Both the position numbers and the translations under genes were made by a program. A stretch of 64,000 nucleotides of DNA. It comes from Marinitoga piezophila KA3. GTDB lineage: Bacteria; Thermotogota; Thermotogae; Petrotogales; Petrotogaceae. The stretch is from positions 434,001 through 498,000 of the forward strand of contig NC_016751.1 of assembly GCF_000255135.1 (NCBI RefSeq), given 5' to 3'. Of the stretch, positions 1 to 64,000 are shown piece by piece (positions within the stretch are counted from its first letter, which is position 1; every line of letters starts with the position of its first letter). The notes beneath the pieces were generated by a model. It ran no database searches. It worked only from the letters and a program-made list of their open reading frames with translations, and was not told where the DNA came from.

Positions 1-1786
1 TTTAACAAGACCTATTGAAGTTGATGCAACAGTAAAATTAATTACAGATAAAGATCCTGAAGCACCTGTAATTTTCAGACATACAATGGCTCATATTATG
101 GCACAGGCAGTAATGAGAATATATGGAAAAGATGTAAAACTTGCAATTGGTCCTGTAATAGAAAATGGATTTTATTATGATTTTGATATGGAAGAAAAGA
201 TTTCCGAAGAAGACCTCGAAAAAATAGAAGCAGAGATGAAGAAAATAATAAAAGAAGATTTAAAAATCGAAAGATTTGAAATTTCAAAAGAAGAAGCAAA
301 GAAAATGTTTGAAGAAATGAATCAACCATATAAGGTTGAATTGCTTGAAGATATAGAAGATGATACAGTTACATACTATAAACAAGGAGAATTTATTGAT
401 CTTTGTAGAGGGCCTCATCTTCCTTCAACAGGGAAAATTAAACAATTTAAATTATTATCTGTATCAGGAGCATATTGGAGAGGCGATGAAAGAAATAAAA
501 TGCTTCAAAGAATCTATGGTACAGCATTTGCTAAAAAGGCACAATTAGATGAATATTTAAAAATGCTTGAAGAAGCAAAGAAAAGGGATCATAGAAAATT
601 AGGTCCAAAACTCGAATTATTTATGTTTGATAGCGAATTGGCACCTGCAATGCCTTTCTTCTTACCAAGAGGAGCTAAAGTTATTAATCAGCTTATAGAA
701 TTCTCAAGAGAATTACATAAAAAATATGGATATGAAGAAATACTCACACCATTAATGATGAATGTAAAGCTCTGGCATCAGTCAGGTCACTGGGATCATT
801 ATAAAGAAAATATGTATTTCACAGAAAAAGATGAGATGGAATATGCAATTAAACCTATGAACTGTCCTGGACATATTTTAATCTATAAATCAAAGGTTGT
901 AAGTTATAGAGACCTTCCAATAAGATATTCTGAATTTGGTAAGGTTCATAGATATGAAAGAAGCGGTGTTGTTCATGGGTTGTTCAGGGTAAGAGCATTC
1001 ACTCAGGATGATGCACATATTTTCTGTACAAAAGATCAAATTGAAGAAGAAGTAATCAAGGTTATGGACTTTACAAATGAATTATACAACGCTTTTGGTT
1101 TTGAATATGAAGCAAATTTAAGTACAATGCCTGAAGACCATATGGGTGATGAAAAAACCTGGGAAATCGCTACAAATGCATTAAAGGCTGCACTTGAAAA
1201 ATCAGGAATAAATTATAATATTAACGAGGGTGATGGTGCATTTTATGGTCCAAAGATCGACTTCCAAATTAAGGATTCATTAGGAAGAAAATGGCAATGT
1301 GCTACAATTCAGCTTGATTTCCAGATGCCAGAAAGATTTGATATTCACTATGTAGACCACAATAATGAACTTCAAAGACCTGTTATGATACACAGGGCAA
1401 TATATGGTTCTATTGAAAGGTTCTTTGGAATTTTAATTGAAAACTTTGCAGGTGCATTCCCAACATGGCTTGCACCAGAACAGGTTGCAGTAATTCCTGT
1501 TTCTGATAAATATGTTGAATTCAGTAAAGAAATTGCAGCAAAATTAGACAAAGAAGGAATAAGAGTAAAACTTGATGATTCAAATGCAACAGTAGGATAC
1601 AAAATTAGAAATGCACAATTATTAAAGATTCCATATATGATTGTTATTGGTGAAAAAGAGGTTGAATCAAATAAATTTAATGTAAGAACAAGAGAAGGTA
1701 ATACTGTAGAAGATATTTCTCTTGAAGATATTATTAAAACTATACATGAAGAAGTGAAAAATAGAAGCTTAAAGTTAAGCTATTAA
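1..1786 (+). CDS. thrS: Threonine--tRNA ligase (5' end outside window)
   Basis: Charges tRNA-Thr with threonine in the cytoplasm. The open frame runs in from the window edge (first full codon at base 2, 594 residues visible), so the start and part of the N-terminal TGS domain are missing; thrS usually encodes about 640 residues. An [11 protein letters not shown] stretch opens the editing/second additional domain. The class II core follows, with the zinc Cys in NCPGH, motif 2 around HRYERSG, the zinc His in DDAHIF, and motif 3 with the last zinc His around [12 protein letters not shown]. The C-terminal anticodon-binding domain starts near 1450. It ends just before a strong hairpin terminator. 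Identification is secure. Confidence 0.97.
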
Positions 1787-1798
1787 AATTAATTAAGT

Positions 1799-1831
1799 AC
1801 AGTTGCGGTTTAAAAAATAAACCGCAACTGT
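1799..1831 (+). terminator. Rho-independent terminator after thrS
   Basis: A perfect 14-bp stem (1799-1812 with 1818-1831) encloses a five-A loop and is followed by a T-rich tract. It separates thrS from the next operon. Confidence 0.92.
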
Positions 1832-1864
1832 ATTTTTATTTTCAAAAAATGGAAATTCCCTTAT

Positions 1865-1893
1865 TTGATTTTTAAATCTATAAAGAGTATAAT
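1865..1893 (+). promoter_or_regulatory. Sigma-70-type promoter of the cNMP-binding/glycosyltransferase operon
   Basis: TTGATT (1865-1870), a 17-base spacer and TATAAT (1888-1893). Transcription would begin near 1900. This rules out the upstream in-frame TTG at 1865, which lies in the -35 box, and the ATG at 1898 as starts for the first gene. Confidence 0.75.
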
Positions 1894-1921
1894 TATAATG
1901 GAGAGTATTGGGGGAATATTT

Positions 1922-3202
1922 ATGATAAAAAAATATAAAAATGACGAAATATTACAATTAGAAAACGAGGACCCAATAGCTTTGGTTGTTTTAAAAAACG
2001 GCCATTTGTTAAGTGAATCAAAATTTTGTAATTATAAAAAAGTCTTTATTAAAAAGGGGATTTTTTCTGAAGAATTCCTTTTTAACATAAAGACCATTGA
2101 ATCGCTGAGAAATGTTAGAAATTCGGAAGTCGAACTAATTACAGATAAAAAAGAAGCGGAAGAATTTTTAAAAAATAATAAAGAATTATTAAGTCTGGCT
2201 ATAAAAAAGAGAATAAAAATGCTTGTTAATATGAATGATAAAATAGCTACTGATTTTTTTACCAAAAAAAATCAACGAAGACTTGCTGAAGATTTCAAAA
2301 CTGAAATTGAGGTTGAAGAAGTTAAAAAGATTTTTAAAAAAATATATAAATATAACTGGCATTATTTTTCTGATGATTTTATACAAAAATATATATCAGC
2401 AAGAGAATTAATATTATCTGAAGAATATGAAGAAGCTTATGAAAACTTAAAAAATATAGATTTATCAAATATAGAAGATAAATACTTTAAAGCCGAAATA
2501 GAAATCTGGAAAATATATTGCCTTTATTTTATGCAAAATAATAACTATGAAAAAATGCTTGAAACGCTTCATTATAAATATGATTTTTTAAATGAACTTA
2601 TATCTTTCTTTATTTTAAATAAAAGCATAAAGGATAAAAAAATTGACAGCAACTTAAAAACTTATTTTAAAAAAGGGTATTTAATTCCCGCCAAGACCGT
2701 TTTGTTCTTCGAAGGAGAAGAAGGTGACTGGTCCTTTTTAAACGTTAGCGGGAGTGTATATATTTCAAAATTTTTAGACAATAAAGAAATATTATTAAAT
2801 ATTCTTACTGAAGGAGAAATTGTAGGGGAAATTGCTGTAATTGAAAATGTTCAAAGAACAGCTACCGTCTTTACAAAAACTCCTTTACAGTTTATTTATA
2901 TAACATCAGATAATCTGGAAAGTTTGATAAATGAAAGTTATTTATTGGGTAGAAATATTTTAAAAGCCCTTATTAAAAGAGTTGATTTTCAAAAAAAACT
3001 AATAGCTAATACAGATTTAATCGATAAGACAAAAGTATTGATTAATAAATACAGCCGTCAAAGATTAAATAAATTTAAGCTAACCCCCCAACAGTTTTTA
3101 AATCTATCAGGTTTAACAATGGATATTTCTGAATTTATAACAATATTATCCAAAAATAAAATATCCACAATTAGACCTGATGGAACTCTTTATTTTAAAT
3201 AA
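1922..3202 (+). CDS. Cyclic nucleotide-binding-like protein, copy 1
   Basis: A 426-residue soluble protein with a Crp-like layout. The N-terminal ~100 residues resemble a degenerate cyclic-nucleotide-binding (CAP_ED) fold. A helical, TPR-like middle follows (about 145-245), then a better preserved CAP_ED domain (about 245-345). That domain has a phosphate-binding-cassette-like VGEIAVIENVQRTATV at 301-316, with Glu303 and Arg312, the positions that contact ribose and phosphate in the family. The C-terminus ends in TIRPDGTLYF, like a weak winged helix of Crp regulators. The start is the ATG after GGGGGA, consistent with the promoter. It is a paralogue of the next gene. Ligand and DNA binding are unproven; it may regulate the glycosyltransferase genes behind it. 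Confidence 0.75.
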   Translation: MIKKYKNDEILQLENEDPIALVVLKNGHLLSESKFCNYKKVFIKKGIFSEEFLFNIKTIESLRNVRNSEVELITDKKEAEEFLKNNKELLSLAIKKRIKMLVNMNDKIATDFFTKKNQRRLAEDFKTEIEVEEVKKIFKKIYKYNWHYFSDDFIQKYISARELILSEEYEEAYENLKNIDLSNIEDKYFKAEIEIWKIYCLYFMQNNNYEKMLETLHYKYDFLNELISFFILNKSIKDKKIDSNLKTYFKKGYLIPAKTVLFFEGEEGDWSFLNVSGSVYISKFLDNKEILLNILTEGEIVGEIAVIENVQRTATVFTKTPLQFIYITSDNLESLINESYLLGRNILKALIKRVDFQKKLIANTDLIDKTKVLINKYSRQRLNKFKLTPQQFLNLSGLTMDISEFITILSKNKISTIRPDGTLYFK

Positions 3203-3222
3203 TATTTTTGGGATGTGATTAT

Positions 3223-4509
3223 ATGAAAGAAAGGTTATATGCTCCGGAAACTATTTTGGTAAATGAGGGAAACGAAGTTGAAAACTTGATAATTTTAAAA
3301 GAAGGGATGTTAGAAACAACATCTTCTTTTTGTGCTCATCATTCATATGAAACTAAAGGAATATTTGGTGCTGAATTGCTTATTCCAGGGATAAAATCTT
3401 TTGAATCAATAAGAGTTATTGAAAATAGTAGGGTTCTTTTATTGGAAAAAGAACTCGTAGAAAAATTTTTGTTATCAAATTCCAGTCTGGTTATATATCT
3501 TATAAAAAAGTATATAGAAAAAATTATTAGTTTAAATAAAAAAATATTCGGAGATATAAAGAAGGAAAATGAGAATAAGAAAAATTCGGAGCATCTTATT
3601 GATAAAAACTTAGATGTTGTTGATATTTCGAAAAAATACCTTAAAAGACATAGAAGAAGGGAATATACAAGTATAAAAGATCATAACATACAATTATATG
3701 AAAACGGTAGAAAACTTTTTAATGCAGGAAAAATAAAGGAAGCTTTAAATGAATTTAAAAAGATTCAATTTAATAAATTCGATATGTATTTTCAGGCAGA
3801 AGTTGAAATCTGGAAAGATTTGTGCATGATATTAATCTCTCCAGATAAAAAATATTATCTTGAAAAAACTCTAAGAGAAAAATATCCGTTTATAAAAGAG
3901 TTATTTTCATTTATGGTTTTTGAGTCGGTTATTACAAATAAACCTTTAATAAAACCACTTGTCACTTACTTAAAAAGTGGATATTTGCTTCCATCTCATA
4001 CTGTATTATTTCATGAGGGGGAAGAAGGAGATTGGGCATTTATGATTCTCTCGGGAAATGTTAGAGTATCAAAATTTTCACCTCACGGTGAAAAATTGTT
4101 AGCAATTTTATCAAATGAAGAAATAGTAGGTGAAATTGCTTGTTTTAAAGATGTTGAAAGAACTGCAACTGTATTTACTTCAACACCTTTACAAATGATA
4201 AAAATTGAAAAAAATAATTTAGATTCATTGGTTACCAATGATCCTGGTTTTGGATTAAAAATAGTAAAGAAGCTTATTATGAGACTAGAATTCGAAAGAT
4301 ATTGGGCTTCTCCAATGAATTTTGACGAAAAATTAACATATATGATTAAAAAATATGGTAAAAATACATTGAATAAATCTCATTTAAAAATTGAAGAAAT
4401 ATTGAGTTTGTTTAGAATTACTGATAAAAAACCAAATGAAGTTATCGATTACCTTTTTAAATCAAATATTGCGAGATTGAGAACAGATGGAACACTGAAA
4501 TTTATATAA
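3223..4509 (+). CDS. Cyclic nucleotide-binding-like protein, copy 2
   Basis: A 428-residue paralogue of the preceding protein with the same order of parts: N-terminal cNBD-like domain (YAPETILVNEG, KGIFGAELL), a Lys/Glu-rich linker near 110-150, a helical middle, a second cNBD near 245-345 and a degenerate winged helix at the C-terminus. The cassette VGEIACFKDVERTATV at 302-317 keeps Glu304 and Arg313. Its N-terminal domain is better preserved than in copy 1. The start is the ATG at 3223, preceded by GGGATGTGAT, a near-complete Shine-Dalgarno sequence; an in-frame TTG at 3208 lies upstream of that site. It sits 20 bases after copy 1 and 10 bases before the glycosyltransferase. Effector and target are unknown. 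Confidence 0.75.
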   Translation: MKERLYAPETILVNEGNEVENLIILKEGMLETTSSFCAHHSYETKGIFGAELLIPGIKSFESIRVIENSRVLLLEKELVEKFLLSNSSLVIYLIKKYIEKIISLNKKIFGDIKKENENKKNSEHLIDKNLDVVDISKKYLKRHRRREYTSIKDHNIQLYENGRKLFNAGKIKEALNEFKKIQFNKFDMYFQAEVEIWKDLCMILISPDKKYYLEKTLREKYPFIKELFSFMVFESVITNKPLIKPLVTYLKSGYLLPSHTVLFHEGEEGDWAFMILSGNVRVSKFSPHGEKLLAILSNEEIVGEIACFKDVERTATVFTSTPLQMIKIEKNNLDSLVTNDPGFGLKIVKKLIMRLEFERYWASPMNFDEKLTYMIKKYGKNTLNKSHLKIEEILSLFRITDKKPNEVIDYLFKSNIARLRTDGTLKFI

Positions 4510-4519
4510 GGAGGAACAT

Positions 4520-5527
4520 ATGAAGATTTTATTATTTTCTGAAGGAAAAAATATGTTTCAAAGATCAGGAGTAGGGAAAGCTTTACAGCTTCAACAAGAA
4601 GCTTTAAAGTTAGCTGGAGTTGATTATACTCTTAACCCAGAAGATAATTATGACATTGTTCATATAAATACTATTGGTTTTACAAGCGAAAAAATCTTAA
4701 AAGAAGCTAAAAAAAAGGGAAAAAAAATTATTGTGCATACACATACTACATATGAAGATTTTAGAAATAGTTTTATATTCAGCAACCAATTAGCTTTTTT
4801 CATAAAAAAAAGATTAATAAAAATGTATTCTAATGCGGATTTTTTAATATCGCCAACTAAATATACTCAAAATCTTGTAAGGAGTTATGGTATAAAAACC
4901 AAAAGTGCTGTAGTTTCAAACGGTGTAGACACAAATAAATTTAAATATAATGCAAAGTCTGCAATAAAATTCAAAGAAAAATATAAATTAAATAAACCCT
5001 TAATCCTTTCAGTTGGTTTGCCTTTTGAAAGAAAGGGTATTTTAGATTTCTATAAATTAGCAAAAAAGCTCCCTCAATTCCAATTTATCTGGTTAGGAGC
5101 TAAAATGAAAATAGTACCCAAAAAAATTAGAAAAATCTTAAATGAAAAATCTATTAAAAATTTACTATTTCCCGGATATATTCCTACAGAAGATTTAATT
5201 AATGCATATAGTGCTGCAGATATCTTCTTATTTCCTAGCTACGAAGAAAATGAAGGAATTGTAGTTTTAGAAGCCTTATCATCTCAAACTCCTTTAATAA
5301 TAAGGGATATTCCTGTATATAAAGATTGGCTTACAAATGAAGTTAATTGTCTAAAATCTTCTTCTTTAGAAGATTTTGAAAAAAATATATTCAAGATAAT
5401 AAATAAAGAAATTGATGTTGAAAAACTTAAAGAAAACGAAAGGATTGTTGCTCTTGAAAGGGATTTGAAAGTTATCGGTGAAAAACTTAAAAACATATAT
5501 GGTGATTTATATGCTGAAAAAGTATAA
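4520..5527 (+). CDS. Family 4 (GT-B) glycosyltransferase
   Basis: A 335-residue retaining GT4 enzyme of the GT-B fold, without a signal peptide. The C-terminal donor-binding half begins with LILSVGLPFERKG and contains the family E-x7-E element in ENEGIVVLE near 240-250. The N-terminal acceptor half has the glycine turn RSGVGKAL and HTHTTYEDF. It probably transfers a sugar from a nucleotide sugar to a lipid or glycan at the cytoplasmic membrane. A GGAGG site precedes the ATG. It overlaps the flippase-like gene by 17 bases and lies in one operon with a second GT4, suggesting sequential steps in glycolipid or envelope polysaccharide assembly. Substrate cannot be read from the sequence. Confidence 0.85.
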   Translation: MKILLFSEGKNMFQRSGVGKALQLQQEALKLAGVDYTLNPEDNYDIVHINTIGFTSEKILKEAKKKGKKIIVHTHTTYEDFRNSFIFSNQLAFFIKKRLIKMYSNADFLISPTKYTQNLVRSYGIKTKSAVVSNGVDTNKFKYNAKSAIKFKEKYKLNKPLILSVGLPFERKGILDFYKLAKKLPQFQFIWLGAKMKIVPKKIRKILNEKSIKNLLFPGYIPTEDLINAYSAADIFLFPSYEENEGIVVLEALSSQTPLIIRDIPVYKDWLTNEVNCLKSSSLEDFEKNIFKIINKEIDVEKLKENERIVALERDLKVIGEKLKNIYGDLYAEKV

Positions 5528-6521
5528 AAATTTAATTTCTCTAATAATTTCCATTTTTATTGCTATTTTCACAATAGTTATGATTGAAAAACTAACTGAT
5601 GCTAATTTACTCCATGAATTAAAAAAACTTAAAATAGAGGATATAATGATTTCTTTTTTTATTTATTTTATAGGGTACTTTATTGATACAATTAGGTATA
5701 AAATAATTATAAGACAATTTGGAACAAAAATTTCTTTTTTTCAATTATTTTATAATAATGTAATGGGACTTCTTTTTTCATCTCTTACACCTTTTGCTGC
5801 CGGGGGGCAACCTTATCAAATTTATCATTTAAACAAATATGGTTTAGATTTAGAACATTCTACAAACATTGTTATCTCTAGATTTATAACATTAATGTTT
5901 TTAAACTTATTTATTGCTTTTATATCCTACAATAAAGTGATTTATTCTCTAAAAAATACAAATATAGAATCTATATTAATTAATATGGGATTATTTATTT
6001 CTGTAGCAATTACTATTTTGATTCTTACTTTATTTTTGAATAGTAAATGGATTTTAAAAATTTTAAATTTATTTCCAACTAAACGAATAAAAAAACTTAA
6101 AAGCAAATTTGAAAAATGGTCTTCTAATCTAAAAGAAAGTATTTCCTTTTTATGGAGTGAAAAGTTAGGATATATGATAATAGATATATCTTTAAATTTT
6201 TTAGTTCTCATTGTTCAAGCTTTTTCTCTTTTTTATATGTTTTATAAATATACAAATATCGAAATAAATTTATTTAATTTTTGGATTGTTTTAGGAGCAA
6301 TGACATTATTAAATATGGTAGTATATTATATTCCAACTCCCGGTGCAAGCGGAAGTATAGAAGCTTCTTATCAATTAGTATTTTCATCAATTCTCTCTAT
6401 AAAAAGTGGTGTATTAATTTCTATTATTGGATGGAGATTTGCCACTTATTATCTACAAATTTTATTTGCAAGTTTATTAAGAGTTTTCGTTAAATTATTT
6501 TTTAAAGAGGTGGAACAATGA
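5511..6521 (+). CDS. Flippase-like / lysylphosphatidylglycerol synthase transmembrane protein (YbhN/UPF0104 family)
   Basis: A 336-residue integral membrane protein with about seven or eight hydrophobic helices. The central element FAAGGQPYQIYHL and the later TPGASGSIEAS match the conserved signatures of the LPG-synthase TM/UPF0104 family. In MprF-like proteins this module flips lipids; alone, between two glycosyltransferases, it may move or anchor a glycolipid. The start is the ATG at 5511, ten bases after GGTGAT; an earlier in-frame ATG at 5478 lies deep in the preceding gene. It overlaps the next gene by four bases (ATGA), implying translational coupling. Confidence 0.82.
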   Translation: MLKKYKNLISLIISIFIAIFTIVMIEKLTDANLLHELKKLKIEDIMISFFIYFIGYFIDTIRYKIIIRQFGTKISFFQLFYNNVMGLLFSSLTPFAAGGQPYQIYHLNKYGLDLEHSTNIVISRFITLMFLNLFIAFISYNKVIYSLKNTNIESILINMGLFISVAITILILTLFLNSKWILKILNLFPTKRIKKLKSKFEKWSSNLKESISFLWSEKLGYMIIDISLNFLVLIVQAFSLFYMFYKYTNIEINLFNFWIVLGAMTLLNMVVYYIPTPGASGSIEASYQLVFSSILSIKSGVLISIIGWRFATYYLQILFASLLRVFVKLFFKEVEQ

Positions 6522-7669
6522 ATATAGGCATATTTTCAGATGTATATTTCCCACAAAAGAATGGTGTATCTACTGCTGTAAAATTATATAAACAGGAAAT
6601 GGAAAAATTAGGACATAATGTATATTTATTTGTACCAAGATATTCTCATAATTATAAAAGAAATGAAAAAAACGTTTTTGAATTTCCTGCAATTAAATTC
6701 TTATTTGAAAAAGAACAAAGAATTGCCATTCCAATTTCAGGAGATATTTTTAAAATAAAGGATTTAGAATTAGACATAATTCATTCGCAAGATCCTTTTT
6801 CAATGGGAATTCTTGCAGAATTTTTAGCAAAATTATTAAAAATAAAACATGTTGGAACCCATCATACAATGTATGAATATTATAGAAAATATTTACCTTT
6901 AATTATTAGACCAACTTTAAAACAAACTCAAAAAATGATACGAAATTGGTGTTTGAAATTAGACAAGGTAATTTCACCTACAGAAAATATAAAAGAAGTA
7001 TTAGTTGATTATGGTGTTCCTGAAGACCATATAGTGGTTATTCCTACTGGAATAGAAACAGAAATTTTTAATAAAGAAATAACCTGGAATCTTAGAGAAG
7101 AGTATAATATAATGCCTGATGAAAGAATTTTATTATTTGTAGGAAGGCTTGGGCCAGAAAAAAATATAGATTTCTTAATTAATGTATTTTCAAAAGTTGT
7201 AAATAATGAAAAGAATACTAAATTTGTCATTATAGGTGACGGAGTAGAGAGGGAAAAATTAGAAGAAATGGTAGTTAATTTAAGTTTACAGGAAAAGGTT
7301 ATTTTTACAGGTGGTCAACCACGTGAAAAGGTATTAGAAGCATATAAACAGGCTGATATTTTTGTATTTGCTTCATATACAGAAACTCAAGGTCTTGTGG
7401 TTTTAGAATCTATGGCAGCAGGAACTCCTGTTGTAGCACTTGGAAAAATGGGAGTTTACGATCTTTTAAATCACGAAAATGCTGGTGGAATAATGATCAA
7501 AGAATTAAATGAAGATGATTTTGTTCACGAAATTTTAAGAGTATTAAAAGACCATGAATTGCATAAACAATTGTCAGAAAATGGAATTAAATTTGTAAAA
7601 GAAAATTATTCAATAGAAGTATCGGTTAAAAGAATTATAGAGGTATATAAAGATGTTTTAAATTCTTGA
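6518..7669 (+). CDS. Family 4 glycosyltransferase, diacylglycerol glucosyltransferase-like
   Basis: A 383-residue GT4 enzyme. The N-terminus IGIFSDVYFPQKNGVST and the acceptor-side GTHHTMYEYYRKY are typical of bacterial 1,2-diacylglycerol 3-glucosyltransferases. The donor domain starts with LLFVGRLGPEKN near 205 and has E-x7-E in ETQGLVVLE near 290. It likely adds hexose to diacylglycerol on the cytoplasmic membrane face, forming the glycolipid typical of Thermotogota. The start overlaps the flippase-like gene by ATGA. Its stop codon lies inside the -35 box of the tRNA promoter, so the operon ends here. The glycolipid substrate is inferred from family resemblance. Confidence 0.85.
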   Translation: MNIGIFSDVYFPQKNGVSTAVKLYKQEMEKLGHNVYLFVPRYSHNYKRNEKNVFEFPAIKFLFEKEQRIAIPISGDIFKIKDLELDIIHSQDPFSMGILAEFLAKLLKIKHVGTHHTMYEYYRKYLPLIIRPTLKQTQKMIRNWCLKLDKVISPTENIKEVLVDYGVPEDHIVVIPTGIETEIFNKEITWNLREEYNIMPDERILLFVGRLGPEKNIDFLINVFSKVVNNEKNTKFVIIGDGVEREKLEEMVVNLSLQEKVIFTGGQPREKVLEAYKQADIFVFASYTETQGLVVLESMAAGTPVVALGKMGVYDLLNHENAGGIMIKELNEDDFVHEILRVLKDHELHKQLSENGIKFVKENYSIEVSVKRIIEVYKDVLNS

Positions 7670-7694
7670 CAAAATAATCTCTTTATGGTAGAAT
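7666..7694 (+). promoter_or_regulatory. Promoter of tRNA-Val
   Basis: Consensus TTGACA (7666-7671), a 17-base spacer and TAGAAT (7689-7694), 14 bases before the mature tRNA 5' end. It overlaps the stop codon of the upstream glycosyltransferase. Confidence 0.88.
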
Positions 7695-7708
7695 TTATAC
7701 GGTAATTA

Positions 7709-7783
7709 GGGTGCTTAGCTCAGTGGGAGAGCGCTTCCTTGACGCGGAAGAGGCCGCAGGTTCGATCCCTGCAGCACCCACCA
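7709..7783 (+). tRNA. tRNA-Val (anticodon GAC), CCA encoded
   Basis: The cloverleaf is complete. The acceptor stem pairs GGGTGCT (7709-7715) with AGCACCC (7773-7779). The D arm is TAGCTCAGTGGGAGAGC, the anticodon stem CTTCC/GGAAG encloses TTGACGC with anticodon GAC at 7741-7743, and the T arm contains GGTTCGATCC. Discriminator A is at 7780 and CCA is encoded at 7781-7783. It reads GUC and GUU. A dedicated promoter and terminator make it a monocistronic unit. Confidence 0.97.
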
Positions 7784-7806
7784 AAAGCCCTTTAAGGGCT
7801 TTTTAT
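7784..7806 (+). terminator. Terminator of tRNA-Val
   Basis: AAAGCCC (7784-7790) pairs with GGGCTTT (7796-7802) around a five-base loop and runs into a T tract. It abuts the CCA end. Confidence 0.88.
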
Positions 7807-7831
7807 TTTTATTATATATACTCTTTAAACA

Positions 7832-7962
7832 GTTCTGGGACAGAACCGTTTTATGCATATTTAGTTCTGAGGCAGAACCAATATATTCTTAAATTATGTA
7901 TTTTTATGGTATAATATATTTATATAGAACTATTTTATGCATATTTAGTTCTGATTCAGGAC
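7832..7962 (+). repeat. Cluster of GTTCTG-N3-CAGAAC palindromes and a 22-bp direct repeat
   Basis: Three inverted repeats are visible: GTTCTG GGA CAGAAC (7832-7846), GTTCTG AGG CAGAAC (7864-7878) and a variant GTTCTG ATT CAGGAC (7948-7962). A 22-base sequence beginning TTTTATGCAT occurs exactly at 7849-7870 and 7933-7954. Each copy is preceded by AGAAC, so each is itself flanked by AGAAC/GTTCT. A TATAAT (7910-7915) lies between the copies. The cluster fills the space between the tRNA terminator and the ATPase gene and could be an operator, a small mobile-element relic or an insertion scar. Confidence 0.8.
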
Positions 7963-7979
7963 TTAAAGAGGTGGTAAGG

Positions 7980-9149
7980 ATGAACAAAGATCTAATAATT
8001 GAAAAATTAGAAATTTTTCAGGAAAAACTGCTTTATATTTTACCTGAAAAATTCCGACCTTTTTTTGATACTATTAACAAAGATACAAAAAATTTAATGT
8101 TAGTTGGTTCTCGTGGAACTGGAAAAACAACCTTTTTATTAAAAAATTTAAAAGAAAAAAATGCTCTATATATATCAGCAGATAACCCTATTGTTTCAAC
8201 AATACCATTATTTGATCTTGTAGAAGCCGCATTTTTAAAAGGCTATGAAAGTGTTTTTATTGATGAAGTTCATTTTGCAAATGATTGGAGTATTCATTTA
8301 AAAGGAATTTATGATGTCTTTCCTGATAAGAATATATGGGTAAGTGATAGTAGCAGTATAATTTTACAAAAAGGAGTTTCTGATCTTTCAAGACGTTTTC
8401 CAATTATAGAAATTCCTTTGCTTTCACTTCGCGAATTTATTTATCTTGTTGATGGAAAACTTTATCCTATAATCGATCCTTTTGATTATGATCCCAAAAT
8501 CATCAAGAAAATAATTTCCGAAATTAACGTACTCTCATTATATAGAGACTATATAGACCATGGATTTAGACCAATTTTTCTTGAAGATTTACATATGTAT
8601 GATAATAAGCTTTTAAAAATTGTAGAAAAGTCCATACAATCAGATATTTTATTTTTACTTCCACAATTACGAGAAAATTATTTAAGAATAATAAATGCAA
8701 TCATTGGATATCTAGCATTAGCTAAAATACCACGACTTATAATAAATTCACTGTGTAAAGAATTTTCAATTGGAAAAGAAAAGCTTTATCAACTTCTAAA
8801 TGCTCTTGAAGCTATAAAAGTAATAAGAATTATAAGACATGAAAAAGATTATAAACTCAATTCTGTAGGTTCAAAAATATTTTTATATGATCCTGGAATA
8901 TATAAAATTTTTAATGGTGATTCTGGAAACTTAAGAGAAGCATATGTTGCTGCACTCTTTTCAGAAGCGGGAATGAAGGTATATTCATCTAAAAAAGAAG
9001 AATATGGTGACTTTGTAATTGATGAAAAACTTATTGAAGTTGGTGGGAAAAATAAAAAAATTAAAAAGGCTGATTTTGTTTTAAAAGATGACATTGAAAT
9101 TCCAGTTAAAAATTCCATTCCTCTCTGGCTTATAGGTTTTTTATATTAA
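7980..9149 (+). CDS. ATP-binding protein, AAA_14 plus DUF4143
   Basis: A 389-residue predicted soluble ATPase. Walker A is GSRGTGKTT near residues 43-51 and the Walker B-like element is SVFIDEVHF. The C-terminal half matches the DUF4143 domain: IFLYDPGIYKIF, LREAYVAALF, then a nuclease-like YGDFVIDEKLIEVGG, ending in IPLWLIGFLY as full-length members do. Cellular role is unknown; such genes are frequent, variable and often multi-copy in anaerobic thermophiles. The start is the ATG after GAGGTGG; an in-frame ATG at 7896 lies inside the upstream repeat region and has no ribosome binding site. It stands alone between a tRNA and a terminator, a plausible acquired gene. Confidence 0.85.
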   Translation: MNKDLIIEKLEIFQEKLLYILPEKFRPFFDTINKDTKNLMLVGSRGTGKTTFLLKNLKEKNALYISADNPIVSTIPLFDLVEAAFLKGYESVFIDEVHFANDWSIHLKGIYDVFPDKNIWVSDSSSIILQKGVSDLSRRFPIIEIPLLSLREFIYLVDGKLYPIIDPFDYDPKIIKKIISEINVLSLYRDYIDHGFRPIFLEDLHMYDNKLLKIVEKSIQSDILFLLPQLRENYLRIINAIIGYLALAKIPRLIINSLCKEFSIGKEKLYQLLNALEAIKVIRIIRHEKDYKLNSVGSKIFLYDPGIYKIFNGDSGNLREAYVAALFSEAGMKVYSSKKEEYGDFVIDEKLIEVGGKNKKIKKADFVLKDDIEIPVKNSIPLWLIGFLY

Positions 9150-9150
9150 T

Positions 9151-9183
9151 AAAAAAGCTTCCTGAAAATCAGGAAGCTTTTTT
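9151..9183. terminator. Bidirectional terminator between converging genes
   Basis: A 15-bp stem (9151-9165 with 9169-9183) around AAA, with A and T runs on the two sides, can end both the ATPase transcript and the minus-strand operon arriving from 13.7 kb. Confidence 0.9.
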
Positions 9184-9186
9184 GAT

Positions 9187-9702
9187 TTATGTTCTTGAAA
9201 TTTTTCCATAGTTAGATGATTTAATAAGTCCAGCACCAAATAAAAATAACACAACATACATAAATTCATCAAAATTATTTGAAAAGTTATACCAGAATGG
9301 AATTTTATTAATCATTAATATCGCCGCTATTGAAAAGAAAAAGCCTTCAAGTCCTCTAATCAAGATTCTTTTCATAAGAAAACGATAGAAATATGATTCC
9401 CTTGTGTATCCAAATGAAAGTATCATTGATCTAAATCTGCTATCAAATTTATCCTTAGCTGTCATAAATGATCTTGTATAAAATAGAATAAGCGAAATAA
9501 ACAATAATAGATTACTTAATTTATAATATTCCACATTTAGCATTTTTAGAAGCACAACACTTCCTAAAAAGTTATACATGTTAAAGAATTCAATTATAAA
9601 GAAAGGTCTTTTGTTTGAAATTATAAAATACTGTGCAAGGAAGAATGCCAGAAATGATGCTACAAAACATTCAAAAATCAAATATATGTAATAAAACGTC
9701 AT
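9187..9702 (-). CDS. Small integral membrane protein, function unknown
   Basis: A 171-residue hydrophobic protein I do not recognise. About five membrane segments are evident: the N-terminal YYIYLIFECFVASFLAFFL, segments near 45-60 and 65-80, and two at the C-terminus. The region between, near residues 85-115, is basic and aromatic (FDSRFRSMILSFGYTRESY). A clean GGAG site precedes the ATG. It is last in the minus-strand run, 18 bases after the SPFH gene, so it may act with the SPFH/NfeD pair in membrane organisation; that is inference from position only. Confidence 0.65.
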   Translation of the reverse strand: MTFYYIYLIFECFVASFLAFFLAQYFIISNKRPFFIIEFFNMYNFLGSVVLLKMLNVEYYKLSNLLLFISLILFYTRSFMTAKDKFDSRFRSMILSFGYTRESYFYRFLMKRILIRGLEGFFFSIAAILMINKIPFWYNFSNNFDEFMYVVLFLFGAGLIKSSNYGKISRT

Positions 9703-9720
9703 TAAAAAACTCCTTTCTTT

Positions 9721-10647
9721 TTATTCAGAAGTTTCCTTTTTTTCTTCTTTTTTCTCCTGTGGCAATTTTGATTCAACCATTGCTGCAACAGATCCTAAAA
9801 CGCCCATTATATCATAAGGTATAAATAATTTTGAAGCCTGACCATTTGCCATTTCCTGTAAAGTTTCTAAGTATTTTACCTTTAATAAATCTTCTGTTGG
9901 CTGACCTTCATGTATTGCTTTGAATACGTTAATAATAGCTTTTGCCTGACCTTCTGCTTCAACTTCGTATTTGTATTTCTTAGCTTCAGCAACTCTTTTT
10001 ACAGATTCAGCTTCACCTTCGGCTTTTAATATAGCAGAACGTTTATCTCCTTCAGCTCTTAAGATAGCTGCCTGTTTATAACCTTCAGCTTCTAATATTG
10101 CAGCCCTTTTCATCCTTTCAGCCTTCATTTGTTTACTCATTGCTTCCATTATATCATCTGGTGGATCAATCTTTTTAATTTCTACCCTTGTTACTTTAAC
10201 ACCCCATTTATCCGTGGCGTCATCAAGCACTTCTCTTAATCTGGTATTGATCATTTCCCTTGAGGTTAATGTCTGGTCAAGTTCGAGTTCACCTATTACA
10301 TTTCTTAAATTTGTCTGTGCAAGTTTTATAGCTGCAAGCTGGAAATTATTTACATTATAGATAACTCTAAATGCTTCTGTTATTTCATAATAGATTACAG
10401 CATCAACGGTTACAATAACATTATCTTTTGTAATAACCTCTTGTGGTGGAACATCAATTACACGTTCCCTCATATCAACCTTTATCATTCTATCAAGGAA
10501 AGGAATAATAAACTGTAATCCTGGTTGAGCCTCTCTATGAAACTTCCCAAGACGTTCAATTAAACCTTTTTCATATGGCCTTATAATTTTTAAACTTGTA
10601 GCTGCTATTAAAATGACAAATACAGCTATAATAGTTAATAAATACAT
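9721..10647 (-). CDS. SPFH-domain protein (stomatin/QmcA/paraslipin type)
   Basis: A 308-residue membrane-anchored scaffold. One N-terminal transmembrane helix (about 3-20) is followed by the SPFH/band 7 domain ([42 protein letters not shown]). A long charged coiled coil follows (about 185-240) with alanine/glutamate repeats such as [20 protein letters not shown]. Such proteins oligomerise into membrane microdomains and often work with NfeD proteins, encoded here directly upstream and 16 bases away. The start ATG follows a GGGGGAT..AAGG site. The C-terminus is charged (KKEEKKET). Confidence 0.93.
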
Positions 10648-10663
10648 CCTTAATCATCCCCCT

Positions 10664-11089
10664 TCAAGAAAGTTTTTTTACAACTAATGTATTACCTTCT
10701 CTTTTTAAAACTACAATTTTATCCCCTGATTTTATTTCTTCATCCGACATTGCTTTCCATTCTTCACCGAAAATTTTTACTATTCCAGATTTATTTTTCC
10801 CAACATCTGAAATTGCAATTCCTGTTGCATTTTCTAATTCATCAAGACTGAATTTTCTATTTTCAGAACTTTTAAGCCATGGCCTTACAATTTTTCTTGA
10901 AAAAATCACAAGTATAAAGGATAGTATTATAAAAAATGTGGTTGTAATTATTTTGTTTGTTGTAAATATTCCTAATATGGCAGTAATAAAACTACTAATT
11001 CCAAACCATAAAAAGAAAAATGTTGGTGTAATAATTTCAAGAATAACAAAAATAATCCCCAATATTATCCAGAATTGCCATTCCAGCAT
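10664..11089 (-). CDS. NfeD-family membrane protein (short form)
   Basis: 141 residues: two or three N-terminal membrane helices (WQFWIILGIIFVILEIITP; FFLWFGISSFITAILGIF; TTFFIILSFILVIF) and a C-terminal OB-fold domain of about 60 residues (ATGIAISDVGKNKSGIVKIF, EWKAMS, GDKIVVLKREGNTLVVKKL). This is the short NfeD type without the ClpP-like protease. It normally partners an SPFH protein, matching the downstream neighbour. The ATG follows GGGGGAG. Two-gene SPFH/NfeD operons are a recurrent arrangement in bacteria and archaea. Confidence 0.9.
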   Translation of the reverse strand: MLEWQFWIILGIIFVILEIITPTFFFLWFGISSFITAILGIFTTNKIITTTFFIILSFILVIFSRKIVRPWLKSSENRKFSLDELENATGIAISDVGKNKSGIVKIFGEEWKAMSDEEIKSGDKIVVLKREGNTLVVKKLS

Positions 11090-11116
11090 TTTAACTCCCC
11101 CTTTCCATATGTTTCG

Positions 11117-11947
11117 CTATATTATGGAAATTTCTTCTGGATGTACAATATGAAACTCTATATCCTTAAATTCACTGGATAATTCTTCTTTTGTTTTTTT
11201 AATTAACCTTGTATATCGGCTTGAAATATGATAAAGAATAACCTTTTTTGGCTTAATTTGTGTTAATAATTTTTTTATTTCGTCTAATGATGTATGATTG
11301 CGCAATTTTCTATCTTTTTCTCTTATAAAAGTACATTCATGTACCAATATATCACTATCTTCTATAATATCCGGTGATACAGGTAACGAATCTCCGCTAA
11401 TAGTAACTAATTTTTTTGTATATTTTTCCAATATATTTTCTTTACCCATTTTACTTATTAATTCCTTTATTTCATTTCCAGATAGATTTTGATATTCACT
11501 TTTTAAACGTTTTCTGTTTTCAAGAATCTGGAAACCAACAGATTTTTCGCCTGGTGTATGCCTTGTTTTGAAAATCTTTAAATATCTGTTATTTTTTAAA
11601 GGGATAATATCACCATGTTCAACGGTAATAAATTCAAGTTTGAATCTTAAATATTTATTCATTCTCTGGATAAAGTTTAGATATTCTTCTATATTTTTAG
11701 AACCTTTAGGATAATAAATTGTTAACCCTTTTTCTCGACTTCCCATTGCATTGTTTCTGGTATTTATAAATCCCCACAAACCTGCAATATGATCAACGTG
11801 AGAATGTGAAATAAATATCTTTTCTATACTGTATATCTTGTTTCCTAACGCAGCGCTTATTCCTTCGCCTACATCAAATAAAAGCCTATCAGGTTTATAA
11901 TAAACCCATGTAGTATATAATGCCTTTGAACGAATTATAAATTCCAA
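11117..11947 (-). CDS. rnz: Ribonuclease Z (Thermotoga-type tRNase Z)
   Basis: A 276-residue metallo-beta-lactamase-fold endonuclease that removes tRNA 3' trailers. The zinc motif HSHVDHIAG lies near 48-56; GDSLPVSP and HECTFI supply the central Asp and a later metal site, and ILYHISSRY supplies the final His. The overall pattern (SKALYTTWVYYKPDRLLFD, NTRNNAMGSREK) resembles the Thermotoga maritima enzyme as I remember it, which cleaves after CCA; the one tRNA here does encode CCA. The start is TTG after GGTGAA; no in-frame ATG is nearby, and the site overlaps the end of rplI. Alternative: another MBL hydrolase. Confidence 0.85.
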   Translation of the reverse strand: MEFIIRSKALYTTWVYYKPDRLLFDVGEGISAALGNKIYSIEKIFISHSHVDHIAGLWGFINTRNNAMGSREKGLTIYYPKGSKNIEEYLNFIQRMNKYLRFKLEFITVEHGDIIPLKNNRYLKIFKTRHTPGEKSVGFQILENRKRLKSEYQNLSGNEIKELISKMGKENILEKYTKKLVTISGDSLPVSPDIIEDSDILVHECTFIREKDRKLRNHTSLDEIKKLLTQIKPKKVILYHISSRYTRLIKKTKEELSSEFKDIEFHIVHPEEISII

Positions 11948-11963
11948 AATTTTTCACCATCCA

Positions 11964-12416
11964 TTATTCTTCTAACGGTTCTATTTTAACCTTAATATCT
12001 CCTTTTACACCTTCTGGAAGTTTTATTGTTAGTGTATATAACCCTACTTCTTTAATATTAACCTTTTCTGTAAACCATCTTTTATCAAAATCGATATTTG
12101 TACTATCTTTTATATGTTTTGCAATATCATTTGCTGTAATTGCTCCAAATAATTTTCCATTTTTTCCACATTTTATTTTTAATTTATAAACTTTTTCCTG
12201 GAGTTGTTTAAGTAATTTTTCCATTTTTTCTTTTCTTTTTTGTTTTACTTCTTTTTTTACTTCCTGTATTTTTTGAACGTGTTTTATTTCTCCTTCTTTC
12301 GCTTCAATTGCAAGTCCTCTTGGTATTAAATAGTTTCTTCCGTAACCGTCAGAAACTTTTACTATTTCCCCTTTTTTACCAACTTTTGCTACATCTTTCA
12401 ATAACATTACTTTCAT
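11964..12416 (-). CDS. rplI: Ribosomal protein bL9
   Basis: 150 residues. The N-terminal domain [32 protein letters not shown] matches the bL9 signature. A long connecting helix rich in Lys and Glu (about 42-75) precedes the C-terminal RNA-binding domain with [13 protein letters not shown]. The start is the ATG at 12416 after GGAGGGG; an in-frame upstream start at 12455 would add 13 unconserved residues. A terminator separates it from rpsR, so unlike the rpsF-ssb-rpsR unit it probably has its own promoter in 12417-12490. RNase Z follows 16 bases later. Confidence 0.97.
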
Positions 12417-12489
12417 ATAACCCCTCCTTGTTTCTTTCTTTATTAAGTATATCACAATTTAGTTAAATTTAATGTGAAAATGGAATAAC

Positions 12490-12517
12490 AAAAATTAAAG
12501 GAGGCCTCAGCCTCCTT
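12490..12517 (-). terminator. Terminator after rpsF-ssb-rpsR
   Basis: On the minus strand GCCTCCTT..AAGGAGGC (12510-12517 with 12498-12505) forms an 8-bp stem with a four-base loop, followed by a T-rich tract (complement of 12490-12497). It lies just downstream of rpsR. Confidence 0.85.
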
Positions 12518-12523
12518 ATATTA

Positions 12524-12748
12524 TTAGTCACTAATGAATGGTAATAATGCCATGTGTCTTGCTCTTTTAATTGCCTTTTTAACCATTCTCTGGTGTTTTG
12601 AACAATTTCCGTTTAATCTTTTTGGAATTATTTTACCTTTTTCGTTAATGAAATCTTTTAATAAATCAACGTTTTTATAATCAATATATTCTATTTTTTG
12701 AGAACATAATTTACATTTTTTTACTCTTCTTGGTCTTCTAAATGCCAT
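12524..12748 (-). CDS. rpsR: Ribosomal protein bS18
   Basis: A 74-residue basic small-subunit protein. [30 protein letters not shown] and [21 protein letters not shown] are diagnostic. A CxxC pair near the N-terminus plus a third Cys recall the zinc-binding C+ form of bS18; the fourth position is not a Cys (KHQ). The start is the ATG six bases after AGGAGGTG; an in-frame GTG three codons earlier overlaps that site. Third gene of rpsF-ssb-rpsR, the order common across bacteria. Confidence 0.97.
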
Positions 12749-12760
12749 GTTGTTCACCTC

Positions 12761-13267
12761 CTAAAAATTTGGTGGGGTATCATCCTCGGTTCCCGCATCA
12801 TCAATTGGGAAAAATTGAGGAAATTCATCATTTGAAAAGTCATCAAAATCATCATTTACTTCGTCGATAGTCGGTTCAATAACTTCTATATTTGAATTAT
12901 CTTCAAAATTATTTGTTATATATGCATCTCTGCTTGCTTTTGACTCCATAAATTGTATTGTGGAAGCTGAAACCTCTGCTCTTTCCCTATAATTATTGTT
13001 TTGATCTCTCCAGGTATTTATTCTTAAAGCACCTTCAACAAGAATCAAAACACCTTTTTTGAGGTAATTTTCAGCAAATTCTGCTTTTTTTCCAAAAACA
13101 ACAACCCTTATGAAGTCAGTTTTTTGACCGTTGAAATCATTATTCCAATTTGGTCTATCTACAGCAAGTGTGAAATTTGCGACTTTATCTCCTGAAGTTG
13201 TCATTCTTACTTCTGGATCTCTTGTAAGTCTTCCAACAAGTATAACCCTGTTGAATGAATAGCTCAT
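12761..13267 (-). CDS. ssb: Single-stranded DNA-binding protein
   Basis: 168 residues. The N-terminal OB fold (FNRVILVGRLTRDPEVR; VANFTLAVDRPN; DFIRVVVFGKKAEFAENYL; LILVEGALRINTW) is followed by an acidic, disordered tail of about 55 residues. The tail ends DDTPPNF rather than the usual DDxPF used to recruit repair and replication partners, a modest variation. It protects ssDNA during replication. It sits 12 bases after rpsF and is followed by rpsR. Confidence 0.96.
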   Translation of the reverse strand: MSYSFNRVILVGRLTRDPEVRMTTSGDKVANFTLAVDRPNWNNDFNGQKTDFIRVVVFGKKAEFAENYLKKGVLILVEGALRINTWRDQNNNYRERAEVSASTIQFMESKASRDAYITNNFEDNSNIEVIEPTIDEVNDDFDDFSNDEFPQFFPIDDAGTEDDTPPNF

Positions 13268-13278
13268 AATATCATCCC

Positions 13279-13671
13279 TTATTCTTCGTCAGCAGCTACT
13301 GGTTCTTCAACAATAACTTCCTGTGTTTCTTCAGCTTTTTTTGCTTTGTTTTTTTCAGCTTTTTCTAAGTCTTCTCTTCTGAATACCTGCCATCTGAATG
13401 TGTTCTGGCTGTTAATTCTGAAAAGACCGTCTAATTCGTTTACCTTATCTGGTTCTGCTTTGAAAATTCCCCAAGCATAGTCACCTTCTGTATAACCTTG
13501 ATGGGTTCTGTAAGCTAATTTTCTCATACCCCATCTTTCCCAGTGTTCAATTTCTCCACCAACTTTTTCTTCGATCCATGATTTAACTTTTTCTACTTCT
13601 GCGTTTCTTGCTTCTTCAGATAATTCTGGAGAAACAATAAACATAACTTCATAAATCCTTTTCACTACCAT
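13279..13671 (-). CDS. rpsF: Ribosomal protein bS6
   Basis: 130 residues. RIYEVMFIVSPELSEE opens the ferredoxin-like fold, and WGMRKLAYRTHQGYTEGDYAW is the characteristic central stretch; bS6 pairs with bS18 on the 30S platform. A C-terminal extension of about 35 residues is rich in Lys, Glu and Ala (EKNKAKKAEETQE..AADEE). The ATG follows AGGAGGTGT. First gene of the unit; a TATAAT -10 box lies at 13728-13733. Confidence 0.97.
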   Translation of the reverse strand: MVVKRIYEVMFIVSPELSEEARNAEVEKVKSWIEEKVGGEIEHWERWGMRKLAYRTHQGYTEGDYAWGIFKAEPDKVNELDGLFRINSQNTFRWQVFRREDLEKAEKNKAKKAEETQEVIVEEPVAADEE

Positions 13672-13727
13672 ACACCTCCTCGGACATTTTTGGCCCTTAT
13701 TTAAAAGAGCGGAATTTTTGCCATATT

Positions 13728-13733
13728 ATTATA
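13728..13733 (-). promoter_or_regulatory. -10 box of the rpsF operon
   Basis: TATAAT on the minus strand, 57 bases before the rpsF start. No clear -35 hexamer is seen; the region upstream is T-rich. Confidence 0.5.
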
Positions 13734-13853
13734 TCAAAAAAAGTCTCAAATAAAAAGCTTTTAACATAAAATTATCAAAAAAAATAAATTATAGAAACTC
13801 TTCATTGTTTTGCATATCAAATTTGTGTTATACTTATATTAGGAGGTATTCTA

Positions 13854-14420
13854 ATGGAAAGAATAGATACACAGGTTTTTGTTGCTTTTGATCTTGAAAC
13901 TACCGGGTTAAAACCCTATTTAGGAGATAGAATTATTGAGGTAGCTGCTATTCCTATATTTAATGGGAGAATAAAAAGAAAATATGAATTTCATACATTG
14001 GTAAATCCAAATATTAGAATTCCTGGTGAAGTTTCACAGTTCCATAAGCTTAATAATACTGATATAGAAAATGCACCAACTATTTTAGAGGTTTTTCCAA
14101 GGTTCAAAGAATATGTCTCAGGTACAATTTTGGTTTCCCATAATGCAAGAATGGATATGAAATTTCTTGATGTTGCTGCAAAAGAAAGCGGTATTTTACC
14201 TTTAAACAATTATTATATCGATACTCTGGAATTGTCAAAAGCTTTATTGGAAACAGGCCCATATTCATTGGAACATTTATCAAAACGCTTCAAAATATAT
14301 GAGGGAAAATCTCATAGAGCATATGACGATGCTTTGATGACTGCAAAATTATTTTTAATTTTTATAAAACGTTTTGGCTTAAAGAGTCTATCTGATTTCA
14401 TAAAAAGATGGAGGGGATAG
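13854..14420 (+). CDS. DEDDh-family 3'-5' exonuclease (DnaQ/PolC epsilon-like)
   Basis: A 188-residue stand-alone exonuclease domain. Motif I is VAFDLETTGL, with metal-binding Asp and Glu; motif II is LVSHNARMDMKFLD; motif III is HRAYDDALMTAKLF, giving the DEDDh set including the catalytic His. Possible roles are proofreading or DNA repair. The start ATG follows AGGAGGT. It is two bases from the PhoH gene and probably co-transcribed. Length is typical for a lone epsilon-like domain without a helicase or GIY-YIG fusion. Confidence 0.9.
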   Translation: MERIDTQVFVAFDLETTGLKPYLGDRIIEVAAIPIFNGRIKRKYEFHTLVNPNIRIPGEVSQFHKLNNTDIENAPTILEVFPRFKEYVSGTILVSHNARMDMKFLDVAAKESGILPLNNYYIDTLELSKALLETGPYSLEHLSKRFKIYEGKSHRAYDDALMTAKLFLIFIKRFGLKSLSDFIKRWRG

Positions 14421-14422
14421 TT

Positions 14423-15706
14423 ATGGTAAAAAACTTTGTGCTCGACACAAATGTATTAATTCATGATCCAAAAGCTATTTTTAATTTCCAGGACAACAAT
14501 GTTATTATTCCATTTCCTGTTTTAGAAGAAATTGACAATTTAAAAACACGCGGTGAAAGAACAGGTGCCGCTGCTAGAGAAGTAAATAGAGTATTAGACG
14601 GATTAAGAAAAGACGGTAATTTAAGAAAAGGCGTAAAACTCGAAAATGGAGGTTGTTTAAGAATATTAACCCTTGAAGAAAATGGCTTTAAGATTCCTAA
14701 ATATTTAGGGAGAAAGATGGATGATTTTATTTTAATGTATGCAATGTATTTAAAGGAACACGATAAAAAACATGAAACTTATCTTGTTTCTAAGGATATT
14801 AATATTAGAATAAAAGCAGAAGCCATTGGAATAGTGGCTCAAGACTACCTTACAGATCGTATTGAATATGAAGATTATTTTGAAGGATTTATGGAGTTAA
14901 ATATTGAAGAAAAACTTATTGAAAAGGATAAGATAAATATAAACCTCATTGAAAATCACGAAAACATTTCACCTAACACATATTTTGATCTTAATAATGG
15001 CAATTATTATAGATATTCTGAAAAAGAAAAAGCCTTGGTTAAACTTGATGTTTCATTATTTACAGAAGTTTTTGGGATTAATCCGAGAAACAGAGAACAG
15101 ATTTTTGCATTTGATGCTTTACTAAATGATGAAATTCCACTTGTAACTCTTGTTGGAAGCGCTGGAACCGGAAAGACGTTATTGGCATTAGCAGTGGGAC
15201 TTTTCAAGGTTTTAGATGAGAAAAAATATAAAAAATTACTTGTTTCAAAACCTGTAATTCCTGTTGGAAAAGATATAGGTTTTTTACCTGGTTCAATTCA
15301 AGAAAAGATGAAACCATGGTTGCAGCCTATATACGATAATCTTGATTATTTATTCCAGGGAAAAGGGAAAAAACCCGATGAATACCTTGAAAAAAGAGAA
15401 ATATTAGAAATAGAGGTTCTTTCATATATTAGAGGAAGATCTATTCCGGAACAATATATGATTATTGATGAAGCTCAAAATTTGACTCCTCATGAAATAA
15501 AAACTATAATTACAAGAGTAGGAGAAAATACAAAGATAGTATTAACCGGTGATCCATTCCAGATTGATAATCCATATTTAGGTTTTTCATCAAATGGTCT
15601 TACATATGTCTCTTCAAAATTTAGAGAATCTCCTTTAGCTGCTCATGTGTATCTTTTGAAAGGAGAAAGGTCTGAACTTGCATCTAAAGCAGCAGAAATT
15701 CTGTGA
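14423..15706 (+). CDS. PIN domain-PhoH ATPase fusion (PhoH2/YlaK type)
   Basis: 427 residues. An N-terminal PIN nuclease domain (VLDTNVLIHDP; PVLEEIDNLK; YLVSKDINIRIKA, about 1-140) is joined to a C-terminal PhoH ATPase (from about 215). Walker A is VGSAGTGKTLLAL; Walker B is YMIIDEAQN; the sensor is IVLTGDPFQID. PIN-PhoH proteins in other bacteria show RNA unwinding and RNase activity, so RNA turnover is the likely role. The start is the ATG at 14423; an upstream in-frame ATG at 14408 overlaps the GGAGGGG ribosome binding site. It follows the exonuclease by two bases. Confidence 0.93.
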   Translation: MVKNFVLDTNVLIHDPKAIFNFQDNNVIIPFPVLEEIDNLKTRGERTGAAAREVNRVLDGLRKDGNLRKGVKLENGGCLRILTLEENGFKIPKYLGRKMDDFILMYAMYLKEHDKKHETYLVSKDINIRIKAEAIGIVAQDYLTDRIEYEDYFEGFMELNIEEKLIEKDKININLIENHENISPNTYFDLNNGNYYRYSEKEKALVKLDVSLFTEVFGINPRNREQIFAFDALLNDEIPLVTLVGSAGTGKTLLALAVGLFKVLDEKKYKKLLVSKPVIPVGKDIGFLPGSIQEKMKPWLQPIYDNLDYLFQGKGKKPDEYLEKREILEIEVLSYIRGRSIPEQYMIIDEAQNLTPHEIKTIITRVGENTKIVLTGDPFQIDNPYLGFSSNGLTYVSSKFRESPLAAHVYLLKGERSELASKAAEIL

Positions 15707-15775
15707 TTTGTAAAATATATTTAAGAATAATTCGGTAAAATATAGAAAATCTAAATATGAGAAAGGATGAGAAAA

Positions 15776-16024
15776 ATGAATAATTCCGATGTTTTAGAAT
15801 ATGATGTATACGTTAAAGTAAAAAAAGAGGATATACATCTTGTCACTTATTTACTTGAGTCTGTTGATAATTTAATGAATGTAAGAAATGTTGTTGAAAA
15901 CAACATGATGAAAATCATATGTCCAAAAGATACTCTTGATGAATCTTTAAAATTAATAAATTCTTTAAAAGAAATGACTGATCTGGAGGTTGTAAAGATT
16001 GAACCCAACAACGGGGAAGTCTAA
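15776..16024 (+). CDS. DUF4911-like small protein
   Basis: An 82-residue acidic protein resembling DUF4911 (YDVYVKVKKEDIHLVTYLLES, MKIICP, ECT-like beta-alpha-beta pattern). Function is unknown; the fold pattern suggests a small regulatory or ACT-like ferredoxin fold. The ATG at 15776 follows AAAGGATGAG; an in-frame ATG three codons earlier overlaps that site. Its last 26 bases overlap the start of the YqeG-like gene, whose ribosome binding site lies inside this one, so the two are probably translationally coupled. Confidence 0.65.
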   Translation: MNNSDVLEYDVYVKVKKEDIHLVTYLLESVDNLMNVRNVVENNMMKIICPKDTLDESLKLINSLKEMTDLEVVKIEPNNGEV

Positions 16025-17069
16025 TTCCAGAAAAAAAGGGATATATAGAATTATCCCTATACCTTATGAAAATTATCCAAGTATTTTTGAAATTGATTAT
16101 AACAGATTAAAAAAACTCGGTTTTAAAACTTTACTATTTGATTATGATTTTACTCTTGCTCCTTGGAAACAACAGATTGATGATAAAACTATTGTTTTAT
16201 TTGAAAAATTATCTAATCTTGGATTTAAGATTGCAATTGTATCAAATGCCCCAGAAAAACGAATAAAACATGTAAAAGAAAAAGCTGGAGAACATATCCA
16301 TATATATTGGCGTATGCATAAACCGTTATCTATAAAAATTAAAAAAATCTTTGAAGATTTAAAAACAACACCTGCTGAAACTGTGATAATTGGAGATTTA
16401 TTTTTTACAGATATTTTATTAGGAAACAGATTGGGATTATATACTATTCTGGTTAATCCATATACATACGAAATTGATTCTTTTTTTAAAAAAATTGCCG
16501 CTTTTCTTTCTAAAATTTTATATTATACATTTTTTTATACATTGGGGTGGTTGTTTAGAATGCTTGATCATACTATACCAAACGAATTTGTTAACGATGT
16601 TTTTGAAATAGACTATAAAAAATTAAAAGATAAAGGTTTTAAACTTTTGATTTTTGATTTTGATAACACATTAACTACCTGGAGAAATGAAAAATTGCCA
16701 GATGAGATATTAAATTTATTTGATAATTTATCAAAAGATTTTAAAATTCTAATTGCATCTAATGGTAAAGAGCATAGATTTCATAATATTAGAGAAGAAT
16801 TAAAAAGATATAATATCGATGTAATGGGATATTCTCTAAAACCTTTTCCTTTTAAGATTAGAAAAAAAATTAAGGAATATAATATTCCTCCATCTCAATG
16901 TGTTTTAATTGGTGATCAATTATTTACTGATATAATTGCAGGTAATAAAAATAATTTTTATACAATAAAAGTTAAACCAATTTCAAAGCATGAAAGAGTA
17001 TTTACCAAAATACTAAGATTTTTCGAAAAGATTGCCATGAAATCAATGAGAGAAAAACCTAAAGTTTAG
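15999..17069 (+). CDS. Tandem YqeG-type HAD hydrolase (two HAD IIIA domains)
   Basis: A 356-residue protein built from two copies of the YqeG-type HAD subfamily IIIA domain (about 1-170 and 200-356). Copy 1 has [23 protein letters not shown] and [18 protein letters not shown]. Copy 2 has [23 protein letters not shown] and [17 protein letters not shown]. Both keep the DxDxT nucleophile motif, the Ser/Asn loop and the GD acid motif, so both may be active. A hydrophobic stretch ([18 protein letters not shown]) lies between them. Substrate is unknown; single-domain relatives include phosphatidylglycerophosphate phosphatases. The start is TTG, set by GGAGGT eight bases upstream. Confidence 0.85.
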
Positions 17070-17079
17070 GAGGGGGAAG

Positions 17080-17532
17080 ATGGCGTTTGATAAAGAAGTC
17101 TACGGAAATTCTGTAAAAAGCGTTACTAAATATTTATGGTTCAATACTGAAAAACCCATAGAAATAATTCATATAACAGATGAAGTCAGAGATTTTGTAA
17201 AAGAAAGCGGTATTATTGATGGATATGTAATGGTTTCCGCTATGCATCTTACAGCATCAGTTTATATTAATGATTATGAGTCCGGATTAATTGAAGATAT
17301 TAAAGAATGGTTAGAAAAATTAGCTCCTCAAAATTATCCATATAAACATCATTGGACAGGTGAGGTCAACGGTCATGCTCATTTAAAGAATCTAATTATG
17401 CACCATCAAATAATAGTTCCTATAACAGATGGTGATCTTGATTTGGGACCATGGCAGGAGATTTTTTATGCTGAATTTGACGGACAAAGAAGAAAAAGGG
17501 TTATATTAAAAGCTTTTGGAATCTCAAAATAA
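17080..17532 (+). CDS. YjbQ/UPF0047 family protein
   Basis: A 150-residue single-domain protein of the YjbQ family, annotated as secondary thiamine-phosphate synthase because some members complement thiE weakly. Diagnostic segments are [31 protein letters not shown] and [17 protein letters not shown]. Physiological function in this lineage is not established. The ATG follows AGGAGGGGG, 11 bases after the HAD gene, so it is in the same operon. Confidence 0.9.
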
Positions 17533-17553
17533 ATGAAATAAATGGGGGATTTT

Positions 17554-18681
17554 ATGGAAAAAGTTTATTTTTATGATGGATTTTTATGGGGTGGAATATT
17601 TGATTCTTATCAAATAGAAAAAATGAATGATCGTACAAACTGGGATGAATGGCAGAAAAAAGGAAAAATAAAAGACGGTACTACATTAAAAATCATAGAA
17701 AAGTTTCAGAAGAATTTATTTTCTGAAACTTTTGAAATTTCTAAAAATATAGGATTAAATTCCTTAATGTTTTCAATAGAATGGGCAAAAATATATCCTG
17801 AAATGGGATATATCAATCGTGCAAAATTAGAAAGTTATAAAAACTTTATCCTATCTCTGAAAAAAGAAGGAATTGAAATATTTTTAATTTTAAACCATTT
17901 TACTTTTCCAATCTGGTTTGAAGAAAAAGGTGGTTTTCAGAATGATGAAAATCTTAAATTTTTAATTTCATACACTGAAGAAATAGTAAATGAATTTAAA
18001 GATATAGTTGATTACTATATTCCTTTTTATGAACCTTTAAAATATATTGATTATGCGTATAAAAAAGGTTTATATCCTCCGGGGATTAGCGATGAAAAAA
18101 TTTCTGAAATAGTTAAAGAAAACATAATAAAAGTTTATAAGGAATTATATCTTTTAATACACAAAAATAATATTTATTCCAAGGTCGGAATTATCAAAAA
18201 TACAAATTATGATAATACTTTTTTTAATGTTTTAAAAAATTATATGGATTTTCTGGGAATTACATTTTACGATGATAAAACATCAGGTTTACCCCGTACA
18301 GTTCAAAAAGATGATATTGGAAATAATATTTATCCAGAAAAATTGAATATTGAGATACCAGAATTAAAGAAATATGATAAACCTATTGTAATTTCTTCTA
18401 TCGGCATTGCTGATGAAAGCGATATTTATCGATCTCAATTTTTGATAAAAACAATTTCCTATATTCATGAGTTATTAAACAATAATATTAAGATTATGGG
18501 GTATTTTCACAAAAATATCTTTGATTTATTTGAATGGGAAGAAGGGTTTAGTGCCGAATACGGATTATTTGAATTTGATTCTATAAATAATCGCATAAAT
18601 CCTCGACATAGCGCTAAAGTTTTTTCCAATATAGTTCAATCGAATAAAATACCACCTCATTTAATCAAATATACTCAATAA
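17554..18681 (+). CDS. Glycoside hydrolase family 1-like protein lacking the nucleophile
   Basis: 375 residues with the GH1 TIM-barrel landmarks: FLWGGIFDSYQIE at the N-terminus, LMFSIEWAKIYPE, LNHFTFPIWFEEKGGF, and FEWEEGFSAEYGLFEFD near the end. The acid/base element is FYEP (Glu160) where family members have NEP. The nucleophile motif I-T-E-N-G is replaced by ISSIG at 280-284, so Ser282 stands where the catalytic Glu should be. It is also shorter than typical members (about 440-450). It may bind a sugar without hydrolysing it, or use another mechanism. The start is the ATG after GGGGGA. It ends at a hairpin terminator. Confidence 0.75.
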   Translation: MEKVYFYDGFLWGGIFDSYQIEKMNDRTNWDEWQKKGKIKDGTTLKIIEKFQKNLFSETFEISKNIGLNSLMFSIEWAKIYPEMGYINRAKLESYKNFILSLKKEGIEIFLILNHFTFPIWFEEKGGFQNDENLKFLISYTEEIVNEFKDIVDYYIPFYEPLKYIDYAYKKGLYPPGISDEKISEIVKENIIKVYKELYLLIHKNNIYSKVGIIKNTNYDNTFFNVLKNYMDFLGITFYDDKTSGLPRTVQKDDIGNNIYPEKLNIEIPELKKYDKPIVISSIGIADESDIYRSQFLIKTISYIHELLNNNIKIMGYFHKNIFDLFEWEEGFSAEYGLFEFDSINNRINPRHSAKVFSNIVQSNKIPPHLIKYTQ

Positions 18682-18695
18682 TTGTATTTTGAAAG

Positions 18696-18720
18696 GTCAG
18701 GCTTAACGCCTGACTTTTTT
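18696..18720 (+). terminator. Terminator after the GH1-like gene
   Basis: GTCAGGC (18696-18702) pairs with GCCTGAC (18708-18714) around a five-base loop, followed by six T. Confidence 0.9.
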
Positions 18721-18727
18721 ATTTATA

Positions 18728-18871
18728 ATATATACTTTAATTTTTTTAAAGCCACTTATAAAAAAATTGAATTTTCTATAAAAAAATTTATGATATTTTA
18801 ATATTTGCTATTGACAAATAAAAATTTTTTTGTTATAATAGGGTTGAACTTATAAAAATTAAAGTATATAT
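18728..18871. repeat. 18-bp inverted repeat flanking a strong promoter
   Basis: 18728-18745 (ATATATACTTTAATTTTT) is the exact reverse complement of 18854-18871. The arms are 108 bases apart and bracket the promoter at 18811-18839. Both are AT-only apart from one C/G, so chance is possible. Confidence 0.6.
18811..18839 (+). promoter_or_regulatory. Consensus sigma-70 promoter for a 39-residue ORF
   Basis: TTGACA (18811-18816), 17 bases, TATAAT (18834-18839): a full consensus match, the best in the window for a protein gene. It implies a leader of about 100 bases before the small ORF at 18950. Confidence 0.85.
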
Positions 18872-18949
18872 AAATAAAATTAAAATAACCACGTCTATTA
18901 AGATGGAGAGAAATTAAATAATAATATTTTTTAAAAAGGGGGTTTTAAT

Positions 18950-19069
18950 ATGTTGAAAAGAAAAAAACATTTTTTAAAAGAAAAAAAGACAAGATCATAC
19001 TACGAAGGATTTGATTCAATGACTGAATTAAAAGATGTATTATTAGAAATGAAAAGATATCAATTGTAA
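18950..19069 (+). CDS. Small basic protein, 39 residues, unknown
   Basis: An ATG preceded by AAAAAGGGGG opens a 39-codon frame. The product has a strongly basic N-terminus (MLKRKKHFLKEKKTRS) and an amphipathic acidic/hydrophobic C-terminus (MTELKDVLLEMKRYQL). I do not recognise it. The consensus promoter, good ribosome binding site and downstream terminator argue that it is expressed, possibly at a high level. Nucleic-acid binding or a small regulatory peptide would suit the charge pattern, but this is inference. The ~100-base leader could also be the functional RNA. Confidence 0.6.
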   Translation: MLKRKKHFLKEKKTRSYYEGFDSMTELKDVLLEMKRYQL

Positions 19070-19093
19070 CTTTTATTGCTACTCCTTCCTAAA

Positions 19094-19126
19094 AAAAGAA
19101 GCTCCGAAATTTTCGGAGCTTCTTTT
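19094..19126. terminator. Bidirectional terminator
   Basis: A near-perfect palindrome (19094-19109 with 19111-19126, core GAAGCTCCGAAA) with A and T runs on the two sides ends both the small ORF and the converging arsR-type gene. Confidence 0.9.
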
Positions 19127-19437
19127 TATTCATTATTTATAATACTATGTGCACTTTTAAGTTCTGAATGAATAATATTTTTTGCATCATCAAAGAGTTC
19201 AAAAATATGCGGATATTTTAATTCACAATATACAATATTCCCAACCTTTTCTTTTTTAATTAAACCAACATCTTCAAGAATTTTTATATGTTGAGATATG
19301 CTTGACTGCGTAAGCCCTAGCTTTTCAGAAATCTCAAGAATATTACATTCTTTATTATTTAATATTTTTAAAATTCTCAATCTTGTAGGATGAGATAAAG
19401 CTTTAAATATATCTGCTAATAAATCACAATTATCCAT
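19126..19437 (-). CDS. ArsR/SmtB-family transcriptional regulator
   Basis: A 103-residue winged-helix repressor. FKALSHPTRLRILKIL is the family opener; the recognition helix lies in ISEKLGLTQSSISQHIKILEDVGLI, followed by the wing KKEKVGNIVYCELKYP. An N-terminal Cys (MDNCDLL), a Cys in NNKECNIL and one in YCELK are candidate metal or thiol ligands, but the classical ELCVCDL motif is absent. The ATG at 19437 sits eight bases after GGAG; an in-frame GTG three codons upstream overlaps that site. It may autoregulate or control the neighbouring FAD enzyme. Confidence 0.9.
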   Translation of the reverse strand: MDNCDLLADIFKALSHPTRLRILKILNNKECNILEISEKLGLTQSSISQHIKILEDVGLIKKEKVGNIVYCELKYPHIFELFDDAKNIIHSELKSAHSIINNE

Positions 19438-19510
19438 ATTCAACACTCCATCTTTTAGTATTTCTAAGTAAAGTATAAAGTTTTAGTTTTACGATATATT
19501 CAAGGAAAAA

Positions 19511-20788
19511 TTAATTTTCTGCTATTTTTCGCGCTTCAAGAATACCGTGTGCTGTAGCATGAACTATACTTCTTGTATGTCCAGAACAATCACCTATAAA
19601 TTTAAGATTTTCAAATAAATCGTTATTTAATTTTTTACCATAAAATTTTACTTCTACTCCATATAATAAATTTTCTTCATCTGCAATTCCAGGAATTATT
19701 TTATCTAAATTATCTATAAATTCTATTAATGATGTAGAGGTCTTACTTGGAAAAACTAAATTAAGATCACCAAGAACATATTCATCATTATTTAAAGTTG
19801 GAAATACCTTCCATAATTTTTTTGTTCTTTTTCCTTTTTTAAAATCACCATATGTTTGAAGTATTATTTTATCTCCGCCTGCTAAAATATTGGATAATTT
19901 TGCTATATATGAACCATATCCATTTGGATCATTAAAAGGTTTTGTAAACGAATGAGTTACCAAAATTGCAAAATTAGTATTTGTCGATTTTTGATCATGT
20001 ATTGCGTGACCATTTACAGTAATAAAATCAGAGTATTTTTCTGTAACAACATATCCCGAAGGATTATTACAAAATGTTCTTACCAATTGACCATTTGAAG
20101 ACTTAAATTTCACTTTAAATTCATATAATGCCTCATTAAGCTCTTTAACAACTATATCCGGCAATTCAAATCTTACTCCTAAATCCACCTTTGTATTCGA
20201 TAATATTATATCCGGATATTTCTCTGTTAAGGTATCTATTAGCTTAAATCCACTCCTTCCAACTGCAATATACACTTTATCAAACTCTTCCTTTTTTTCT
20301 TCACGACTTTTTCTATCGATATATTTAATTAATATTTTTTCATTAACTTCAATATCTTTAACAAAGGAATTAAATTTAAATTCTATTCCTTTTTTAGAAA
20401 ATTCCTCATGTGCATTTTTTAGAAAAATCTTCAATTTATCTGTTCCAATATGAAAAAATTCTGATTCTACAAGTTTAAAGCCGTTAATAAAAAATTTCTT
20501 TTGTAGTTCTTCAAGATTCTCTCTAGATCCAATTTCAGGTTCTGTCTCTGCAAGCTTACAATAATAATCCACAATTTCTTTTTGCAATGTTTTATTATAT
20601 AAAATTTCCTCTAAATCTCCTCCCATTTCTGAAGAGACAAAGAGCTTCCCATCAGCTCTAATTCCACTAATAGAGGATGAATAAATATCTGCATTCATTT
20701 CAAAAACTGTAATTTCATGTTTAGATGTGTCTATTTCCTTCAAAAATCCAACAGCTGCTGCACCAAATCCTATAACTGCTATTTTCAT
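19511..20788 (-). CDS. FAD-dependent oxidoreductase (uncharacterised FAD-utilising dehydrogenase)
   Basis: 425 residues with an N-terminal dinucleotide-binding VIGFGAAAVGFL and a second-strand acidic residue in ITVFEMNAD. Further family features are VYIAVGRSGFKLIDTL, VDLGVRFELP, GYVVTEKYSDFITVNGHAI and a C-terminal FIGDCSGHTRSIVHATAHGILEARKIA that closes the FAD site. Such proteins resemble the HI0933/AhpF-like uncharacterised dehydrogenases. Substrate unknown. The start is the ATG at 20788, eight bases after GGAGAGG; an in-frame upstream ATG overlaps that site. Confidence 0.82.
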   Translation of the reverse strand: MKIAVIGFGAAAVGFLKEIDTSKHEITVFEMNADIYSSSISGIRADGKLFVSSEMGGDLEEILYNKTLQKEIVDYYCKLAETEPEIGSRENLEELQKKFFINGFKLVESEFFHIGTDKLKIFLKNAHEEFSKKGIEFKFNSFVKDIEVNEKILIKYIDRKSREEKKEEFDKVYIAVGRSGFKLIDTLTEKYPDIILSNTKVDLGVRFELPDIVVKELNEALYEFKVKFKSSNGQLVRTFCNNPSGYVVTEKYSDFITVNGHAIHDQKSTNTNFAILVTHSFTKPFNDPNGYGSYIAKLSNILAGGDKIILQTYGDFKKGKRTKKLWKVFPTLNNDEYVLGDLNLVFPSKTSTSLIEFIDNLDKIIPGIADEENLLYGVEVKFYGKKLNNDLFENLKFIGDCSGHTRSIVHATAHGILEARKIAEN

Positions 20789-20822
20789 TAAAACCTCTCC
20801 TTTCAAATGTATATTTCCCTTA

Positions 20823-20859
20823 CAAAAAAATAGACTGAAACCTTAAAGGTTTCAGTCTA
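20823..20859 (-). terminator. Terminator after the mini winged-helix gene
   Basis: A 12-bp stem TAGACTGAAACC/GGTTTCAGTCTA (20831-20842 with 20848-20859), followed on the minus strand by seven T (complement of 20824-20830). Confidence 0.88.
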
Positions 20860-20861
20860 GA

Positions 20862-21041
20862 TTACTTTTTTATAGTATAGTAGCATCTCTTTGGAGATTC
20901 AATTTTCTCCTCTTTCTTTAATTTCTTTATTGCCTTATCCACTTCTTTTTTATCAATTCCCGCTTTTTCTGCTATTTCCGCAGATTTTAAAGGTTCTTTT
21001 GATTCAGATAATACCTTAACAACTAATTCTATATTATCCAT
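20862..21041 (-). CDS. Mini winged-helix DNA-binding-like protein, 59 residues
   Basis: A short frame with AGGAGGAAGATATA before its ATG and its own terminator. The sequence reads as a minimal winged helix: LVVKVLSESKEPLKSAEIAE (helix-turn), KAGIDKKEVDKAIKKLKKE (recognition helix), then a short wing KRCYYTIKK. Similar ~60-residue proteins are annotated as MarR-like or DsrD-like in anaerobes. DNA target and partners are unknown. It lies between the Rpn-like gene (31 bases upstream) and the FAD dehydrogenase. Confidence 0.75.
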   Translation of the reverse strand: MDNIELVVKVLSESKEPLKSAEIAEKAGIDKKEVDKAIKKLKKEEKIESPKRCYYTIKK

Positions 21042-21072
21042 TATATCTTCCTCCTAATAAATCTTTATGTTA

Positions 21073-22119
21073 TTAATTCATTCTTTTATTTAAGTATTTT
21101 TTCAATTCATCAAATGAAATTTCGAAAATATTATCTATAATATAATCTAAATCATCTATATCCAGATTTTCAATTTTATTTCTTAATTTTTCTATATCTT
21201 TTTCTTTAAATTTTCTTTTTAATAATTTTATTACATCTTCAACTTTTGCGCTATGTAATCCTTGCTGTAATCCTTGTTGTAATCCTTCTTGTAATCCCTG
21301 CTCTAAACCTTCTTTTCTTCCTTCAATCATTGCTTTTTCTTTACTTTCTTTTATCGCTTCTTCAACTGTTCTTATAAAGTTTTCAAACATTCCCTCCACC
21401 TCCTCATTTTCATATATCTCGAGTTCTTTTTTATCGATTCCAGTTTTATTCGTTAATACATTAATTACTATACCTACATATTCTTTAAATTTCGCTTTTT
21501 CAGTTTCCGGAAGAGTTTCTAATTCTTTCTTTATCTCTTTTAACGTTTCTATTATCCTTTCTGTTTCCGACTTATTTAAGGTTAATAATAGTCCCAATGC
21601 ATTTTTTATTCTTAATAACCTTTCTTCCTCTAATTGACTTAGATCTATTATTTCATATTTAAATGATGGTACATATTCTGAAAACATTTCCCAATTTTCT
21701 ACTTTTTTCATAAACCAATTCTCGGCTGTCCATTTTCTTTTCCCTGTATAGAATACTATGGGGATTATAGGTATAAGCTTGAAACCTTTTGTTCTTGATT
21801 CTTTTTTAAAACTTTTTATATATTCTCTCCATATTCTAATCATATATTCTAATATTCTAAATTGCATCAAATAATCAACACTTGACTGATGTTCAATTAA
21901 CAAAAATAAATACATTTCTCTTTCATCATACTTTATTTTAAACAATAAATCACTTTCCTTATCTCCATAGGCTAAATCAGTGAAACGTGTATTCTCTATT
22001 TTTATATTTTCTGGTTTTATGTTATAGGATCTCAATTTTGGTAAAAATATATTTATAAATTCAACAAGCATTTCCTTATCAGATAATATATTTTTAAATA
22101 GTTGATCTTCCATCCCCAT
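21073..22119 (-). CDS. Rpn-family PD-(D/E)XK nuclease / putative transposase_31
   Basis: 348 residues. The N-terminal domain matches the Rpn (recombination-promoting nuclease) family: MEDQLFKNILSDKEMLVEFINIFLP, then FTDLAYGDKESDLLFKI with the catalytic Asp and YLFLLIEHQS with the E-x-Q variant of the E-x-K motif. Then follow PIIPIVFYTGKRKW and a helical region. Near residues 275-295 there is a repeated EGL/QGL heptad-like run (GLEQGLQEGLQQGLQQGLHS), usual in this family. These proteins occur in several divergent copies per genome. The ATG follows GGGGGGA. Confidence 0.88.
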   Translation of the reverse strand: MGMEDQLFKNILSDKEMLVEFINIFLPKLRSYNIKPENIKIENTRFTDLAYGDKESDLLFKIKYDEREMYLFLLIEHQSSVDYLMQFRILEYMIRIWREYIKSFKKESRTKGFKLIPIIPIVFYTGKRKWTAENWFMKKVENWEMFSEYVPSFKYEIIDLSQLEEERLLRIKNALGLLLTLNKSETERIIETLKEIKKELETLPETEKAKFKEYVGIVINVLTNKTGIDKKELEIYENEEVEGMFENFIRTVEEAIKESKEKAMIEGRKEGLEQGLQEGLQQGLQQGLHSAKVEDVIKLLKRKFKEKDIEKLRNKIENLDIDDLDYIIDNIFEISFDELKKYLNKRMN

Positions 22120-22191
22120 TTAGATCCCCCCTTAAAAATATATTTATCATGAAATATTATAAAAAAATTTATTTCTTATGTCAAGAATACA

Positions 22192-23151
22192 TTATTTTAA
22201 AATTCCTTTTATAATCAATTCCGTGGCTTCATCTTCTGTAAGTCCTTTAGCCATCAACGTTTCTAATTGCTGTGGATTAACTCTTCCAACGGATGCTTCA
22301 TGAGTCAATTCTGCTAAATCGTTATTAACTCTCAATATTGGAATTGTACTTACATGAACATTTGAACCTTTACTGATTTCTGTACATTCAATGTGCCCCT
22401 TTGAATATGGTGCATTACCATAAGCTTCATTTATTACTTCTGCATTTGTTGAATCCTGAGCAAAAACATATGTTTTGGCAATACCTGAAGCCTTTTCGCC
22501 ATTTAAATTCACTACTTCTTTTATATTAATCTTATCATCTTTTTTACCCCAGACTTTGGATTCAAGCAATGCTTTAGAAGATTCGTCAAGATCCACTGTC
22601 ATTTCAATTTTTAACTCACCAGCTCTTGATTTCGTTAATCTAAATCTGCTATCAAATACAGAATTTTTTGCAACCTTTGTATAATAATATGTTTCTAAAA
22701 ATATTCCATCTTTTTCATTATGAAAGTGCTCGTCTTCCATAAATACAATAGAGTTTTCACCAATATACATTTCTGAATCCATTTTATGGTGAATCTTTCC
22801 AAACGGGAACGAACAATGAGAAAGGAATTTTACATCACAATTATTTCCTATTGTATATTTAACCTTTATGTATTGTTCTCCTTGATTCCTTAAAAAGCCA
22901 ACACATAAATGAATAGGTTTATCCATTTTAACTCCATCATCTATAATCATTTCATAATCAACAACACCATCTTCTGCTTTATGAATTATTATATTTATTC
23001 CTTCTACAGTATTCTTACCAAGTATTTTATCTCCACTGATAATAATAGAAACTATATCTTTACTTAATAAGTTACTTATATCACCACCAGCCTGTTCATA
23101 GGCTTTTTCTATCATTTCAAATTCTTTAGCATAATTTTTTTCTATGTTCAT
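22192..23151 (-). CDS. SufB/SufD-like Fe-S cluster scaffold component
   Basis: A 319-residue protein with the beta-helix SufBD core (VFMEDEHFHNEKDG; KNSVFDSRFRLTKSRAGELKIEMTVDLDESS; SKGHIECTEI; ILRVNNDLAELTHEASVGRVNPQQLETLMAKGLTEDEA). The ending with ELTHEASVG and the C-terminal helices is SufB/D-like. At 319 residues it is much shorter than canonical SufB (about 470). It overlaps sufC by four bases (ATGA) and no sufD, sufS or sufU is adjacent, fitting the two-gene SufCB-like systems of anaerobes. It probably acts with the ATPase in assembling Fe-S clusters for enzymes such as the radical SAM proteins here. Confidence 0.85.
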   Translation of the reverse strand: MNIEKNYAKEFEMIEKAYEQAGGDISNLLSKDIVSIIISGDKILGKNTVEGINIIIHKAEDGVVDYEMIIDDGVKMDKPIHLCVGFLRNQGEQYIKVKYTIGNNCDVKFLSHCSFPFGKIHHKMDSEMYIGENSIVFMEDEHFHNEKDGIFLETYYYTKVAKNSVFDSRFRLTKSRAGELKIEMTVDLDESSKALLESKVWGKKDDKINIKEVVNLNGEKASGIAKTYVFAQDSTNAEVINEAYGNAPYSKGHIECTEISKGSNVHVSTIPILRVNNDLAELTHEASVGRVNPQQLETLMAKGLTEDEATELIIKGILK

Positions 23152-23891
23152 AATTTCACCTCATTATCCATATCTTCAACAGGTACATTTATATGTGCAC
23201 AATTATCGCATGTGCTTTTATATACTTCAGAAACAATTTTTGGATCTCCCTGTGATTTAATTCTTCCTGAACAGATTAAAAATGCTTCATCGGCTATTTC
23301 TGCAATTTCCTCCCTATGAGTAATACTTAAAACACTTCCGCCATTTGAGGTTATCATTTTGAATATTCTTTCAATCATTATATTTGACATCATATCTATT
23401 CCGGAATCCGGTTCATCAAAAATAGCAAATTTTGGTTTTAATATAATTAATGATGCTAATTCTATTCTCTTTCTTTCACCACCCGAAAGTGTCTTATCAA
23501 CCTTTCTATGAAGATAAAAAGGATTAAGACCCACAAGGTTTAATATCTCTATTAATTCCGCATCACTTAAATTTATCCTCTTTCCCAATGTAAGATATTC
23601 CTTTACTCCAAGTCCTTCATATCTCACTGGTTCCTGCCATGCCATTGTAATTCCCAATTTAGCTCTTTCAGTTATCGAATAATCTGTAATATCTTCACCA
23701 TTAAATATTATTCTTCCACCATGATTTCCTTTATATCCGTCAAGTCCCATTATTATTCTTGCCAAGGTTGACTTTCCAACACCATTATTCCCTAAAACTG
23801 CATATATTTTCTTTTCTTCAAATTTAAAAGATATATCTTCAATAATCTTTCTTGGTCCTACATTAAAACTTATATTTTGTAATTCTAACAT
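23148..23891 (-). CDS. SufC-like ABC ATPase
   Basis: A 247-residue soluble ABC ATPase. Walker A is GNNGVGKSTLA, the Q-loop is MAWQEPVRYEG, the signature is LSGGERKRIELA, Walker B is FAIFDEPDSGIDM, and the switch His lies in SITHREEIA. The DEPDSGID variant and MAWQEP are typical of SufC. The C-terminal tail contains CDNC and an acidic end; this CxxC pair is not part of the ABC fold. It forms a coupled pair with the SufB/D-like gene. The ATG follows GGGAGGAAG. Confidence 0.88.
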   Translation of the reverse strand: MLELQNISFNVGPRKIIEDISFKFEEKKIYAVLGNNGVGKSTLARIIMGLDGYKGNHGGRIIFNGEDITDYSITERAKLGITMAWQEPVRYEGLGVKEYLTLGKRINLSDAELIEILNLVGLNPFYLHRKVDKTLSGGERKRIELASLIILKPKFAIFDEPDSGIDMMSNIMIERIFKMITSNGGSVLSITHREEIAEIADEAFLICSGRIKSQGDPKIVSEVYKSTCDNCAHINVPVEDMDNEVKL

Positions 23892-23983
23892 TATACTTCC
23901 TCCCTGATCTTTTAGGATTACTATTATAATTCTATCAAATTATTGTAAAAATTCCTGACATAAAATATCGAAAATATAATAGT

Positions 23984-24012
23984 TTGTAAAAAGTGTATTA
24001 ATATGTTATAAT
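23984..24012 (+). promoter_or_regulatory. Promoter of the YgjP-like gene
   Basis: TTGTAA (23984-23989), 17 bases, TATAAT (24007-24012), 33 bases before the GTG start. Confidence 0.75.
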
Positions 24013-24044
24013 TCACACTGAATAAATATTAGAGGTGTGTTACG

Positions 24045-24758
24045 GTGAAGAAACAGAATATCTTGAAAACGGAATATTTTGATATTGAATATAATATAAT
24101 AAAATCACCAAAAAGAAAAACAATGTCTATAATAATCTCCGAAGACGGTGAAGTAATTGTTAGAATTCCAAATTGGATTTCAGATTACGAAGCAAAGAAA
24201 TTTGTATTTAACAAAAGAGAATGGATTGTTTCGAAACTAATGATATTTAAAAAACAAAAAATTCCTGAAAGAAAATATGTTTCAGGAGAGAAGTTTTTGT
24301 ATCTTGGTAAGACATATACTTTAATGATTATGGAAGGGAATTATGGCGTTGGAATTTTAGATGATTTTTTATATATTTCACTAAAAAAAGACTTTTTCGA
24401 CAATTATGATTTAAAAAGAAATATGGTTATAAAATGGTATAAAAATCAGGCCAAAAAGATAATAAACGAAAGATTGGAATACTATTCAAAAATAATGAAA
24501 TTACAATACGGCAAAGTTTTCATCAGAGATCAAAAAACACGTTGGGGCAGTTGTTCAGGCAAAAACAATCTCAGTTTTAACTTTAAAATAATCATGGCTC
24601 CAAAAAGAAAATTGGATTATATTATTGTACATGAATTAGCTCATATTATATATAAACATCATCAAAAAAGTTTCTGGAATTATGTAGAAAAATACTGTGA
24701 GGATTATCAGGAAAGCAGAAAATGGTTTAGAGAAAACGGACGATATTTGATATTATAA
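24045..24758 (+). CDS. YgjP-like (DUF45) metallopeptidase
   Basis: A 237-residue predicted zinc peptidase. The C-terminal motif VHELAHIIYKHHQKSFW supplies HExxH and a downstream His, preceded by TRWGSCSGKNNLSFNFKI, the other YgjP/WLM hallmark. The N-terminal part is a beta-rich domain (KSPKRKTMSIII..GEVIVRIPNW). Relatives neighbour DNA-repair or restriction genes, but the substrate is not established. The start is GTG, seven bases after GAGGTG. The AlaX gene follows within 26 bases, in the same transcript. Confidence 0.88.
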   Translation: MKKQNILKTEYFDIEYNIIKSPKRKTMSIIISEDGEVIVRIPNWISDYEAKKFVFNKREWIVSKLMIFKKQKIPERKYVSGEKFLYLGKTYTLMIMEGNYGVGILDDFLYISLKKDFFDNYDLKRNMVIKWYKNQAKKIINERLEYYSKIMKLQYGKVFIRDQKTRWGSCSGKNNLSFNFKIIMAPKRKLDYIIVHELAHIIYKHHQKSFWNYVEKYCEDYQESRKWFRENGRYLIL

Positions 24759-24784
24759 TCTATTATAATCTCAGGAGGTGCAAT

Positions 24785-25891
24785 ATGATAAAGATTGAAG
24801 AAGTTATAAAAGAAAAAAAGAAAATATATGCAATCTCTTTAGAATCACCATTTTATCCAGACGGAAAAGGCGGACAACTTGGAGATAGAGGAAAAATAGG
24901 AGAAGCAACCGTGCTTTTTGTGGAATATAAAAATAACAAATATTATCATCAAATCGATAAAGAAATAGAACCCGGAGAATATGATTATGAAATCGATTTA
25001 AAAAGACGTAAGGATATTTCACAACAACACACAGCTCAACATATTTTATCAGCTGCTTTTGAACAAATTACTGATCTTGATACCGTTGGTTTTAGAATGG
25101 CTGAAGAATATACTACAATAGATTTAAACACCGCAAAATTAGATGAAAAAATAGAAAAAGAAGCTGAAAGATTATCCAATGAAATAATACAAAAGTGTTT
25201 ACCTGTTGAAGAAATTATTACTTCAAAAGAAGAAATAAAAAAATATAATCTCAGAAAAGAGTTAAGCGATAAGGTTCAAGGAGATGTAAGATTAATAAAG
25301 ATTGGTGATTTTGATATAAATCCATGTGGTGGATTTCATGTAAAAAATACAGGCGAAATTGGATTGGTAAAAATCATTTCAAAGGAAAAGGTAAAAGGGA
25401 ATCTAACGAGATTATATTTTGTAGCTGGAAACAGGGCCATTGAGGATTATGAAAAAAGAATTAATATTACAAAAGATATTTCACATATTTTAACTGCTAA
25501 AATAGAAGAAACACCTATAAGAGTTGAAGAAACATTGAAAAAAATGAAAGAATATAAAAGCGCATACGAAAAATTAAGCGAAAAATATGCTGAAATAATG
25601 GCTAAAAAATTCTTAGAAAATGCTAAAACAATAAATAATATAAAATTTATCTATATTGATTCAAACGAAGATTATATAAATTATCTTCCCAAATTCCTTC
25701 CGATGAATGAAATTTTATTTGTTACAAAAAAAGAAAACAGATACGAAATATCTTCAGGAATCATTGATTGTAAGGAATTAATAAACAATATTAGAAAAGA
25801 TTATCCTGAACTTAAAGGTGGCGGTGGTAAAAATAGGGGAAGTATTATAGGAAATATTGACATAGAAGTTATTAAAAATTATATAAAATAA
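24785..25891 (+). CDS. AlaX-type alanyl-tRNA editing protein
   Basis: A 368-residue trans-editing hydrolase related to the AlaRS C-terminal half; it removes Ser (or Gly) from mischarged tRNA-Ala. The N-terminal ~90 residues resemble the AlaRS beta-barrel (SPFYPDGKGGQLGDRG). The editing core contains QQHTAQHILSAAF and NPCGGFHVKNTGEIG, giving the HxxxH...C...H zinc set. A coiled coil (about 240-280) precedes a DHHA1-like tail with GGGGKNRG. It is the long AlaX form. The ATG follows AGGAGGTG. It ends at a terminator converging on dnaK. Confidence 0.9.
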   Translation: MIKIEEVIKEKKKIYAISLESPFYPDGKGGQLGDRGKIGEATVLFVEYKNNKYYHQIDKEIEPGEYDYEIDLKRRKDISQQHTAQHILSAAFEQITDLDTVGFRMAEEYTTIDLNTAKLDEKIEKEAERLSNEIIQKCLPVEEIITSKEEIKKYNLRKELSDKVQGDVRLIKIGDFDINPCGGFHVKNTGEIGLVKIISKEKVKGNLTRLYFVAGNRAIEDYEKRINITKDISHILTAKIEETPIRVEETLKKMKEYKSAYEKLSEKYAEIMAKKFLENAKTINNIKFIYIDSNEDYINYLPKFLPMNEILFVTKKENRYEISSGIIDCKELINNIRKDYPELKGGGGKNRGSIIGNIDIEVIKNYIK

Positions 25892-25920
25892 AAAGCCGGA
25901 TTTTGAAATCCGGCTTTTTT
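25891..25920. terminator. Bidirectional terminator between alaX-like gene and dnaK
   Basis: AAAAGCCGGATTT (25891-25903) pairs with AAATCCGGCTTTT (25906-25918), with A and T runs on either side. Confidence 0.9.
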
Positions 25921-25921
25921 A

Positions 25922-27742
25922 TTAGTTATTTGGATTTTGTGTGTCTTCAGGATTTGGTCCTGCTGCGCCTGCGTCAGCATTAGCTGTTTGCTGTGCCTGT
26001 TGATAAATCAACTGACCAAGTTTCATTGATTCGTTCTTTAAGTCTTCCATTACTATCTTTAATTTTGCAATATCATTGTTATTTATAGCATCTCTTACAT
26101 CGTTAATTAATGTTTCTAATCTTGCTTTCTGATCTTCTGGTACTTTATCTTTATTTTCATTGATTAACTTTTCTACCTGATATGCAAGGTCGTCAGCCTG
26201 GTTTTTGAGTTCGATTTCTTCTCTCTTTCTCTTATCCTGCTCTTCATATTCCTGAGCTTCTCGTATCATTCTTTCAATATCTTCTGAAGAAAGTTTATTT
26301 CTACCTGTTACAACCATTGACTGCTGTTTTCCTGTTCCTAAATCTTTTGCTGAAACATTTACTATACCGTTAGCATCTATATCAAATGAAACTTCTATTT
26401 GTGGCACTCCCCTTGGTGCTGGTGGTATTCCTGTTAATTTAAAGCTTCCAAGGAAGAAGTTATCCTTAGCAATTGGCCTTTCACCCTGGAATACTCCGAT
26501 TTCAACTTCTGTCTGGAAGTCAGCAGCTGTTGTGAATACCTTACTCTTTCTAATAGGTATCTTACTGTTCTTAGGAATAATAATTTCCATTAATCCACCT
26601 TTTACTTCAACACCAAGTGAAAGTGGTGTAACGTCTACAAGTACTAAGTCCTGATCTGTATTTCCTGTCATAATTGCAGCCTGAACAGCAGCACCTATTG
26701 CAACAGCTTCGTCAGGGTTAACACCTTTACTTGGTTCTTTGTGGAATATTGATTTTACCAATTCCTGAACTGCTGGAATTCTTGTTGAACCACCAACTAA
26801 TAATACATCATCAATTTCTTCTGGTGAAAGTCCAGCATCTTTTAATGCTGTTTCAATTGGACCTCTTGTTGATTCAATTAAATCTCTTACCAATTCTTCG
26901 AATTTCTTTCTTGTTAATGTTTTCTGTAAGTGTACTGGCTGACCATTAACAACTGTTAAGAATGGTAAGTTAATTTCTGTTTCGAGTTTTGTTGATAATT
27001 CAATCTTTGCAGTTTCTGCAGCTTCCTTTAACCTCTGCATTGCCTGTCTGTCATTTGAAATATCTGAACCATGTTCTTTCTTGAATTCTTCAACTAACCA
27101 ATCGATAATTCTCTGGTCAAAGTCATCTCCACCTAAGTGGTTGTTTCCTGATGTTGATACAACTTCGATTACACCTTCTCCAACATCAAGTATTGATACA
27201 TCAAATGTACCTCCACCAAGGTCATATACTACTATTTTCTTATCTTCATGTGTTTTGTTTAAACCAAATGCAATTGAAGCTGCTGTTGGTTCGTTGATAA
27301 TCCTTAATACTTCTAAACCAGCAATTTCACCAGCTTCTTTTGTTGCCTGTCTTTGTGCATCATTAAAGTATGCTGGAACTGTAATAACTGCCTTCTTAAT
27401 TTTTCCACCAAGATATGCTTCTGCATCTCTTACTAATTTCTGTAATACAAAAGCACTTATCTGTTGTGGTGTAAAGCTTTTACTATCGATACTTACTTTA
27501 TAATCAGAACCCATTTTTCTTTTTATTGATCTGATTGTTCTATCTGGATGTAATATTACCTGTCTTTTTGCAGGTTCACCTACAATTACAGTTCCATCTT
27601 TTGAAAAATGTACTATAGAAGGAGTTGTTCTTTTTCCTTCTGCATTAGGAATAACTTCTACATTTCCATCTGGTTTCATCCATGCTATAGCTGAGTTAGT
27701 TGTACCAAGGTCGATACCAACTACGTATTCTTTTTCAGCCAT
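25922..27742 (-). CDS. dnaK: Hsp70 chaperone DnaK
   Basis: 606 residues. The nucleotide-binding domain has [38 protein letters not shown] and [14 protein letters not shown]. The substrate-binding domain starts at [14 protein letters not shown] and a helical lid follows. The tail is Ala/Asn/Pro-rich and not highly charged. It folds nascent and stress-damaged proteins with DnaJ and GrpE, neither of which is adjacent. Upstream I find no CIRCE palindrome, so HrcA control is not indicated. The ATG follows GGAGGGTGAT. A -10 TATAAT lies at 27787-27792. Confidence 0.98.
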
Positions 27743-27786
27743 ATTATCACCCTCCTTATTTTCATCGTTTTTTGATTTCCGTATAT

Positions 27787-27817
27787 ATTATACTTCAAAA
27801 TCAGCAAAATTGTTCAA
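27787..27817 (-). promoter_or_regulatory. Putative dnaK promoter
   Basis: On the minus strand TATAAT (27787-27792) with TGAACA (27811-27816) or TTGAAC (27812-27817) upstream at 18-19 bases. The rest of the 310-base gap to argS is AT-rich, with no other clear element besides the argS -10 box. Confidence 0.45.
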
Positions 27818-28009
27818 TTGAAATATTTTTTTAATATTATTCTATAACACTTATTATTACTACATTTTATTTGTTATAATTTTAACGTTACTAAATTTTA
27901 TAGCATTCTTAACTTTTATTTGCTTATTAAATACAGTTTTTTATGGTTAAAATTTTGATTATATGCAAAAAATACATCTATGATTTATTATTTTTTTAAC
28001 AAGTTATGA

Positions 28010-28015
28010 TATAAT
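28010..28015 (+). promoter_or_regulatory. -10 box of argS
   Basis: TATAAT (28010-28015), 38 bases upstream of the argS ATG; the -35 region is AT-rich and unclear. Confidence 0.5.
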
Positions 28016-28052
28016 ATGATTATAAAAAATAAAGAAAGAGGAGTGTGATATT

Positions 28053-29759
28053 ATGAAATTAATTGAAAAAATGCTCGAAGAGTTGTTAATGGATTCTATC
28101 AAGAATTTATATAATGTTGAATTAAAAGAACCTGTAGTACAAAGAACTGCTAATGATAACTTTGGTGATTTTCAAACAAATTTTGCTATGATAAATGCCA
28201 AGGTTTTAAAAAAAGCTCCAAGAATGATAGCACAAGAAATCATTGATAATTTCCCCGAAAATGATATTATAGAAAAAATCGAAATAGCAGGACCAGGATT
28301 TATAAATTTCTATGTAAAAGATGTATTTTTAACTGAATACTTGCCAAAAATTGAAAAAGAAAATCCTGATTTTTCATTTATTGATAGAGAAGGCGATGTT
28401 ATTATCGATTATTCTTCACCAAATATTGCAAAACCTATGCATATTGGTCATTTAAGAAGTACTGTTATTGGGGATGCTATAAAAAGAATTTATAGATATC
28501 TTGGTTATAATGTAATTGGAGATAATCACCTTGGTGACTGGGGAACACAATTTGGAAAATTAATTGTAGGTTATAGATTATGGCTTGATAAGGAAAATTA
28601 TGAAAAAGATCCTATTGGTGAAATGGAAAGAATTTATGTGAAATTCGAAAAAGAATCTGAAAATAATCCTGATCTTTTAGAAGAAGCAAGACAGGAACTC
28701 AAAAAATTACAGGATGGAGATCCAGAAAATAGAAAATTATGGCAGGAATTTATTGATTTATCATTAAAAGAATATAATAAAATATATAAAAGAATGGATA
28801 TAGAATTTGATACATATTATGGAGAATCACATTATCACAATATTATGCCTGAAATTGTAAAAATGCTTCTTGATAAAGGTATTGCAACATATAGTGAAGG
28901 TGCTGTTGTTGTATTTTTTGACGAAGAAGAAAATCTACCTCCAGCAATTATTCAGAAAAAGGATGGAGCTTTCTTATATGCAACATCAGACCTTGCATGT
29001 ATAAAATTTAGAAGAGAAACATATAATCCTAATAGAATATTATATGTAACTGATGAAAGACAACAAACACATTTCAAACAGGTATTTAATATTGCAAGAA
29101 AGTTAGGCTGGGATGATAATTATCAGCATATATGGTTTGGATTAATGAGATTTGCTGATGGTGTTTTCTCTACAAGAAAAGGTAATGTGATAAAATTAGA
29201 AGAATTACTTGATAAAGCTGTTGAAAAAGCAAAGGAAATCATTGAAGAGAAGAATCCAGGATTGTCTCCAGAAGAAAAAGAAGAAATTGCAGAAGCAATT
29301 GGAATCGGTGCTGTAAAATATGCTGACCTCAGTCAAAACAGAATAAGCCATATTATATTTGACTGGGATAAAATGCTCGCCTTTGATGGAAATACAGCTC
29401 CTTACTTACTTTATACATATGCAAGGATACAATCATTAAAAAGAAAAGCTGAAGAAAAAGGCTATACATTTGAAAATGCAAATCTAAAAATAACAGAAAA
29501 ACTCGAAAGAAAATTGGGATTGTTATTAACCCAGTTACCAATTGTTGCAATTAGAGCTGCTGAAGATTATAAACCTAATTTAATTGCTGATTATCTCTTT
29601 GAATTAGCACAAACATATAATTCATTCTACAATAATCTTCCTGTATTGAAAGAAGAAGAAGAAACATTAAAATCAAGGTTATTATTATCTCATTTAGCTG
29701 GAGAAGTATTAAAAAGAGGTCTTGACTTGCTTGGTATAAGAGTAGTAGATAAAATGTAA
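28053..29759 (+). CDS. argS: Arginine--tRNA ligase
   Basis: A 568-residue class I synthetase. The N-terminal Add-1 domain contains VVQRTANDNFGDFQTN; the HIGH signature is in SSPNIAKPMHIGHLRSTVIGD; KMSKS is replaced by VFSTRKGNVIKLEEL, as often in ArgRS; the anticodon-binding DALR domain ends in LLGIRVVDKM. It charges tRNA-Arg. The ATG follows AAGAGGAGTGTGAT. Four same-strand genes run on behind it without an obvious terminator. Confidence 0.98.
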   Translation: MKLIEKMLEELLMDSIKNLYNVELKEPVVQRTANDNFGDFQTNFAMINAKVLKKAPRMIAQEIIDNFPENDIIEKIEIAGPGFINFYVKDVFLTEYLPKIEKENPDFSFIDREGDVIIDYSSPNIAKPMHIGHLRSTVIGDAIKRIYRYLGYNVIGDNHLGDWGTQFGKLIVGYRLWLDKENYEKDPIGEMERIYVKFEKESENNPDLLEEARQELKKLQDGDPENRKLWQEFIDLSLKEYNKIYKRMDIEFDTYYGESHYHNIMPEIVKMLLDKGIATYSEGAVVVFFDEEENLPPAIIQKKDGAFLYATSDLACIKFRRETYNPNRILYVTDERQQTHFKQVFNIARKLGWDDNYQHIWFGLMRFADGVFSTRKGNVIKLEELLDKAVEKAKEIIEEKNPGLSPEEKEEIAEAIGIGAVKYADLSQNRISHIIFDWDKMLAFDGNTAPYLLYTYARIQSLKRKAEEKGYTFENANLKITEKLERKLGLLLTQLPIVAIRAAEDYKPNLIADYLFELAQTYNSFYNNLPVLKEEEETLKSRLLLSHLAGEVLKRGLDLLGIRVVDKM

Positions 29760-29774
29760 TGTGAGGTGTGTTAA

Positions 29775-30221
29775 GTGATTTACTCTATAGTTTTTTCAAT
29801 TATTTTCCCAGTTTTAGCTGTTGTCTTATTTAAAAGTCCTGTATTGTATATTGTATTGATGAGTATATTTGCATTGACCACAGCGTTTTTTTCATTTCTT
29901 TCAAAAAAATACGATAAATTGACTATAGTATTTTTATTCATAGGATTGTTATTAGCTGGTTTTGGATATATAAGAGGCTATGCTATTGATTTATTCATGG
30001 TAATTACACTGATTTCTACAACATTTTCATCTCTTTTTTCATTTAAAAACAAAAAACTATATATTGTATTAGCCTGGTTATTTAATGCCATGGCAATTGG
30101 AACGTATGTATATTTGAATGTTTCTTTAAGCAGAGCGATCTTAATAGCTGTTCTCGTATTCTTAGCTGGATATAGGGACATTATGCCTCAAAAAAGTACA
30201 GAGGAGGAAGAAAATTCTTGA
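29775..30221 (+). CDS. Integral membrane protein, unknown
   Basis: A 148-residue hydrophobic protein I do not recognise, with five or six predicted membrane segments (IVFSIIFPVLAVVLF; VLYIVLMSIFALTTAFFSFL; IVFLFIGLLLAGFGY; LFMVITLISTTFSSLFS; IVLAWLFNAMAIGTYVYL; ILIAVLVFLAG) and a short polar tail. The start is GTG after GAGGTG. It is 15 bases after argS and overlaps the radical SAM gene by four bases, so it is translationally coupled to it. Confidence 0.7.
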   Translation: MIYSIVFSIIFPVLAVVLFKSPVLYIVLMSIFALTTAFFSFLSKKYDKLTIVFLFIGLLLAGFGYIRGYAIDLFMVITLISTTFSSLFSFKNKKLYIVLAWLFNAMAIGTYVYLNVSLSRAILIAVLVFLAGYRDIMPQKSTEEEENS

Positions 30222-31399
30222 AAAGAATTGTTTTCAGACTTTTAAAATCAAATAGGTATTCTATCACAGCTCTTATTGCAGCAATGGAAAAAGAAAATAT
30301 AGAAATAGAAACTATACTTGAAAAAAATTTTGAAAAAATACTGGAATATAATCCTGAAGATACATTAATAGCTTATTCATTTATGAGTTTTGATATTTTT
30401 CAGGTTGAAAAAGAAATTCCACTATTAAAAGAAAAAGGGTTTAAGGTTATTGCCGGTGGTCCACATCCAAGCGCAATGCCTGAAAAAACAGAAAAAATAG
30501 GATTTGACCATATTTTTATTGGTGAAGGTGAAAAAACCTTCACCGATTTTTTAAAGGGCAAAATATCAGAAAAATTCATAGCATCAAAAGAATTTGTTGA
30601 TTTAAATTATTACCCGCCATTTGCAATTAAAAACAAACATTTTATGCCAATAGAAATTACAAGGGGTTGTCCTTTCGGATGTGGATACTGTCAAACTCCT
30701 TATCTCTTTGGTAGAATTGTTCGTCATAGAGAACCGGGAATTATTCATGAATATGCAAAATTAGGCGTTAAACATAACAGAAAAATTGCGAGGTTTATTA
30801 CACCAAATTCTTTTGGTTATGGCTCAAAAAATGGTGTTACACCTAATATAGAAAAACTCGAAGAATTGCTATCTGGTTTGAGAAAAGTTGGTATAGAAGA
30901 AATTTACCTTGGTTCATTTCCTTCAGATGTAAGACCGGAATCTGTAACTGAAGAAGTTTTAAAACTTATAAAAAAATATGTTGATAACAAGATGATAATC
31001 ATAGGAGCGCAAAGCGGTAGCAATGAAATTCTAAAAAAAATAAATAGAGGACATTCTTTAGAAGAAATAGAAAGGGCTTTATCCCTTGTTTCTGCTCATG
31101 GATTTATACCGTATGTAGATTTTATTTTTGGATTCCCTTTTGAAACAGATGAAGATATTAAAAAGACTTTTGACTTTATGGACAAAATTACAGAAAAATA
31201 TAATGCTGTAATACATTCACATACCTTTATGCCATTGCCAGGAACACCTTTATTTGATGTTGGACCTGGTAAATTAAATAAGAAATATTATAAAAAACTT
31301 GGAGATTTATCAAGGAATGAAAAACTTGCCGGATATTGGCATAAACAGGAACAATTGTCTCAAAAAATATTTAATTATTTTCACGGAGGTGAAATTTAA
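30218..31399 (+). CDS. B12-binding-domain radical SAM protein
   Basis: 393 residues. The N-terminal ~110 residues form a cobalamin-binding-like Rossmann domain (FKVIAGGPHPSAMPEK, FIGEGEKTF); a DxHxxG motif is not evident, as in many of this class. The radical SAM domain has EITRGCPFGCGYCQTP, giving the CxxxCxxC cluster ligands, followed by GSFPSDVRPESV, IIGAQSGSNEIL and VDFIFGFPFETDED. It resembles the archaeal/thermophile TIGR04013 type. Reaction unknown, perhaps methylation or modification. The TTG start follows GAGGAGG and overlaps the preceding stop. Confidence 0.85.
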   Translation: MKRIVFRLLKSNRYSITALIAAMEKENIEIETILEKNFEKILEYNPEDTLIAYSFMSFDIFQVEKEIPLLKEKGFKVIAGGPHPSAMPEKTEKIGFDHIFIGEGEKTFTDFLKGKISEKFIASKEFVDLNYYPPFAIKNKHFMPIEITRGCPFGCGYCQTPYLFGRIVRHREPGIIHEYAKLGVKHNRKIARFITPNSFGYGSKNGVTPNIEKLEELLSGLRKVGIEEIYLGSFPSDVRPESVTEEVLKLIKKYVDNKMIIIGAQSGSNEILKKINRGHSLEEIERALSLVSAHGFIPYVDFIFGFPFETDEDIKKTFDFMDKITEKYNAVIHSHTFMPLPGTPLFDVGPGKLNKKYYKKLGDLSRNEKLAGYWHKQEQLSQKIFNYFHGGEI

Positions 31400-32130
31400 T
31401 GAAAAAAAGCTTTTTTATAATTTTTCTGATTATTACCAGCATTTTGGTTTTTTCCGATGATTATCAGGTAGTTTATAAAACAAAAATTAATCTTGATTCA
31501 GACAAATCACTTGAACATGTAACTTTAAAAGGCAAAAAGGTTAGTGAAATTTATTGGGGAAGCTTTTTATTAACAATTGAAGACGCCGGAACAACTTTTG
31601 ATATAATGACTGGTATAGATGGATATAACCCTAAAATAGAATATTTTGATTTTAATGGTGACGGATATAAAGATATTTTATTAACAACAAGAAGCGGCGG
31701 CAGTGGAAATTACATAATGTATGATTTGTATTTATATACAGGAGACGATGTAATATCATATGATATAAAACCTTTTATTAAGGATATCAAAGGATTTTTC
31801 ATGGATCAATACAAAGCAGTTATTAGCTATAAAGATGCCTTTACATACATTGACCTTTCAGACAGAAAAAAATTATATCAGGAAATTAAAGCCTATGATC
31901 AATATGGAAGATTTATAAAAAACTACAATGAACTTATGATAGGTGGTTTTTCTGAATTAGAACCTTTTGATTTTGGAAATGATGGAACATATGAATTAAA
32001 AGGGAGCATAGCAATTTCCGGATTATATCATGCTGATAGTATAGGATATCTTCACTTTATTTATTCTGTAAAAAAAGACAAATTATTATGGCTTGAAGTT
32101 TCAAAAACTATATATGTTAATGTTCAATAA
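31399..32130 (+). CDS. Secreted FG-GAP/VCBS-like protein
   Basis: 243 residues with a signal peptide (MKKSFFIIFLIITSILVFS) and a probable cleavage just after it. The mature part has a calcium-loop-like DFNGDGYKDILLTTRSG typical of FG-GAP/VCBS beta-propeller repeats and a second weaker copy near FDFGNDGTYELKG. Probably periplasmic or toga-associated. The ATG overlaps the radical SAM stop (TAATG), last gene of the argS run. Function unknown. Confidence 0.65.
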   Translation: MKKSFFIIFLIITSILVFSDDYQVVYKTKINLDSDKSLEHVTLKGKKVSEIYWGSFLLTIEDAGTTFDIMTGIDGYNPKIEYFDFNGDGYKDILLTTRSGGSGNYIMYDLYLYTGDDVISYDIKPFIKDIKGFFMDQYKAVISYKDAFTYIDLSDRKKLYQEIKAYDQYGRFIKNYNELMIGGFSELEPFDFGNDGTYELKGSIAISGLYHADSIGYLHFIYSVKKDKLLWLEVSKTIYVNVQ

Positions 32131-32135
32131 AAATA

Positions 32136-32162
32136 GCAGGTGCTGAGCACCTGCATTTTTTA
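32136..32162 (+). terminator. Terminator ending the argS operon
   Basis: GCAGGTGC (32136-32143) pairs with GCACCTGC (32147-32154), loop TGA, followed by A and T5. Confidence 0.88.
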
Positions 32163-32185
32163 TTTTATCCCATCCCCCGCTATTA

Positions 32186-33421
32186 TTATTTATTTAAAGG
32201 ATATAATGAATCCATATAAATCTGTTTTACAATTTCTTTTGTAGCTTTAACAGGTGCTAAGCTCAATAATAAATCAAGTGAAGGTGTATTAAATGCCAAT
32301 TCTACTAATTTGTCTATATCGCTTTCTTTAAATCCTTCATCTGTTAATTTTTGTGTAACTCCAATATTAAATAACCATTTTTCAATTCCTTTTGCTGCTT
32401 CTTCTGCTTCACCCGGCACTCCTTTTAAACCTGGAACAATTGGACTATATATTTCTGCAAGCACTTCTGCCTGTGCAGGATAAATTGCTTTTACTACTGC
32501 TGGTAATAACATTGCTAATCCTAAACCATGTGGTAAATCTGGTCTGATTCCACTTAGTGGATGTTCTAAAGCATGTGTGAAATGTAACAATCCATTATCA
32601 AATGAAATACCAGCTATTGTTGAAGCATATAATAAGAAATATCTTGCTGTTAAATCTCCTGGTTTTGCCTGAGCTTGAGGAAGATATTTTGAAACTAATC
32701 TTATTGTTTCTTTAGCTAATAAAATTGAATATGGGGATGCTGCTAATGTTGTTGCTGCTTCTGTAACATGGTTTATTGCATCAATAGCTGTGTATGTTGT
32801 TTGTGACCATGGTAATGATTTTGTAATTTCTGGATCATCAATAGCAAATATTGGATATATACTATCATAAGCTAAGGCTGGTTTATAACCTTTTTCCTCA
32901 ATTGTTGCAACTGCAAATCTATCAACTTCAGTACCTGTACCATGAGTTGTATTTATTGCAATTATTGGCAATGCTTCTTCTGGCACAAATTTTAATTCAT
33001 ATAAGTCAGAACCTGTATAATTCTTATATTTTTCATGTAATAATACTGCAACACTCTTTGCTGTGTCAATATGACTTCCGCCACCAATTCCTATAACAGC
33101 TTTTGCTCCAAAATCTAATCCCATTTTCTTTGCTTCATCAATCATTTTTACATTTGGATTTGGTTTAATTCCATAATATACAATATATTCAATACCAGCT
33201 TCACCTAAAAACTTTTCAACTTTTTCTTTTATTCCTGTCACGTTATATACAACTTCGTCGGTTAAAATTAAAACCTTTTTCATATCCTTTTTGTTTAAAA
33301 ATTCACAAATATCCTTGAACTTTTCTATAGCACCTACTCCAAAATAAGCTGTTGTTTTACATCTTAACTCAAAAACGTTGTAAATATCTACTTTACTCTC
33401 CCATGCACCATTTAATAACAT
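32186..33421 (-). CDS. Iron-containing alcohol dehydrogenase
   Basis: A 411-residue group III alcohol dehydrogenase. The NAD(P) site is GIGGGSHIDTAKSVA and the nucleotide-proximal motif is TTHGTGTEVDRFAV. Iron ligands lie in AIDAINHVTEA (Asp, His), FTHALEHPLSG (His) and DLPHGLGLAMLLP (His). It reduces an aldehyde to an alcohol or the reverse; substrate is not readable. The start at 33421 is set by GGAGGTGAAATT; the longer frame to 33508 lacks a site. It is monocistronic, divergent from the AIM24 gene, with a TATAAT about 90 bases upstream. Confidence 0.93.
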   Translation of the reverse strand: MLLNGAWESKVDIYNVFELRCKTTAYFGVGAIEKFKDICEFLNKKDMKKVLILTDEVVYNVTGIKEKVEKFLGEAGIEYIVYYGIKPNPNVKMIDEAKKMGLDFGAKAVIGIGGGSHIDTAKSVAVLLHEKYKNYTGSDLYELKFVPEEALPIIAINTTHGTGTEVDRFAVATIEEKGYKPALAYDSIYPIFAIDDPEITKSLPWSQTTYTAIDAINHVTEAATTLAASPYSILLAKETIRLVSKYLPQAQAKPGDLTARYFLLYASTIAGISFDNGLLHFTHALEHPLSGIRPDLPHGLGLAMLLPAVVKAIYPAQAEVLAEIYSPIVPGLKGVPGEAEEAAKGIEKWLFNIGVTQKLTDEGFKESDIDKLVELAFNTPSLDLLLSLAPVKATKEIVKQIYMDSLYPLNK

Positions 33422-33602
33422 AATTTCACCTCCAAAAAATATAAAATCCCTCTCCCAATAACTAGTGCTTTTATTCACATTAATTTTAATTAAATTTCTT
33501 TTTTTCAAATATAATTATACATATGAAATATTAAATTGCAATCATCATTGTTTCAATGTTATTTTTTTCACGTTAAAAAAATCACATTATAAGAAGTCAT
33601 CT

Positions 33603-33639
33603 TTATAACTCTATTCATATGCTTATTATAGAGTTATAA
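33603..33639. promoter_or_regulatory. 12-bp inverted repeat, possible operator
   Basis: TTATAACTCTAT (33603-33614) and ATAGAGTTATAA (33628-33639) form a perfect inverted repeat around 13 bases, eight bases upstream of the -35 box of the AIM24 gene and between two divergent genes. There is no T-run, so a terminator is unlikely. Confidence 0.5.
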
Positions 33640-33646
33640 TTACTTT

Positions 33647-33675
33647 TTACAAAATTTATAAATTAATGGTATAAT
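33647..33675 (+). promoter_or_regulatory. Promoter of the AIM24-like gene
   Basis: TTACAA (33647-33652), 17 bases, TATAAT (33670-33675), 28 bases before the start. Confidence 0.72.
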
Positions 33676-33703
33676 TATTATTAGAATTATTGGAGGTGAA
33701 ATT

Positions 33704-34477
33704 ATGGCTGATGTTATTGATTATAAAATTTATGGTGATGATATGCAGATTGTTGAAATTGAATTGGATCCGGGGGAAGGAGTTCGAGCTGAAGCAGGTG
33801 CAATGATGTATATGGAACCTGGTATAGAAATGCAGACAAAGGCAACAGGAGGAATTTTCGGCGGATTAAAAAGAATGTTAGTTGGTGAAAGCTTTTTTAT
33901 AACCAATTTTTTAAATACCGGACATTCAAAATCTCACGTTGCTTTTGGAGCGCCTTATCCAGGAAAGGTTATTCCTATTGATTTGACAAAATTTGGAGGA
34001 GAATTTATATGTCAAAAGGATAGTTATCTTTGTTCTGCAGCAGGAATAGATATTGAAATTACATTTACTAAAAAAATTGGTGCAGGTCTTTTTGGGGGTG
34101 AAGGTTTTATTCTCGAAAGGCTTGTAGGCGATGGCCTTGCTTTTGTACATGCTGGTGGAACTATTATAGAAAGGCAATTAATGCCTGGTGAAACCTTAAG
34201 AGTTGATACTGGTTGTATTGTTGGATTTTCCAATACTGTAGATTATGATATTCAATTTGTTGGTGGATTTGTCAATGCTTTATTTGGCGGAGAAGGTATT
34301 TTCTTAACTCATTTAACTGGACCTGGAACCGTTTATTTACAGAGTTTACCATTCTCGCGATTGGCTGATAGGATTTACTCTGCAGCTAATTTTTCAAATA
34401 GAGGCGAAACAAAAGGTATTGATGGAATAGGCGGTAACCTCTTAGGAGGATTATTTGGGGGAGACACCAGATTTTAA
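33704..34477 (+). CDS. TIGR00266/AIM24 family protein
   Basis: 257 residues of the AIM24-like beta-barrel family (TIGR00266): [118 protein letters not shown]. The C-terminus is Gly-rich with GGLFGGD. Bacterial function is not established. The ATG follows TGGAGGTGAA. It is 14 bases ahead of exonuclease III. Confidence 0.92.
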
Positions 34478-34491
34478 AGGAGAGACTAAAG

Positions 34492-35256
34492 ATGAAGATA
34501 TTATCCTGGAATGTTAATGGAATTAGAGCAGCTATAAAAAAGGGATTTTTAGATTTTCTTGATAAGGAAAATCCTGATATTTTATGCGTTCAGGAAACTA
34601 AAGCGCGAGAAGAGCAATTAACAAAAAAGTTTTTAACTTACGGTGATTGGAAAAAATATTTTGTTTCTGCTGAAAAGAAGGGATATAGTGGTGTTGCAAC
34701 ATTTACAAAAATTAAACCTAAAAATGTTTTAAAAGGTTTAGGTAATGAAATGTTTGATTCTGAAGGTAGAACATTAATTACTGAATATGATAATTTTTCC
34801 TTATTTAATATCTATTTTCCAAATGGAAAAGCTCGTGAAGAAAGGCTACAATATAAAATGGATTTTTATTATTATCTTTTAGAATTTCTTGAAGATTATA
34901 AAAAGAAACAACCAAATATAATTATTTGTGGAGATGTTAATACTGCACATAAAGAAATAGACCTTGCAAGACCGAAGGAAAATGAAAATACTTCGGGATT
35001 CTTACCAATTGAAAGAGAATGGATTGATAAACTGCTTGAAAGTGGATTTGTTGATACCTTTAGAATGTTCAATAAAGAACCTGGAAATTACACCTGGTGG
35101 GATTATAAAACAAGGGCAAGGGAAAGAAATGTAGGCTGGAGAATAGATTATTTTTTTGTTAGTACTTCTTTAAAAGAAAAGGTTAAAGATGCTTTTATAT
35201 TATCAGAAATTATGGGTTCTGACCATTGTCCAATAGGTATTGAAATTGATATATAA
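34492..35256 (+). CDS. xth: Exodeoxyribonuclease III (AP endonuclease)
   Basis: 254 residues of the EEP family: [16 protein letters not shown] at the N-terminus, the metal-binding Glu in [41 protein letters not shown] and a terminal [11 protein letters not shown] with the catalytic Asp-His. It repairs abasic sites and degrades 3' ends. It lies in a two-gene unit with the AIM24 homologue and ends at a bidirectional terminator. Confidence 0.96.
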
Positions 35257-35261
35257 TAATG

Positions 35262-35296
35262 TTAAATGGTGCAGATTTTCTGCACCATTTAATCTT
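35262..35296. terminator. Bidirectional terminator
   Basis: TTAAATGGTGCAG (35262-35274) pairs with CTGCACCATTTAA (35280-35292) around ATTTT; it serves xth and the converging minus-strand operon. Confidence 0.88.
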
Positions 35297-36164
35297 TTAT
35301 TTCTGCTATATAATTTCCTGCTAATACAAGAGATGCACCTATTAATGTATAAAAATTTGGATAATTTTTTAATAATACTGCATCAGCAATAACAGTAACT
35401 ATTGGTATAAAAAATATTCCATTTGTTGTTGTTTTTGCTCCGGCAAGCCTAATGGCTTTATTCCACCATATATATCCAAGGGCTGTACAGAATATACCGA
35501 GATACAAAAATGCTGTTATTACTACTGGATCTAACCATAATTCAAATGCTGGACATGTGCCTGCACTTTTTAATTCATAAAGAGAAAATGGTATAAAAAA
35601 TAACATTCCGTAATAATTCAAATCTCTTGTAATTGCCAGATTATCGTGATGATGCAATTTTTCTATAAATACAGTGTATAAAATCCAGCTAAATGCTGCA
35701 CCAAACATTAATAAATCTCCAAGTGGATTTAATTTTAAAACAAATCTTCCGTTAAGCACAATTAATGCAACACCAAAAAATGCCAGTAATGTTCCAAAAT
35801 ATCGAATTTTATGTGAAAAGCTTTTTCTTAGTATATCTGAAAATAATAGATATATTACCGGTGTAGCCGAAATAATGAGAGAACCATTTGTTGCTGTGGT
35901 ATATTGCAAAGCTGAATTTTCAAATAAGAAATATGCTGTAACTCCAAAAAAACCTGATAAAAGCATATAAACATATTCTTTTTTTTCATATTTTATTTTA
36001 GTTTTTATAAATAATACAAGTATTAAACTTGAAAGAAAAAATCTCAAAAATGCTGCTGTTATCGGTGGAACGGTATTAACTATTATTTTCGTTGCTACAA
36101 AAGAAATCCCCCAGAATATTACAGTGATCCACATATAAATTAAACCCCTGGTTTTATTTTTCAA
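35289..36164 (-). CDS. EamA/DMT-family transporter
   Basis: 291 residues with about ten membrane helices as two five-helix EamA repeats. Repeat 1 opens with WITVIFWGISFVATKIIV and PPITAAFLRFFLSSLIL; repeat 2 opens with LLMFGAAFSWILYTVFIE and contains LYLGIFCTALGYIWWNKA. It exports or imports a small metabolite, unidentified. The start is TTG after GAGGGTGAT. It is last of the glpK-tsaE-ychF-queA run, 18 bases after queA. Confidence 0.9.
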   Translation of the reverse strand: MKNKTRGLIYMWITVIFWGISFVATKIIVNTVPPITAAFLRFFLSSLILVLFIKTKIKYEKKEYVYMLLSGFFGVTAYFLFENSALQYTTATNGSLIISATPVIYLLFSDILRKSFSHKIRYFGTLLAFFGVALIVLNGRFVLKLNPLGDLLMFGAAFSWILYTVFIEKLHHHDNLAITRDLNYYGMLFFIPFSLYELKSAGTCPAFELWLDPVVITAFLYLGIFCTALGYIWWNKAIRLAGAKTTTNGIFFIPIVTVIADAVLLKNYPNFYTLIGASLVLAGNYIAEIKD

Positions 36165-36182
36165 TTTATCACCCTCTGAATA

Positions 36183-37217
36183 TCAATATATGAACATTGA
36201 ATCACCAAATGAAAAGAATCTATATTTTTCTTCAACAGCCTTTTTATATGCTTCCATTATAAAATCATATCCTCCAAATGCTGCAACAAGCATTAAAAGT
36301 GTGGATTTTGGTAAATGAAAATTGGTTATCAATGCATCTATTAATTTAAATTCATATGGCGGATATATAAATATATCCGTAGTCCCCATATAGGATTCCT
36401 GTTCTGGAAGTTGTGCTATTGTTTCAAGTGTTCTAACCACAGTAGTTCCTACACTGATTATTCTTCCTTTATTTTGTCTATATTCACGTATTTTTTTCAT
36501 TGTTTCTGCTGGAACTTCATAATACTCCTCATGCATTTCATGTTCTTCTATATTATCCACTTTTACAGGCCTAAATGTACCAAGACCAACATGAAGAGTT
36601 ACTTCAGCAAATTCAATTCCTTTTTCTTTTATCTTATTTAATAATTCCTTTGTAAAATGCAACCCTGCTGTTGGTGCCGCAACAGCTCCCTGAATTTTCG
36701 CATATTCTGTTTGATACCTTTCACCTGGAACATCAGTGCTTTTTATATATGGTGGCAAAGGCATATTTCCAACTCTTTCAATTTCTTCCCATACATCTTT
36801 ATCAGATGTAAAATGAATAATTCTTGAACCATCGCTATTATGTTCTATTATTTTAGCATATAGATGGTCAGAAAATTTTATTTCTGCACCTTTTTTTAAT
36901 TTTGAACCGGGTTTAACAAGTGCTTTCCATGTATTTTCTTCGTGTGTTTTCTCGAGCAATAATACTTCAACCTTTGCACCTGTTGTTTTCCGACCATATA
37001 ATCTTGCTGGAATTACTTTTGTATTGTTTAATACCATTAAATCTCCAGGTTTTAAGTAATCAATTATATTTCTAAAAATTTTATGTTCTATAGTTCTGAT
37101 ATTTCTATTTAATACCATTAACCTTGAAGAATCTCTTGGTTCTGCTGGTTTTTGAGCTATATATTCCTCAGGCAAATGATAATCAAAATCTTCTACTTTG
37201 TATAATGGTTTTCTCAT
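36183..37217 (-). CDS. queA: S-adenosylmethionine:tRNA ribosyltransferase-isomerase
   Basis: A 344-residue enzyme that transfers and rearranges ribose from SAM onto 7-aminomethyl-7-deazaguanine in tRNA, the penultimate queuosine step. Diagnostic segments are DYHLPEEYIAQKP, RDSSRLMVL, GRKTTGAKVEVLLLE, GAVAAPTAGLHFT, HVGLGTFRPV, ISVGTTVVRTLE, TDIFIYPPYEFKLIDALITNFHLPKSTLLMLVAAF. The start is the ATG at 37217 after GGAGGGAGAA; upstream in-frame ATGs overlap that site. It lies 18 bases after ychF. Confidence 0.97.
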   Translation of the reverse strand: MRKPLYKVEDFDYHLPEEYIAQKPAEPRDSSRLMVLNRNIRTIEHKIFRNIIDYLKPGDLMVLNNTKVIPARLYGRKTTGAKVEVLLLEKTHEENTWKALVKPGSKLKKGAEIKFSDHLYAKIIEHNSDGSRIIHFTSDKDVWEEIERVGNMPLPPYIKSTDVPGERYQTEYAKIQGAVAAPTAGLHFTKELLNKIKEKGIEFAEVTLHVGLGTFRPVKVDNIEEHEMHEEYYEVPAETMKKIREYRQNKGRIISVGTTVVRTLETIAQLPEQESYMGTTDIFIYPPYEFKLIDALITNFHLPKSTLLMLVAAFGGYDFIMEAYKKAVEEKYRFFSFGDSMFIY

Positions 37218-37235
37218 TTCTCCCTCCATAAACAC

Positions 37236-38315
37236 TTAAGCATTTGCTCTTATGGTTAATATTTCTCCATCTTCTACAATTTCTTCTTTACCAGCTAATC
37301 TCCATAATCCTGCTTTTTTCACTTCATCTTCGCTTCCTAGTCTTATTAAATCATCGTAGTGCATTACTTCTGCTTTTACAAAACCTTTTTCAAGATCTGA
37401 ATGTATTTTACCTGCTGCTCTTTTCATTGTAGTTCCTTTATTAATTGTCCATGCTCTTACTTCATCTTCACCAACTGTAAAGAATGTGATTAAACCTAAA
37501 TGATCATATACTGTTTTAGACAACCTATCGATTCCTGGTCTTTCAATTCCCAATTCTTCCATAAATTCTTTTCTTTCTTCTTCGTCTAATTCTATGAGGT
37601 CTGCTTCGGTTTTACCACATATTTCAATATATGCAAAATTTTCTTCCTTACATGTTTTCATTAATTCTTCTTTTCCTGGATAATTCTTTTCCATCAATTG
37701 ATTTTCATCAACATTTACAACTACGATTATTGGTTTTAATGTAAATAATGCAAGAGAGCTTATTAATTTTTTATCTTCATCTGATAATTCAACCTTTGAT
37801 GCAAATTTTCCATCTTCAAGTACAGGTTTAATCTCTTCCAATATTTTTACCTGTCTCTCTTCCTCTTTGGTAGGTTTCTTCTTTTTATTTTGTTCTATTA
37901 ATCTTGATAATCTATTTTCAACTACTTCAAGATCTCTAATTATCATTTCCGTTTTTAATGTATCAAGCTGATCTAAAGGTGTTTCTGAACCTTCTGGAAA
38001 TGGAACTGAATCATTTTCAAATGCCCTAATAACAAGTATAATTGCATCAACAGTTTGTATCATCTGTAAGATTCTATTTTTTTCTTTTCTATCGGCTGAA
38101 GGATTATAACTTGGAATATCTATAAAGTTCAATGTTGCATATACTGTTTTTTTAGGATTATACATTTCTGTAAGTTTTTCAATCCTTTCGTCTCTAACAT
38201 TAGCAATTCTTTCTTCTGCATCTTGCTTATATGTTCCGTCATATGGTTTATTTGTCAATAACGAGAATATTGTTGTTTTTCCTGTCATAGGTAACCCTAA
38301 AATTCCTATCTTCAT
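37236..38315 (-). CDS. ychF: Obg-family ATPase YchF
   Basis: 359 residues. The P-loop GLPMTGKTTIFSLLT, the DIPSYN switch element and an NVDE motif (VVVNVDENQ) replacing GTP-specific NKxD mark YchF, which prefers ATP. A coiled-coil insert lies near 125-170 (ENRLSRLIEQNKKKKPTKEEE). The C-terminal TGS domain ends GLITFFTVGEDEVRAWTINKGTT and WRLAGKEEIVEDGEIL. It associates with ribosomes. It is shorter in the N-terminal half than E. coli YchF but complete in motifs. It overlaps tsaE by four bases. Confidence 0.88.
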   Translation of the reverse strand: MKIGILGLPMTGKTTIFSLLTNKPYDGTYKQDAEERIANVRDERIEKLTEMYNPKKTVYATLNFIDIPSYNPSADRKEKNRILQMIQTVDAIILVIRAFENDSVPFPEGSETPLDQLDTLKTEMIIRDLEVVENRLSRLIEQNKKKKPTKEEERQVKILEEIKPVLEDGKFASKVELSDEDKKLISSLALFTLKPIIVVVNVDENQLMEKNYPGKEELMKTCKEENFAYIEICGKTEADLIELDEEERKEFMEELGIERPGIDRLSKTVYDHLGLITFFTVGEDEVRAWTINKGTTMKRAAGKIHSDLEKGFVKAEVMHYDDLIRLGSEDEVKKAGLWRLAGKEEIVEDGEILTIRANA

Positions 38316-38785
38316 TGTAATTCCTCCTTTATTTTTTCAAATGTTTTTTCGTATTTTTCTCCAACATATGATATTTCTATATCTCTATATTCTATATTTT
38401 CATTGTAATATAATTGTATTTTTAGATATTCGTCAGGCATATAATATTCTAATCTTTCAGGCCATTCTATTAAATATATTCCGTCAGAATCATCGAATAA
38501 ACCTACATAAGGTATTTCCTCTGGATCAGATAACCTGTATAAATCCGCATGATATATTTTTACAGAATTTTCATATATTCTAACTAACGCAAAAGTGGGT
38601 GATGTAACGTTTATCTCTTCATCACCTAAATAACTTCTGATAAATCCTTTGGTAAAAGTAGTTTTTCCTGTACCTAAATCTCCATATAAAAGGATATTCA
38701 TTCCAGGAAATGTATATTCTGCTATTACTCTTGCTATTTCTAAAAGTTTATGTTCGTTGATTTTATCCAGCCTTTTGATCTTAAT
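38312..38785 (-). CDS. tsaE: tRNA t6A biosynthesis ATPase TsaE, probable ATT start
   Basis: The P-loop is ILLYGDLGTGKTTFTKGF, followed by VTSPTFALVRIYE, IYHADLYRLSDPEE and IYLIEWPERLEYYMP, the TsaE set; it forms the TsaBDE complex that makes t6A37 in tRNA. The first in-frame ATG (38701) would remove the whole region before the P-loop and has no ribosome binding site. The open frame continues upstream with KINEHKLLEIARVIAEYTFPGM, normal TsaE N-terminal sequence, to an ATT at 38785 four bases after AAGGAGG. I choose that start (157 residues), overlapping glpK by 46 bases. The start codon assignment is inference. Confidence 0.85.
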   Translation of the reverse strand: MKIKRLDKINEHKLLEIARVIAEYTFPGMNILLYGDLGTGKTTFTKGFIRSYLGDEEINVTSPTFALVRIYENSVKIYHADLYRLSDPEEIPYVGLFDDSDGIYLIEWPERLEYYMPDEYLKIQLYYNENIEYRDIEISYVGEKYEKTFEKIKEELQ

Positions 38786-40212
38786 ACTGCCTCCTTCCAG
38801 ATATAATAATCCCTTTCTAATTTTTCATTCTCTTCTGGCATTATCTTTATACCTGAAAATTGCAAATTTTTTATTTCATTAATAGAAAGATTTTCTGAAC
38901 CAATTGCTGCCATAAATGCTGCACCTAATGCTGTTATCTCCTGAAATTCTGGAACAAATATCTCTGCATTTAACAAATCACTTTGTATTTTCATCAATAA
39001 TTTATTTTTTGTAGCTCCACCATCAACATTCATTTTTTTAATCTTTGTCCATACTGCTTCCTGCATTGAGTCTATAACATCTCTAACACTAAAAGCTACT
39101 GATTCCAAAGCAGCCCTGATTATATTTTCTTTTTTAGTACCTCTGGTTAACCCTATTATTAAACCTCTTGCATCTGCATCCCAATATGGTGTTCCAAGAC
39201 CACTTAATGCTGGAACAATATAAACTCCTCCGTTGTCATTATCAAGAGAATATTTTTCAAGATCAGGATAATCATCTATAATCTCTATATCTTTTAACCA
39301 TTTAAAGAATGCACCAACGGTAAATATACTTCCTTCAAGAGAATAAATAGTTTCATCTTTAATTTTCCAACCAATTGAAGTTAATAATCCTGGATGTGGT
39401 TTGGGTGGGGTATTACCTGAATTCATTAATACAAAAGCACCTGTTCCATAAGTACATTTTGAATCACCAATTTCAAATGCTCTTTGTCCAAATAATGCAG
39501 ATTGCTGGTCACCAATCATTCCATAAATTTTTGGGCCAAATTTCGTTTCAATTCCACCTTCAATAGCTGTATTAACCAACTGAGGCAGAATATCTTTTTT
39601 AATACCAAATGTGTTTAATATTTCATCATCCCAATCTAATGTATGTATATTTAACAATTGCGTTCTGGAAGCATTTGAAAGATCACTAATATGTTTTCCA
39701 GAAAGTTTAAATGCCAACCAGGATTCTATTGTTCCCACTTTTAAATTTCCATTTTCATATGCTTCTTTAACTGCTGGAACATTTTCTATCATCCACACTA
39801 TTTTTGAACCTGAAAAATATGGATCCTTTACCAATCCTGTTTTCCTCTTTACTTCATTCCAGAATGATGCAGAATATCTATTAATTAATTCATCTGTCCT
39901 CCTACATTGCCATACTATTGCTCGAGTTAAAGCTTTTCCTGTGTTTTTATCCCAGGCTACAACAGTTTCCCTTTGATTTGTAATTCCAATCCCAATTATT
40001 TCATTCCAGGATATATTGTTCTTTTCTAAAACTTCTAACATTGTTTCTTCAGTTTTTTGATACAATTCTTCAGCATCCTGCTCTACCCATCCAGGTTTTG
40101 GATAATACATATTTATTTCTTTTTGAGAAAAGTCTATAAGGTTAAATTTTTCATCAAACAATAACGTTCTTGTACTGCTTGTTCCCTCATCAATTGCAAG
40201 ATAGTAAGCCAT
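38740..40212 (-). CDS. glpK: Glycerol kinase
   Basis: A 490-residue FGGY kinase phosphorylating glycerol to glycerol 3-phosphate. LAIDEGTSSTRTLLFD, GWVEQDAEELY, GIGITNQRET, AIVWQCRRT, GTIESWLAFKLSG, GDQQSALFGQ, CTYGTGAFVLMNSG, PALSGLGTPYWD and NVDGGATKNKLLMKIQSDLL are diagnostic. No glpF or glpD is adjacent. The ATG follows AGGGGGGA. First gene of the minus-strand unit; its 3' end contains the tsaE ribosome binding site. An upstream promoter is not clear. Confidence 0.97.
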   Translation of the reverse strand: MAYYLAIDEGTSSTRTLLFDEKFNLIDFSQKEINMYYPKPGWVEQDAEELYQKTEETMLEVLEKNNISWNEIIGIGITNQRETVVAWDKNTGKALTRAIVWQCRRTDELINRYSASFWNEVKRKTGLVKDPYFSGSKIVWMIENVPAVKEAYENGNLKVGTIESWLAFKLSGKHISDLSNASRTQLLNIHTLDWDDEILNTFGIKKDILPQLVNTAIEGGIETKFGPKIYGMIGDQQSALFGQRAFEIGDSKCTYGTGAFVLMNSGNTPPKPHPGLLTSIGWKIKDETIYSLEGSIFTVGAFFKWLKDIEIIDDYPDLEKYSLDNDNGGVYIVPALSGLGTPYWDADARGLIIGLTRGTKKENIIRAALESVAFSVRDVIDSMQEAVWTKIKKMNVDGGATKNKLLMKIQSDLLNAEIFVPEFQEITALGAAFMAAIGSENLSINEIKNLQFSGIKIMPEENEKLERDYYIWKEAVLRSKGWIKSTNINF

Positions 40213-40358
40213 TTTTCTCCCCCCTAAAAAATTATGATTTTTATAATTTAATTATAACACAATCTCTTCATATTTTATTTACTTTATGAAAACTCTGCTT
40301 CTTTTTTCACAATGTTCTAAAAAAATTTTTTATTTAGCTATAGTTCTATGTAACAATT

Positions 40359-40387
40359 TGTGAAAGTGAGAAAAGATTCATTTCACA
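40359..40387. promoter_or_regulatory. Inverted repeat upstream of the lysine operon
   Basis: TGTGAAA (40359-40365) and TTTCACA (40381-40387), 15 bases between, about 75 bases upstream of the operon -10 box. It resembles the half-sites of CRP- or Rex-type operators but the spacing fits neither well. Confidence 0.35.
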
Positions 40388-40463
40388 TAATTAAGAATGA
40401 TTTAAGACTATTAATAATGATTATTTAGTTGAAACTATATTTTTATCTGTTTGTAAAAACTGA

Positions 40464-40469
40464 TATAAT
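40464..40469 (+). promoter_or_regulatory. -10 box of the lysine degradation operon
   Basis: TATAAT (40464-40469), 47 bases before the atoD start. The -35 position (TTTTAT at 17 bases) is poor; TTGTAA sits only 12 bases upstream. A weak -35 would fit activator dependence. Confidence 0.5.
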
Positions 40470-40516
40470 ATGAATGAAATATTTTTCATCGAAATTTAAA
40501 AAAAGAGGTGATTCAG

Positions 40517-41170
40517 TTGAAAGTTGTTAAGGCGGAAGAGGCCATTAAAGTTATTAATGATGGCGATTCAATTATGATTGGAGGATTCTTAACAATTGGA
40601 ACTCCAGAAACGCTTATAGACGAAATTATTAAGCAAAAGAAAAAAGATTTAACAATTATCTGTAATGACACATCCTTTGAAACAAAAGGAATCGGAAGAC
40701 TTATATACAACAAACTTGCTAAAAAGGTTGTAACTTCACACATTGGAACAAATAAAGAAACACAGAGACAGATGATTGAAAAAGAACTTGAAGTTGAACT
40801 TGTTCCTCAGGGAACATTAATAGAACAGATAAGAGCAGGTGGAGTTGGTCTTGGCGGCATTCTTACCCCTACAGGTATTGGAACTATTGTTGAAGAAGGA
40901 AAGCAAATAATAGAAATTGATGGAAAAAAATATATTCTTGAAAAGGCAATAAGAGCAAAGGTTGCACTTGTTAAAGCCAAAAAAGCTGATCATCTTGGAA
41001 ACCTTACATTTTCATTTACTGCAAGTAATTTTAACCCTATAATTGCAATGGCAGCAGATACTGTAATTGTTGAAGTAGATGAATTGGTTCCAGTAGGTAC
41101 AATTACACCTGAAGAAGTGCAATTCCCTGGAGCACTTGTTGATTATGTTGTAATAAGGGGGAGAGAATAA
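40517..41170 (+). CDS. atoD: Acetoacetate CoA-transferase, alpha subunit
   Basis: 217 residues, class I CoA-transferase alpha subunit: GDSIMIGGFLTIGTPETLID, HIGTNKETQRQ, LVPQGTLIEQIRAGGVGLGGILTPTG, ALVKAKKADHLGNL. With the beta subunit it activates acetoacetate released by Kce, using acetyl-CoA or butyryl-CoA as CoA donor. The start is TTG at 40517, six bases after GAGGTG; the in-frame GTG at 40508 lies inside that site. First gene of a thirteen-gene operon. The gene name rests on the operon context; oxoacid transferases are close relatives. Confidence 0.9.
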   Translation: MKVVKAEEAIKVINDGDSIMIGGFLTIGTPETLIDEIIKQKKKDLTIICNDTSFETKGIGRLIYNKLAKKVVTSHIGTNKETQRQMIEKELEVELVPQGTLIEQIRAGGVGLGGILTPTGIGTIVEEGKQIIEIDGKKYILEKAIRAKVALVKAKKADHLGNLTFSFTASNFNPIIAMAADTVIVEVDELVPVGTITPEEVQFPGALVDYVVIRGRE

Positions 41171-41820
41171 TGAATGCAAAAGAAAGAATTGCTAAAAGAG
41201 TAGCAAAAGAATTTAAACCAGGAAATATAGTAAATCTTGGAATTGGATTACCAACATTAGTTGCTAATTACGTTCCAAAAGATATGAATATATTCTTTCA
41301 TGGAGAAAACGGTGTATTAGGAATTGGATCTGAAGTACCAGAAGAAATTGCAAATCCTGATTTGACAAATGCTGGCGCAAAATATATTGATACCTTACCA
41401 GGTGCAATGGTGTTTGATACAGCATTTTCATTTGCCTTAATTAGAGGAGGTCATCTCGATTTCACTGTTTTAGGAGGGTTACAGGTTGATGAAGAAGGTC
41501 ATTTAGCAAACTGGATGGTTCCAGGAAAATTAATTCCAGGTATGGGTGGAGCGATGGATCTTGTTACTGGAGCTAAAAAGGTTATAGTAGCTATGACTCA
41601 TACAGCAAAAGGAAAACCTAAAATAGTAAAAAAATGCGATCTCCCTCTTACTTCAGTTAGAAGAGTAAATTTAATAGTTACTGAATATGCTGTAATAGAG
41701 CCTGTTGATAATGGTTTATTATTAAAAGAAATTGCTCCAGATATTACATTAGAAGAATTAAAAGAAATAACTGATGCTGAACTTATAATTCCAGAAGATT
41801 TAAAAACGATGGAGGTTTAA
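41170..41820 (+). CDS. atoA: Acetoacetate CoA-transferase, beta subunit
   Basis: 216 residues. The catalytic Glu lies in FFHGENGVLGIG; other family segments are GNIVNLGIGLPTLVANYVP, LRGG-like LIRGGHLDFTVLGGLQVDEEGHLANWMVPGK (positions about 95-125) and MGGAMDLVTGAKKVIVAM. The active-site glutamate forms the enzyme-CoA thioester. Its ATG overlaps the atoD stop (TAATG), so the two subunits are made together. Confidence 0.93.
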   Translation: MNAKERIAKRVAKEFKPGNIVNLGIGLPTLVANYVPKDMNIFFHGENGVLGIGSEVPEEIANPDLTNAGAKYIDTLPGAMVFDTAFSFALIRGGHLDFTVLGGLQVDEEGHLANWMVPGKLIPGMGGAMDLVTGAKKVIVAMTHTAKGKPKIVKKCDLPLTSVRRVNLIVTEYAVIEPVDNGLLLKEIAPDITLEELKEITDAELIIPEDLKTMEV

Positions 41821-41823
41821 AAT

Positions 41824-42225
41824 ATGGGTGAAAAAGTAATGATAAGAGTAAGAATGAGTTTACATGATGCACATTATGGTGGAAATCTTGTTGATGGCGC
41901 GAGAATTTTACAACTCTTTGGAGATGTGGCAACAGAACTTTTAATAAGACACGATGGAGATGAAGGATTATTTAAAGCATATGACAATATAGAATTTATA
42001 GCTCCTGTATATGCAGGTGATTATATAGAAGCAGTTGGAGAAATAGTAAAGGTTGGAAATACATCAAGAAAAATGGTGTTTGAAGCAAGAAAGGTAATTG
42101 CTCCAAGACCAGATATCTCTGATTCAGCTGCAGATTATCTTGAAGAGCCTATAGTTGTTTGTAGAGCAAGTGGTACATGTGTAGTACCAAAAGACAAACA
42201 AAGGAAGGGAAAAGAAAATGGATAA
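41824..42225 (+). CDS. kal: 3-aminobutyryl-CoA ammonia-lyase
   Basis: A 133-residue hotdog-fold enzyme that eliminates ammonia from L-3-aminobutyryl-CoA to give crotonyl-CoA. [30 protein letters not shown] and [27 protein letters not shown] (positions about 10-85) match Kal of lysine fermenters. Six bases separate it from atoA, and it overlaps kce by eight. An internal ATG at 41839 is an alternative start, but GGAGG precedes the first ATG. Confidence 0.93.
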
Positions 42226-43036
42226 ATTGATAATCACAGTTGCTTTAACAGGTGCAGAGGTTACAAAAGAACAACAGCCAAATCTCCCTGTTACACCTAA
42301 TGAAATTGCAGAAGCTGCTTATGAATGTTATCTTGCAGGAGCATCAATTGCCCACGTTCATGCAAGAGATGAAGATGGAAAACCCACACAATCCTATGAA
42401 GTATATAAAGAAATAAAAGAAAAAATAGAAGCAAAATGCAATATGATTTTTCAACCATCTACTGGGGGAGCGGTATATCATACTTTCGAACAAAGAAAAC
42501 AACCACTTGAATTAAATCCAGAAATGGCAACCCTTTCTGCTGGAACAACAAATTTTGGTGAAGATGTATTTATGAATACGCAGGAATACATGGAAAAATT
42601 TGCAGCAGAAATGAAGGAAAGAGGAATAAAACCGGAAATAGAAGTGTTCGAAAGAGGTCATATTGCAAATGCGTTGAGATTGGTAAAAAAGGGTCTGCTA
42701 GATATGCCTATCCATTTTGATTTTGTTATGGGGGTTCCTGGAGCTATACCTGGAGATATTGAGGATTTGGTATATCTTGTTAGCCGAATCCCGCAGGGAA
42801 GCACATGGACAGTTGCTGGAATAGGGAGATACGAACTTCCACTTGCTGTTCATGCAATATTAATGGGGGGACATGTAAGAGTTGGATTTGAAGATAATAT
42901 CTACTATAAAAAAGGAGAATTGGCAAAATCCAATGCTCAATTAGTAGAAAGAATTGTAAGATTGGCAAAAGAATTGGGGAGAGAAGTAGCAACACCAGAT
43001 GAAGCAAGAGAAATTTTAAATATAAAAAGAAAATAA
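42218..43036 (+). CDS. kce: 3-keto-5-aminohexanoate cleavage enzyme
   Basis: A 272-residue zinc-dependent TIM-barrel (BKACE family). It condenses 3-keto-5-aminohexanoate with acetyl-CoA, yielding acetoacetate and 3-aminobutyryl-CoA. Landmarks are [38 protein letters not shown] with zinc His residues, [37 protein letters not shown] with further ligands. Overlap with kal and 14-base spacing to kdd place it in the operon. Confidence 0.95.
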
Positions 43037-43049
43037 TGGAGGGAAAATA

Positions 43050-44084
43050 ATGAAAAAAGGTTGTCCATTTGGTACACACAGAGTTATAGAACCAAAAGGA
43101 TTATTACCACAAGCAGCTAAAAAAATTGATAACACAATGGAAATTTATTCTAATGAAATATTGATTGATGTAATTACATTAAATATCGATTCAGCAAGCT
43201 TTACTCAAATCAAAGAAGCATGTGATCATGATGTAGAAAAAATGGAAAAGATGATTCTTGACATAGTAAATGAAAGAGGAAAAATGCAAAATCCAGTTAC
43301 AGGTTCTGGTGGAATGTTAATTGGTATAGTTAAAGAAATTGGACCTGATTTTCCAGACAAAAAATTAAAGGTTGGAGACAAAATCGCTACACTTGTATCT
43401 TTATCCTTAACACCATTAAAGATTGAAAAAATCAAAAAGATTAACATAGAAAATGACCAGGTTGATATTGAAGGACAGGCAATATTATTTGAAACTGGAT
43501 TATATGCAGTATTGCCAGAAGATATACCAGAAAAATTAGCTCTTGCAGCATTAGATGTTGCTGGAGCACCAGCACAGGTAAACAAGCTCGTAAATGAAGG
43601 AGATACTGTTTGTATTATCGGTGGTGGAGGAAAATCAGGGGTATTGTGTTCATATCAGGCTATGAAAAATGCTGGTAATACTGGAAAAGTTATAGTTGTA
43701 GAATATTCAGAAGAGAATGCCAAAAGAATTAAAGATATGAACCTTGCACATGAAGTAATTGTTGCAGATGCTACAAAACCTGTAGACATATATGAAAAAG
43801 TATTAGATGTAACAGGAGGAAAATATTGTGATATCACAATAAATAACGTAAATGTACCAAATACCGAAATGTCATCAATATTAATAACAAAAGATGAAGG
43901 TACAGTTTATTTCTTCTCTATGGCAACATCATTTACAAAAGCCGCACTTGGTGCTGAAGGTGTTGGAAAAGATATAACAATGATTATAGGAAACGGATAT
44001 ACAAAAGGACATGCTGAATTAACCCTTGATATTTTAAGGGAATCAAAGGAAATTAGAGAACTGTTTGAAAAATTATATATTTAA
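43050..44084 (+). CDS. kdd: L-erythro-3,5-diaminohexanoate dehydrogenase
   Basis: 344 residues. It deaminates 3,5-diaminohexanoate oxidatively to 3-keto-5-aminohexanoate, producing NAD(P)H. The start [22 protein letters not shown] and the segment [16 protein letters not shown] match Kdd; the cofactor site is [19 protein letters not shown] in an MDR-like Rossmann domain. ATG follows GGAGGG. It is one of the two predicted redox steps of the operon. Confidence 0.95.
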
Positions 44085-44119
44085 ATATCAAAAAAGAAGA
44101 AAAGAAAGGAGACGTTAAA

Positions 44120-45409
44120 ATGGCTAAAAGGCGACATTATACAGAAATACCATTATGGAAAGATGTAACGGAAGAGGAATGGAATGATTGGCACTGGCAA
44201 ATGAGAAACAGAATAACAGACGTTGATACATTAAAACAGGTAATAAACCTAACTCCCGATGAAGAAGAAGGAATAAGAAATGCATTAAAAACATTAAGAA
44301 TGGCAATTACACCATATTATGCGTCATTAATGGACCCAGATGATCCAAAATGTCCAATAAGAAGACAGGCAGTACCAACATCTAAAGAATTGGTAAAAAG
44401 CATGTGGGATATGGTTGATCCTCTTCATGAAGATGAAGATTCACCTGCACCTGGATTGACACATAGATATCCTGATAGAGTACTTTTCTTAATTACAGAT
44501 ATGTGTTCAATGTATTGTAGACACTGTACAAGAAGAAGATTTGCTGGACAAACAGATGCACATAAAAGTATGGATGATATTAACGCAGCAATTGAATATA
44601 TAAGAAATACACCACAGGTAAGAGATGTATTATTATCTGGTGGAGATGCTTTAATGGTTGGGGTACCAATGCTTGAATACATCATTAGTGAACTTAGAAA
44701 GATACCTCATGTCGAAATTATAAGAATTGGGTCAAGAACACCTGTTGTATTCCCACAGATAATTACAGATGAATTGGTAAATATGTTAAAGAAATACCAT
44801 CCAATATGGTTAAACACACATTTCAATCATCCAAAAGAAATTACACCAGAATCAACTGAAGCAGTTAGAAAACTTGTAGATGCAGGTATTCCTGTTGGAA
44901 ATCAGACAGTATTATTAAGAGGTGTAAACGATAGCAGATATATCATGATGGCATTAATGCATGAATTGGTAAAAATAAGAGTAAGACCTTACTACATCTA
45001 TCAATGTGACCTTTCACAGGGAATAGAACACTTCAGAACATCTGTTGCCAAAGGTCTTGAAATAATGGAATCATTAATAGGACATACTTCTGGATTCGCA
45101 GTTCCATCATTTGTTGTTGACGCACCAGGTGGCGGAGGTAAGATTAGATTAATGCCAAACTATCTTATTTCTCAAACAGATCATACAGTTATCCTGAGAA
45201 ATTATGAAGGCGTAATTACAACATATCATGAACCAGAAGATACTTCAACAGATGTAGATGATTCAGAATATAGAGAAAAATATAAATGGTACGGTGTAGC
45301 GGGATTATTTGATAATAAAGAAAGAATCAGTCTTGAACCAAGCCATCTTGAAAGACATGAAAGAGCTAAATTGAGGGAAAAATATGAACATTTGGGTGAT
45401 AAAAAATGA
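44120..45409 (+). CDS. kamA: Lysine 2,3-aminomutase
   Basis: A 429-residue radical SAM, PLP-dependent enzyme converting L-lysine to L-beta-lysine. The cluster motif is [14 protein letters not shown] (CxxxCxxC). Other features are [64 protein letters not shown] and [17 protein letters not shown]; the PLP lysine is within the last. Length and operon setting favour KamA over the EF-P paralogue EpmB. It overlaps the next gene by four bases. Confidence 0.96.
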
Positions 45410-45813
45410 AGTATGATGAAATAAAATTAGGTCAGATATATGAAGTAAAAAGGAAAATAACAGCACATATGGTTGAAACCTTTGCCGAGATCACAGGGGA
45501 TAAAAACCCTGTGCATCTCGATGAAGAATATGCAAGCAAAACAATATTTAAAAAGAGAATCGCACATGGAATTTTAAGTGTAGGTTTAATTTCAGCTGTT
45601 TTGGGAATGGAATTTCCAGGCCCTGGAACAATATATATGAAGCAGGATACAAAATTTTTAAAACCTATATATATCGATGAAGAAATCACAATAAAAATAA
45701 CAGTAAAAGAAAAAATAGAAGCAAAATCAAGGCTATTGCTTACAACTCAAATTTTCAATGAAAATGGTGATATTGCTGTAGATGGAGAAGCACTTGTATT
45801 ATTTAAAAATTAA
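45406..45813 (+). CDS. MaoC-type (R)-specific enoyl-CoA hydratase
   Basis: A 135-residue single hotdog domain. The hydratase motif is [18 protein letters not shown] with the Asp/His pair, followed by [15 protein letters not shown] and [20 protein letters not shown]. PhaJ-like proteins hydrate crotonyl-CoA to (R)-3-hydroxybutyryl-CoA, which fits a role directly after Kal. Start overlaps kamA (ATGA). It is not part of the classical butyrate-forming lysine pathway; its presence with the SDR and thiolase genes suggests an oxidative outlet. Substrate is inferred. Confidence 0.85.
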
Positions 45814-45830
45814 TAAGGGAGATTTGCAAA

Positions 45831-46808
45831 TTGGAATATAAAAGCGTCTCTGTAGTTGGTCTCGAAAAAAATACGGGAAAGACCGAAACATTAAATTACA
45901 TTATAAAACATATAAATAAAAAACTCGGATTAACCTCAATAGGTATAGATGGTGAATCCATAGATCAGGTAACCTCTACACCTAAACCAGAAATTGAAAT
46001 AATAGAAGGAACAATATTTGCTACTGCCGAGAAATTCTACAGACAAAAAAGATTCCTTGCTGAAATATTAAGCATTGAAGATATACGTACATCTATTGGA
46101 AGAATAGTAATTGCAAAAGCTAAAGAAAGAGGAAAGATTATATTAGCAGGTCCTCAAAACACAAAAAATATAAAGAAAGTGATTAATAAAATGCTTGAGC
46201 TTGGGGCTGAACAGGTTTTGGTAGATGGGGCGCTATCAAGGCTCAGCCCCGCTTCTCCCACTATAACTGACGCAATGATTCTTGCAACAGGAGCAGCATT
46301 AACAATAAATATAAACGAATTAGTAAAAAAAACAAAGCATGTGGTAGAAATGATACAACTTGAAAAATATAACGGTAAAATTCCAGAAGTAGAAGATGGA
46401 GTATATGTTATAGATAATAATAAAATAACAAAATTGCCCATAAAATCATTACTATCCTTTAAATCGCTCGACAAACATATATTGGAATATGGTAAAAAGA
46501 TATATATAACAGGTGCATTAACCGATAAATTCCTTGATTATCTTACAAAACAAAAGGGATTAAACGAAACTGAAATAATAGTAAATGATTTCACAAAGAT
46601 ATTCATAACCCCTGAAACATACAGAAGATTTATAAAAAAAGGGGGAAAGATATCGGTATTGCAAAAAACAAATTTAATTGCAATAACAATAAACCCATAT
46701 TCACCACGAGGCTATATGCTTGATTCAAAAGTAATAAAAGAAAGATTAAAAGAGCATATAAACCTTCCAATAATAAATGTAAGGGAAGATGAATTATGGT
46801 TGAATTAG
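45831..46808 (+). CDS. kamB: Putative lysine 5,6-aminomutase reactivase subunit KamB
   Basis: 325 residues. A P-loop-like opening SVVGLEKNTGKTETLNYI is followed by GIDGESID, IILAGPQNTKNIK, QVLVDGALSRLSPASPTITDAMILATGAAL. Proteins with this sequence pattern sit beside KamC in lysine-degrading anaerobes and are annotated as the reactivase partner for the B12-dependent lysine 5,6-aminomutase. That function is assigned mainly by context and analogy to other adenosylcobalamin-mutase reactivases. The TTG start follows GGGAG. Its 3' end overlaps kamC by 13 bases. Confidence 0.8.
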   Translation: MEYKSVSVVGLEKNTGKTETLNYIIKHINKKLGLTSIGIDGESIDQVTSTPKPEIEIIEGTIFATAEKFYRQKRFLAEILSIEDIRTSIGRIVIAKAKERGKIILAGPQNTKNIKKVINKMLELGAEQVLVDGALSRLSPASPTITDAMILATGAALTININELVKKTKHVVEMIQLEKYNGKIPEVEDGVYVIDNNKITKLPIKSLLSFKSLDKHILEYGKKIYITGALTDKFLDYLTKQKGLNETEIIVNDFTKIFITPETYRRFIKKGGKISVLQKTNLIAITINPYSPRGYMLDSKVIKERLKEHINLPIINVREDELWLN

Positions 46809-48148
46809 AATATCTTTTTAAAAAACTGGAAATAATAACCCCTCTGGGACAAAAATTTTTAAGAAATATAGAATTTCTTAAATCAAAAGATGAAATAAAC
46901 AATGAAATTATCAAGCTTGAAAAAGCTATAAAAGCTTATGAGAATAAAAAAGATACAATAGAAAATATAAAACTAAAATTAATGAATATAAAGGATATCT
47001 CTGGAACAACTGAAAGATTAAAATCCGGTTATATACTTGACGATATTGAATTATTTGAATTAAAATCATTTGCTCTTACATATGAAGAAATTAAAAAAAT
47101 AAATCCTTTGGATTTTCTTTCATTTCCAACTCTAAATGAAGTAATAAATATCCTCGATCCAGATGGAAATAGATTATCAACATTCTATATCTATGATTCA
47201 TACTCACATGAATTATCAGAAATAAGAAAAAAAAGAAAAAAGACTGATAATGAAGAAGAACGAGAACAACTATATGAATTAGAAATGCAAATTGAAGATG
47301 AGATAAGAGAAGAACTTTCTAAGAAATTAAGAACGTATGCTTCTGATATAGAACAGGGATTGAGAGATATAGCGGAATTGGATTTTACAATTGCTAAAGC
47401 TTATTTTACCAAAAAGTTTAATCTTACAAAACCGGAAATATCAGAAACATATGAAATAAAAGGGATGTTTAATCCTGTTATAAAAGAAAAACTGGAAGAA
47501 GAAAATAAAGAGTATCAGCCCGTTGATATAACCTTAAAACCCGGAGTTACATTAATTACCGGAGCCAATATGACAGGAAAAACAGTAATATTAAAAACCA
47601 TAGCTTTATTGCAAAATTTGTTTCAATATGGATTTTATATACCAGCAAAAAGCGCAAAACTATATCCTGTCAATAAAATCTTTCTTATTTCCGGCGATTA
47701 TCAATCATTATTCTCAGGGCTTTCATCATATGCAGCAGAAATGCTAAAAATTAACGAAATACTAAAATATATCAAAACTGATGAAAATGCTCTTATACTC
47801 CTTGATGAACTTGCAAGAAACACGAATCCACATGAAGGCAAATTAATAGTAAAGGGCGTCATAGAAATATTAAACAATAAAAAATCCATATCTCTTATCA
47901 CTACACACTTTAATAACGTTGCAGATAAAGGGATTAGAAAACTAAGAATAAAAGGAATAAAAAAGGAAAAACTAACAGAAAATATAAATCCTGAAAATAT
48001 AACCGAAATAATCGATTATTCATTAATCGAGGAAAACGAAGAAATAGTTCCTGAAGAAGCAATAACAATAGCCAGACTTTTGAATATTGACAAAGAGTTA
48101 CTCGATACTATTGAAAGAATAAAAAAGGAGGAAACATTCCATGAGTAA
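46796..48148 (+). CDS. kamC: MutS-related ATPase KamC, putative lysine 5,6-aminomutase reactivase
   Basis: 450 residues with a MutS-type core and ATPase but no DNA-mismatch domain I. The clamp-like helical part has coiled coil near 140-180 (EIRKKRKKTDNEEEREQLYE). Walker A is LITGANMTGKTVILKTIA (about 257-274), then YQSLFSGLSSYAAEMLKI and Walker B ALILLDELARNTNPHEG, ISLITTHF. DNA mismatch repair is unlikely given the missing domain and the operon. A role in exchanging inactivated cobalamin on KamDE is the usual annotation. It overlaps kamB and kamD, implying tight coupling. Confidence 0.82.
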   Translation: MVELEYLFKKLEIITPLGQKFLRNIEFLKSKDEINNEIIKLEKAIKAYENKKDTIENIKLKLMNIKDISGTTERLKSGYILDDIELFELKSFALTYEEIKKINPLDFLSFPTLNEVINILDPDGNRLSTFYIYDSYSHELSEIRKKRKKTDNEEEREQLYELEMQIEDEIREELSKKLRTYASDIEQGLRDIAELDFTIAKAYFTKKFNLTKPEISETYEIKGMFNPVIKEKLEEENKEYQPVDITLKPGVTLITGANMTGKTVILKTIALLQNLFQYGFYIPAKSAKLYPVNKIFLISGDYQSLFSGLSSYAAEMLKINEILKYIKTDENALILLDELARNTNPHEGKLIVKGVIEILNNKKSISLITTHFNNVADKGIRKLRIKGIKKEKLTENINPENITEIIDYSLIEENEEIVPEEAITIARLLNIDKELLDTIERIKKEETFHE

Positions 48149-49697
48149 ATTAGGACTTGATTTTAAAAAGGTTGAATATGCAAGAAGTCTTGCAAGGAAA
48201 ATAGCTGAAGATGTTCAAAATTTCGTAGATAAACGTTCCACAGTTTCAGTAGAAAGAACTGTATGTAGATTATTGGGAATAGATGGAGTAGATGAAAATG
48301 AAGTTCCATTACCAAACGTAGTTGTAGACCATATAAAAGAAAAAGGATTATTAAAAGAAGGTGCTGCTTATTTAATTGGAAATGCAATAATAGAAACAGG
48401 CTATACACCACAGGAAATAGCTGAAAAAATAGCAAAGGAAGAACTTGACCTTTCAAAATTAAAAATAAATTCTGATGACAAAATTAGAGAAGCTATTGAA
48501 CCTTATGTGAACTCAATGATAGAACTTATACAAAATAATAGAAAAAAGAGAAATGAATATATAGAAAAACTCGGAGAAGGTCCTCAGCCATATTTATATG
48601 TAATTGTTGCAACAGGAAATATATATGAAGATGTTGTTCAGGCCCAGGCTGCAGCAAGACAGGGTGCAGATATAATTGCTGTTATTAGAACTACTGGTCA
48701 GAGTTTGCTTGATTTTGTTCCATATGGCCCTACTACAGAAGGATTTGGTGGAACAATGGCAACACAGGAAAACTTCAGAATAATGAGAAAAGCTCTTGAT
48801 GAAGTTGGAGAAGAGGTTGGAAGATATATAAGACTCGTTAATTATGCATCAGGATTATGTATGCCAGAAATTTCAGCTATGGGAGCTATTGAAAGATTAG
48901 ACGTAATGCTTAATGATGCATTATATGGAATATTATTTAGAGATATAAATATGCAAAGAACAATAATTGACCAATACTTCTCAAGGGTAATAAATGGTTT
49001 TTCCGGCATTATAATAAATACTGGCGAAGATAATTATCTTACAACAGCTGATGCCTATGAAGAAGCACATACTGTATTAACTTCAGATTTAATAAATGAG
49101 CAACTCGCTTTAATGGCAGGAATACCGGAAGAACAAATGGGATTAGGACATGCATTTGAAATGAATCCTGACCTTACAAATGGATTTTTATACGAATTGG
49201 CACAGGCACAGATGCTAAGAGAAATATTCCCTAAAGCACCTTTAAAATATATGCCACCAACAAAATATATGACAGGAAATATTTTCAGAGGTCATGTTCA
49301 GGATGCATTATTCAATGTTATATCAATCTGGACACATCAGGGAATTCAATTGCTTGGTATGTTAACAGAAGCAATACACACACCATTTATGTCAGACAGA
49401 TATCTTTCAATTGAAAATGCAAGATATATCTTCAATAACCTAAAAAATATCGGTGATGAAATAGAATTCAAAAAAGATGGAATTATCCAGAAAAGAGCAC
49501 AAAAAGTACTCGATGAATCAATAGAATTACTTGAAAAAATGGTAAAAGATGGATTGTTTGTTTCTCTTTCAAAAGGCACATTTGCAAATATCAAGAGACC
49601 TATAGACGGCGGTAAAGGTTTAGACGGTGTATTTGAAAAAGGAACACATTACTTTAATCCATTTATCAAAAAGATGTTGGAGGCGGAAAGACCATGA
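48141..49697 (+). CDS. kamD: Lysine 5,6-aminomutase, alpha subunit
   Basis: A 518-residue PLP/adenosylcobalamin-dependent mutase large subunit that shifts the 6-amino group of beta-lysine, giving 3,5-diaminohexanoate. The TIM-barrel segments ADIIAVIRTTGQSLLDFVPYG, TEGFGGTMATQENFRIMRKA, GRYIRLVNYASGLCMPE and MGLGHAFEMNPDL match KamD. ATG follows AAGGAGG. It overlaps kamC by eight and kamE by four bases. Confidence 0.96.
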   Translation: MSKLGLDFKKVEYARSLARKIAEDVQNFVDKRSTVSVERTVCRLLGIDGVDENEVPLPNVVVDHIKEKGLLKEGAAYLIGNAIIETGYTPQEIAEKIAKEELDLSKLKINSDDKIREAIEPYVNSMIELIQNNRKKRNEYIEKLGEGPQPYLYVIVATGNIYEDVVQAQAAARQGADIIAVIRTTGQSLLDFVPYGPTTEGFGGTMATQENFRIMRKALDEVGEEVGRYIRLVNYASGLCMPEISAMGAIERLDVMLNDALYGILFRDINMQRTIIDQYFSRVINGFSGIIINTGEDNYLTTADAYEEAHTVLTSDLINEQLALMAGIPEEQMGLGHAFEMNPDLTNGFLYELAQAQMLREIFPKAPLKYMPPTKYMTGNIFRGHVQDALFNVISIWTHQGIQLLGMLTEAIHTPFMSDRYLSIENARYIFNNLKNIGDEIEFKKDGIIQKRAQKVLDESIELLEKMVKDGLFVSLSKGTFANIKRPIDGGKGLDGVFEKGTHYFNPFIKKMLEAERP

Positions 49698-50494
49698 GTG
49701 GAGGATTATATTCAACAGAAAAAAAGAATTTTGATAAAACATTAAACTTAAAGGCAATAAAACCATATGGAGATACTATGAACGATGGTAAAGTACAATT
49801 GAGCTTTACTTTGCCAGTTCCAGATGGTGATGAAGCTGTAGAAGCTGCAAAACAGCTTATGAAAAAAATGGGGCTCGAAGATCCAATGGTTGTATATCAT
49901 AAAGAACTTACAAAAGACTTTACATTTATAATTGCTTACGGAAGCTGTACGCATACAGTAGATTACACAGCAATCCATGTTCCAAAGGTTGAATCAACAA
50001 CATGGTCAATGGAAGAAACAGATGATTTTATAAGAAAAAATATCGGAAGAAAAATAAGAGTAATTGGTGCAAGTACTGGAACAGATGCACATACAGTTGG
50101 AATAGATGCAATTATGAACATGAAAGGATATGCAGGGCATTATGGCCTTGAAAGATATGAAATGTTTGAAGCTTTAAATCTCGGCAGTCAGGTTCCAAAT
50201 GAAGAATTTGTTGCAAAGGCTATAGAGTTCAATGCAGATGCATTACTTGTATCCCAGACAGTAACACAAAAGGATATTCATATAAAGAATCTTACAGAAC
50301 TTGTGGAAATATTGGAAGCTGAAGGAATAAGGGATAAAGTAATTCTTATAGCCGGTGGTCCAAGAATTACACATGAACTTGTAAAGGAAATAGGTTATGA
50401 CGCAGGATTTGGTCCAAATACATATGCTGATGATGTTGCTTCATATATTGCACAGGAATTATACAGAAGAATACAGGAAGGAAAAAATAAATAA
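49694..50494 (+). CDS. kamE: Lysine 5,6-aminomutase, beta subunit
   Basis: A 266-residue small subunit. The cobalamin-binding motif is in GTDAHTVGIDAIMNMKGYAG (DxHxxG), with the later SQTVTQKDIH and LIAGGPRITHELVKEIGYDAGFG completing the B12 Rossmann domain. The N-terminal segment near NDGKVQLSFTLPVPDGD corresponds to the dimerisation region; in characterised enzymes a Lys of this subunit binds PLP. Coupled to kamD (ATGA). Confidence 0.96.
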   Translation: MSGGLYSTEKKNFDKTLNLKAIKPYGDTMNDGKVQLSFTLPVPDGDEAVEAAKQLMKKMGLEDPMVVYHKELTKDFTFIIAYGSCTHTVDYTAIHVPKVESTTWSMEETDDFIRKNIGRKIRVIGASTGTDAHTVGIDAIMNMKGYAGHYGLERYEMFEALNLGSQVPNEEFVAKAIEFNADALLVSQTVTQKDIHIKNLTELVEILEAEGIRDKVILIAGGPRITHELVKEIGYDAGFGPNTYADDVASYIAQELYRRIQEGKNK

Positions 50495-50520
50495 TTCAAC
50501 ATAAATGGGAGGTTGAAAAA

Positions 50521-51258
50521 ATGAGAATGGAAGGAAAAGTATGTATAGTAACAGGTGGAGCAAGAGGTCTCGGAAAAGCAATGGTTGAAAAATTTGCAAA
50601 AGAAGGCGCAAAAGTAGTATATGCTTGTGATTTAAATGAAGAAGCATTAAAAGATTTAGAAAAAGAATATTCAAATGTAAAGGGTTATGTATTAAATGTA
50701 ACCGATAGAAAAGCAATAGAGGAGTTTAAAAATAAAGTAATGGAAGAAGAAGGACATGTTGACGTACTTGTAAATAATGCTGGTATAACAAGAGATGCAT
50801 TAATTCAAAAAATGTCAGAAGAAGATTGGGATATTGTAATTGATGTAAACTTAAAAGGTGTGTTCAATATGACACAATTCTTTGCACCTGAAATGATGAA
50901 AGCCGGAAAAGGCGCTATTGTAAATATTTCTTCCGTAGTTGGTATTTATGGAAATGTTGGTCAAACAAATTACGCAGCAACAAAAGGTGGTGTAATTGCA
51001 ATGACAAAAACATGGGCAAAAGAATTTGCAAGAAAGGGTGCTCAGGTAAGGGTTAACGCAGTTGCACCAGGATTTATAAAAACTCCTATGACAGAAGTGG
51101 TACCTCAAAAGGTTATAGACTATGTTGTAAGCAAAACACCTCTTGGAAAAATGGGGGATCCTGAAGATATAGCAAATGCCGTATGTTTCCTTGCAAGTGA
51201 TGAAGCTAAATTTATAACAGGTCAAGTACTTGGTGTAGATGGAGGACTTATACTTTAA
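50521..51258 (+). CDS. SDR reductase, probable acetoacetyl-CoA/3-hydroxyacyl-CoA dehydrogenase (FabG/PhaB type)
   Basis: A 245-residue short-chain dehydrogenase: cofactor site TGGARGLGKAM, NNAG in VLVNNAGITRD, catalytic Ser in VNISSVVG, YAATKGG with the YxxxK pair, and the C-terminal FITGQVLGVDGGL. It is close to FabG and PhaB; with the (R)-hydratase and thiolase beside it, oxidation of (R)-3-hydroxybutyryl-CoA to acetoacetyl-CoA is the likeliest role here. A second ATG two codons in is an equally good start. A fatty-acid role cannot be excluded, but no other fab genes are nearby. Confidence 0.88.
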   Translation: MRMEGKVCIVTGGARGLGKAMVEKFAKEGAKVVYACDLNEEALKDLEKEYSNVKGYVLNVTDRKAIEEFKNKVMEEEGHVDVLVNNAGITRDALIQKMSEEDWDIVIDVNLKGVFNMTQFFAPEMMKAGKGAIVNISSVVGIYGNVGQTNYAATKGGVIAMTKTWAKEFARKGAQVRVNAVAPGFIKTPMTEVVPQKVIDYVVSKTPLGKMGDPEDIANAVCFLASDEAKFITGQVLGVDGGLIL

Positions 51259-51293
51259 AAATAAATAAAAGTAAAAAAAGGGGGAAATAAATA

Positions 51294-52499
51294 ATGAGTA
51301 AAGTATATATTGTAGGTGCAAAAAGAACAGCAATTGGAAGTTTTCTTGGAACATTAAAAGACAAAAAAGCAGCTGAATTAGGTGCTGTCGCAATAAAAGG
51401 TGCTTTAGAGCAGGCTGGATTAAAACCTGAAGATGTTGATCAAACAATAGTTGGTAATGTATTAATGGCCGGTCAGGGTATGGGACCAGGAAGACAGGCT
51501 GCAATATACGCAGGAATTCCTGTAGACAGACCTGCATATACAGTTCATATGGTATGTGGAAGCGGTATGAAAGCAATTATGCTTGGCGCAAATGAAATAA
51601 AACTAGGTAATTCAGATATTGTTGTAACAGCTGGTATGGAAAGTATGTCAAATGCTCCAATGTTATTACCAGCAAAAGCAAGAGCCGGATTAAAATTTGG
51701 AAACATTGAAATGATTGACCATATGGTATACGACGGATTAACAGATGTATTTAATCAATATCATATGGGAATTACAGCAGAAAACCTTGTTGAAAAATAC
51801 AATCTTACAAGAGAAGAACAGGATGAATTTGCTGCAACAAGTCAGCAAAGAGCTGAAAAAGCAATCAAGGAAGGAAAATTCAAAGATGAAATTGTTCCTG
51901 TAGAAGTAAAAACAAGAAAAGAAACAATAATATTTGATACTGACGAATATCCGAGATTTGGAACTACAAAGGAAACACTTGCAAAACTTAGGCCAGCATT
52001 TAAAAAAGATGGTTCAGTAACAGCAGGTAATTCTTCAGGAATCAACGATGGTGCAAGTGCAATAATCCTTGCTTCAGAAGAAGCCGTAAAGAAATACGGT
52101 TTAACTCCATTAGCAGAAATAGTTGCATATGAGCAAGGTGGCGTTGATCCAAGTATAATGGGAATTGGTCCTGTTGCAGCTATAACAAACCTTGTTGAAA
52201 AGAAAGGCATAAAGTTAGAAGCAATGGAATTATTGGAATTAAATGAAGCATTTGCAGCACAATCATTAGCAGTAATAAAAGAACTCGGAGAAAAATATGG
52301 CCTTTCAAAAGACTGGTTTATGGAAAGAACAAATGTAAATGGTGGAGCTATTGCTTTAGGACATCCAATAGGAGCCTCTGGAAACAGAATCACCGTTACA
52401 TTGCTTTATGAAATGAAAAAGAGAAATCTCGAATATGGTCTTGCTTCATTATGTATAGGCGGCGGAATGGGAACTGCTATGGTAATTAAGAATTTATAA
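51294..52499 (+). CDS. Acetyl-CoA C-acetyltransferase (thiolase)
   Basis: A 401-residue biosynthetic-type thiolase. The nucleophilic Cys is in HMVCGSGMKAIMLG, the catalytic His in GGAIALGHPIGASGNRI and the second Cys in LCIGGGMGTAMVI; ELNEAFAAQSLA is also typical. It cleaves acetoacetyl-CoA with CoA into two acetyl-CoA, the last step of the operon. It follows the SDR gene by 35 bases and ends at a terminator. Confidence 0.95.
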   Translation: MSKVYIVGAKRTAIGSFLGTLKDKKAAELGAVAIKGALEQAGLKPEDVDQTIVGNVLMAGQGMGPGRQAAIYAGIPVDRPAYTVHMVCGSGMKAIMLGANEIKLGNSDIVVTAGMESMSNAPMLLPAKARAGLKFGNIEMIDHMVYDGLTDVFNQYHMGITAENLVEKYNLTREEQDEFAATSQQRAEKAIKEGKFKDEIVPVEVKTRKETIIFDTDEYPRFGTTKETLAKLRPAFKKDGSVTAGNSSGINDGASAIILASEEAVKKYGLTPLAEIVAYEQGGVDPSIMGIGPVAAITNLVEKKGIKLEAMELLELNEAFAAQSLAVIKELGEKYGLSKDWFMERTNVNGGAIALGHPIGASGNRITVTLLYEMKKRNLEYGLASLCIGGGMGTAMVIKNL

Positions 52500-52508
52500 T
52501 AAACATAA

Positions 52509-52545
52509 AAAAGAGAGGGGAGATAATTCCCTCTCTTTTTATTTT
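52509..52545 (+). terminator. Terminator of the lysine operon
   Basis: AAAAGAGAGGG (52509-52519) pairs with CCCTCTCTTTT (52529-52539), followed by a T-rich tract. Confidence 0.9.
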
Positions 52546-52561
52546 TTTTGCTATTTTTATC

Positions 52562-53611
52562 TCACTTTTCCGGCATTAAGAATTTTTTTGATGCAATTAT
52601 GAGAAGAAAAATTCCTGTTATTAACAAGACGATATTTAAAAAAACAAGATATTGAATTTTCATATTGTCAATTCCAAATGTATAACGAATTCCATCTATA
52701 ACATATTTTGTTGGAAGTATATAGGATAATGGTTGAAAATATTTGGGTAAAAATTCTATAGGGAAATATACTCCGGAAAAGAACATCATTAATGTAAAGA
52801 ATGCAGAAGCAGCATTCTGTGCTGTCTCAGTATTTTTAAAAAAGAATAAAAACAATAAGCCAAGCCCCATCATTCCAAATGTAGCATTTAAAGCTAATAT
52901 AATATACGCATTCCAATTAACTGTTATTGTAGAAGAAAATATTATTTTTCCGGCATATATAAGTATTATTGAGGAAATAAATGTCATAAAAATTCTTGAT
53001 ATTGAAAATCCAATCACAAATTCAATTGGATTCATTGGAATTAGTATAAAACGTTTTAATATATTCTGTTTTTTATATTTCCCAAACAATGTAATAACAG
53101 AAAACATTCCATTTGAAAGTAAGGAAATCCCAATTAAACCAGCTAAAAGAAAGTCTATATATTTATGCTCTTTTTCAGTTGTTAATACTTTATTTTCTCT
53201 GACAACTATATAATCATTTTTAATATTAGAACGATTTTTTATAAGTAATTTTTTTAAGGTTAACTCGAGAAAATTTATATCCTGAGAATTTTTTATATCT
53301 GAAGAATTATAGAAAATAATTGCATTATATTCCGAAATATATATTCCAATATTTGCTTTTCCTTTTTTTACTGAATCTTTTACATCGTTTTCAGACTTTT
53401 CCGGAATTACATTGTATATTTTATCTAATTCATTTTTATAATAGTTACTATCAGCATATAATGCAACAATAGACTTAGAGTTTTGCTGTTCAAAAACAAA
53501 ACCAAAAATAATAAGTAATATTACAGGAAAAAATATAACAAAGAACATATCCCCTTTATTTTTTATTATATCTCTGGTGATGTATTTGCTTAAAATATAA
53601 ATCTTATTCAT
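52562..53611 (-). CDS. ABC-2 type transporter permease
   Basis: 349 residues. One N-terminal helix (MFFVIFFPVILLIIFGFVF) is followed by a ~130-residue extracytoplasmic domain and five C-terminal helices, the YhgE/DrrB/YadH-like ABC-2 layout. FSGVYFPIEFLPKYFQPLSYILPTKYVIDGIRY (about 275-310) is the family signature before the last helix. Partner of the adjacent permease, which it overlaps by eight bases, probably as a heterodimer driven by the ATPase. Cargo unknown (lipid, drug or peptide). Confidence 0.9.
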   Translation of the reverse strand: MNKIYILSKYITRDIIKNKGDMFFVIFFPVILLIIFGFVFEQQNSKSIVALYADSNYYKNELDKIYNVIPEKSENDVKDSVKKGKANIGIYISEYNAIIFYNSSDIKNSQDINFLELTLKKLLIKNRSNIKNDYIVVRENKVLTTEKEHKYIDFLLAGLIGISLLSNGMFSVITLFGKYKKQNILKRFILIPMNPIEFVIGFSISRIFMTFISSIILIYAGKIIFSSTITVNWNAYIILALNATFGMMGLGLLFLFFFKNTETAQNAASAFFTLMMFFSGVYFPIEFLPKYFQPLSYILPTKYVIDGIRYTFGIDNMKIQYLVFLNIVLLITGIFLLIIASKKFLMPEK

Positions 53612-54749
53612 ATCCCATCACCTTCCTATATTTTATTGAAAACGCCATAAAAGACATAATAATCCATAGCATCGGAACTATTATTAGCCAGGCATTTGAA
53701 ATAGGAGATATATTCATTCCTATTGTTCTTCTCATACCTTCTACAAGATATGTAATAGGGTTTATATATACTATCCATTTTATTGCCCAGGGAATATTAA
53801 ATACAGGAAAATATAATCCCCCTAAAAACATAAATATTTGAAAAAGAATATTTAAAATTGACATAGTTGAACTAATATTTTTCGAAAATGCTGTTATTAA
53901 CAATCCAAAAGAAAAAATAGTAATTATAGAAAAAAGGTATAAGAGAAAAAATCTTACAGAGAAAAATTCTGAAGAAACATGCATTATAATTCCAGCTAAA
54001 AATAAAAATATGCTGGATAACATTACTATAATTAAATCACTTAAAAGTATACTCAAGAAATATGTAAAACCATTTACCGGTGTGGTTAGCATTTTCTTGT
54101 TAATGCCAGAATCCCTCGAAAATAATATGTCATATGGAATTGAAAAGAATCCTATAGACATTATGGACATAATCAATATTCCCGGAAATAAAAAATCCCT
54201 ATATCTAAAAACATCTTTTGAATCTATAGCAATTTTTTTTATTTCAGGCTCTTTTATTTTTTTTACATTTTTTATTATCTCTATATTTGAGTATTCAAAA
54301 AAGATTTTTGATATTTCCTTTAATATTTCTGAGTTATTTCTGCCTTCTACATAATATATATCCACATTTGCTTCTTTTTGTTTTATTCCAAACAATGAAG
54401 AATTAAGATTTAAAGAAAAATCATCTGGAAAGTAAATTATAATATCCAATTTTTTATTTTTCAATTCATTTAATGCTTCATCTAAAGTATTTATATTTTC
54501 TGTTTTGAAATTTGTATGTTTAAGCATTTGAGAGATAATGGTTTTCCCAAATCCTGTAAGTTTTTTTTCATATACAATTCCTGCTTTTAATGAATTAAAA
54601 GAAAGGTCTTCACTATAATTAATATTATCAAAAATCATTACAAAGATAACAAAAAGAACCACAGGAAAGATAAATGCCCAAAAGTAACTATCAAACGATC
54701 TAATATTGTTTTTTAACATTGATTTAGTCAATATGATTAATTTAGACAT
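53604..54749 (-). CDS. ABC-2 type transporter permease
   Basis: 381 residues with the same layout as the downstream gene: helix near 25-42 (FWAFIFPVVLFVIFVMIF), a large external loop (about 50-190), then five helices including FQIFMFLGGLYFPVFNIPWAI and YINPITYLVEGMRR. The pair likely forms a heterodimeric exporter. The start is the ATG at 54749, seven bases after GAGGTG; the in-frame ATG two codons upstream is too close to it. Confidence 0.9.
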   Translation of the reverse strand: MSKLIILTKSMLKNNIRSFDSYFWAFIFPVVLFVIFVMIFDNINYSEDLSFNSLKAGIVYEKKLTGFGKTIISQMLKHTNFKTENINTLDEALNELKNKKLDIIIYFPDDFSLNLNSSLFGIKQKEANVDIYYVEGRNNSEILKEISKIFFEYSNIEIIKNVKKIKEPEIKKIAIDSKDVFRYRDFLFPGILIMSIMSIGFFSIPYDILFSRDSGINKKMLTTPVNGFTYFLSILLSDLIIVMLSSIFLFLAGIIMHVSSEFFSVRFFLLYLFSIITIFSFGLLITAFSKNISSTMSILNILFQIFMFLGGLYFPVFNIPWAIKWIVYINPITYLVEGMRRTIGMNISPISNAWLIIVPMLWIIMSFMAFSIKYRKVMGYE

Positions 54750-54760
54750 AGTCATTCACC

Positions 54761-55663
54761 TCAATCCCTTAATGAACGACCGGTAAGATGTAGAAAAACA
54801 TCTTCAAGATTTGGTTTTCTTATAGTTAAGTTATCAACAGTAATTTCTGATTTTTTTGTTAAATTCAATATTTCAAATAATACTTTTTCAACTTCATTTG
54901 TTTCTATTTCCACTTTTTCATTCGTAACATTTATTTCTCTAAACTTATCTAAAAAAAGATCAGGTGTTTTTGTTTCAAATGTAATAATTGATTTTTTATT
55001 TAGAGATTTAATTAATTCATTAACACTGCCATTTGCAATTATTTTTCCATGATCTATTATGTAAACTCTATCTGAAAGATATTCAGCTTCTTCCATATAA
55101 TGTGTGGTTAAAACTATGGTTTTACCAGCTTTTTTAAGGTTTAAAACAATTTCCCATATATTTCTTCTTGACTGTGGGTCAAGTCCTGTAGTTGGTTCAT
55201 CGAGAAACAGTATATCAGGATCATTGATTAAAGCAACGCCTATAGCAAGACGTTGCTTTTGACCACCGGACAATTTCTTTACTTTTGAATTTTTCTTTTC
55301 ATTTAATGACATAATTTCAAGTATTTCATCCGCTTCTCTGGTTTTGGGATATAAACCTTCAAACATTTTTAATGTTTCATATACTGTAAGGTTATCAAAA
55401 AAAGCACTGTTTTGTAATTGAACACCTATTCTTTGTTTTATGTAATTATCCGAAGGGTCAGTATATTTATCAAAATATATTATTTCTCCGGAATCCTTTT
55501 TTCTAAGTCCTTCTATAATTTCAAGTGTAGTGGTTTTTCCTGCACCATTTGGGCCTAAGAAAGCAAACACTTCACCTTCGTATACATCAAAGGAAATGTC
55601 ATCTACAGCCTTAACATTTTTATAATACTTTTTTAAGTGCTTAATCTCAATTATTTTTTTCAT
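54761..55663 (-). CDS. ABC transporter ATP-binding protein (DrrA/CcmA type)
   Basis: A 300-residue ATPase. Walker A is GPNGAGKTTTLEI, the Q-loop QLQNSAFFD, signature KLSGGQKQRLAIGVAL, Walker B DILFLDEPTTGLDPQSRR, H-loop LTTHYMEEA. A C-terminal ~70-residue domain ends in NLEDVFLHLTGRSLRD, as in DrrA-like exporters. It energises the two permeases encoded immediately downstream. It is 59 bases after the S41 peptidase gene and may share its transcript. Confidence 0.95.
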   Translation of the reverse strand: MKKIIEIKHLKKYYKNVKAVDDISFDVYEGEVFAFLGPNGAGKTTTLEIIEGLRKKDSGEIIYFDKYTDPSDNYIKQRIGVQLQNSAFFDNLTVYETLKMFEGLYPKTREADEILEIMSLNEKKNSKVKKLSGGQKQRLAIGVALINDPDILFLDEPTTGLDPQSRRNIWEIVLNLKKAGKTIVLTTHYMEEAEYLSDRVYIIDHGKIIANGSVNELIKSLNKKSIITFETKTPDLFLDKFREINVTNEKVEIETNEVEKVLFEILNLTKKSEITVDNLTIRKPNLEDVFLHLTGRSLRD

Positions 55664-55722
55664 ACTTTCACTCTCCAGGATAATCTAGACTATATAAAAG
55701 CTCTATTCATATTATAGAAAAT

Positions 55723-57099
55723 TTACTTTTGAGATGAATTTATAATTTCTATTACCTTCTCAAGTTGAGGATTCCTTTTATTTATAATATCATTTATAGT
55801 TGTAAAAACTGTTATATCTGGATATAAAGCATCTTCATCATTTTTTGAGGTATCAGGACGAATAAATCTTTTAAATGAAACTGTAAATGGTATTCCAACT
55901 TCTGGTGTCTGAAAATATAAAATATCTCCATAATGTGAAGGTTTATTTCCGGTTGGTTCTCCTACTAACATTGCTATATTATTATCTCCCAATACAGCAG
56001 CAAACCAATTACCACTACTATATGTTTTTCCAGAAATAAGTACATAAATTTTCCCTTTAAATAATAAAGATTTATCTTCTATTTTTTCATTAAGTTGAAT
56101 TGACGGTAAATATTTCTTATATCCAGTTCCATATATTTTTCTTTGTTTTTCCACAGGTTTGGAGAATCTTATTTCAGCACCATATGTTTTATATTTTTCA
56201 ATATCAATATATTTTAAAAATTCATCTGTCACAAGAGAATTTCCACCTAAATTATATCTTAAATCAACAACAATATTTTTAATATTATTTAGTGAAACAT
56301 CTTTAAAAAACTTAAATAAGATTTCTTTATAATGTTCATCATATATACATTTCTTTATTTTTAATATGCCAATATTTTTAGAAATATCTATTTTATAAGA
56401 TATCCAGTCTGATTTTTGTTTATGAATTCCTTTGTATTTTTGTAATTTTATATTGAATGTCTTTATATCATTATTTCTCATTATTGTTAATTTAATAACT
56501 CCATTATCTATTAAATTTAAATATCCCAAATATAATTCTGAAGAAAGTATACTTCGGGCATTTTGTTTTATCCAAAAATCATTTTCTGATGGAATTATTT
56601 TTCTTAGTTCTTTTAAAATTTCCTCGGATGATTTATTATTTATTGTAAGTATTTTATCTCCTTTTTTTAATTCATAAATATTATCCAACGCATATATACC
56701 ATCATTAAGCCATATAATAGGAAAATCATAAAATATATAATTTGTAAGAGATGGAAATACAAGATGAGTGTGAGAATCTTTAATTGAACATATTATTTCA
56801 TTTAAAATAAAATAAAAATCAAATACTTTCATTGGTTGAGTTATCTTATTATATGCATTTTTTATTATTTTTTCCTGTTCATCTGAAAATCCAGAATAAG
56901 TAGAAGGATGAACTTCTTTTAAAATATTAACCAGATAATCAATATCCTTTTTCATCTGCTGTGGTGTAACTTTTGTATCAATTGGTAATATCTTTCTGTT
57001 ATCATAACTCTGTCTATAATTATCGTTTATTGCCTCAATACCAAAAAATATTGTTGAAAAAAAGAATAATATATAAAAAACTACTATTCTATTTTTCAT
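55723..57099 (-). CDS. Secreted S41-family (tail-specific protease-like) peptidase
   Basis: 458 residues with a signal peptide (VVFYILFFFSTIFFGIEA). A helical N-terminal domain (QQMKKDIDYLVNILKEVHPSTY) resembles Tsp-like caps. A PDZ-like segment lies near 145-170. The catalytic core has IVVDLRYNLGGNSLVTDEFL, ISGKTYSSGNWFAAVL with the nucleophilic Ser, and VGEPTGNKPSHYGD with the general-base Lys. Acts outside the membrane; substrate unknown. It abuts the LiaF-like gene (TAATG). Confidence 0.88.
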   Translation of the reverse strand: MKNRIVVFYILFFFSTIFFGIEAINDNYRQSYDNRKILPIDTKVTPQQMKKDIDYLVNILKEVHPSTYSGFSDEQEKIIKNAYNKITQPMKVFDFYFILNEIICSIKDSHTHLVFPSLTNYIFYDFPIIWLNDGIYALDNIYELKKGDKILTINNKSSEEILKELRKIIPSENDFWIKQNARSILSSELYLGYLNLIDNGVIKLTIMRNNDIKTFNIKLQKYKGIHKQKSDWISYKIDISKNIGILKIKKCIYDEHYKEILFKFFKDVSLNNIKNIVVDLRYNLGGNSLVTDEFLKYIDIEKYKTYGAEIRFSKPVEKQRKIYGTGYKKYLPSIQLNEKIEDKSLLFKGKIYVLISGKTYSSGNWFAAVLGDNNIAMLVGEPTGNKPSHYGDILYFQTPEVGIPFTVSFKRFIRPDTSKNDEDALYPDITVFTTINDIINKRNPQLEKVIEIINSSQK

Positions 57100-57959
57100 T
57101 AATTTCCCACCTCTCCTACAATTTTCAATGAGATACTTGAAACTCCACTATCAGAAATAATTCTTATATCTGGATTAATATCTGTTTTTATCAATCCAGA
57201 ATCAATATGAGTATTTTTCACCAAACCATCAAGAGAATAAAAATATGTGCTGTTTTCTGGTATTTTCAAAGATAATTTCAAAGCTCCGCTATCTGTATTT
57301 ATTACAAGCGGAATGTTAAATCCTTCTCTTATTTCTCCTTTTATATTAGCGGCACCAGCGTCTATTGAAATTTTTTCTATATTATTATATTGTTCTTTTA
57401 ATTCAAAGTTAGCGGCACCTGCATTAATATCAAAATTATATGTATATTTTGAAGGAAGATCCAAAATAATTTTATATCCGTTTTTTAAAAAAGTATCAGA
57501 ATTAATCTTTATTACATTACCATTATTCATTATTTCAAGAGGTTCAGGACCATAATATGTTCCTTCTATTTTATCTATATCATCTCTAATATTTACTTTT
57601 ACAGTTACTGCAGAAAAATCCATTTTAAAGGTTTTATTCTCATACTCATCTGGCAATATTTCAAAATAATTTTTTTCATATTTCTCTTCATTATAATCAA
57701 ATGAAAAAGATGTATCAAAGGTATTTTTATTCCAGAATAATAAGAGTAAAATAAATATAATTCCAACTACAGTATTAAGATGCTTCATCCATTTTAGCTT
57801 TTTGGTTGAAGATAATATGGAAATTCCTATCATAATAAAAATAAACGGCCAGAATCTTGTGAAATTGAAAACTATTCTTGTAAATAAATCAATGTCAAAA
57901 CCATTTAAAATAAGAAAAATACCCATTAATACGAAAAATATCCCCATTACATATTTCAT
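57099..57959 (-). CDS. LiaF-like membrane protein (DUF5668 / toast-rack domain)
   Basis: 286 residues: two to three N-terminal helices (MGIFFVLMGIFLILNGFDI; FWPFIFIMIGISILS; VVGIIFILLLLFW) followed by a beta-rich domain with repetitive, glycine-bounded strands (FDINAGAANFELKE; ISIDAGAANIKGEI; VINTDSGALKLSL; TDINPDIRIISDSGVSSISLK), a right-handed repeat like the DUF2154/LiaF-LiaG family. In Firmicutes LiaF tunes an envelope-stress two-component system; no sensor kinase is seen here. It overlaps the pspC gene by four bases. Confidence 0.75.
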   Translation of the reverse strand: MKYVMGIFFVLMGIFLILNGFDIDLFTRIVFNFTRFWPFIFIMIGISILSSTKKLKWMKHLNTVVGIIFILLLLFWNKNTFDTSFSFDYNEEKYEKNYFEILPDEYENKTFKMDFSAVTVKVNIRDDIDKIEGTYYGPEPLEIMNNGNVIKINSDTFLKNGYKIILDLPSKYTYNFDINAGAANFELKEQYNNIEKISIDAGAANIKGEIREGFNIPLVINTDSGALKLSLKIPENSTYFYSLDGLVKNTHIDSGLIKTDINPDIRIISDSGVSSISLKIVGEVGN

Positions 57960-58369
57960 CTTTTTTCACCCCATTCATTGTAGATTAAATATATACCCAA
58001 AAATACAAGTATTATACCTGCTATTAGAGCTGAAGAAAAATGAACAATTTCAGGAAAAAAATTATAAAGTATTTGAAGTATTCCAATTATAATAAACGCT
58101 GAGCCTATAAATATGCTTTCCATCTCTCTATTTCTCTTTTTATAGTTTTTTCCTTCAATAGTTTCAGTTTCAAACTTGTTATTTAAAGGTTCCGTAGGGA
58201 TTATTAACCACGCAATAATATATACCCATATTCCAATACCATTACTTAAAAATAAAGCTATACATATTAACCTTACTATAATAGAACTTATATCAAAATA
58301 TTCAGCAATGCCACCACAAACTCCTGCAACTACACGATCCTTTCTCGAACGATAAAGTTGTTTTCTCAC
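57956..58369 (-). CDS. PspC-domain membrane protein
   Basis: 137 residues. The N-terminal PspC domain reads QLYRSRKDRVVAGVCGGIAEYFDI..VRLICIALFL and WVYIIAWLIIPTEP; then a basic linker and two more membrane helices (IFIGSAFIIIGILQILYNF; ALIAGIILVFLGIYLIYN). PspC proteins sense membrane damage. The start is GTG at 58369, six bases after GGGGTG; a GTG three codons upstream overlaps that site. It heads the run with LiaF-like, S41 and ABC genes. Confidence 0.87.
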   Translation of the reverse strand: MRKQLYRSRKDRVVAGVCGGIAEYFDISSIIVRLICIALFLSNGIGIWVYIIAWLIIPTEPLNNKFETETIEGKNYKKRNREMESIFIGSAFIIIGILQILYNFFPEIVHFSSALIAGIILVFLGIYLIYNEWGEKR

Positions 58370-58464
58370 AATCTCCACCCCTTTTAAAATTAATTAACAA
58401 TTATATTTTACACCTAAATATTATTTTTTTTATAAGTTTTCCGACATAACGTTCATTTTTTTAT

Positions 58465-58492
58465 TTGAAATGTCATATTTTTGTTTTATAAT
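58465..58492 (+). promoter_or_regulatory. Promoter of the nitrilase-like/peptidase pair
   Basis: TTGAAA (58465-58470), 16 bases, TATAAT (58487-58492). A second overlapping TATAAT sits at 58492-58497. Confidence 0.6.
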
Positions 58493-58527
58493 ATAATTAT
58501 AGAAAGAAAAACTTTCGGAGGTGAATT

Positions 58528-59064
58528 ATGAACTTGAATTTTCTTGTTTTGCAGTTTAACCCTTTAAATTCCCTTGAAGAAAATATAGAGTTTATTGAAG
58601 GAATGGTAGATTTTGTTTATCATAAAAATCCTTCTTTTATGTTTATAAACGGAAATGCTTTTAAAAATGGTTCTATAAACGATGATGAATTAGAACAAAT
58701 ATCTGATTTCCTATCAGCAATTGCAGACTATAATAATTTAACAATTATTACAGGGCAATTTTATCAAAAGAAATATCAATTACTTATTCAAAAACCTTTT
58801 GAAGAATTGGAAATAAAAAAAGATTTTGAATTAAAATTGAATAGCGGCAAAATAATTGCTGTAAATTCAAATATTGAAGATAATAATAAAAAATTAAATG
58901 TAATTATAAATCCTAATTTTGAAATTGAAAATATCGATAATATAAAGGCTTTTGAAAATTATGTATATTTAACTCAACCGCATCTTGGAAAAACACATAT
59001 AAAAATAGGTGATAAAAAATGGGTTGGTGGAAATCTCGAAGGATTTATCTCTTTCTCCTGGTAA
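58528..59064 (+). CDS. Nitrilase-fold-like protein lacking catalytic residues
   Basis: 178 residues. The N-terminus (NFLVLQFNPLNSLEENIEFIEGMVDFVYH) and FLSAIADYNNLTIITGQF resemble the first half of the carbon-nitrogen hydrolase fold, where an ALVQ..P..D..N..K..E pattern occurs. The catalytic Glu motif (PEL) is replaced by FINGNAF and no matching Lys or Cys is visible; at 178 residues it is also much shorter than the ~260 of the family. It could be a binding protein or a decaying gene, but its reading frame is intact and it overlaps the peptidase gene by 46 bases. Assignment is tentative. Confidence 0.45.
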   Translation: MNLNFLVLQFNPLNSLEENIEFIEGMVDFVYHKNPSFMFINGNAFKNGSINDDELEQISDFLSAIADYNNLTIITGQFYQKKYQLLIQKPFEELEIKKDFELKLNSGKIIAVNSNIEDNNKKLNVIINPNFEIENIDNIKAFENYVYLTQPHLGKTHIKIGDKKWVGGNLEGFISFSW

Positions 59065-59843
59065 TTTTTCTATTTCTCTTTAACTTTATAATTTTTAAAA
59101 AGGATAGCATTACCATAATTAATTTAAATCCCTTTGAAACTATAGAGTTTTTCAATGGGAAAAATTTTACTGAATATAATTTTGGAATAAAAAGAATAAA
59201 AATAGATGAAATTATGCTTATTAATTTTCAGAAAAACTATACTATACATATACCAATTAAAATAAACACTGATTTTGAAGTAAGAAATACAAATAAGTTA
59301 TATATTGCATATTCAATTCCTGAAAATAAAATTCTTTTAGATAATACTAAAATATATTATGAAGATAATTTCGATGTTTCTTATATAACAGAGGGAATTA
59401 TTTTCCTAAAATCAGTAAATATTGAACTTCCAGAAGAGTTATATATATTTAATAATGAATATGCACAATCCTTTTTTCTTTATCCGAACTATATATTTCT
59501 AAGAAATATCGATTTCAAAAACGGTATTTTTGTGCACGAACTCTCGCACTATGTTTTTGGATATAAAATACAAAAAAAGAAAAAAAGTGATATATGGCCT
59601 GAATTAATTGCTGAAGCAATAAGGTTAAACTATTTAAAATCAACAAACCGAAATTTGTATAAAAAAGTTATTGAAGATAAAGATAAAAGTGAGGATATAT
59701 ATAGTAAAGTTTTAGATTATCCTATATTGGTGAATAATATATATCAATTTATATCTACTTTTAAAGAACAATATTATAATAAAAAGATGTCTGATGATGA
59801 GTTTTTTAGTCTTTTGAATAAATACAGAAGGGAGATGGAATAA
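59019..59843 (+). CDS. Membrane-anchored HExxH zinc metallopeptidase-like protein
   Basis: 274 residues: a basic start and one membrane helix (IYLFLLVIFLFLFNFIIF), then an extracytoplasmic domain. The zinc motif is FVHELSHYVFG near 173-181, followed by WPELIAEAIRLNYL with a candidate third ligand Glu, a gluzincin-like arrangement. No known family is recognised. The ATG follows GGTGAT, inside the 3' end of the upstream gene, so translation is coupled to it. The next gene, an antiporter, starts right after its stop. Confidence 0.6.
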   Translation: MGWWKSRRIYLFLLVIFLFLFNFIIFKKDSITIINLNPFETIEFFNGKNFTEYNFGIKRIKIDEIMLINFQKNYTIHIPIKINTDFEVRNTNKLYIAYSIPENKILLDNTKIYYEDNFDVSYITEGIIFLKSVNIELPEELYIFNNEYAQSFFLYPNYIFLRNIDFKNGIFVHELSHYVFGYKIQKKKKSDIWPELIAEAIRLNYLKSTNRNLYKKVIEDKDKSEDIYSKVLDYPILVNNIYQFISTFKEQYYNKKMSDDEFFSLLNKYRREME

Positions 59844-60803
59844 TTGTTATTGGATTTTGTCCTTGTAGTGATTGGAATGATTTTACTAATAAAAGGTGCA
59901 GATTATCTTATTAGCGGTGCTGTTGGCTTTTCAAGAAAAATGGGAGTTTCAGAATTATTTACAGGACTAACATTAGTTGCTTTTGGCACAAGTGCTCCAG
60001 AATTATTTGTTAGTATAAGTGCTGCTTTTAAAGGTTCAGCAGGTATTGCTTTAGGAAATGTAATAGGAAGTAATATCGCAAATATTGCTTTAATTCTTGG
60101 GCTTTCATCGATGGTTAGAAAGAGCATAATAAAAAAAAGCACTTTATTATATGAAATACCGTTTGTTATTCTTATTTCTATGACATTGTTATTTATGTTG
60201 CTTGATGGAAATAGTTCTCTCTCAAATTACGATGGTTTTATGCTACTTACATACTTAATTATATTTATAGCTTATATGTATAATATGGCAAAAATGGATA
60301 AAACCTTTCAGGAACAATTTTCTGAAGAATTAAATGAAGTAGAAACTAAAGATATGTCCTGGGGTAAAATTACATTCTTATCATTGCTTGGTATTGTAAT
60401 GTTGGCTATTGGTGGAGACGTAACTGTTAATGGAGCATCAGGACTGGCTATAGCGATGGGATTGTCCGAAACACTTATTGGTGTAACTATTATAGCTTTA
60501 GGAACTTCTTTACCAGAACTTGTTACAAGTATTATCGCAGCAAAAAAAGGAACAAACGATATTCTTGTTGGCAATTTAATAGGTTCTAATGCTTTTAATA
60601 TCTTAGTTGTTCTTGGAATTTCTGCAAGTATTCATCCAATTGTACCTGATAGAAATGTAATATTCGATGCTTATTATATGGTTGGAATAATAATATTAAC
60701 AGAATTATTTATGTTTAGAAAAAGAGAAATGGGATTTTTTAAGGGGTTAATTTTGTTGTTGTTATATTGTATATACATTGGAATCAGTATTAACATCGGC
60801 TAA
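59844..60803 (+). CDS. Calcium/sodium antiporter (CaCA family, YrbG type)
   Basis: 319 residues, ten or so helices as two alpha-repeats. Repeat 1 has LTLVAFGTSAPELFVSISAA and GNVIGSNIANIALILG; repeat 2 has VTIIALGTSLPELVTSIIAA and GNLIGSNAFNILVVLG, the cation-binding signatures. An acidic loop (FQEQFSEELNEVETKDM) separates them. It exchanges Ca2+ or another cation for Na+ or H+ across the cytoplasmic membrane. The start is TTG after GGGAGATGG. Confidence 0.95.
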   Translation: MLLDFVLVVIGMILLIKGADYLISGAVGFSRKMGVSELFTGLTLVAFGTSAPELFVSISAAFKGSAGIALGNVIGSNIANIALILGLSSMVRKSIIKKSTLLYEIPFVILISMTLLFMLLDGNSSLSNYDGFMLLTYLIIFIAYMYNMAKMDKTFQEQFSEELNEVETKDMSWGKITFLSLLGIVMLAIGGDVTVNGASGLAIAMGLSETLIGVTIIALGTSLPELVTSIIAAKKGTNDILVGNLIGSNAFNILVVLGISASIHPIVPDRNVIFDAYYMVGIIILTELFMFRKREMGFFKGLILLLLYCIYIGISINIG

Positions 60804-60815
60804 GGAGGGGATACT

Positions 60816-61499
60816 ATGAAAGTAACTTTTATCGGGCATGCTACAGTATTAATAGAAGGAAGCAAAAAGTTTATTATTGACCCTTTTCTCAATGACAATC
60901 CACAATCAACACTAAAAGTTGACGATGTAAAAGAATTAGATTATATTCTTGTAACGCATGGTCATTTAGATCATCTTGGAAATACAGTAGAGCTTGCGAA
61001 AAAAACTGGAGCAGTTGTAATATCAAACTTTGAAATTTGTGAATATCTTGGTTCAAAAGGAGTAAAAAATATACACCCAATGCATATAGGAGGAAGAAAA
61101 CAATTTGATTTTGGTTCATTAAAAATGACCCCTGCTTTACATGGTTCTGGAATTATAGAAGGAGATAAAATAATATATGGTGGTAATCCTGGAGGATTTA
61201 TTGTAGAAATAGATGGAAAAAAGATTTATCATGCTGGTGATACAGGATTAACTAAAGATATGGAATTATTGGAACTTGAAAATATTGATATTGCATTCTT
61301 ACCTATTGGCGGAAATTTCGTAATGGATGTTGAAGATGCAGTAATTGCAACAAAGATGATAAAACCAAAAGTAGTAGTTCCATTCCATTATAATACATGG
61401 GATATTATCAGTGCTGATCCACAGGCATTTAAAACAAAAGTAGAAAGTCTCGGAGTAAATTGTGAAATTTTAAAACCAGGAGAATATATTGAATTTTAA
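60816..61499 (+). CDS. UPF0173 metal-dependent hydrolase (MBL fold)
   Basis: A 227-residue metallo-beta-lactamase-fold protein: [41 protein letters not shown] with the HxHxDH-type site, [32 protein letters not shown] and [15 protein letters not shown]0173 members are predicted hydrolases with unknown substrates. The ATG follows AAGGAGGGG, 12 bases after the antiporter. Confidence 0.93.
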
Positions 61500-61593
61500 A
61501 TTTCAAGCACTGTTAACAAAATTTCTTTAATATTTAAAGTCTATTTGTTAAAATCCCCCTGAAAGAAAAAATAAAAAGTAAGGGGGTTATGAA

Positions 61594-61869
61594 ATGATAA
61601 AAGCTATGTACTTTGCAAACAAAACATGCAGAACATGTAAGGCATTATGGCCAAAGGTCGAAGCTTTAATGGCAGAAAACAATATTGAAGTAGAATATGT
61701 GGATATTGATGAAAAAATGGAAGTCGCAGGTCAAATGCTTGTTTTCTCTGTACCAACACTTGTATTTGTTGATGAGGATAATAAAGAAATTACACGTTTC
61801 TATAGAAACTTTGGTATGCATGAAGTTCAGGCATTTGTAGACAGATATATGGAAATAATAAACTCATAA
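61594..61869 (+). CDS. Small thioredoxin-fold protein
   Basis: 91 residues with a redox motif CRTCK (FANKTCRTCKALWPK) instead of the thioredoxin CGPC, and the cis-Pro segment FSVPTLVFVDEDN. The size and CxxC suggest a thiol-disulphide carrier or glutaredoxin-like protein; partner unknown. The ATG follows AAGGGGG. It is flanked by a 94-base gap and a terminator, so probably monocistronic. Confidence 0.88.
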   Translation: MIKAMYFANKTCRTCKALWPKVEALMAENNIEVEYVDIDEKMEVAGQMLVFSVPTLVFVDEDNKEITRFYRNFGMHEVQAFVDRYMEIINS

Positions 61870-61879
61870 TTTTATAAAA

Positions 61880-61917
61880 ATACCGCCAGTTGAAAAATCT
61901 TCTGGCGGTATTTTTTA
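61880..61917 (+). terminator. Terminator after the thioredoxin-like gene
   Basis: ATACCGCCAG (61880-61889) pairs with CTGGCGGTAT (61902-61911), followed by a run of T. Confidence 0.9.
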
Positions 61918-62008
61918 TTTTCTCAAAAACTTTTTGAATTTTAATTTCTGTTTTTGTAACTTAAAATGGTATAATATATGTGAAAAAGATTCTGGAAGGA
62001 GGAAGATA

Positions 62009-62536
62009 ATGTCAATTAGCACTGGCGGTGGAGATAAAGGTCAAACAAGTTTATGGTCTGGCGAAAGAGTAGACAAAGATGATGCCAGGGTTGAAGCATA
62101 CGGAACTATTGATGAATTATCATCTTTTTTAGGAGAAGCAAAACATTATGTAAAATCCTATAAAGTAAAAGATATTATCCACAAAGTTCAAGATAACCTT
62201 TTCAGGGTTGCAGGAGAACTTGCATCTGAAAGCAAACTTTTTGTTCAACCAATAACAAAAGAAGATGTAGATGAAATCACAAAACTTGTCCATTATTTTG
62301 AAGATGCAGTGCAATTAAAAGGCTTTGTTATACCTGGAACAACTATACAATCAGCAAAACTTGACATTTGTAGAACTATAGCAAGGCGTGCAGAAAGAAG
62401 AATAATAACTCTTTCTAAAAAAAATAAAGTAAATGAATACCTTATAAAATACGTAAATAGATTATCTGATCTTTTATTTATTATGGCAAGATTTGAAGAA
62501 TACATCGAAGATAAAATCGAATATAAAAAGTGGTGA
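62009..62536 (+). CDS. PduO-type cob(I)alamin adenosyltransferase
   Basis: 175 residues forming a five-helix bundle. STGGGDKGQTSLWSGERVDKDD binds ATP, AYGTIDELSSFLG follows, and CRTIARRAERRIITL and VNEYLIKYVNRLSDLLFIMARFEE complete the active site. It makes adenosylcobalamin, required by KamDE of the upstream lysine operon. The start is the ATG after GGAGGAAGATA; a longer frame from 61934 has no site. It is two bases from DUF503. Confidence 0.95.
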   Translation: MSISTGGGDKGQTSLWSGERVDKDDARVEAYGTIDELSSFLGEAKHYVKSYKVKDIIHKVQDNLFRVAGELASESKLFVQPITKEDVDEITKLVHYFEDAVQLKGFVIPGTTIQSAKLDICRTIARRAERRIITLSKKNKVNEYLIKYVNRLSDLLFIMARFEEYIEDKIEYKKW

Positions 62537-62538
62537 AT

Positions 62539-62817
62539 ATGAGAGTTTTATTGGCATATTATCAAATTAGATTATTTGATGTACATTCATTAAAAGAAAA
62601 AAGAAGCATTGTAAAACGACTTATAAATAAACTGAGAAAAAAATTTAATCTTGCAATAACTGAAAGCGATTTCCATGACAATAAACAATTGCTTGAAATA
62701 TCTATAGTTACGCTTTCCAAAGATAAAGATTTCCTTATATCCTTTTTTGAAACCATAGAAGAAGAAATAGAAACAGAAGGTTTTACACTTTATTCTTCAG
62801 AATTTGAAATTTTATGA
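62539..62817 (+). CDS. DUF503 protein (YlxP-like)
   Basis: 92 residues with VHSLKEKRSIVKRLINKLRKKFNLAITESDFHDNKQ (about 15-50), the signature of DUF503/YlxP. Ribosome-associated genes often lie near; here it follows the adenosyltransferase by two bases. The ATG is preceded by GTGGTGA; in-frame upstream GTGs at 62530 and 62533 overlap that site. Confidence 0.9.
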   Translation: MRVLLAYYQIRLFDVHSLKEKRSIVKRLINKLRKKFNLAITESDFHDNKQLLEISIVTLSKDKDFLISFFETIEEEIETEGFTLYSSEFEIL

Positions 62818-62826
62818 GGTGATATA

Positions 62827-63402
62827 TTGGAAACAATAAAAGAAGAAATAAAAGAACTATTAAATAAACTCGTAAGCCCTTATAGATTAAAACATATTAT
62901 GGGTGTAGCATATATGTCAAAAATACTCGCAAATCTATATGGTGTATCTGAATTAAAAGCTGAAATAGCCGCCTTTGGGCATGACCTTTTTAGGGATGTG
63001 AAACCTTATCGTTTCTTAAATATGGCAAAAAGTTATGGATTGGAACTCTCCAAGGTAGAAGTCAAAAATCCAATATTATTGCATGGAAAAATAGCCGCTG
63101 AATTCTTGAAAAAAAAATATAATATTTGTAATGATATTTATGAGGCTATATATTTTCATACAAGTGGCTGTAAATGCTTTAATACAAATATAATTGGAAA
63201 GATATTATTTATTTCAGATTCAATTGAACCTACAAGGAATTATGAAAATGTTGAGTATTTGAGAGAATTAGCAAAAAGAGATATTGAAAAAGCTTATATA
63301 GAAATATTAAAAAATAAAATAATTTATGCTATTGAAAAAAAACATTTATTGCTGTATGAAACTGTTGAAGCATGGAATTATAATATTATGGAGGTGGAGT
63401 AA
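62827..63402 (+). CDS. yqeK: YqeK-like HD-domain hydrolase
   Basis: A 191-residue HD-superfamily phosphohydrolase, related to YqeK, which cleaves diadenosine tetraphosphate. Metal motifs are YRLKHIMGVAYMSKILA, IAAFGHDLFRDVK (HD), LHGKIAAEFLKKKY and IYFHTSG, FISDSIEPTRNYENVE. The start is TTG after GAGGTGAT. It is followed within one base by a membrane-anchored gene; the YqeK-LytR-like order recurs in many bacteria. Confidence 0.9.
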   Translation: METIKEEIKELLNKLVSPYRLKHIMGVAYMSKILANLYGVSELKAEIAAFGHDLFRDVKPYRFLNMAKSYGLELSKVEVKNPILLHGKIAAEFLKKKYNICNDIYEAIYFHTSGCKCFNTNIIGKILFISDSIEPTRNYENVEYLRELAKRDIEKAYIEILKNKIIYAIEKKHLLLYETVEAWNYNIMEVE

Positions 63403-64000
63403 GTGGCAACAAGATTACAGGTTGGAAATACAAGAAGAGGTTCATCAGGAAGTCTTATATGGATAATTTTATTAATTATAATAATTGCAGGTATTGGTGG
63501 AGTATATTATTTTTACAATAATTTAAAAAACAGCACAGAATTAAAGGCCGACTCAATTAGTTATCTCATTTCATATGAAGATGGAAAGAATACGGAAATT
63601 TATTTTGTTAGAATAAAAAATAATTCAAGAAAAATATTTATTGTAAAGAGTCCTGATAATGTTTATTATTCAGAAAAAAACCTTTATATTGATTCCTTAA
63701 AACCGGAGGAAGCTCTAACAAATTTTGAAGAAATCTTTGAAATTAATCCATCAACAATAAAATATTACTTTTCAATAAAAAAAGATACAGTTCCTTCATT
63801 AGTTGCAAAGTTAAAGGGAAGTGGAACAACCATCGATAATTTCTTTGATACTTTAAAAACTCGAAAATCAGGACTCATGGATATGTTTACAATTAATAAG
63901 TTAATAGACATAATCAGAAAAGACGGTAGCACAAATATCTCTTATAATGGAATGTTTGCATTATTACAGGCTTTTTCAAAATATTCAATTACTGGTTATG
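63403..64000 (+). CDS. Membrane-anchored protein, 3' end outside window
   Basis: 199 residues visible. A short basic N-terminus (MATRLQVGNTRRGSSG), one membrane helix (LIWIILLIIIIAGIGGVYYF), then an external domain. The visible part has a segment IYFVRIKNNSRKIFIVKSPDN like the opening of LytR-CpsA-Psr or a similar extracellular fold, but no LCP catalytic motif yet, so the family remains open. The GTG start follows GGAGGTGG, overlapping the yqeK end. Confidence 0.65.
   Translation, partial: MATRLQVGNTRRGSSGSLIWIILLIIIIAGIGGVYYFYNNLKNSTELKADSISYLISYEDGKNTEIYFVRIKNNSRKIFIVKSPDNVYYSEKNLYIDSLKPEEALTNFEEIFEINPSTIKYYFSIKKDTVPSLVAKLKGSGTTIDNFFDTLKTRKSGLMDMFTINKLIDIIRKDGSTNISYNGMFALLQAFSKYSITGY

Follow-up and report, generated by a model that had tools for sequence, protein, structure and literature searches.

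The described systems closest to the locus reported here are small proteins and peptides connected with transport. Transporter-linked small proteins include AcrZ (PMC7267776), WatS1-5 of Methylomonas (PMC10355033), and SgrT-PtsG and others (reviewed in PMC10710835). BmrB of B. subtilis is encoded by a small ORF that lies directly 5' of the multidrug exporter genes bmrCD (PMC4191407), while peTrpL of Sinorhizobium is a leader peptide that regulates multidrug efflux in trans (PMC7298713). Leaderless bacteriocins are small cationic peptides with tandem genes and neighbouring ABC exporters (reviewed in PMC6131525).

Here we consider a short gene of Marinitoga piezophila KA3, found in a stretch of 64,000 nucleotides (NC_016751.1, positions 434,001 to 498,000) that is referred to below, as a whole, as the window. 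A preliminary description had noted a compact transcription unit with a 39-codon ORF. To this the present analysis adds a peptide family that spans the Petrotogaceae, tandem gene copies, and a repeated linkage to exporters.

Organization of the peptide gene

The features of the unit, in window coordinates, are as follows.

18728..18745, unstranded: upstream arm of an inverted repeat, ATATATACTTTAATTTTT, 18 bp, perfect
18811..18839, plus strand: sigma-70 promoter TTGACA-17-TATAAT with extended -10, 12/12 consensus match (-35 TTGACA at 18811-18816, 17-bp spacer, -10 TATAAT at 18834-18839 preceded by TG)
18846..18949, plus strand: 5' leader of ~104 nt, its start placed from the -10
18854..18871, unstranded: downstream arm of the inverted repeat, AAAAATTAAAGTATATAT, within the leader, 18 bp, perfect
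18936..18942, plus strand: Shine-Dalgarno sequence AAGGGGG, 7 nt 5' of the ATG
18950..19069, plus strand: ORF for a 39-aa small protein, MLKRKKHFLKEKKTRSYYEGFDSMTELKDVLLEMKRYQL, a member of the SYYEGF family (conserved in 20/21 Petrotogaceae genomes; pN/pS <1)
19093..19127, unstranded: near-palindromic intrinsic terminator with 16 pairs, a loop of 3 and a T-run

The good ribosome binding site, the 39-codon ORF, the leader of about 100 bases and the strong terminator of the preliminary description are thus all in place. Its promoter, which had been called the strongest protein-gene promoter in the window, does match the consensus perfectly but shares that rank with a second 12/12 promoter at 22184 on the minus strand (TTGACA-17-TATAAT, 22156-22184), just 5' of a 348-aa ORF (21073-22119, minus strand). 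Perfect sites of this form number 38 in the 2.24 Mb genome (contigs of 2,231,407 bp and 13,386 bp) versus 2 for a reversed control pattern, which indicates that as a class they are real promoters rather than chance occurrences. The window promoter also fits the form of the Thermotoga maritima RpoD promoter, which resembles sigma-70 promoters, with spacer lengths that centre at 17 bp and with a TGn element (PMC3636130). Judging from its promoter, the unit is likely to be strongly transcribed. Of the earlier proposal that compact, strongly expressed units of this kind often encode abundant small proteins or regulatory RNAs, the small-protein half is upheld, with strong transcription and abundance as predictions, and the regulatory-RNA half is not supported.

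The inverted repeat that brackets the promoter is unusual for its composition: arms of >=18 bp were reached in 1/2000 dinucleotide shuffles (P about 0.0005), and this is the sole AT-rich segment of the window with arms >=16. The arm has zero further exact sites and one 1-mismatch copy elsewhere in the genome, and for this reason an operator common to other genes was rejected. At the homologous sites described below the repeat was not found, the longest arm there being 10 bp. It thus appears to be private to M. piezophila, where it could be an operator or a chance occurrence. The leader behaves similarly. At homologous sites with a recognisable promoter its length ranges from about 28 to 103 nt and it aligns poorly, so that its conservation, looked for in relatives, was not found; in the window its predicted structure is not above that of shuffles (fold z = -0.92). 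A special role for the long leader or for the repeat is accordingly not borne out.

The terminator is followed by a convergent ArsR-type gene (19126-19446, minus strand), which it probably serves as well, and no same-strand gene lies directly downstream. On the other side of the unit lies a gene for a GH1-like protein of 379 aa (17542-18681, plus strand), which falls short of the 453-position Pfam model and in which the nucleophile motif TENG is not obvious. The genes that flank the unit, namely the GH1-like gene and one for an FAD-dependent enzyme, occupy different positions in other Marinitoga, apart from each other.

The peptide is hydrophilic (mean hydropathy -1.06, net charge +5) and has neither a transmembrane helix nor a long hydrophobic stretch. 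Its basic head is confirmed, with a net charge of +7 across 15 residues; the amphipathic tail is only suggestive for a single sequence (Eisenberg moment 0.39, P = 0.14 versus shuffles). AlphaFold2 modelling from the single sequence gives one helix, with 4/5 models of low confidence (pLDDT 63-69). The product is best read as a small, cationic, cytosolic and probably helical protein.

Conservation and distribution of the SYYEGF family

The conservation of the peptide in relatives, on which the earlier description had made its own validity depend, is clear. Used as a lone query, the window peptide finds homologues in each of the 6 other Marinitoga genomes, and profiles built from 15 and then 23 members find the peptide in 20/21 Petrotogaceae genomes, G016 being the member without it. 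Genomes outside the profile seed set (G012, G015, G017, G018 and G020) still match with E values of 8e-8 to 6e-12; the window peptide, itself a seed row, scores 9.5e-16 against profile A2.

Members are 31-41 residues long. They open with a variable Lys/Arg-rich head; the motif S-Y-Y-x-G-F-[DEN] comes next, and a helix-like stretch then leads to E-x-x-[RK] near the C-terminus. Three features define membership: an N-terminal tail that is basic, S-[YF]-x-x-[GA]-[FY]-[DEN] after it, and E-x-x-[RK] near the C-terminus; the window peptide has all of these, and its gene has the 17-bp promoter spacer and strong Shine-Dalgarno sequence typical of the family. Ser16, Glu33 and Arg36 are >=90% conserved, and the conserved Arg lies between 1 and 5 codons from the stop, depending on the member. 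In 14/16 pairs pN/pS is 0.12-0.56; it is 0.92 in the other 2, one of which has few differences and one of which is probably saturated. Codon change is thus mostly synonymous, which argues for selection at the protein level.

Outside the family the peptide is absent from the genomes searched. With the profile, 82 genomes of other Thermotogota gave none save a single weak hit that falls within a long gene, and 291 genomes of a Clostridium class gave 0. Among 29 genomes carrying a related MFS gene the sole match was G130, which by its coordinates is family member G013 again; as G107 likewise appears to be G016, the set outside the family comes to 27 genomes, some of which may overlap the phylum set, with the peptide in 0/27. 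Elsewhere in the Thermotogota, and in Clostridia, MFS genes have no comparable upstream ORF, and plasmids and phages gave no match. It should be noted that absence in other phyla refers to a 36-position profile and to samples of genomes. None of the members scanned had a credible match in Pfam-A, NCBIfam, PHROGs or PDB sequences.

Three apparent similarities were dropped. The match in G064 (E 0.002) sits inside a long ORF, and a segment of a 722-aa methyl-accepting chemotaxis protein, SMNSYFKGFEDIKNLKDVY (profile A1, E 2e-4), belongs to an ordinary long gene and is gone with A2; both were judged chance. A by-eye likeness to Sda-like sporulation inhibitors (S-Y-[YF] ... E) was abandoned after a negative Pfam scan of all 23 members.

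SYYEGF is therefore best read as an undescribed family restricted, within the genomes sampled, to the heat-loving Petrotogaceae, by which it is carried almost universally.

Neighbourhood of the homologous genes

A scan of the homologous sites that allowed spacers of 16-18 bp, with a slight preference for 17, found a promoter with a match of >=10/12 at 21/26 sites, every one with a 17-bp spacer. Sites without a near-consensus promoter include the three ABC-linked copies, which are internal to an operon. All homologous starts have a strong, G-rich Shine-Dalgarno sequence. Tandem small ORFs occur in G004 and G005 (two, then an MFS gene), in G010:C2 and G013 (three each), and at two sites of G011 (two each).

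At 15/26 sites, in relatives and at the genome's own paralogue, the next same-strand gene is an exporter, the window copy having none; this is a raw count over phylogenetically non-independent sites. These exporters are MFS proteins in 6 Marinitoga genomes, a heterodimer-type (BmrCD-like) ABC pair in 3 Marinitoga genomes, MFS or ABC proteins in 5 Petrotoga-like genomes (our inferred name for genus g3), and an MFS protein of another subfamily in G014, so that at least 4 separate exporter types stand behind the peptide. An amidohydrolase-like gene is also among the downstream neighbours in G014. In Marinitoga the gap between peptide and exporter is about 11-19 nt and the exporter Shine-Dalgarno sequence abuts or overlaps the peptide stop, which makes translational coupling of the two likely. 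In four Petrotoga-like loci (L074, L089, L090, L091) ~230-270 bases of degenerate GC-rich repeats, gggtggggagcggggcgaagg, lie between peptide ORF and exporter, in AT-rich surroundings.

Most non-exporter sites resemble the window, the peptide gene standing alone ahead of a terminator or a convergent gene; such stand-alone copies occur in G000, G007, G009, G010, G012 and G013. The MFS homologue of M. piezophila itself (68% identical) is unlinked, at C2:2178764, with its own promoter.

The ABC operon deserves separate mention. The peptide copies of L025, L031 and L032 lie inside this operon, which has its own apparent attenuator further upstream. In the BmrCD-like operon of M. piezophila (L025:1969-2240; G000:C2, about 295.5 kb), as in L031, L032, L224, L230 and L226, a short uORF is present. 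Its Shine-Dalgarno region (in Marinitoga, GGAGGTTATCACA) is able to pair with TGTGATAACC within the uORF, and 3' of this pairing lies a strong terminator hairpin, or two of them (GGGCTATGG...CCATAGCCC). In G007 the stem letters differ and the pairing is kept. The region folds with z -6.2 and has no Rfam family match; it has the look of an attenuator mediated by the ribosome. In G011 (L229:1150-1500) and G007 (L226:1260-1500, locus reverse strand) the homologous ABC exporter is immediately preceded by tandem small basic ORFs of other sequence; those of G011, e.g., MKRLKYLNKEQKNELIDKMNQYKNIVYEITRKI and MNKYLEKILNKKQKKEIENIYKYIHYDNIRKF, likewise end in a tail of the ..RK[IF] kind.

Two genomes bear on how strict the association is. 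G001 has the operon with an intact ABC gene and without the peptide. In Marinitoga lauensis (L230, G002:C11:201553-202536) the ABC gene has two in-frame stops and the SYYEGF peptide upstream is missing, so that peptide and intact ABC frame are both lost. The tie to efflux is thus recurrent, not obligatory.

Discussion

The DNA itself shows that the gene is there, what class of promoter it has, that it is conserved and has been duplicated in tandem, and that it repeatedly precedes drug-type exporters of the MFS and ABC kinds. From these we tentatively favour a small protein that acts in trans and is connected with efflux. The peptide would be made in quantity and serve as an accessory or regulatory protein, its target being perhaps the cytosolic face of the transporter, or else an RNA or regulator that controls the transporter. 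The variable Lys/Arg-rich head could bind nucleic acid or acidic membrane in a general way, and the conserved SYYEGF...ExxR segment could make the specific contact. Action in trans is argued for by the retention of the peptide away from the exporter and by the stand-alone tandem units. Against the efflux link it must be said that there is no exporter near the stand-alone sites, which suggests that the link is not obligatory, and that the exporters may owe their position to nothing more than the strong promoter behind which they came to lie.

An arrangement in which the ORF is a cis-acting leader peptide, drug-induced ribosome stalling on it raising the downstream exporter and the window copy having been orphaned when its exporter was relocated, would account for the position of the ORF immediately 5' of exporters with an overlapping Shine-Dalgarno sequence, for the differing exporters behind the same peptide locus in Petrotoga-like genomes, and for a conserved block that closes close to the stop and, at ~24 residues, is short enough for the ribosome exit tunnel; bmrB is its precedent (PMC4191407). 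It is nevertheless rather unlikely, given that five genomes conserve the peptide although the next gene is convergent and nothing co-directional is left to control, that the peptide-exporter junction RNAs share no hairpin able to hide the exporter ribosome site, that the position of the conserved Arg relative to the stop is not fixed, and that the ABC operon is already provided, 5' of the peptide, with a uORF attenuator of its own. In the window itself the conserved core is intact though the exporter is elsewhere, and a role solely as a cis-acting leader is thus unlikely. We consider it about equally unlikely that the product is a general abundant basic protein, binding RNA, ribosomes or DNA with no special efflux link, whose strong promoter is a favourable landing place for exporters. 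The strong promoter at stand-alone sites, the near-universal presence and the Lys/Arg-rich head all suit such a protein, as do the downstream genes that vary among related genomes, the amidohydrolase-like gene included; less readily explained are the several unrelated exporters behind the peptide and the copy inside an operon that has its own upstream attenuator (L025, L031, L032).

A leaderless exported peptide, a bacteriocin or signal for which the adjacent MFS or ABC pump would provide export or immunity, agrees with the length of 31-41 residues, the cationic character, the 1-3 related tandem copies, the missing signal sequence and the exporters nearby, yet is improbable for a hydrophilic peptide with many acidic residues in its core that is near-universal and conserved rather than sporadic and has many copies without an exporter. 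Very improbable indeed is a regulatory RNA with an incidental ORF. The transcript is compact and ends in a strong terminator, and as a whole it does fold better than shuffles (z -3.76), but largely because of that terminator, the leader alone staying at the level of shuffles; moreover, it is the amino-acid sequence that is conserved and not the leader sequence. With leader and inverted repeat unconserved and the leader unstructured, this reading is not supported.

If the favoured reading of a trans-acting, efflux-connected protein is extended, soluble cationic small proteins might form a class of partners or regulators of unrelated MFS and ABC drug exporters, which would have been recruited repeatedly behind the same peptide gene during Petrotogaceae evolution; we regard this extension as rather doubtful. 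In any case, the Petrotogaceae, in which few small proteins have been studied, gain a conserved small-protein family that is absent from the curated libraries searched, and its loci form a concrete, testable gene set.

Comparison with known systems

Like leaderless bacteriocins, SYYEGF peptides are short, cationic and without a leader, with genes that are in tandem in relatives and single in the window; unlike them, they are hydrophilic, have acidic residues in the helix, are conserved throughout the family, and often lack an exporter. The likeness to BmrB is one of position only, a small ORF directly 5' of a multidrug exporter in relatives. In contrast to BmrB, no alternative terminator/antiterminator was found within the SYYEGF ORF, and mutually exclusive hairpins overlapping the ORF, a trait of leader peptides, were looked for with the result of no significant leader structure and no shared junction structure; further differences are the conserved amino-acid motif and the stand-alone copies. 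The peptide peTrpL, which unlike SYYEGF derives from a trp attenuator, is compared as a precedent, with no sequence relation evident.

By manner of working, the transporter-modulating small proteins appear nearest. AcrZ, WatS, SgrT and their like are also small, easily missed ORFs tied genetically to efflux or transport, sometimes with several homologous copies per genome. AcrZ and WatS1-4, however, have a transmembrane helix, whereas the SYYEGF family is hydrophilic and Lys/Arg-rich, with no sequence relation found. AcrZ and WatS, the exporter modulators among the small proteins cited, are membrane proteins, and each goes with a single pump. Should the efflux link prove true, it would therefore be unusual for one family of soluble peptides to serve MFS as well as ABC exporters.
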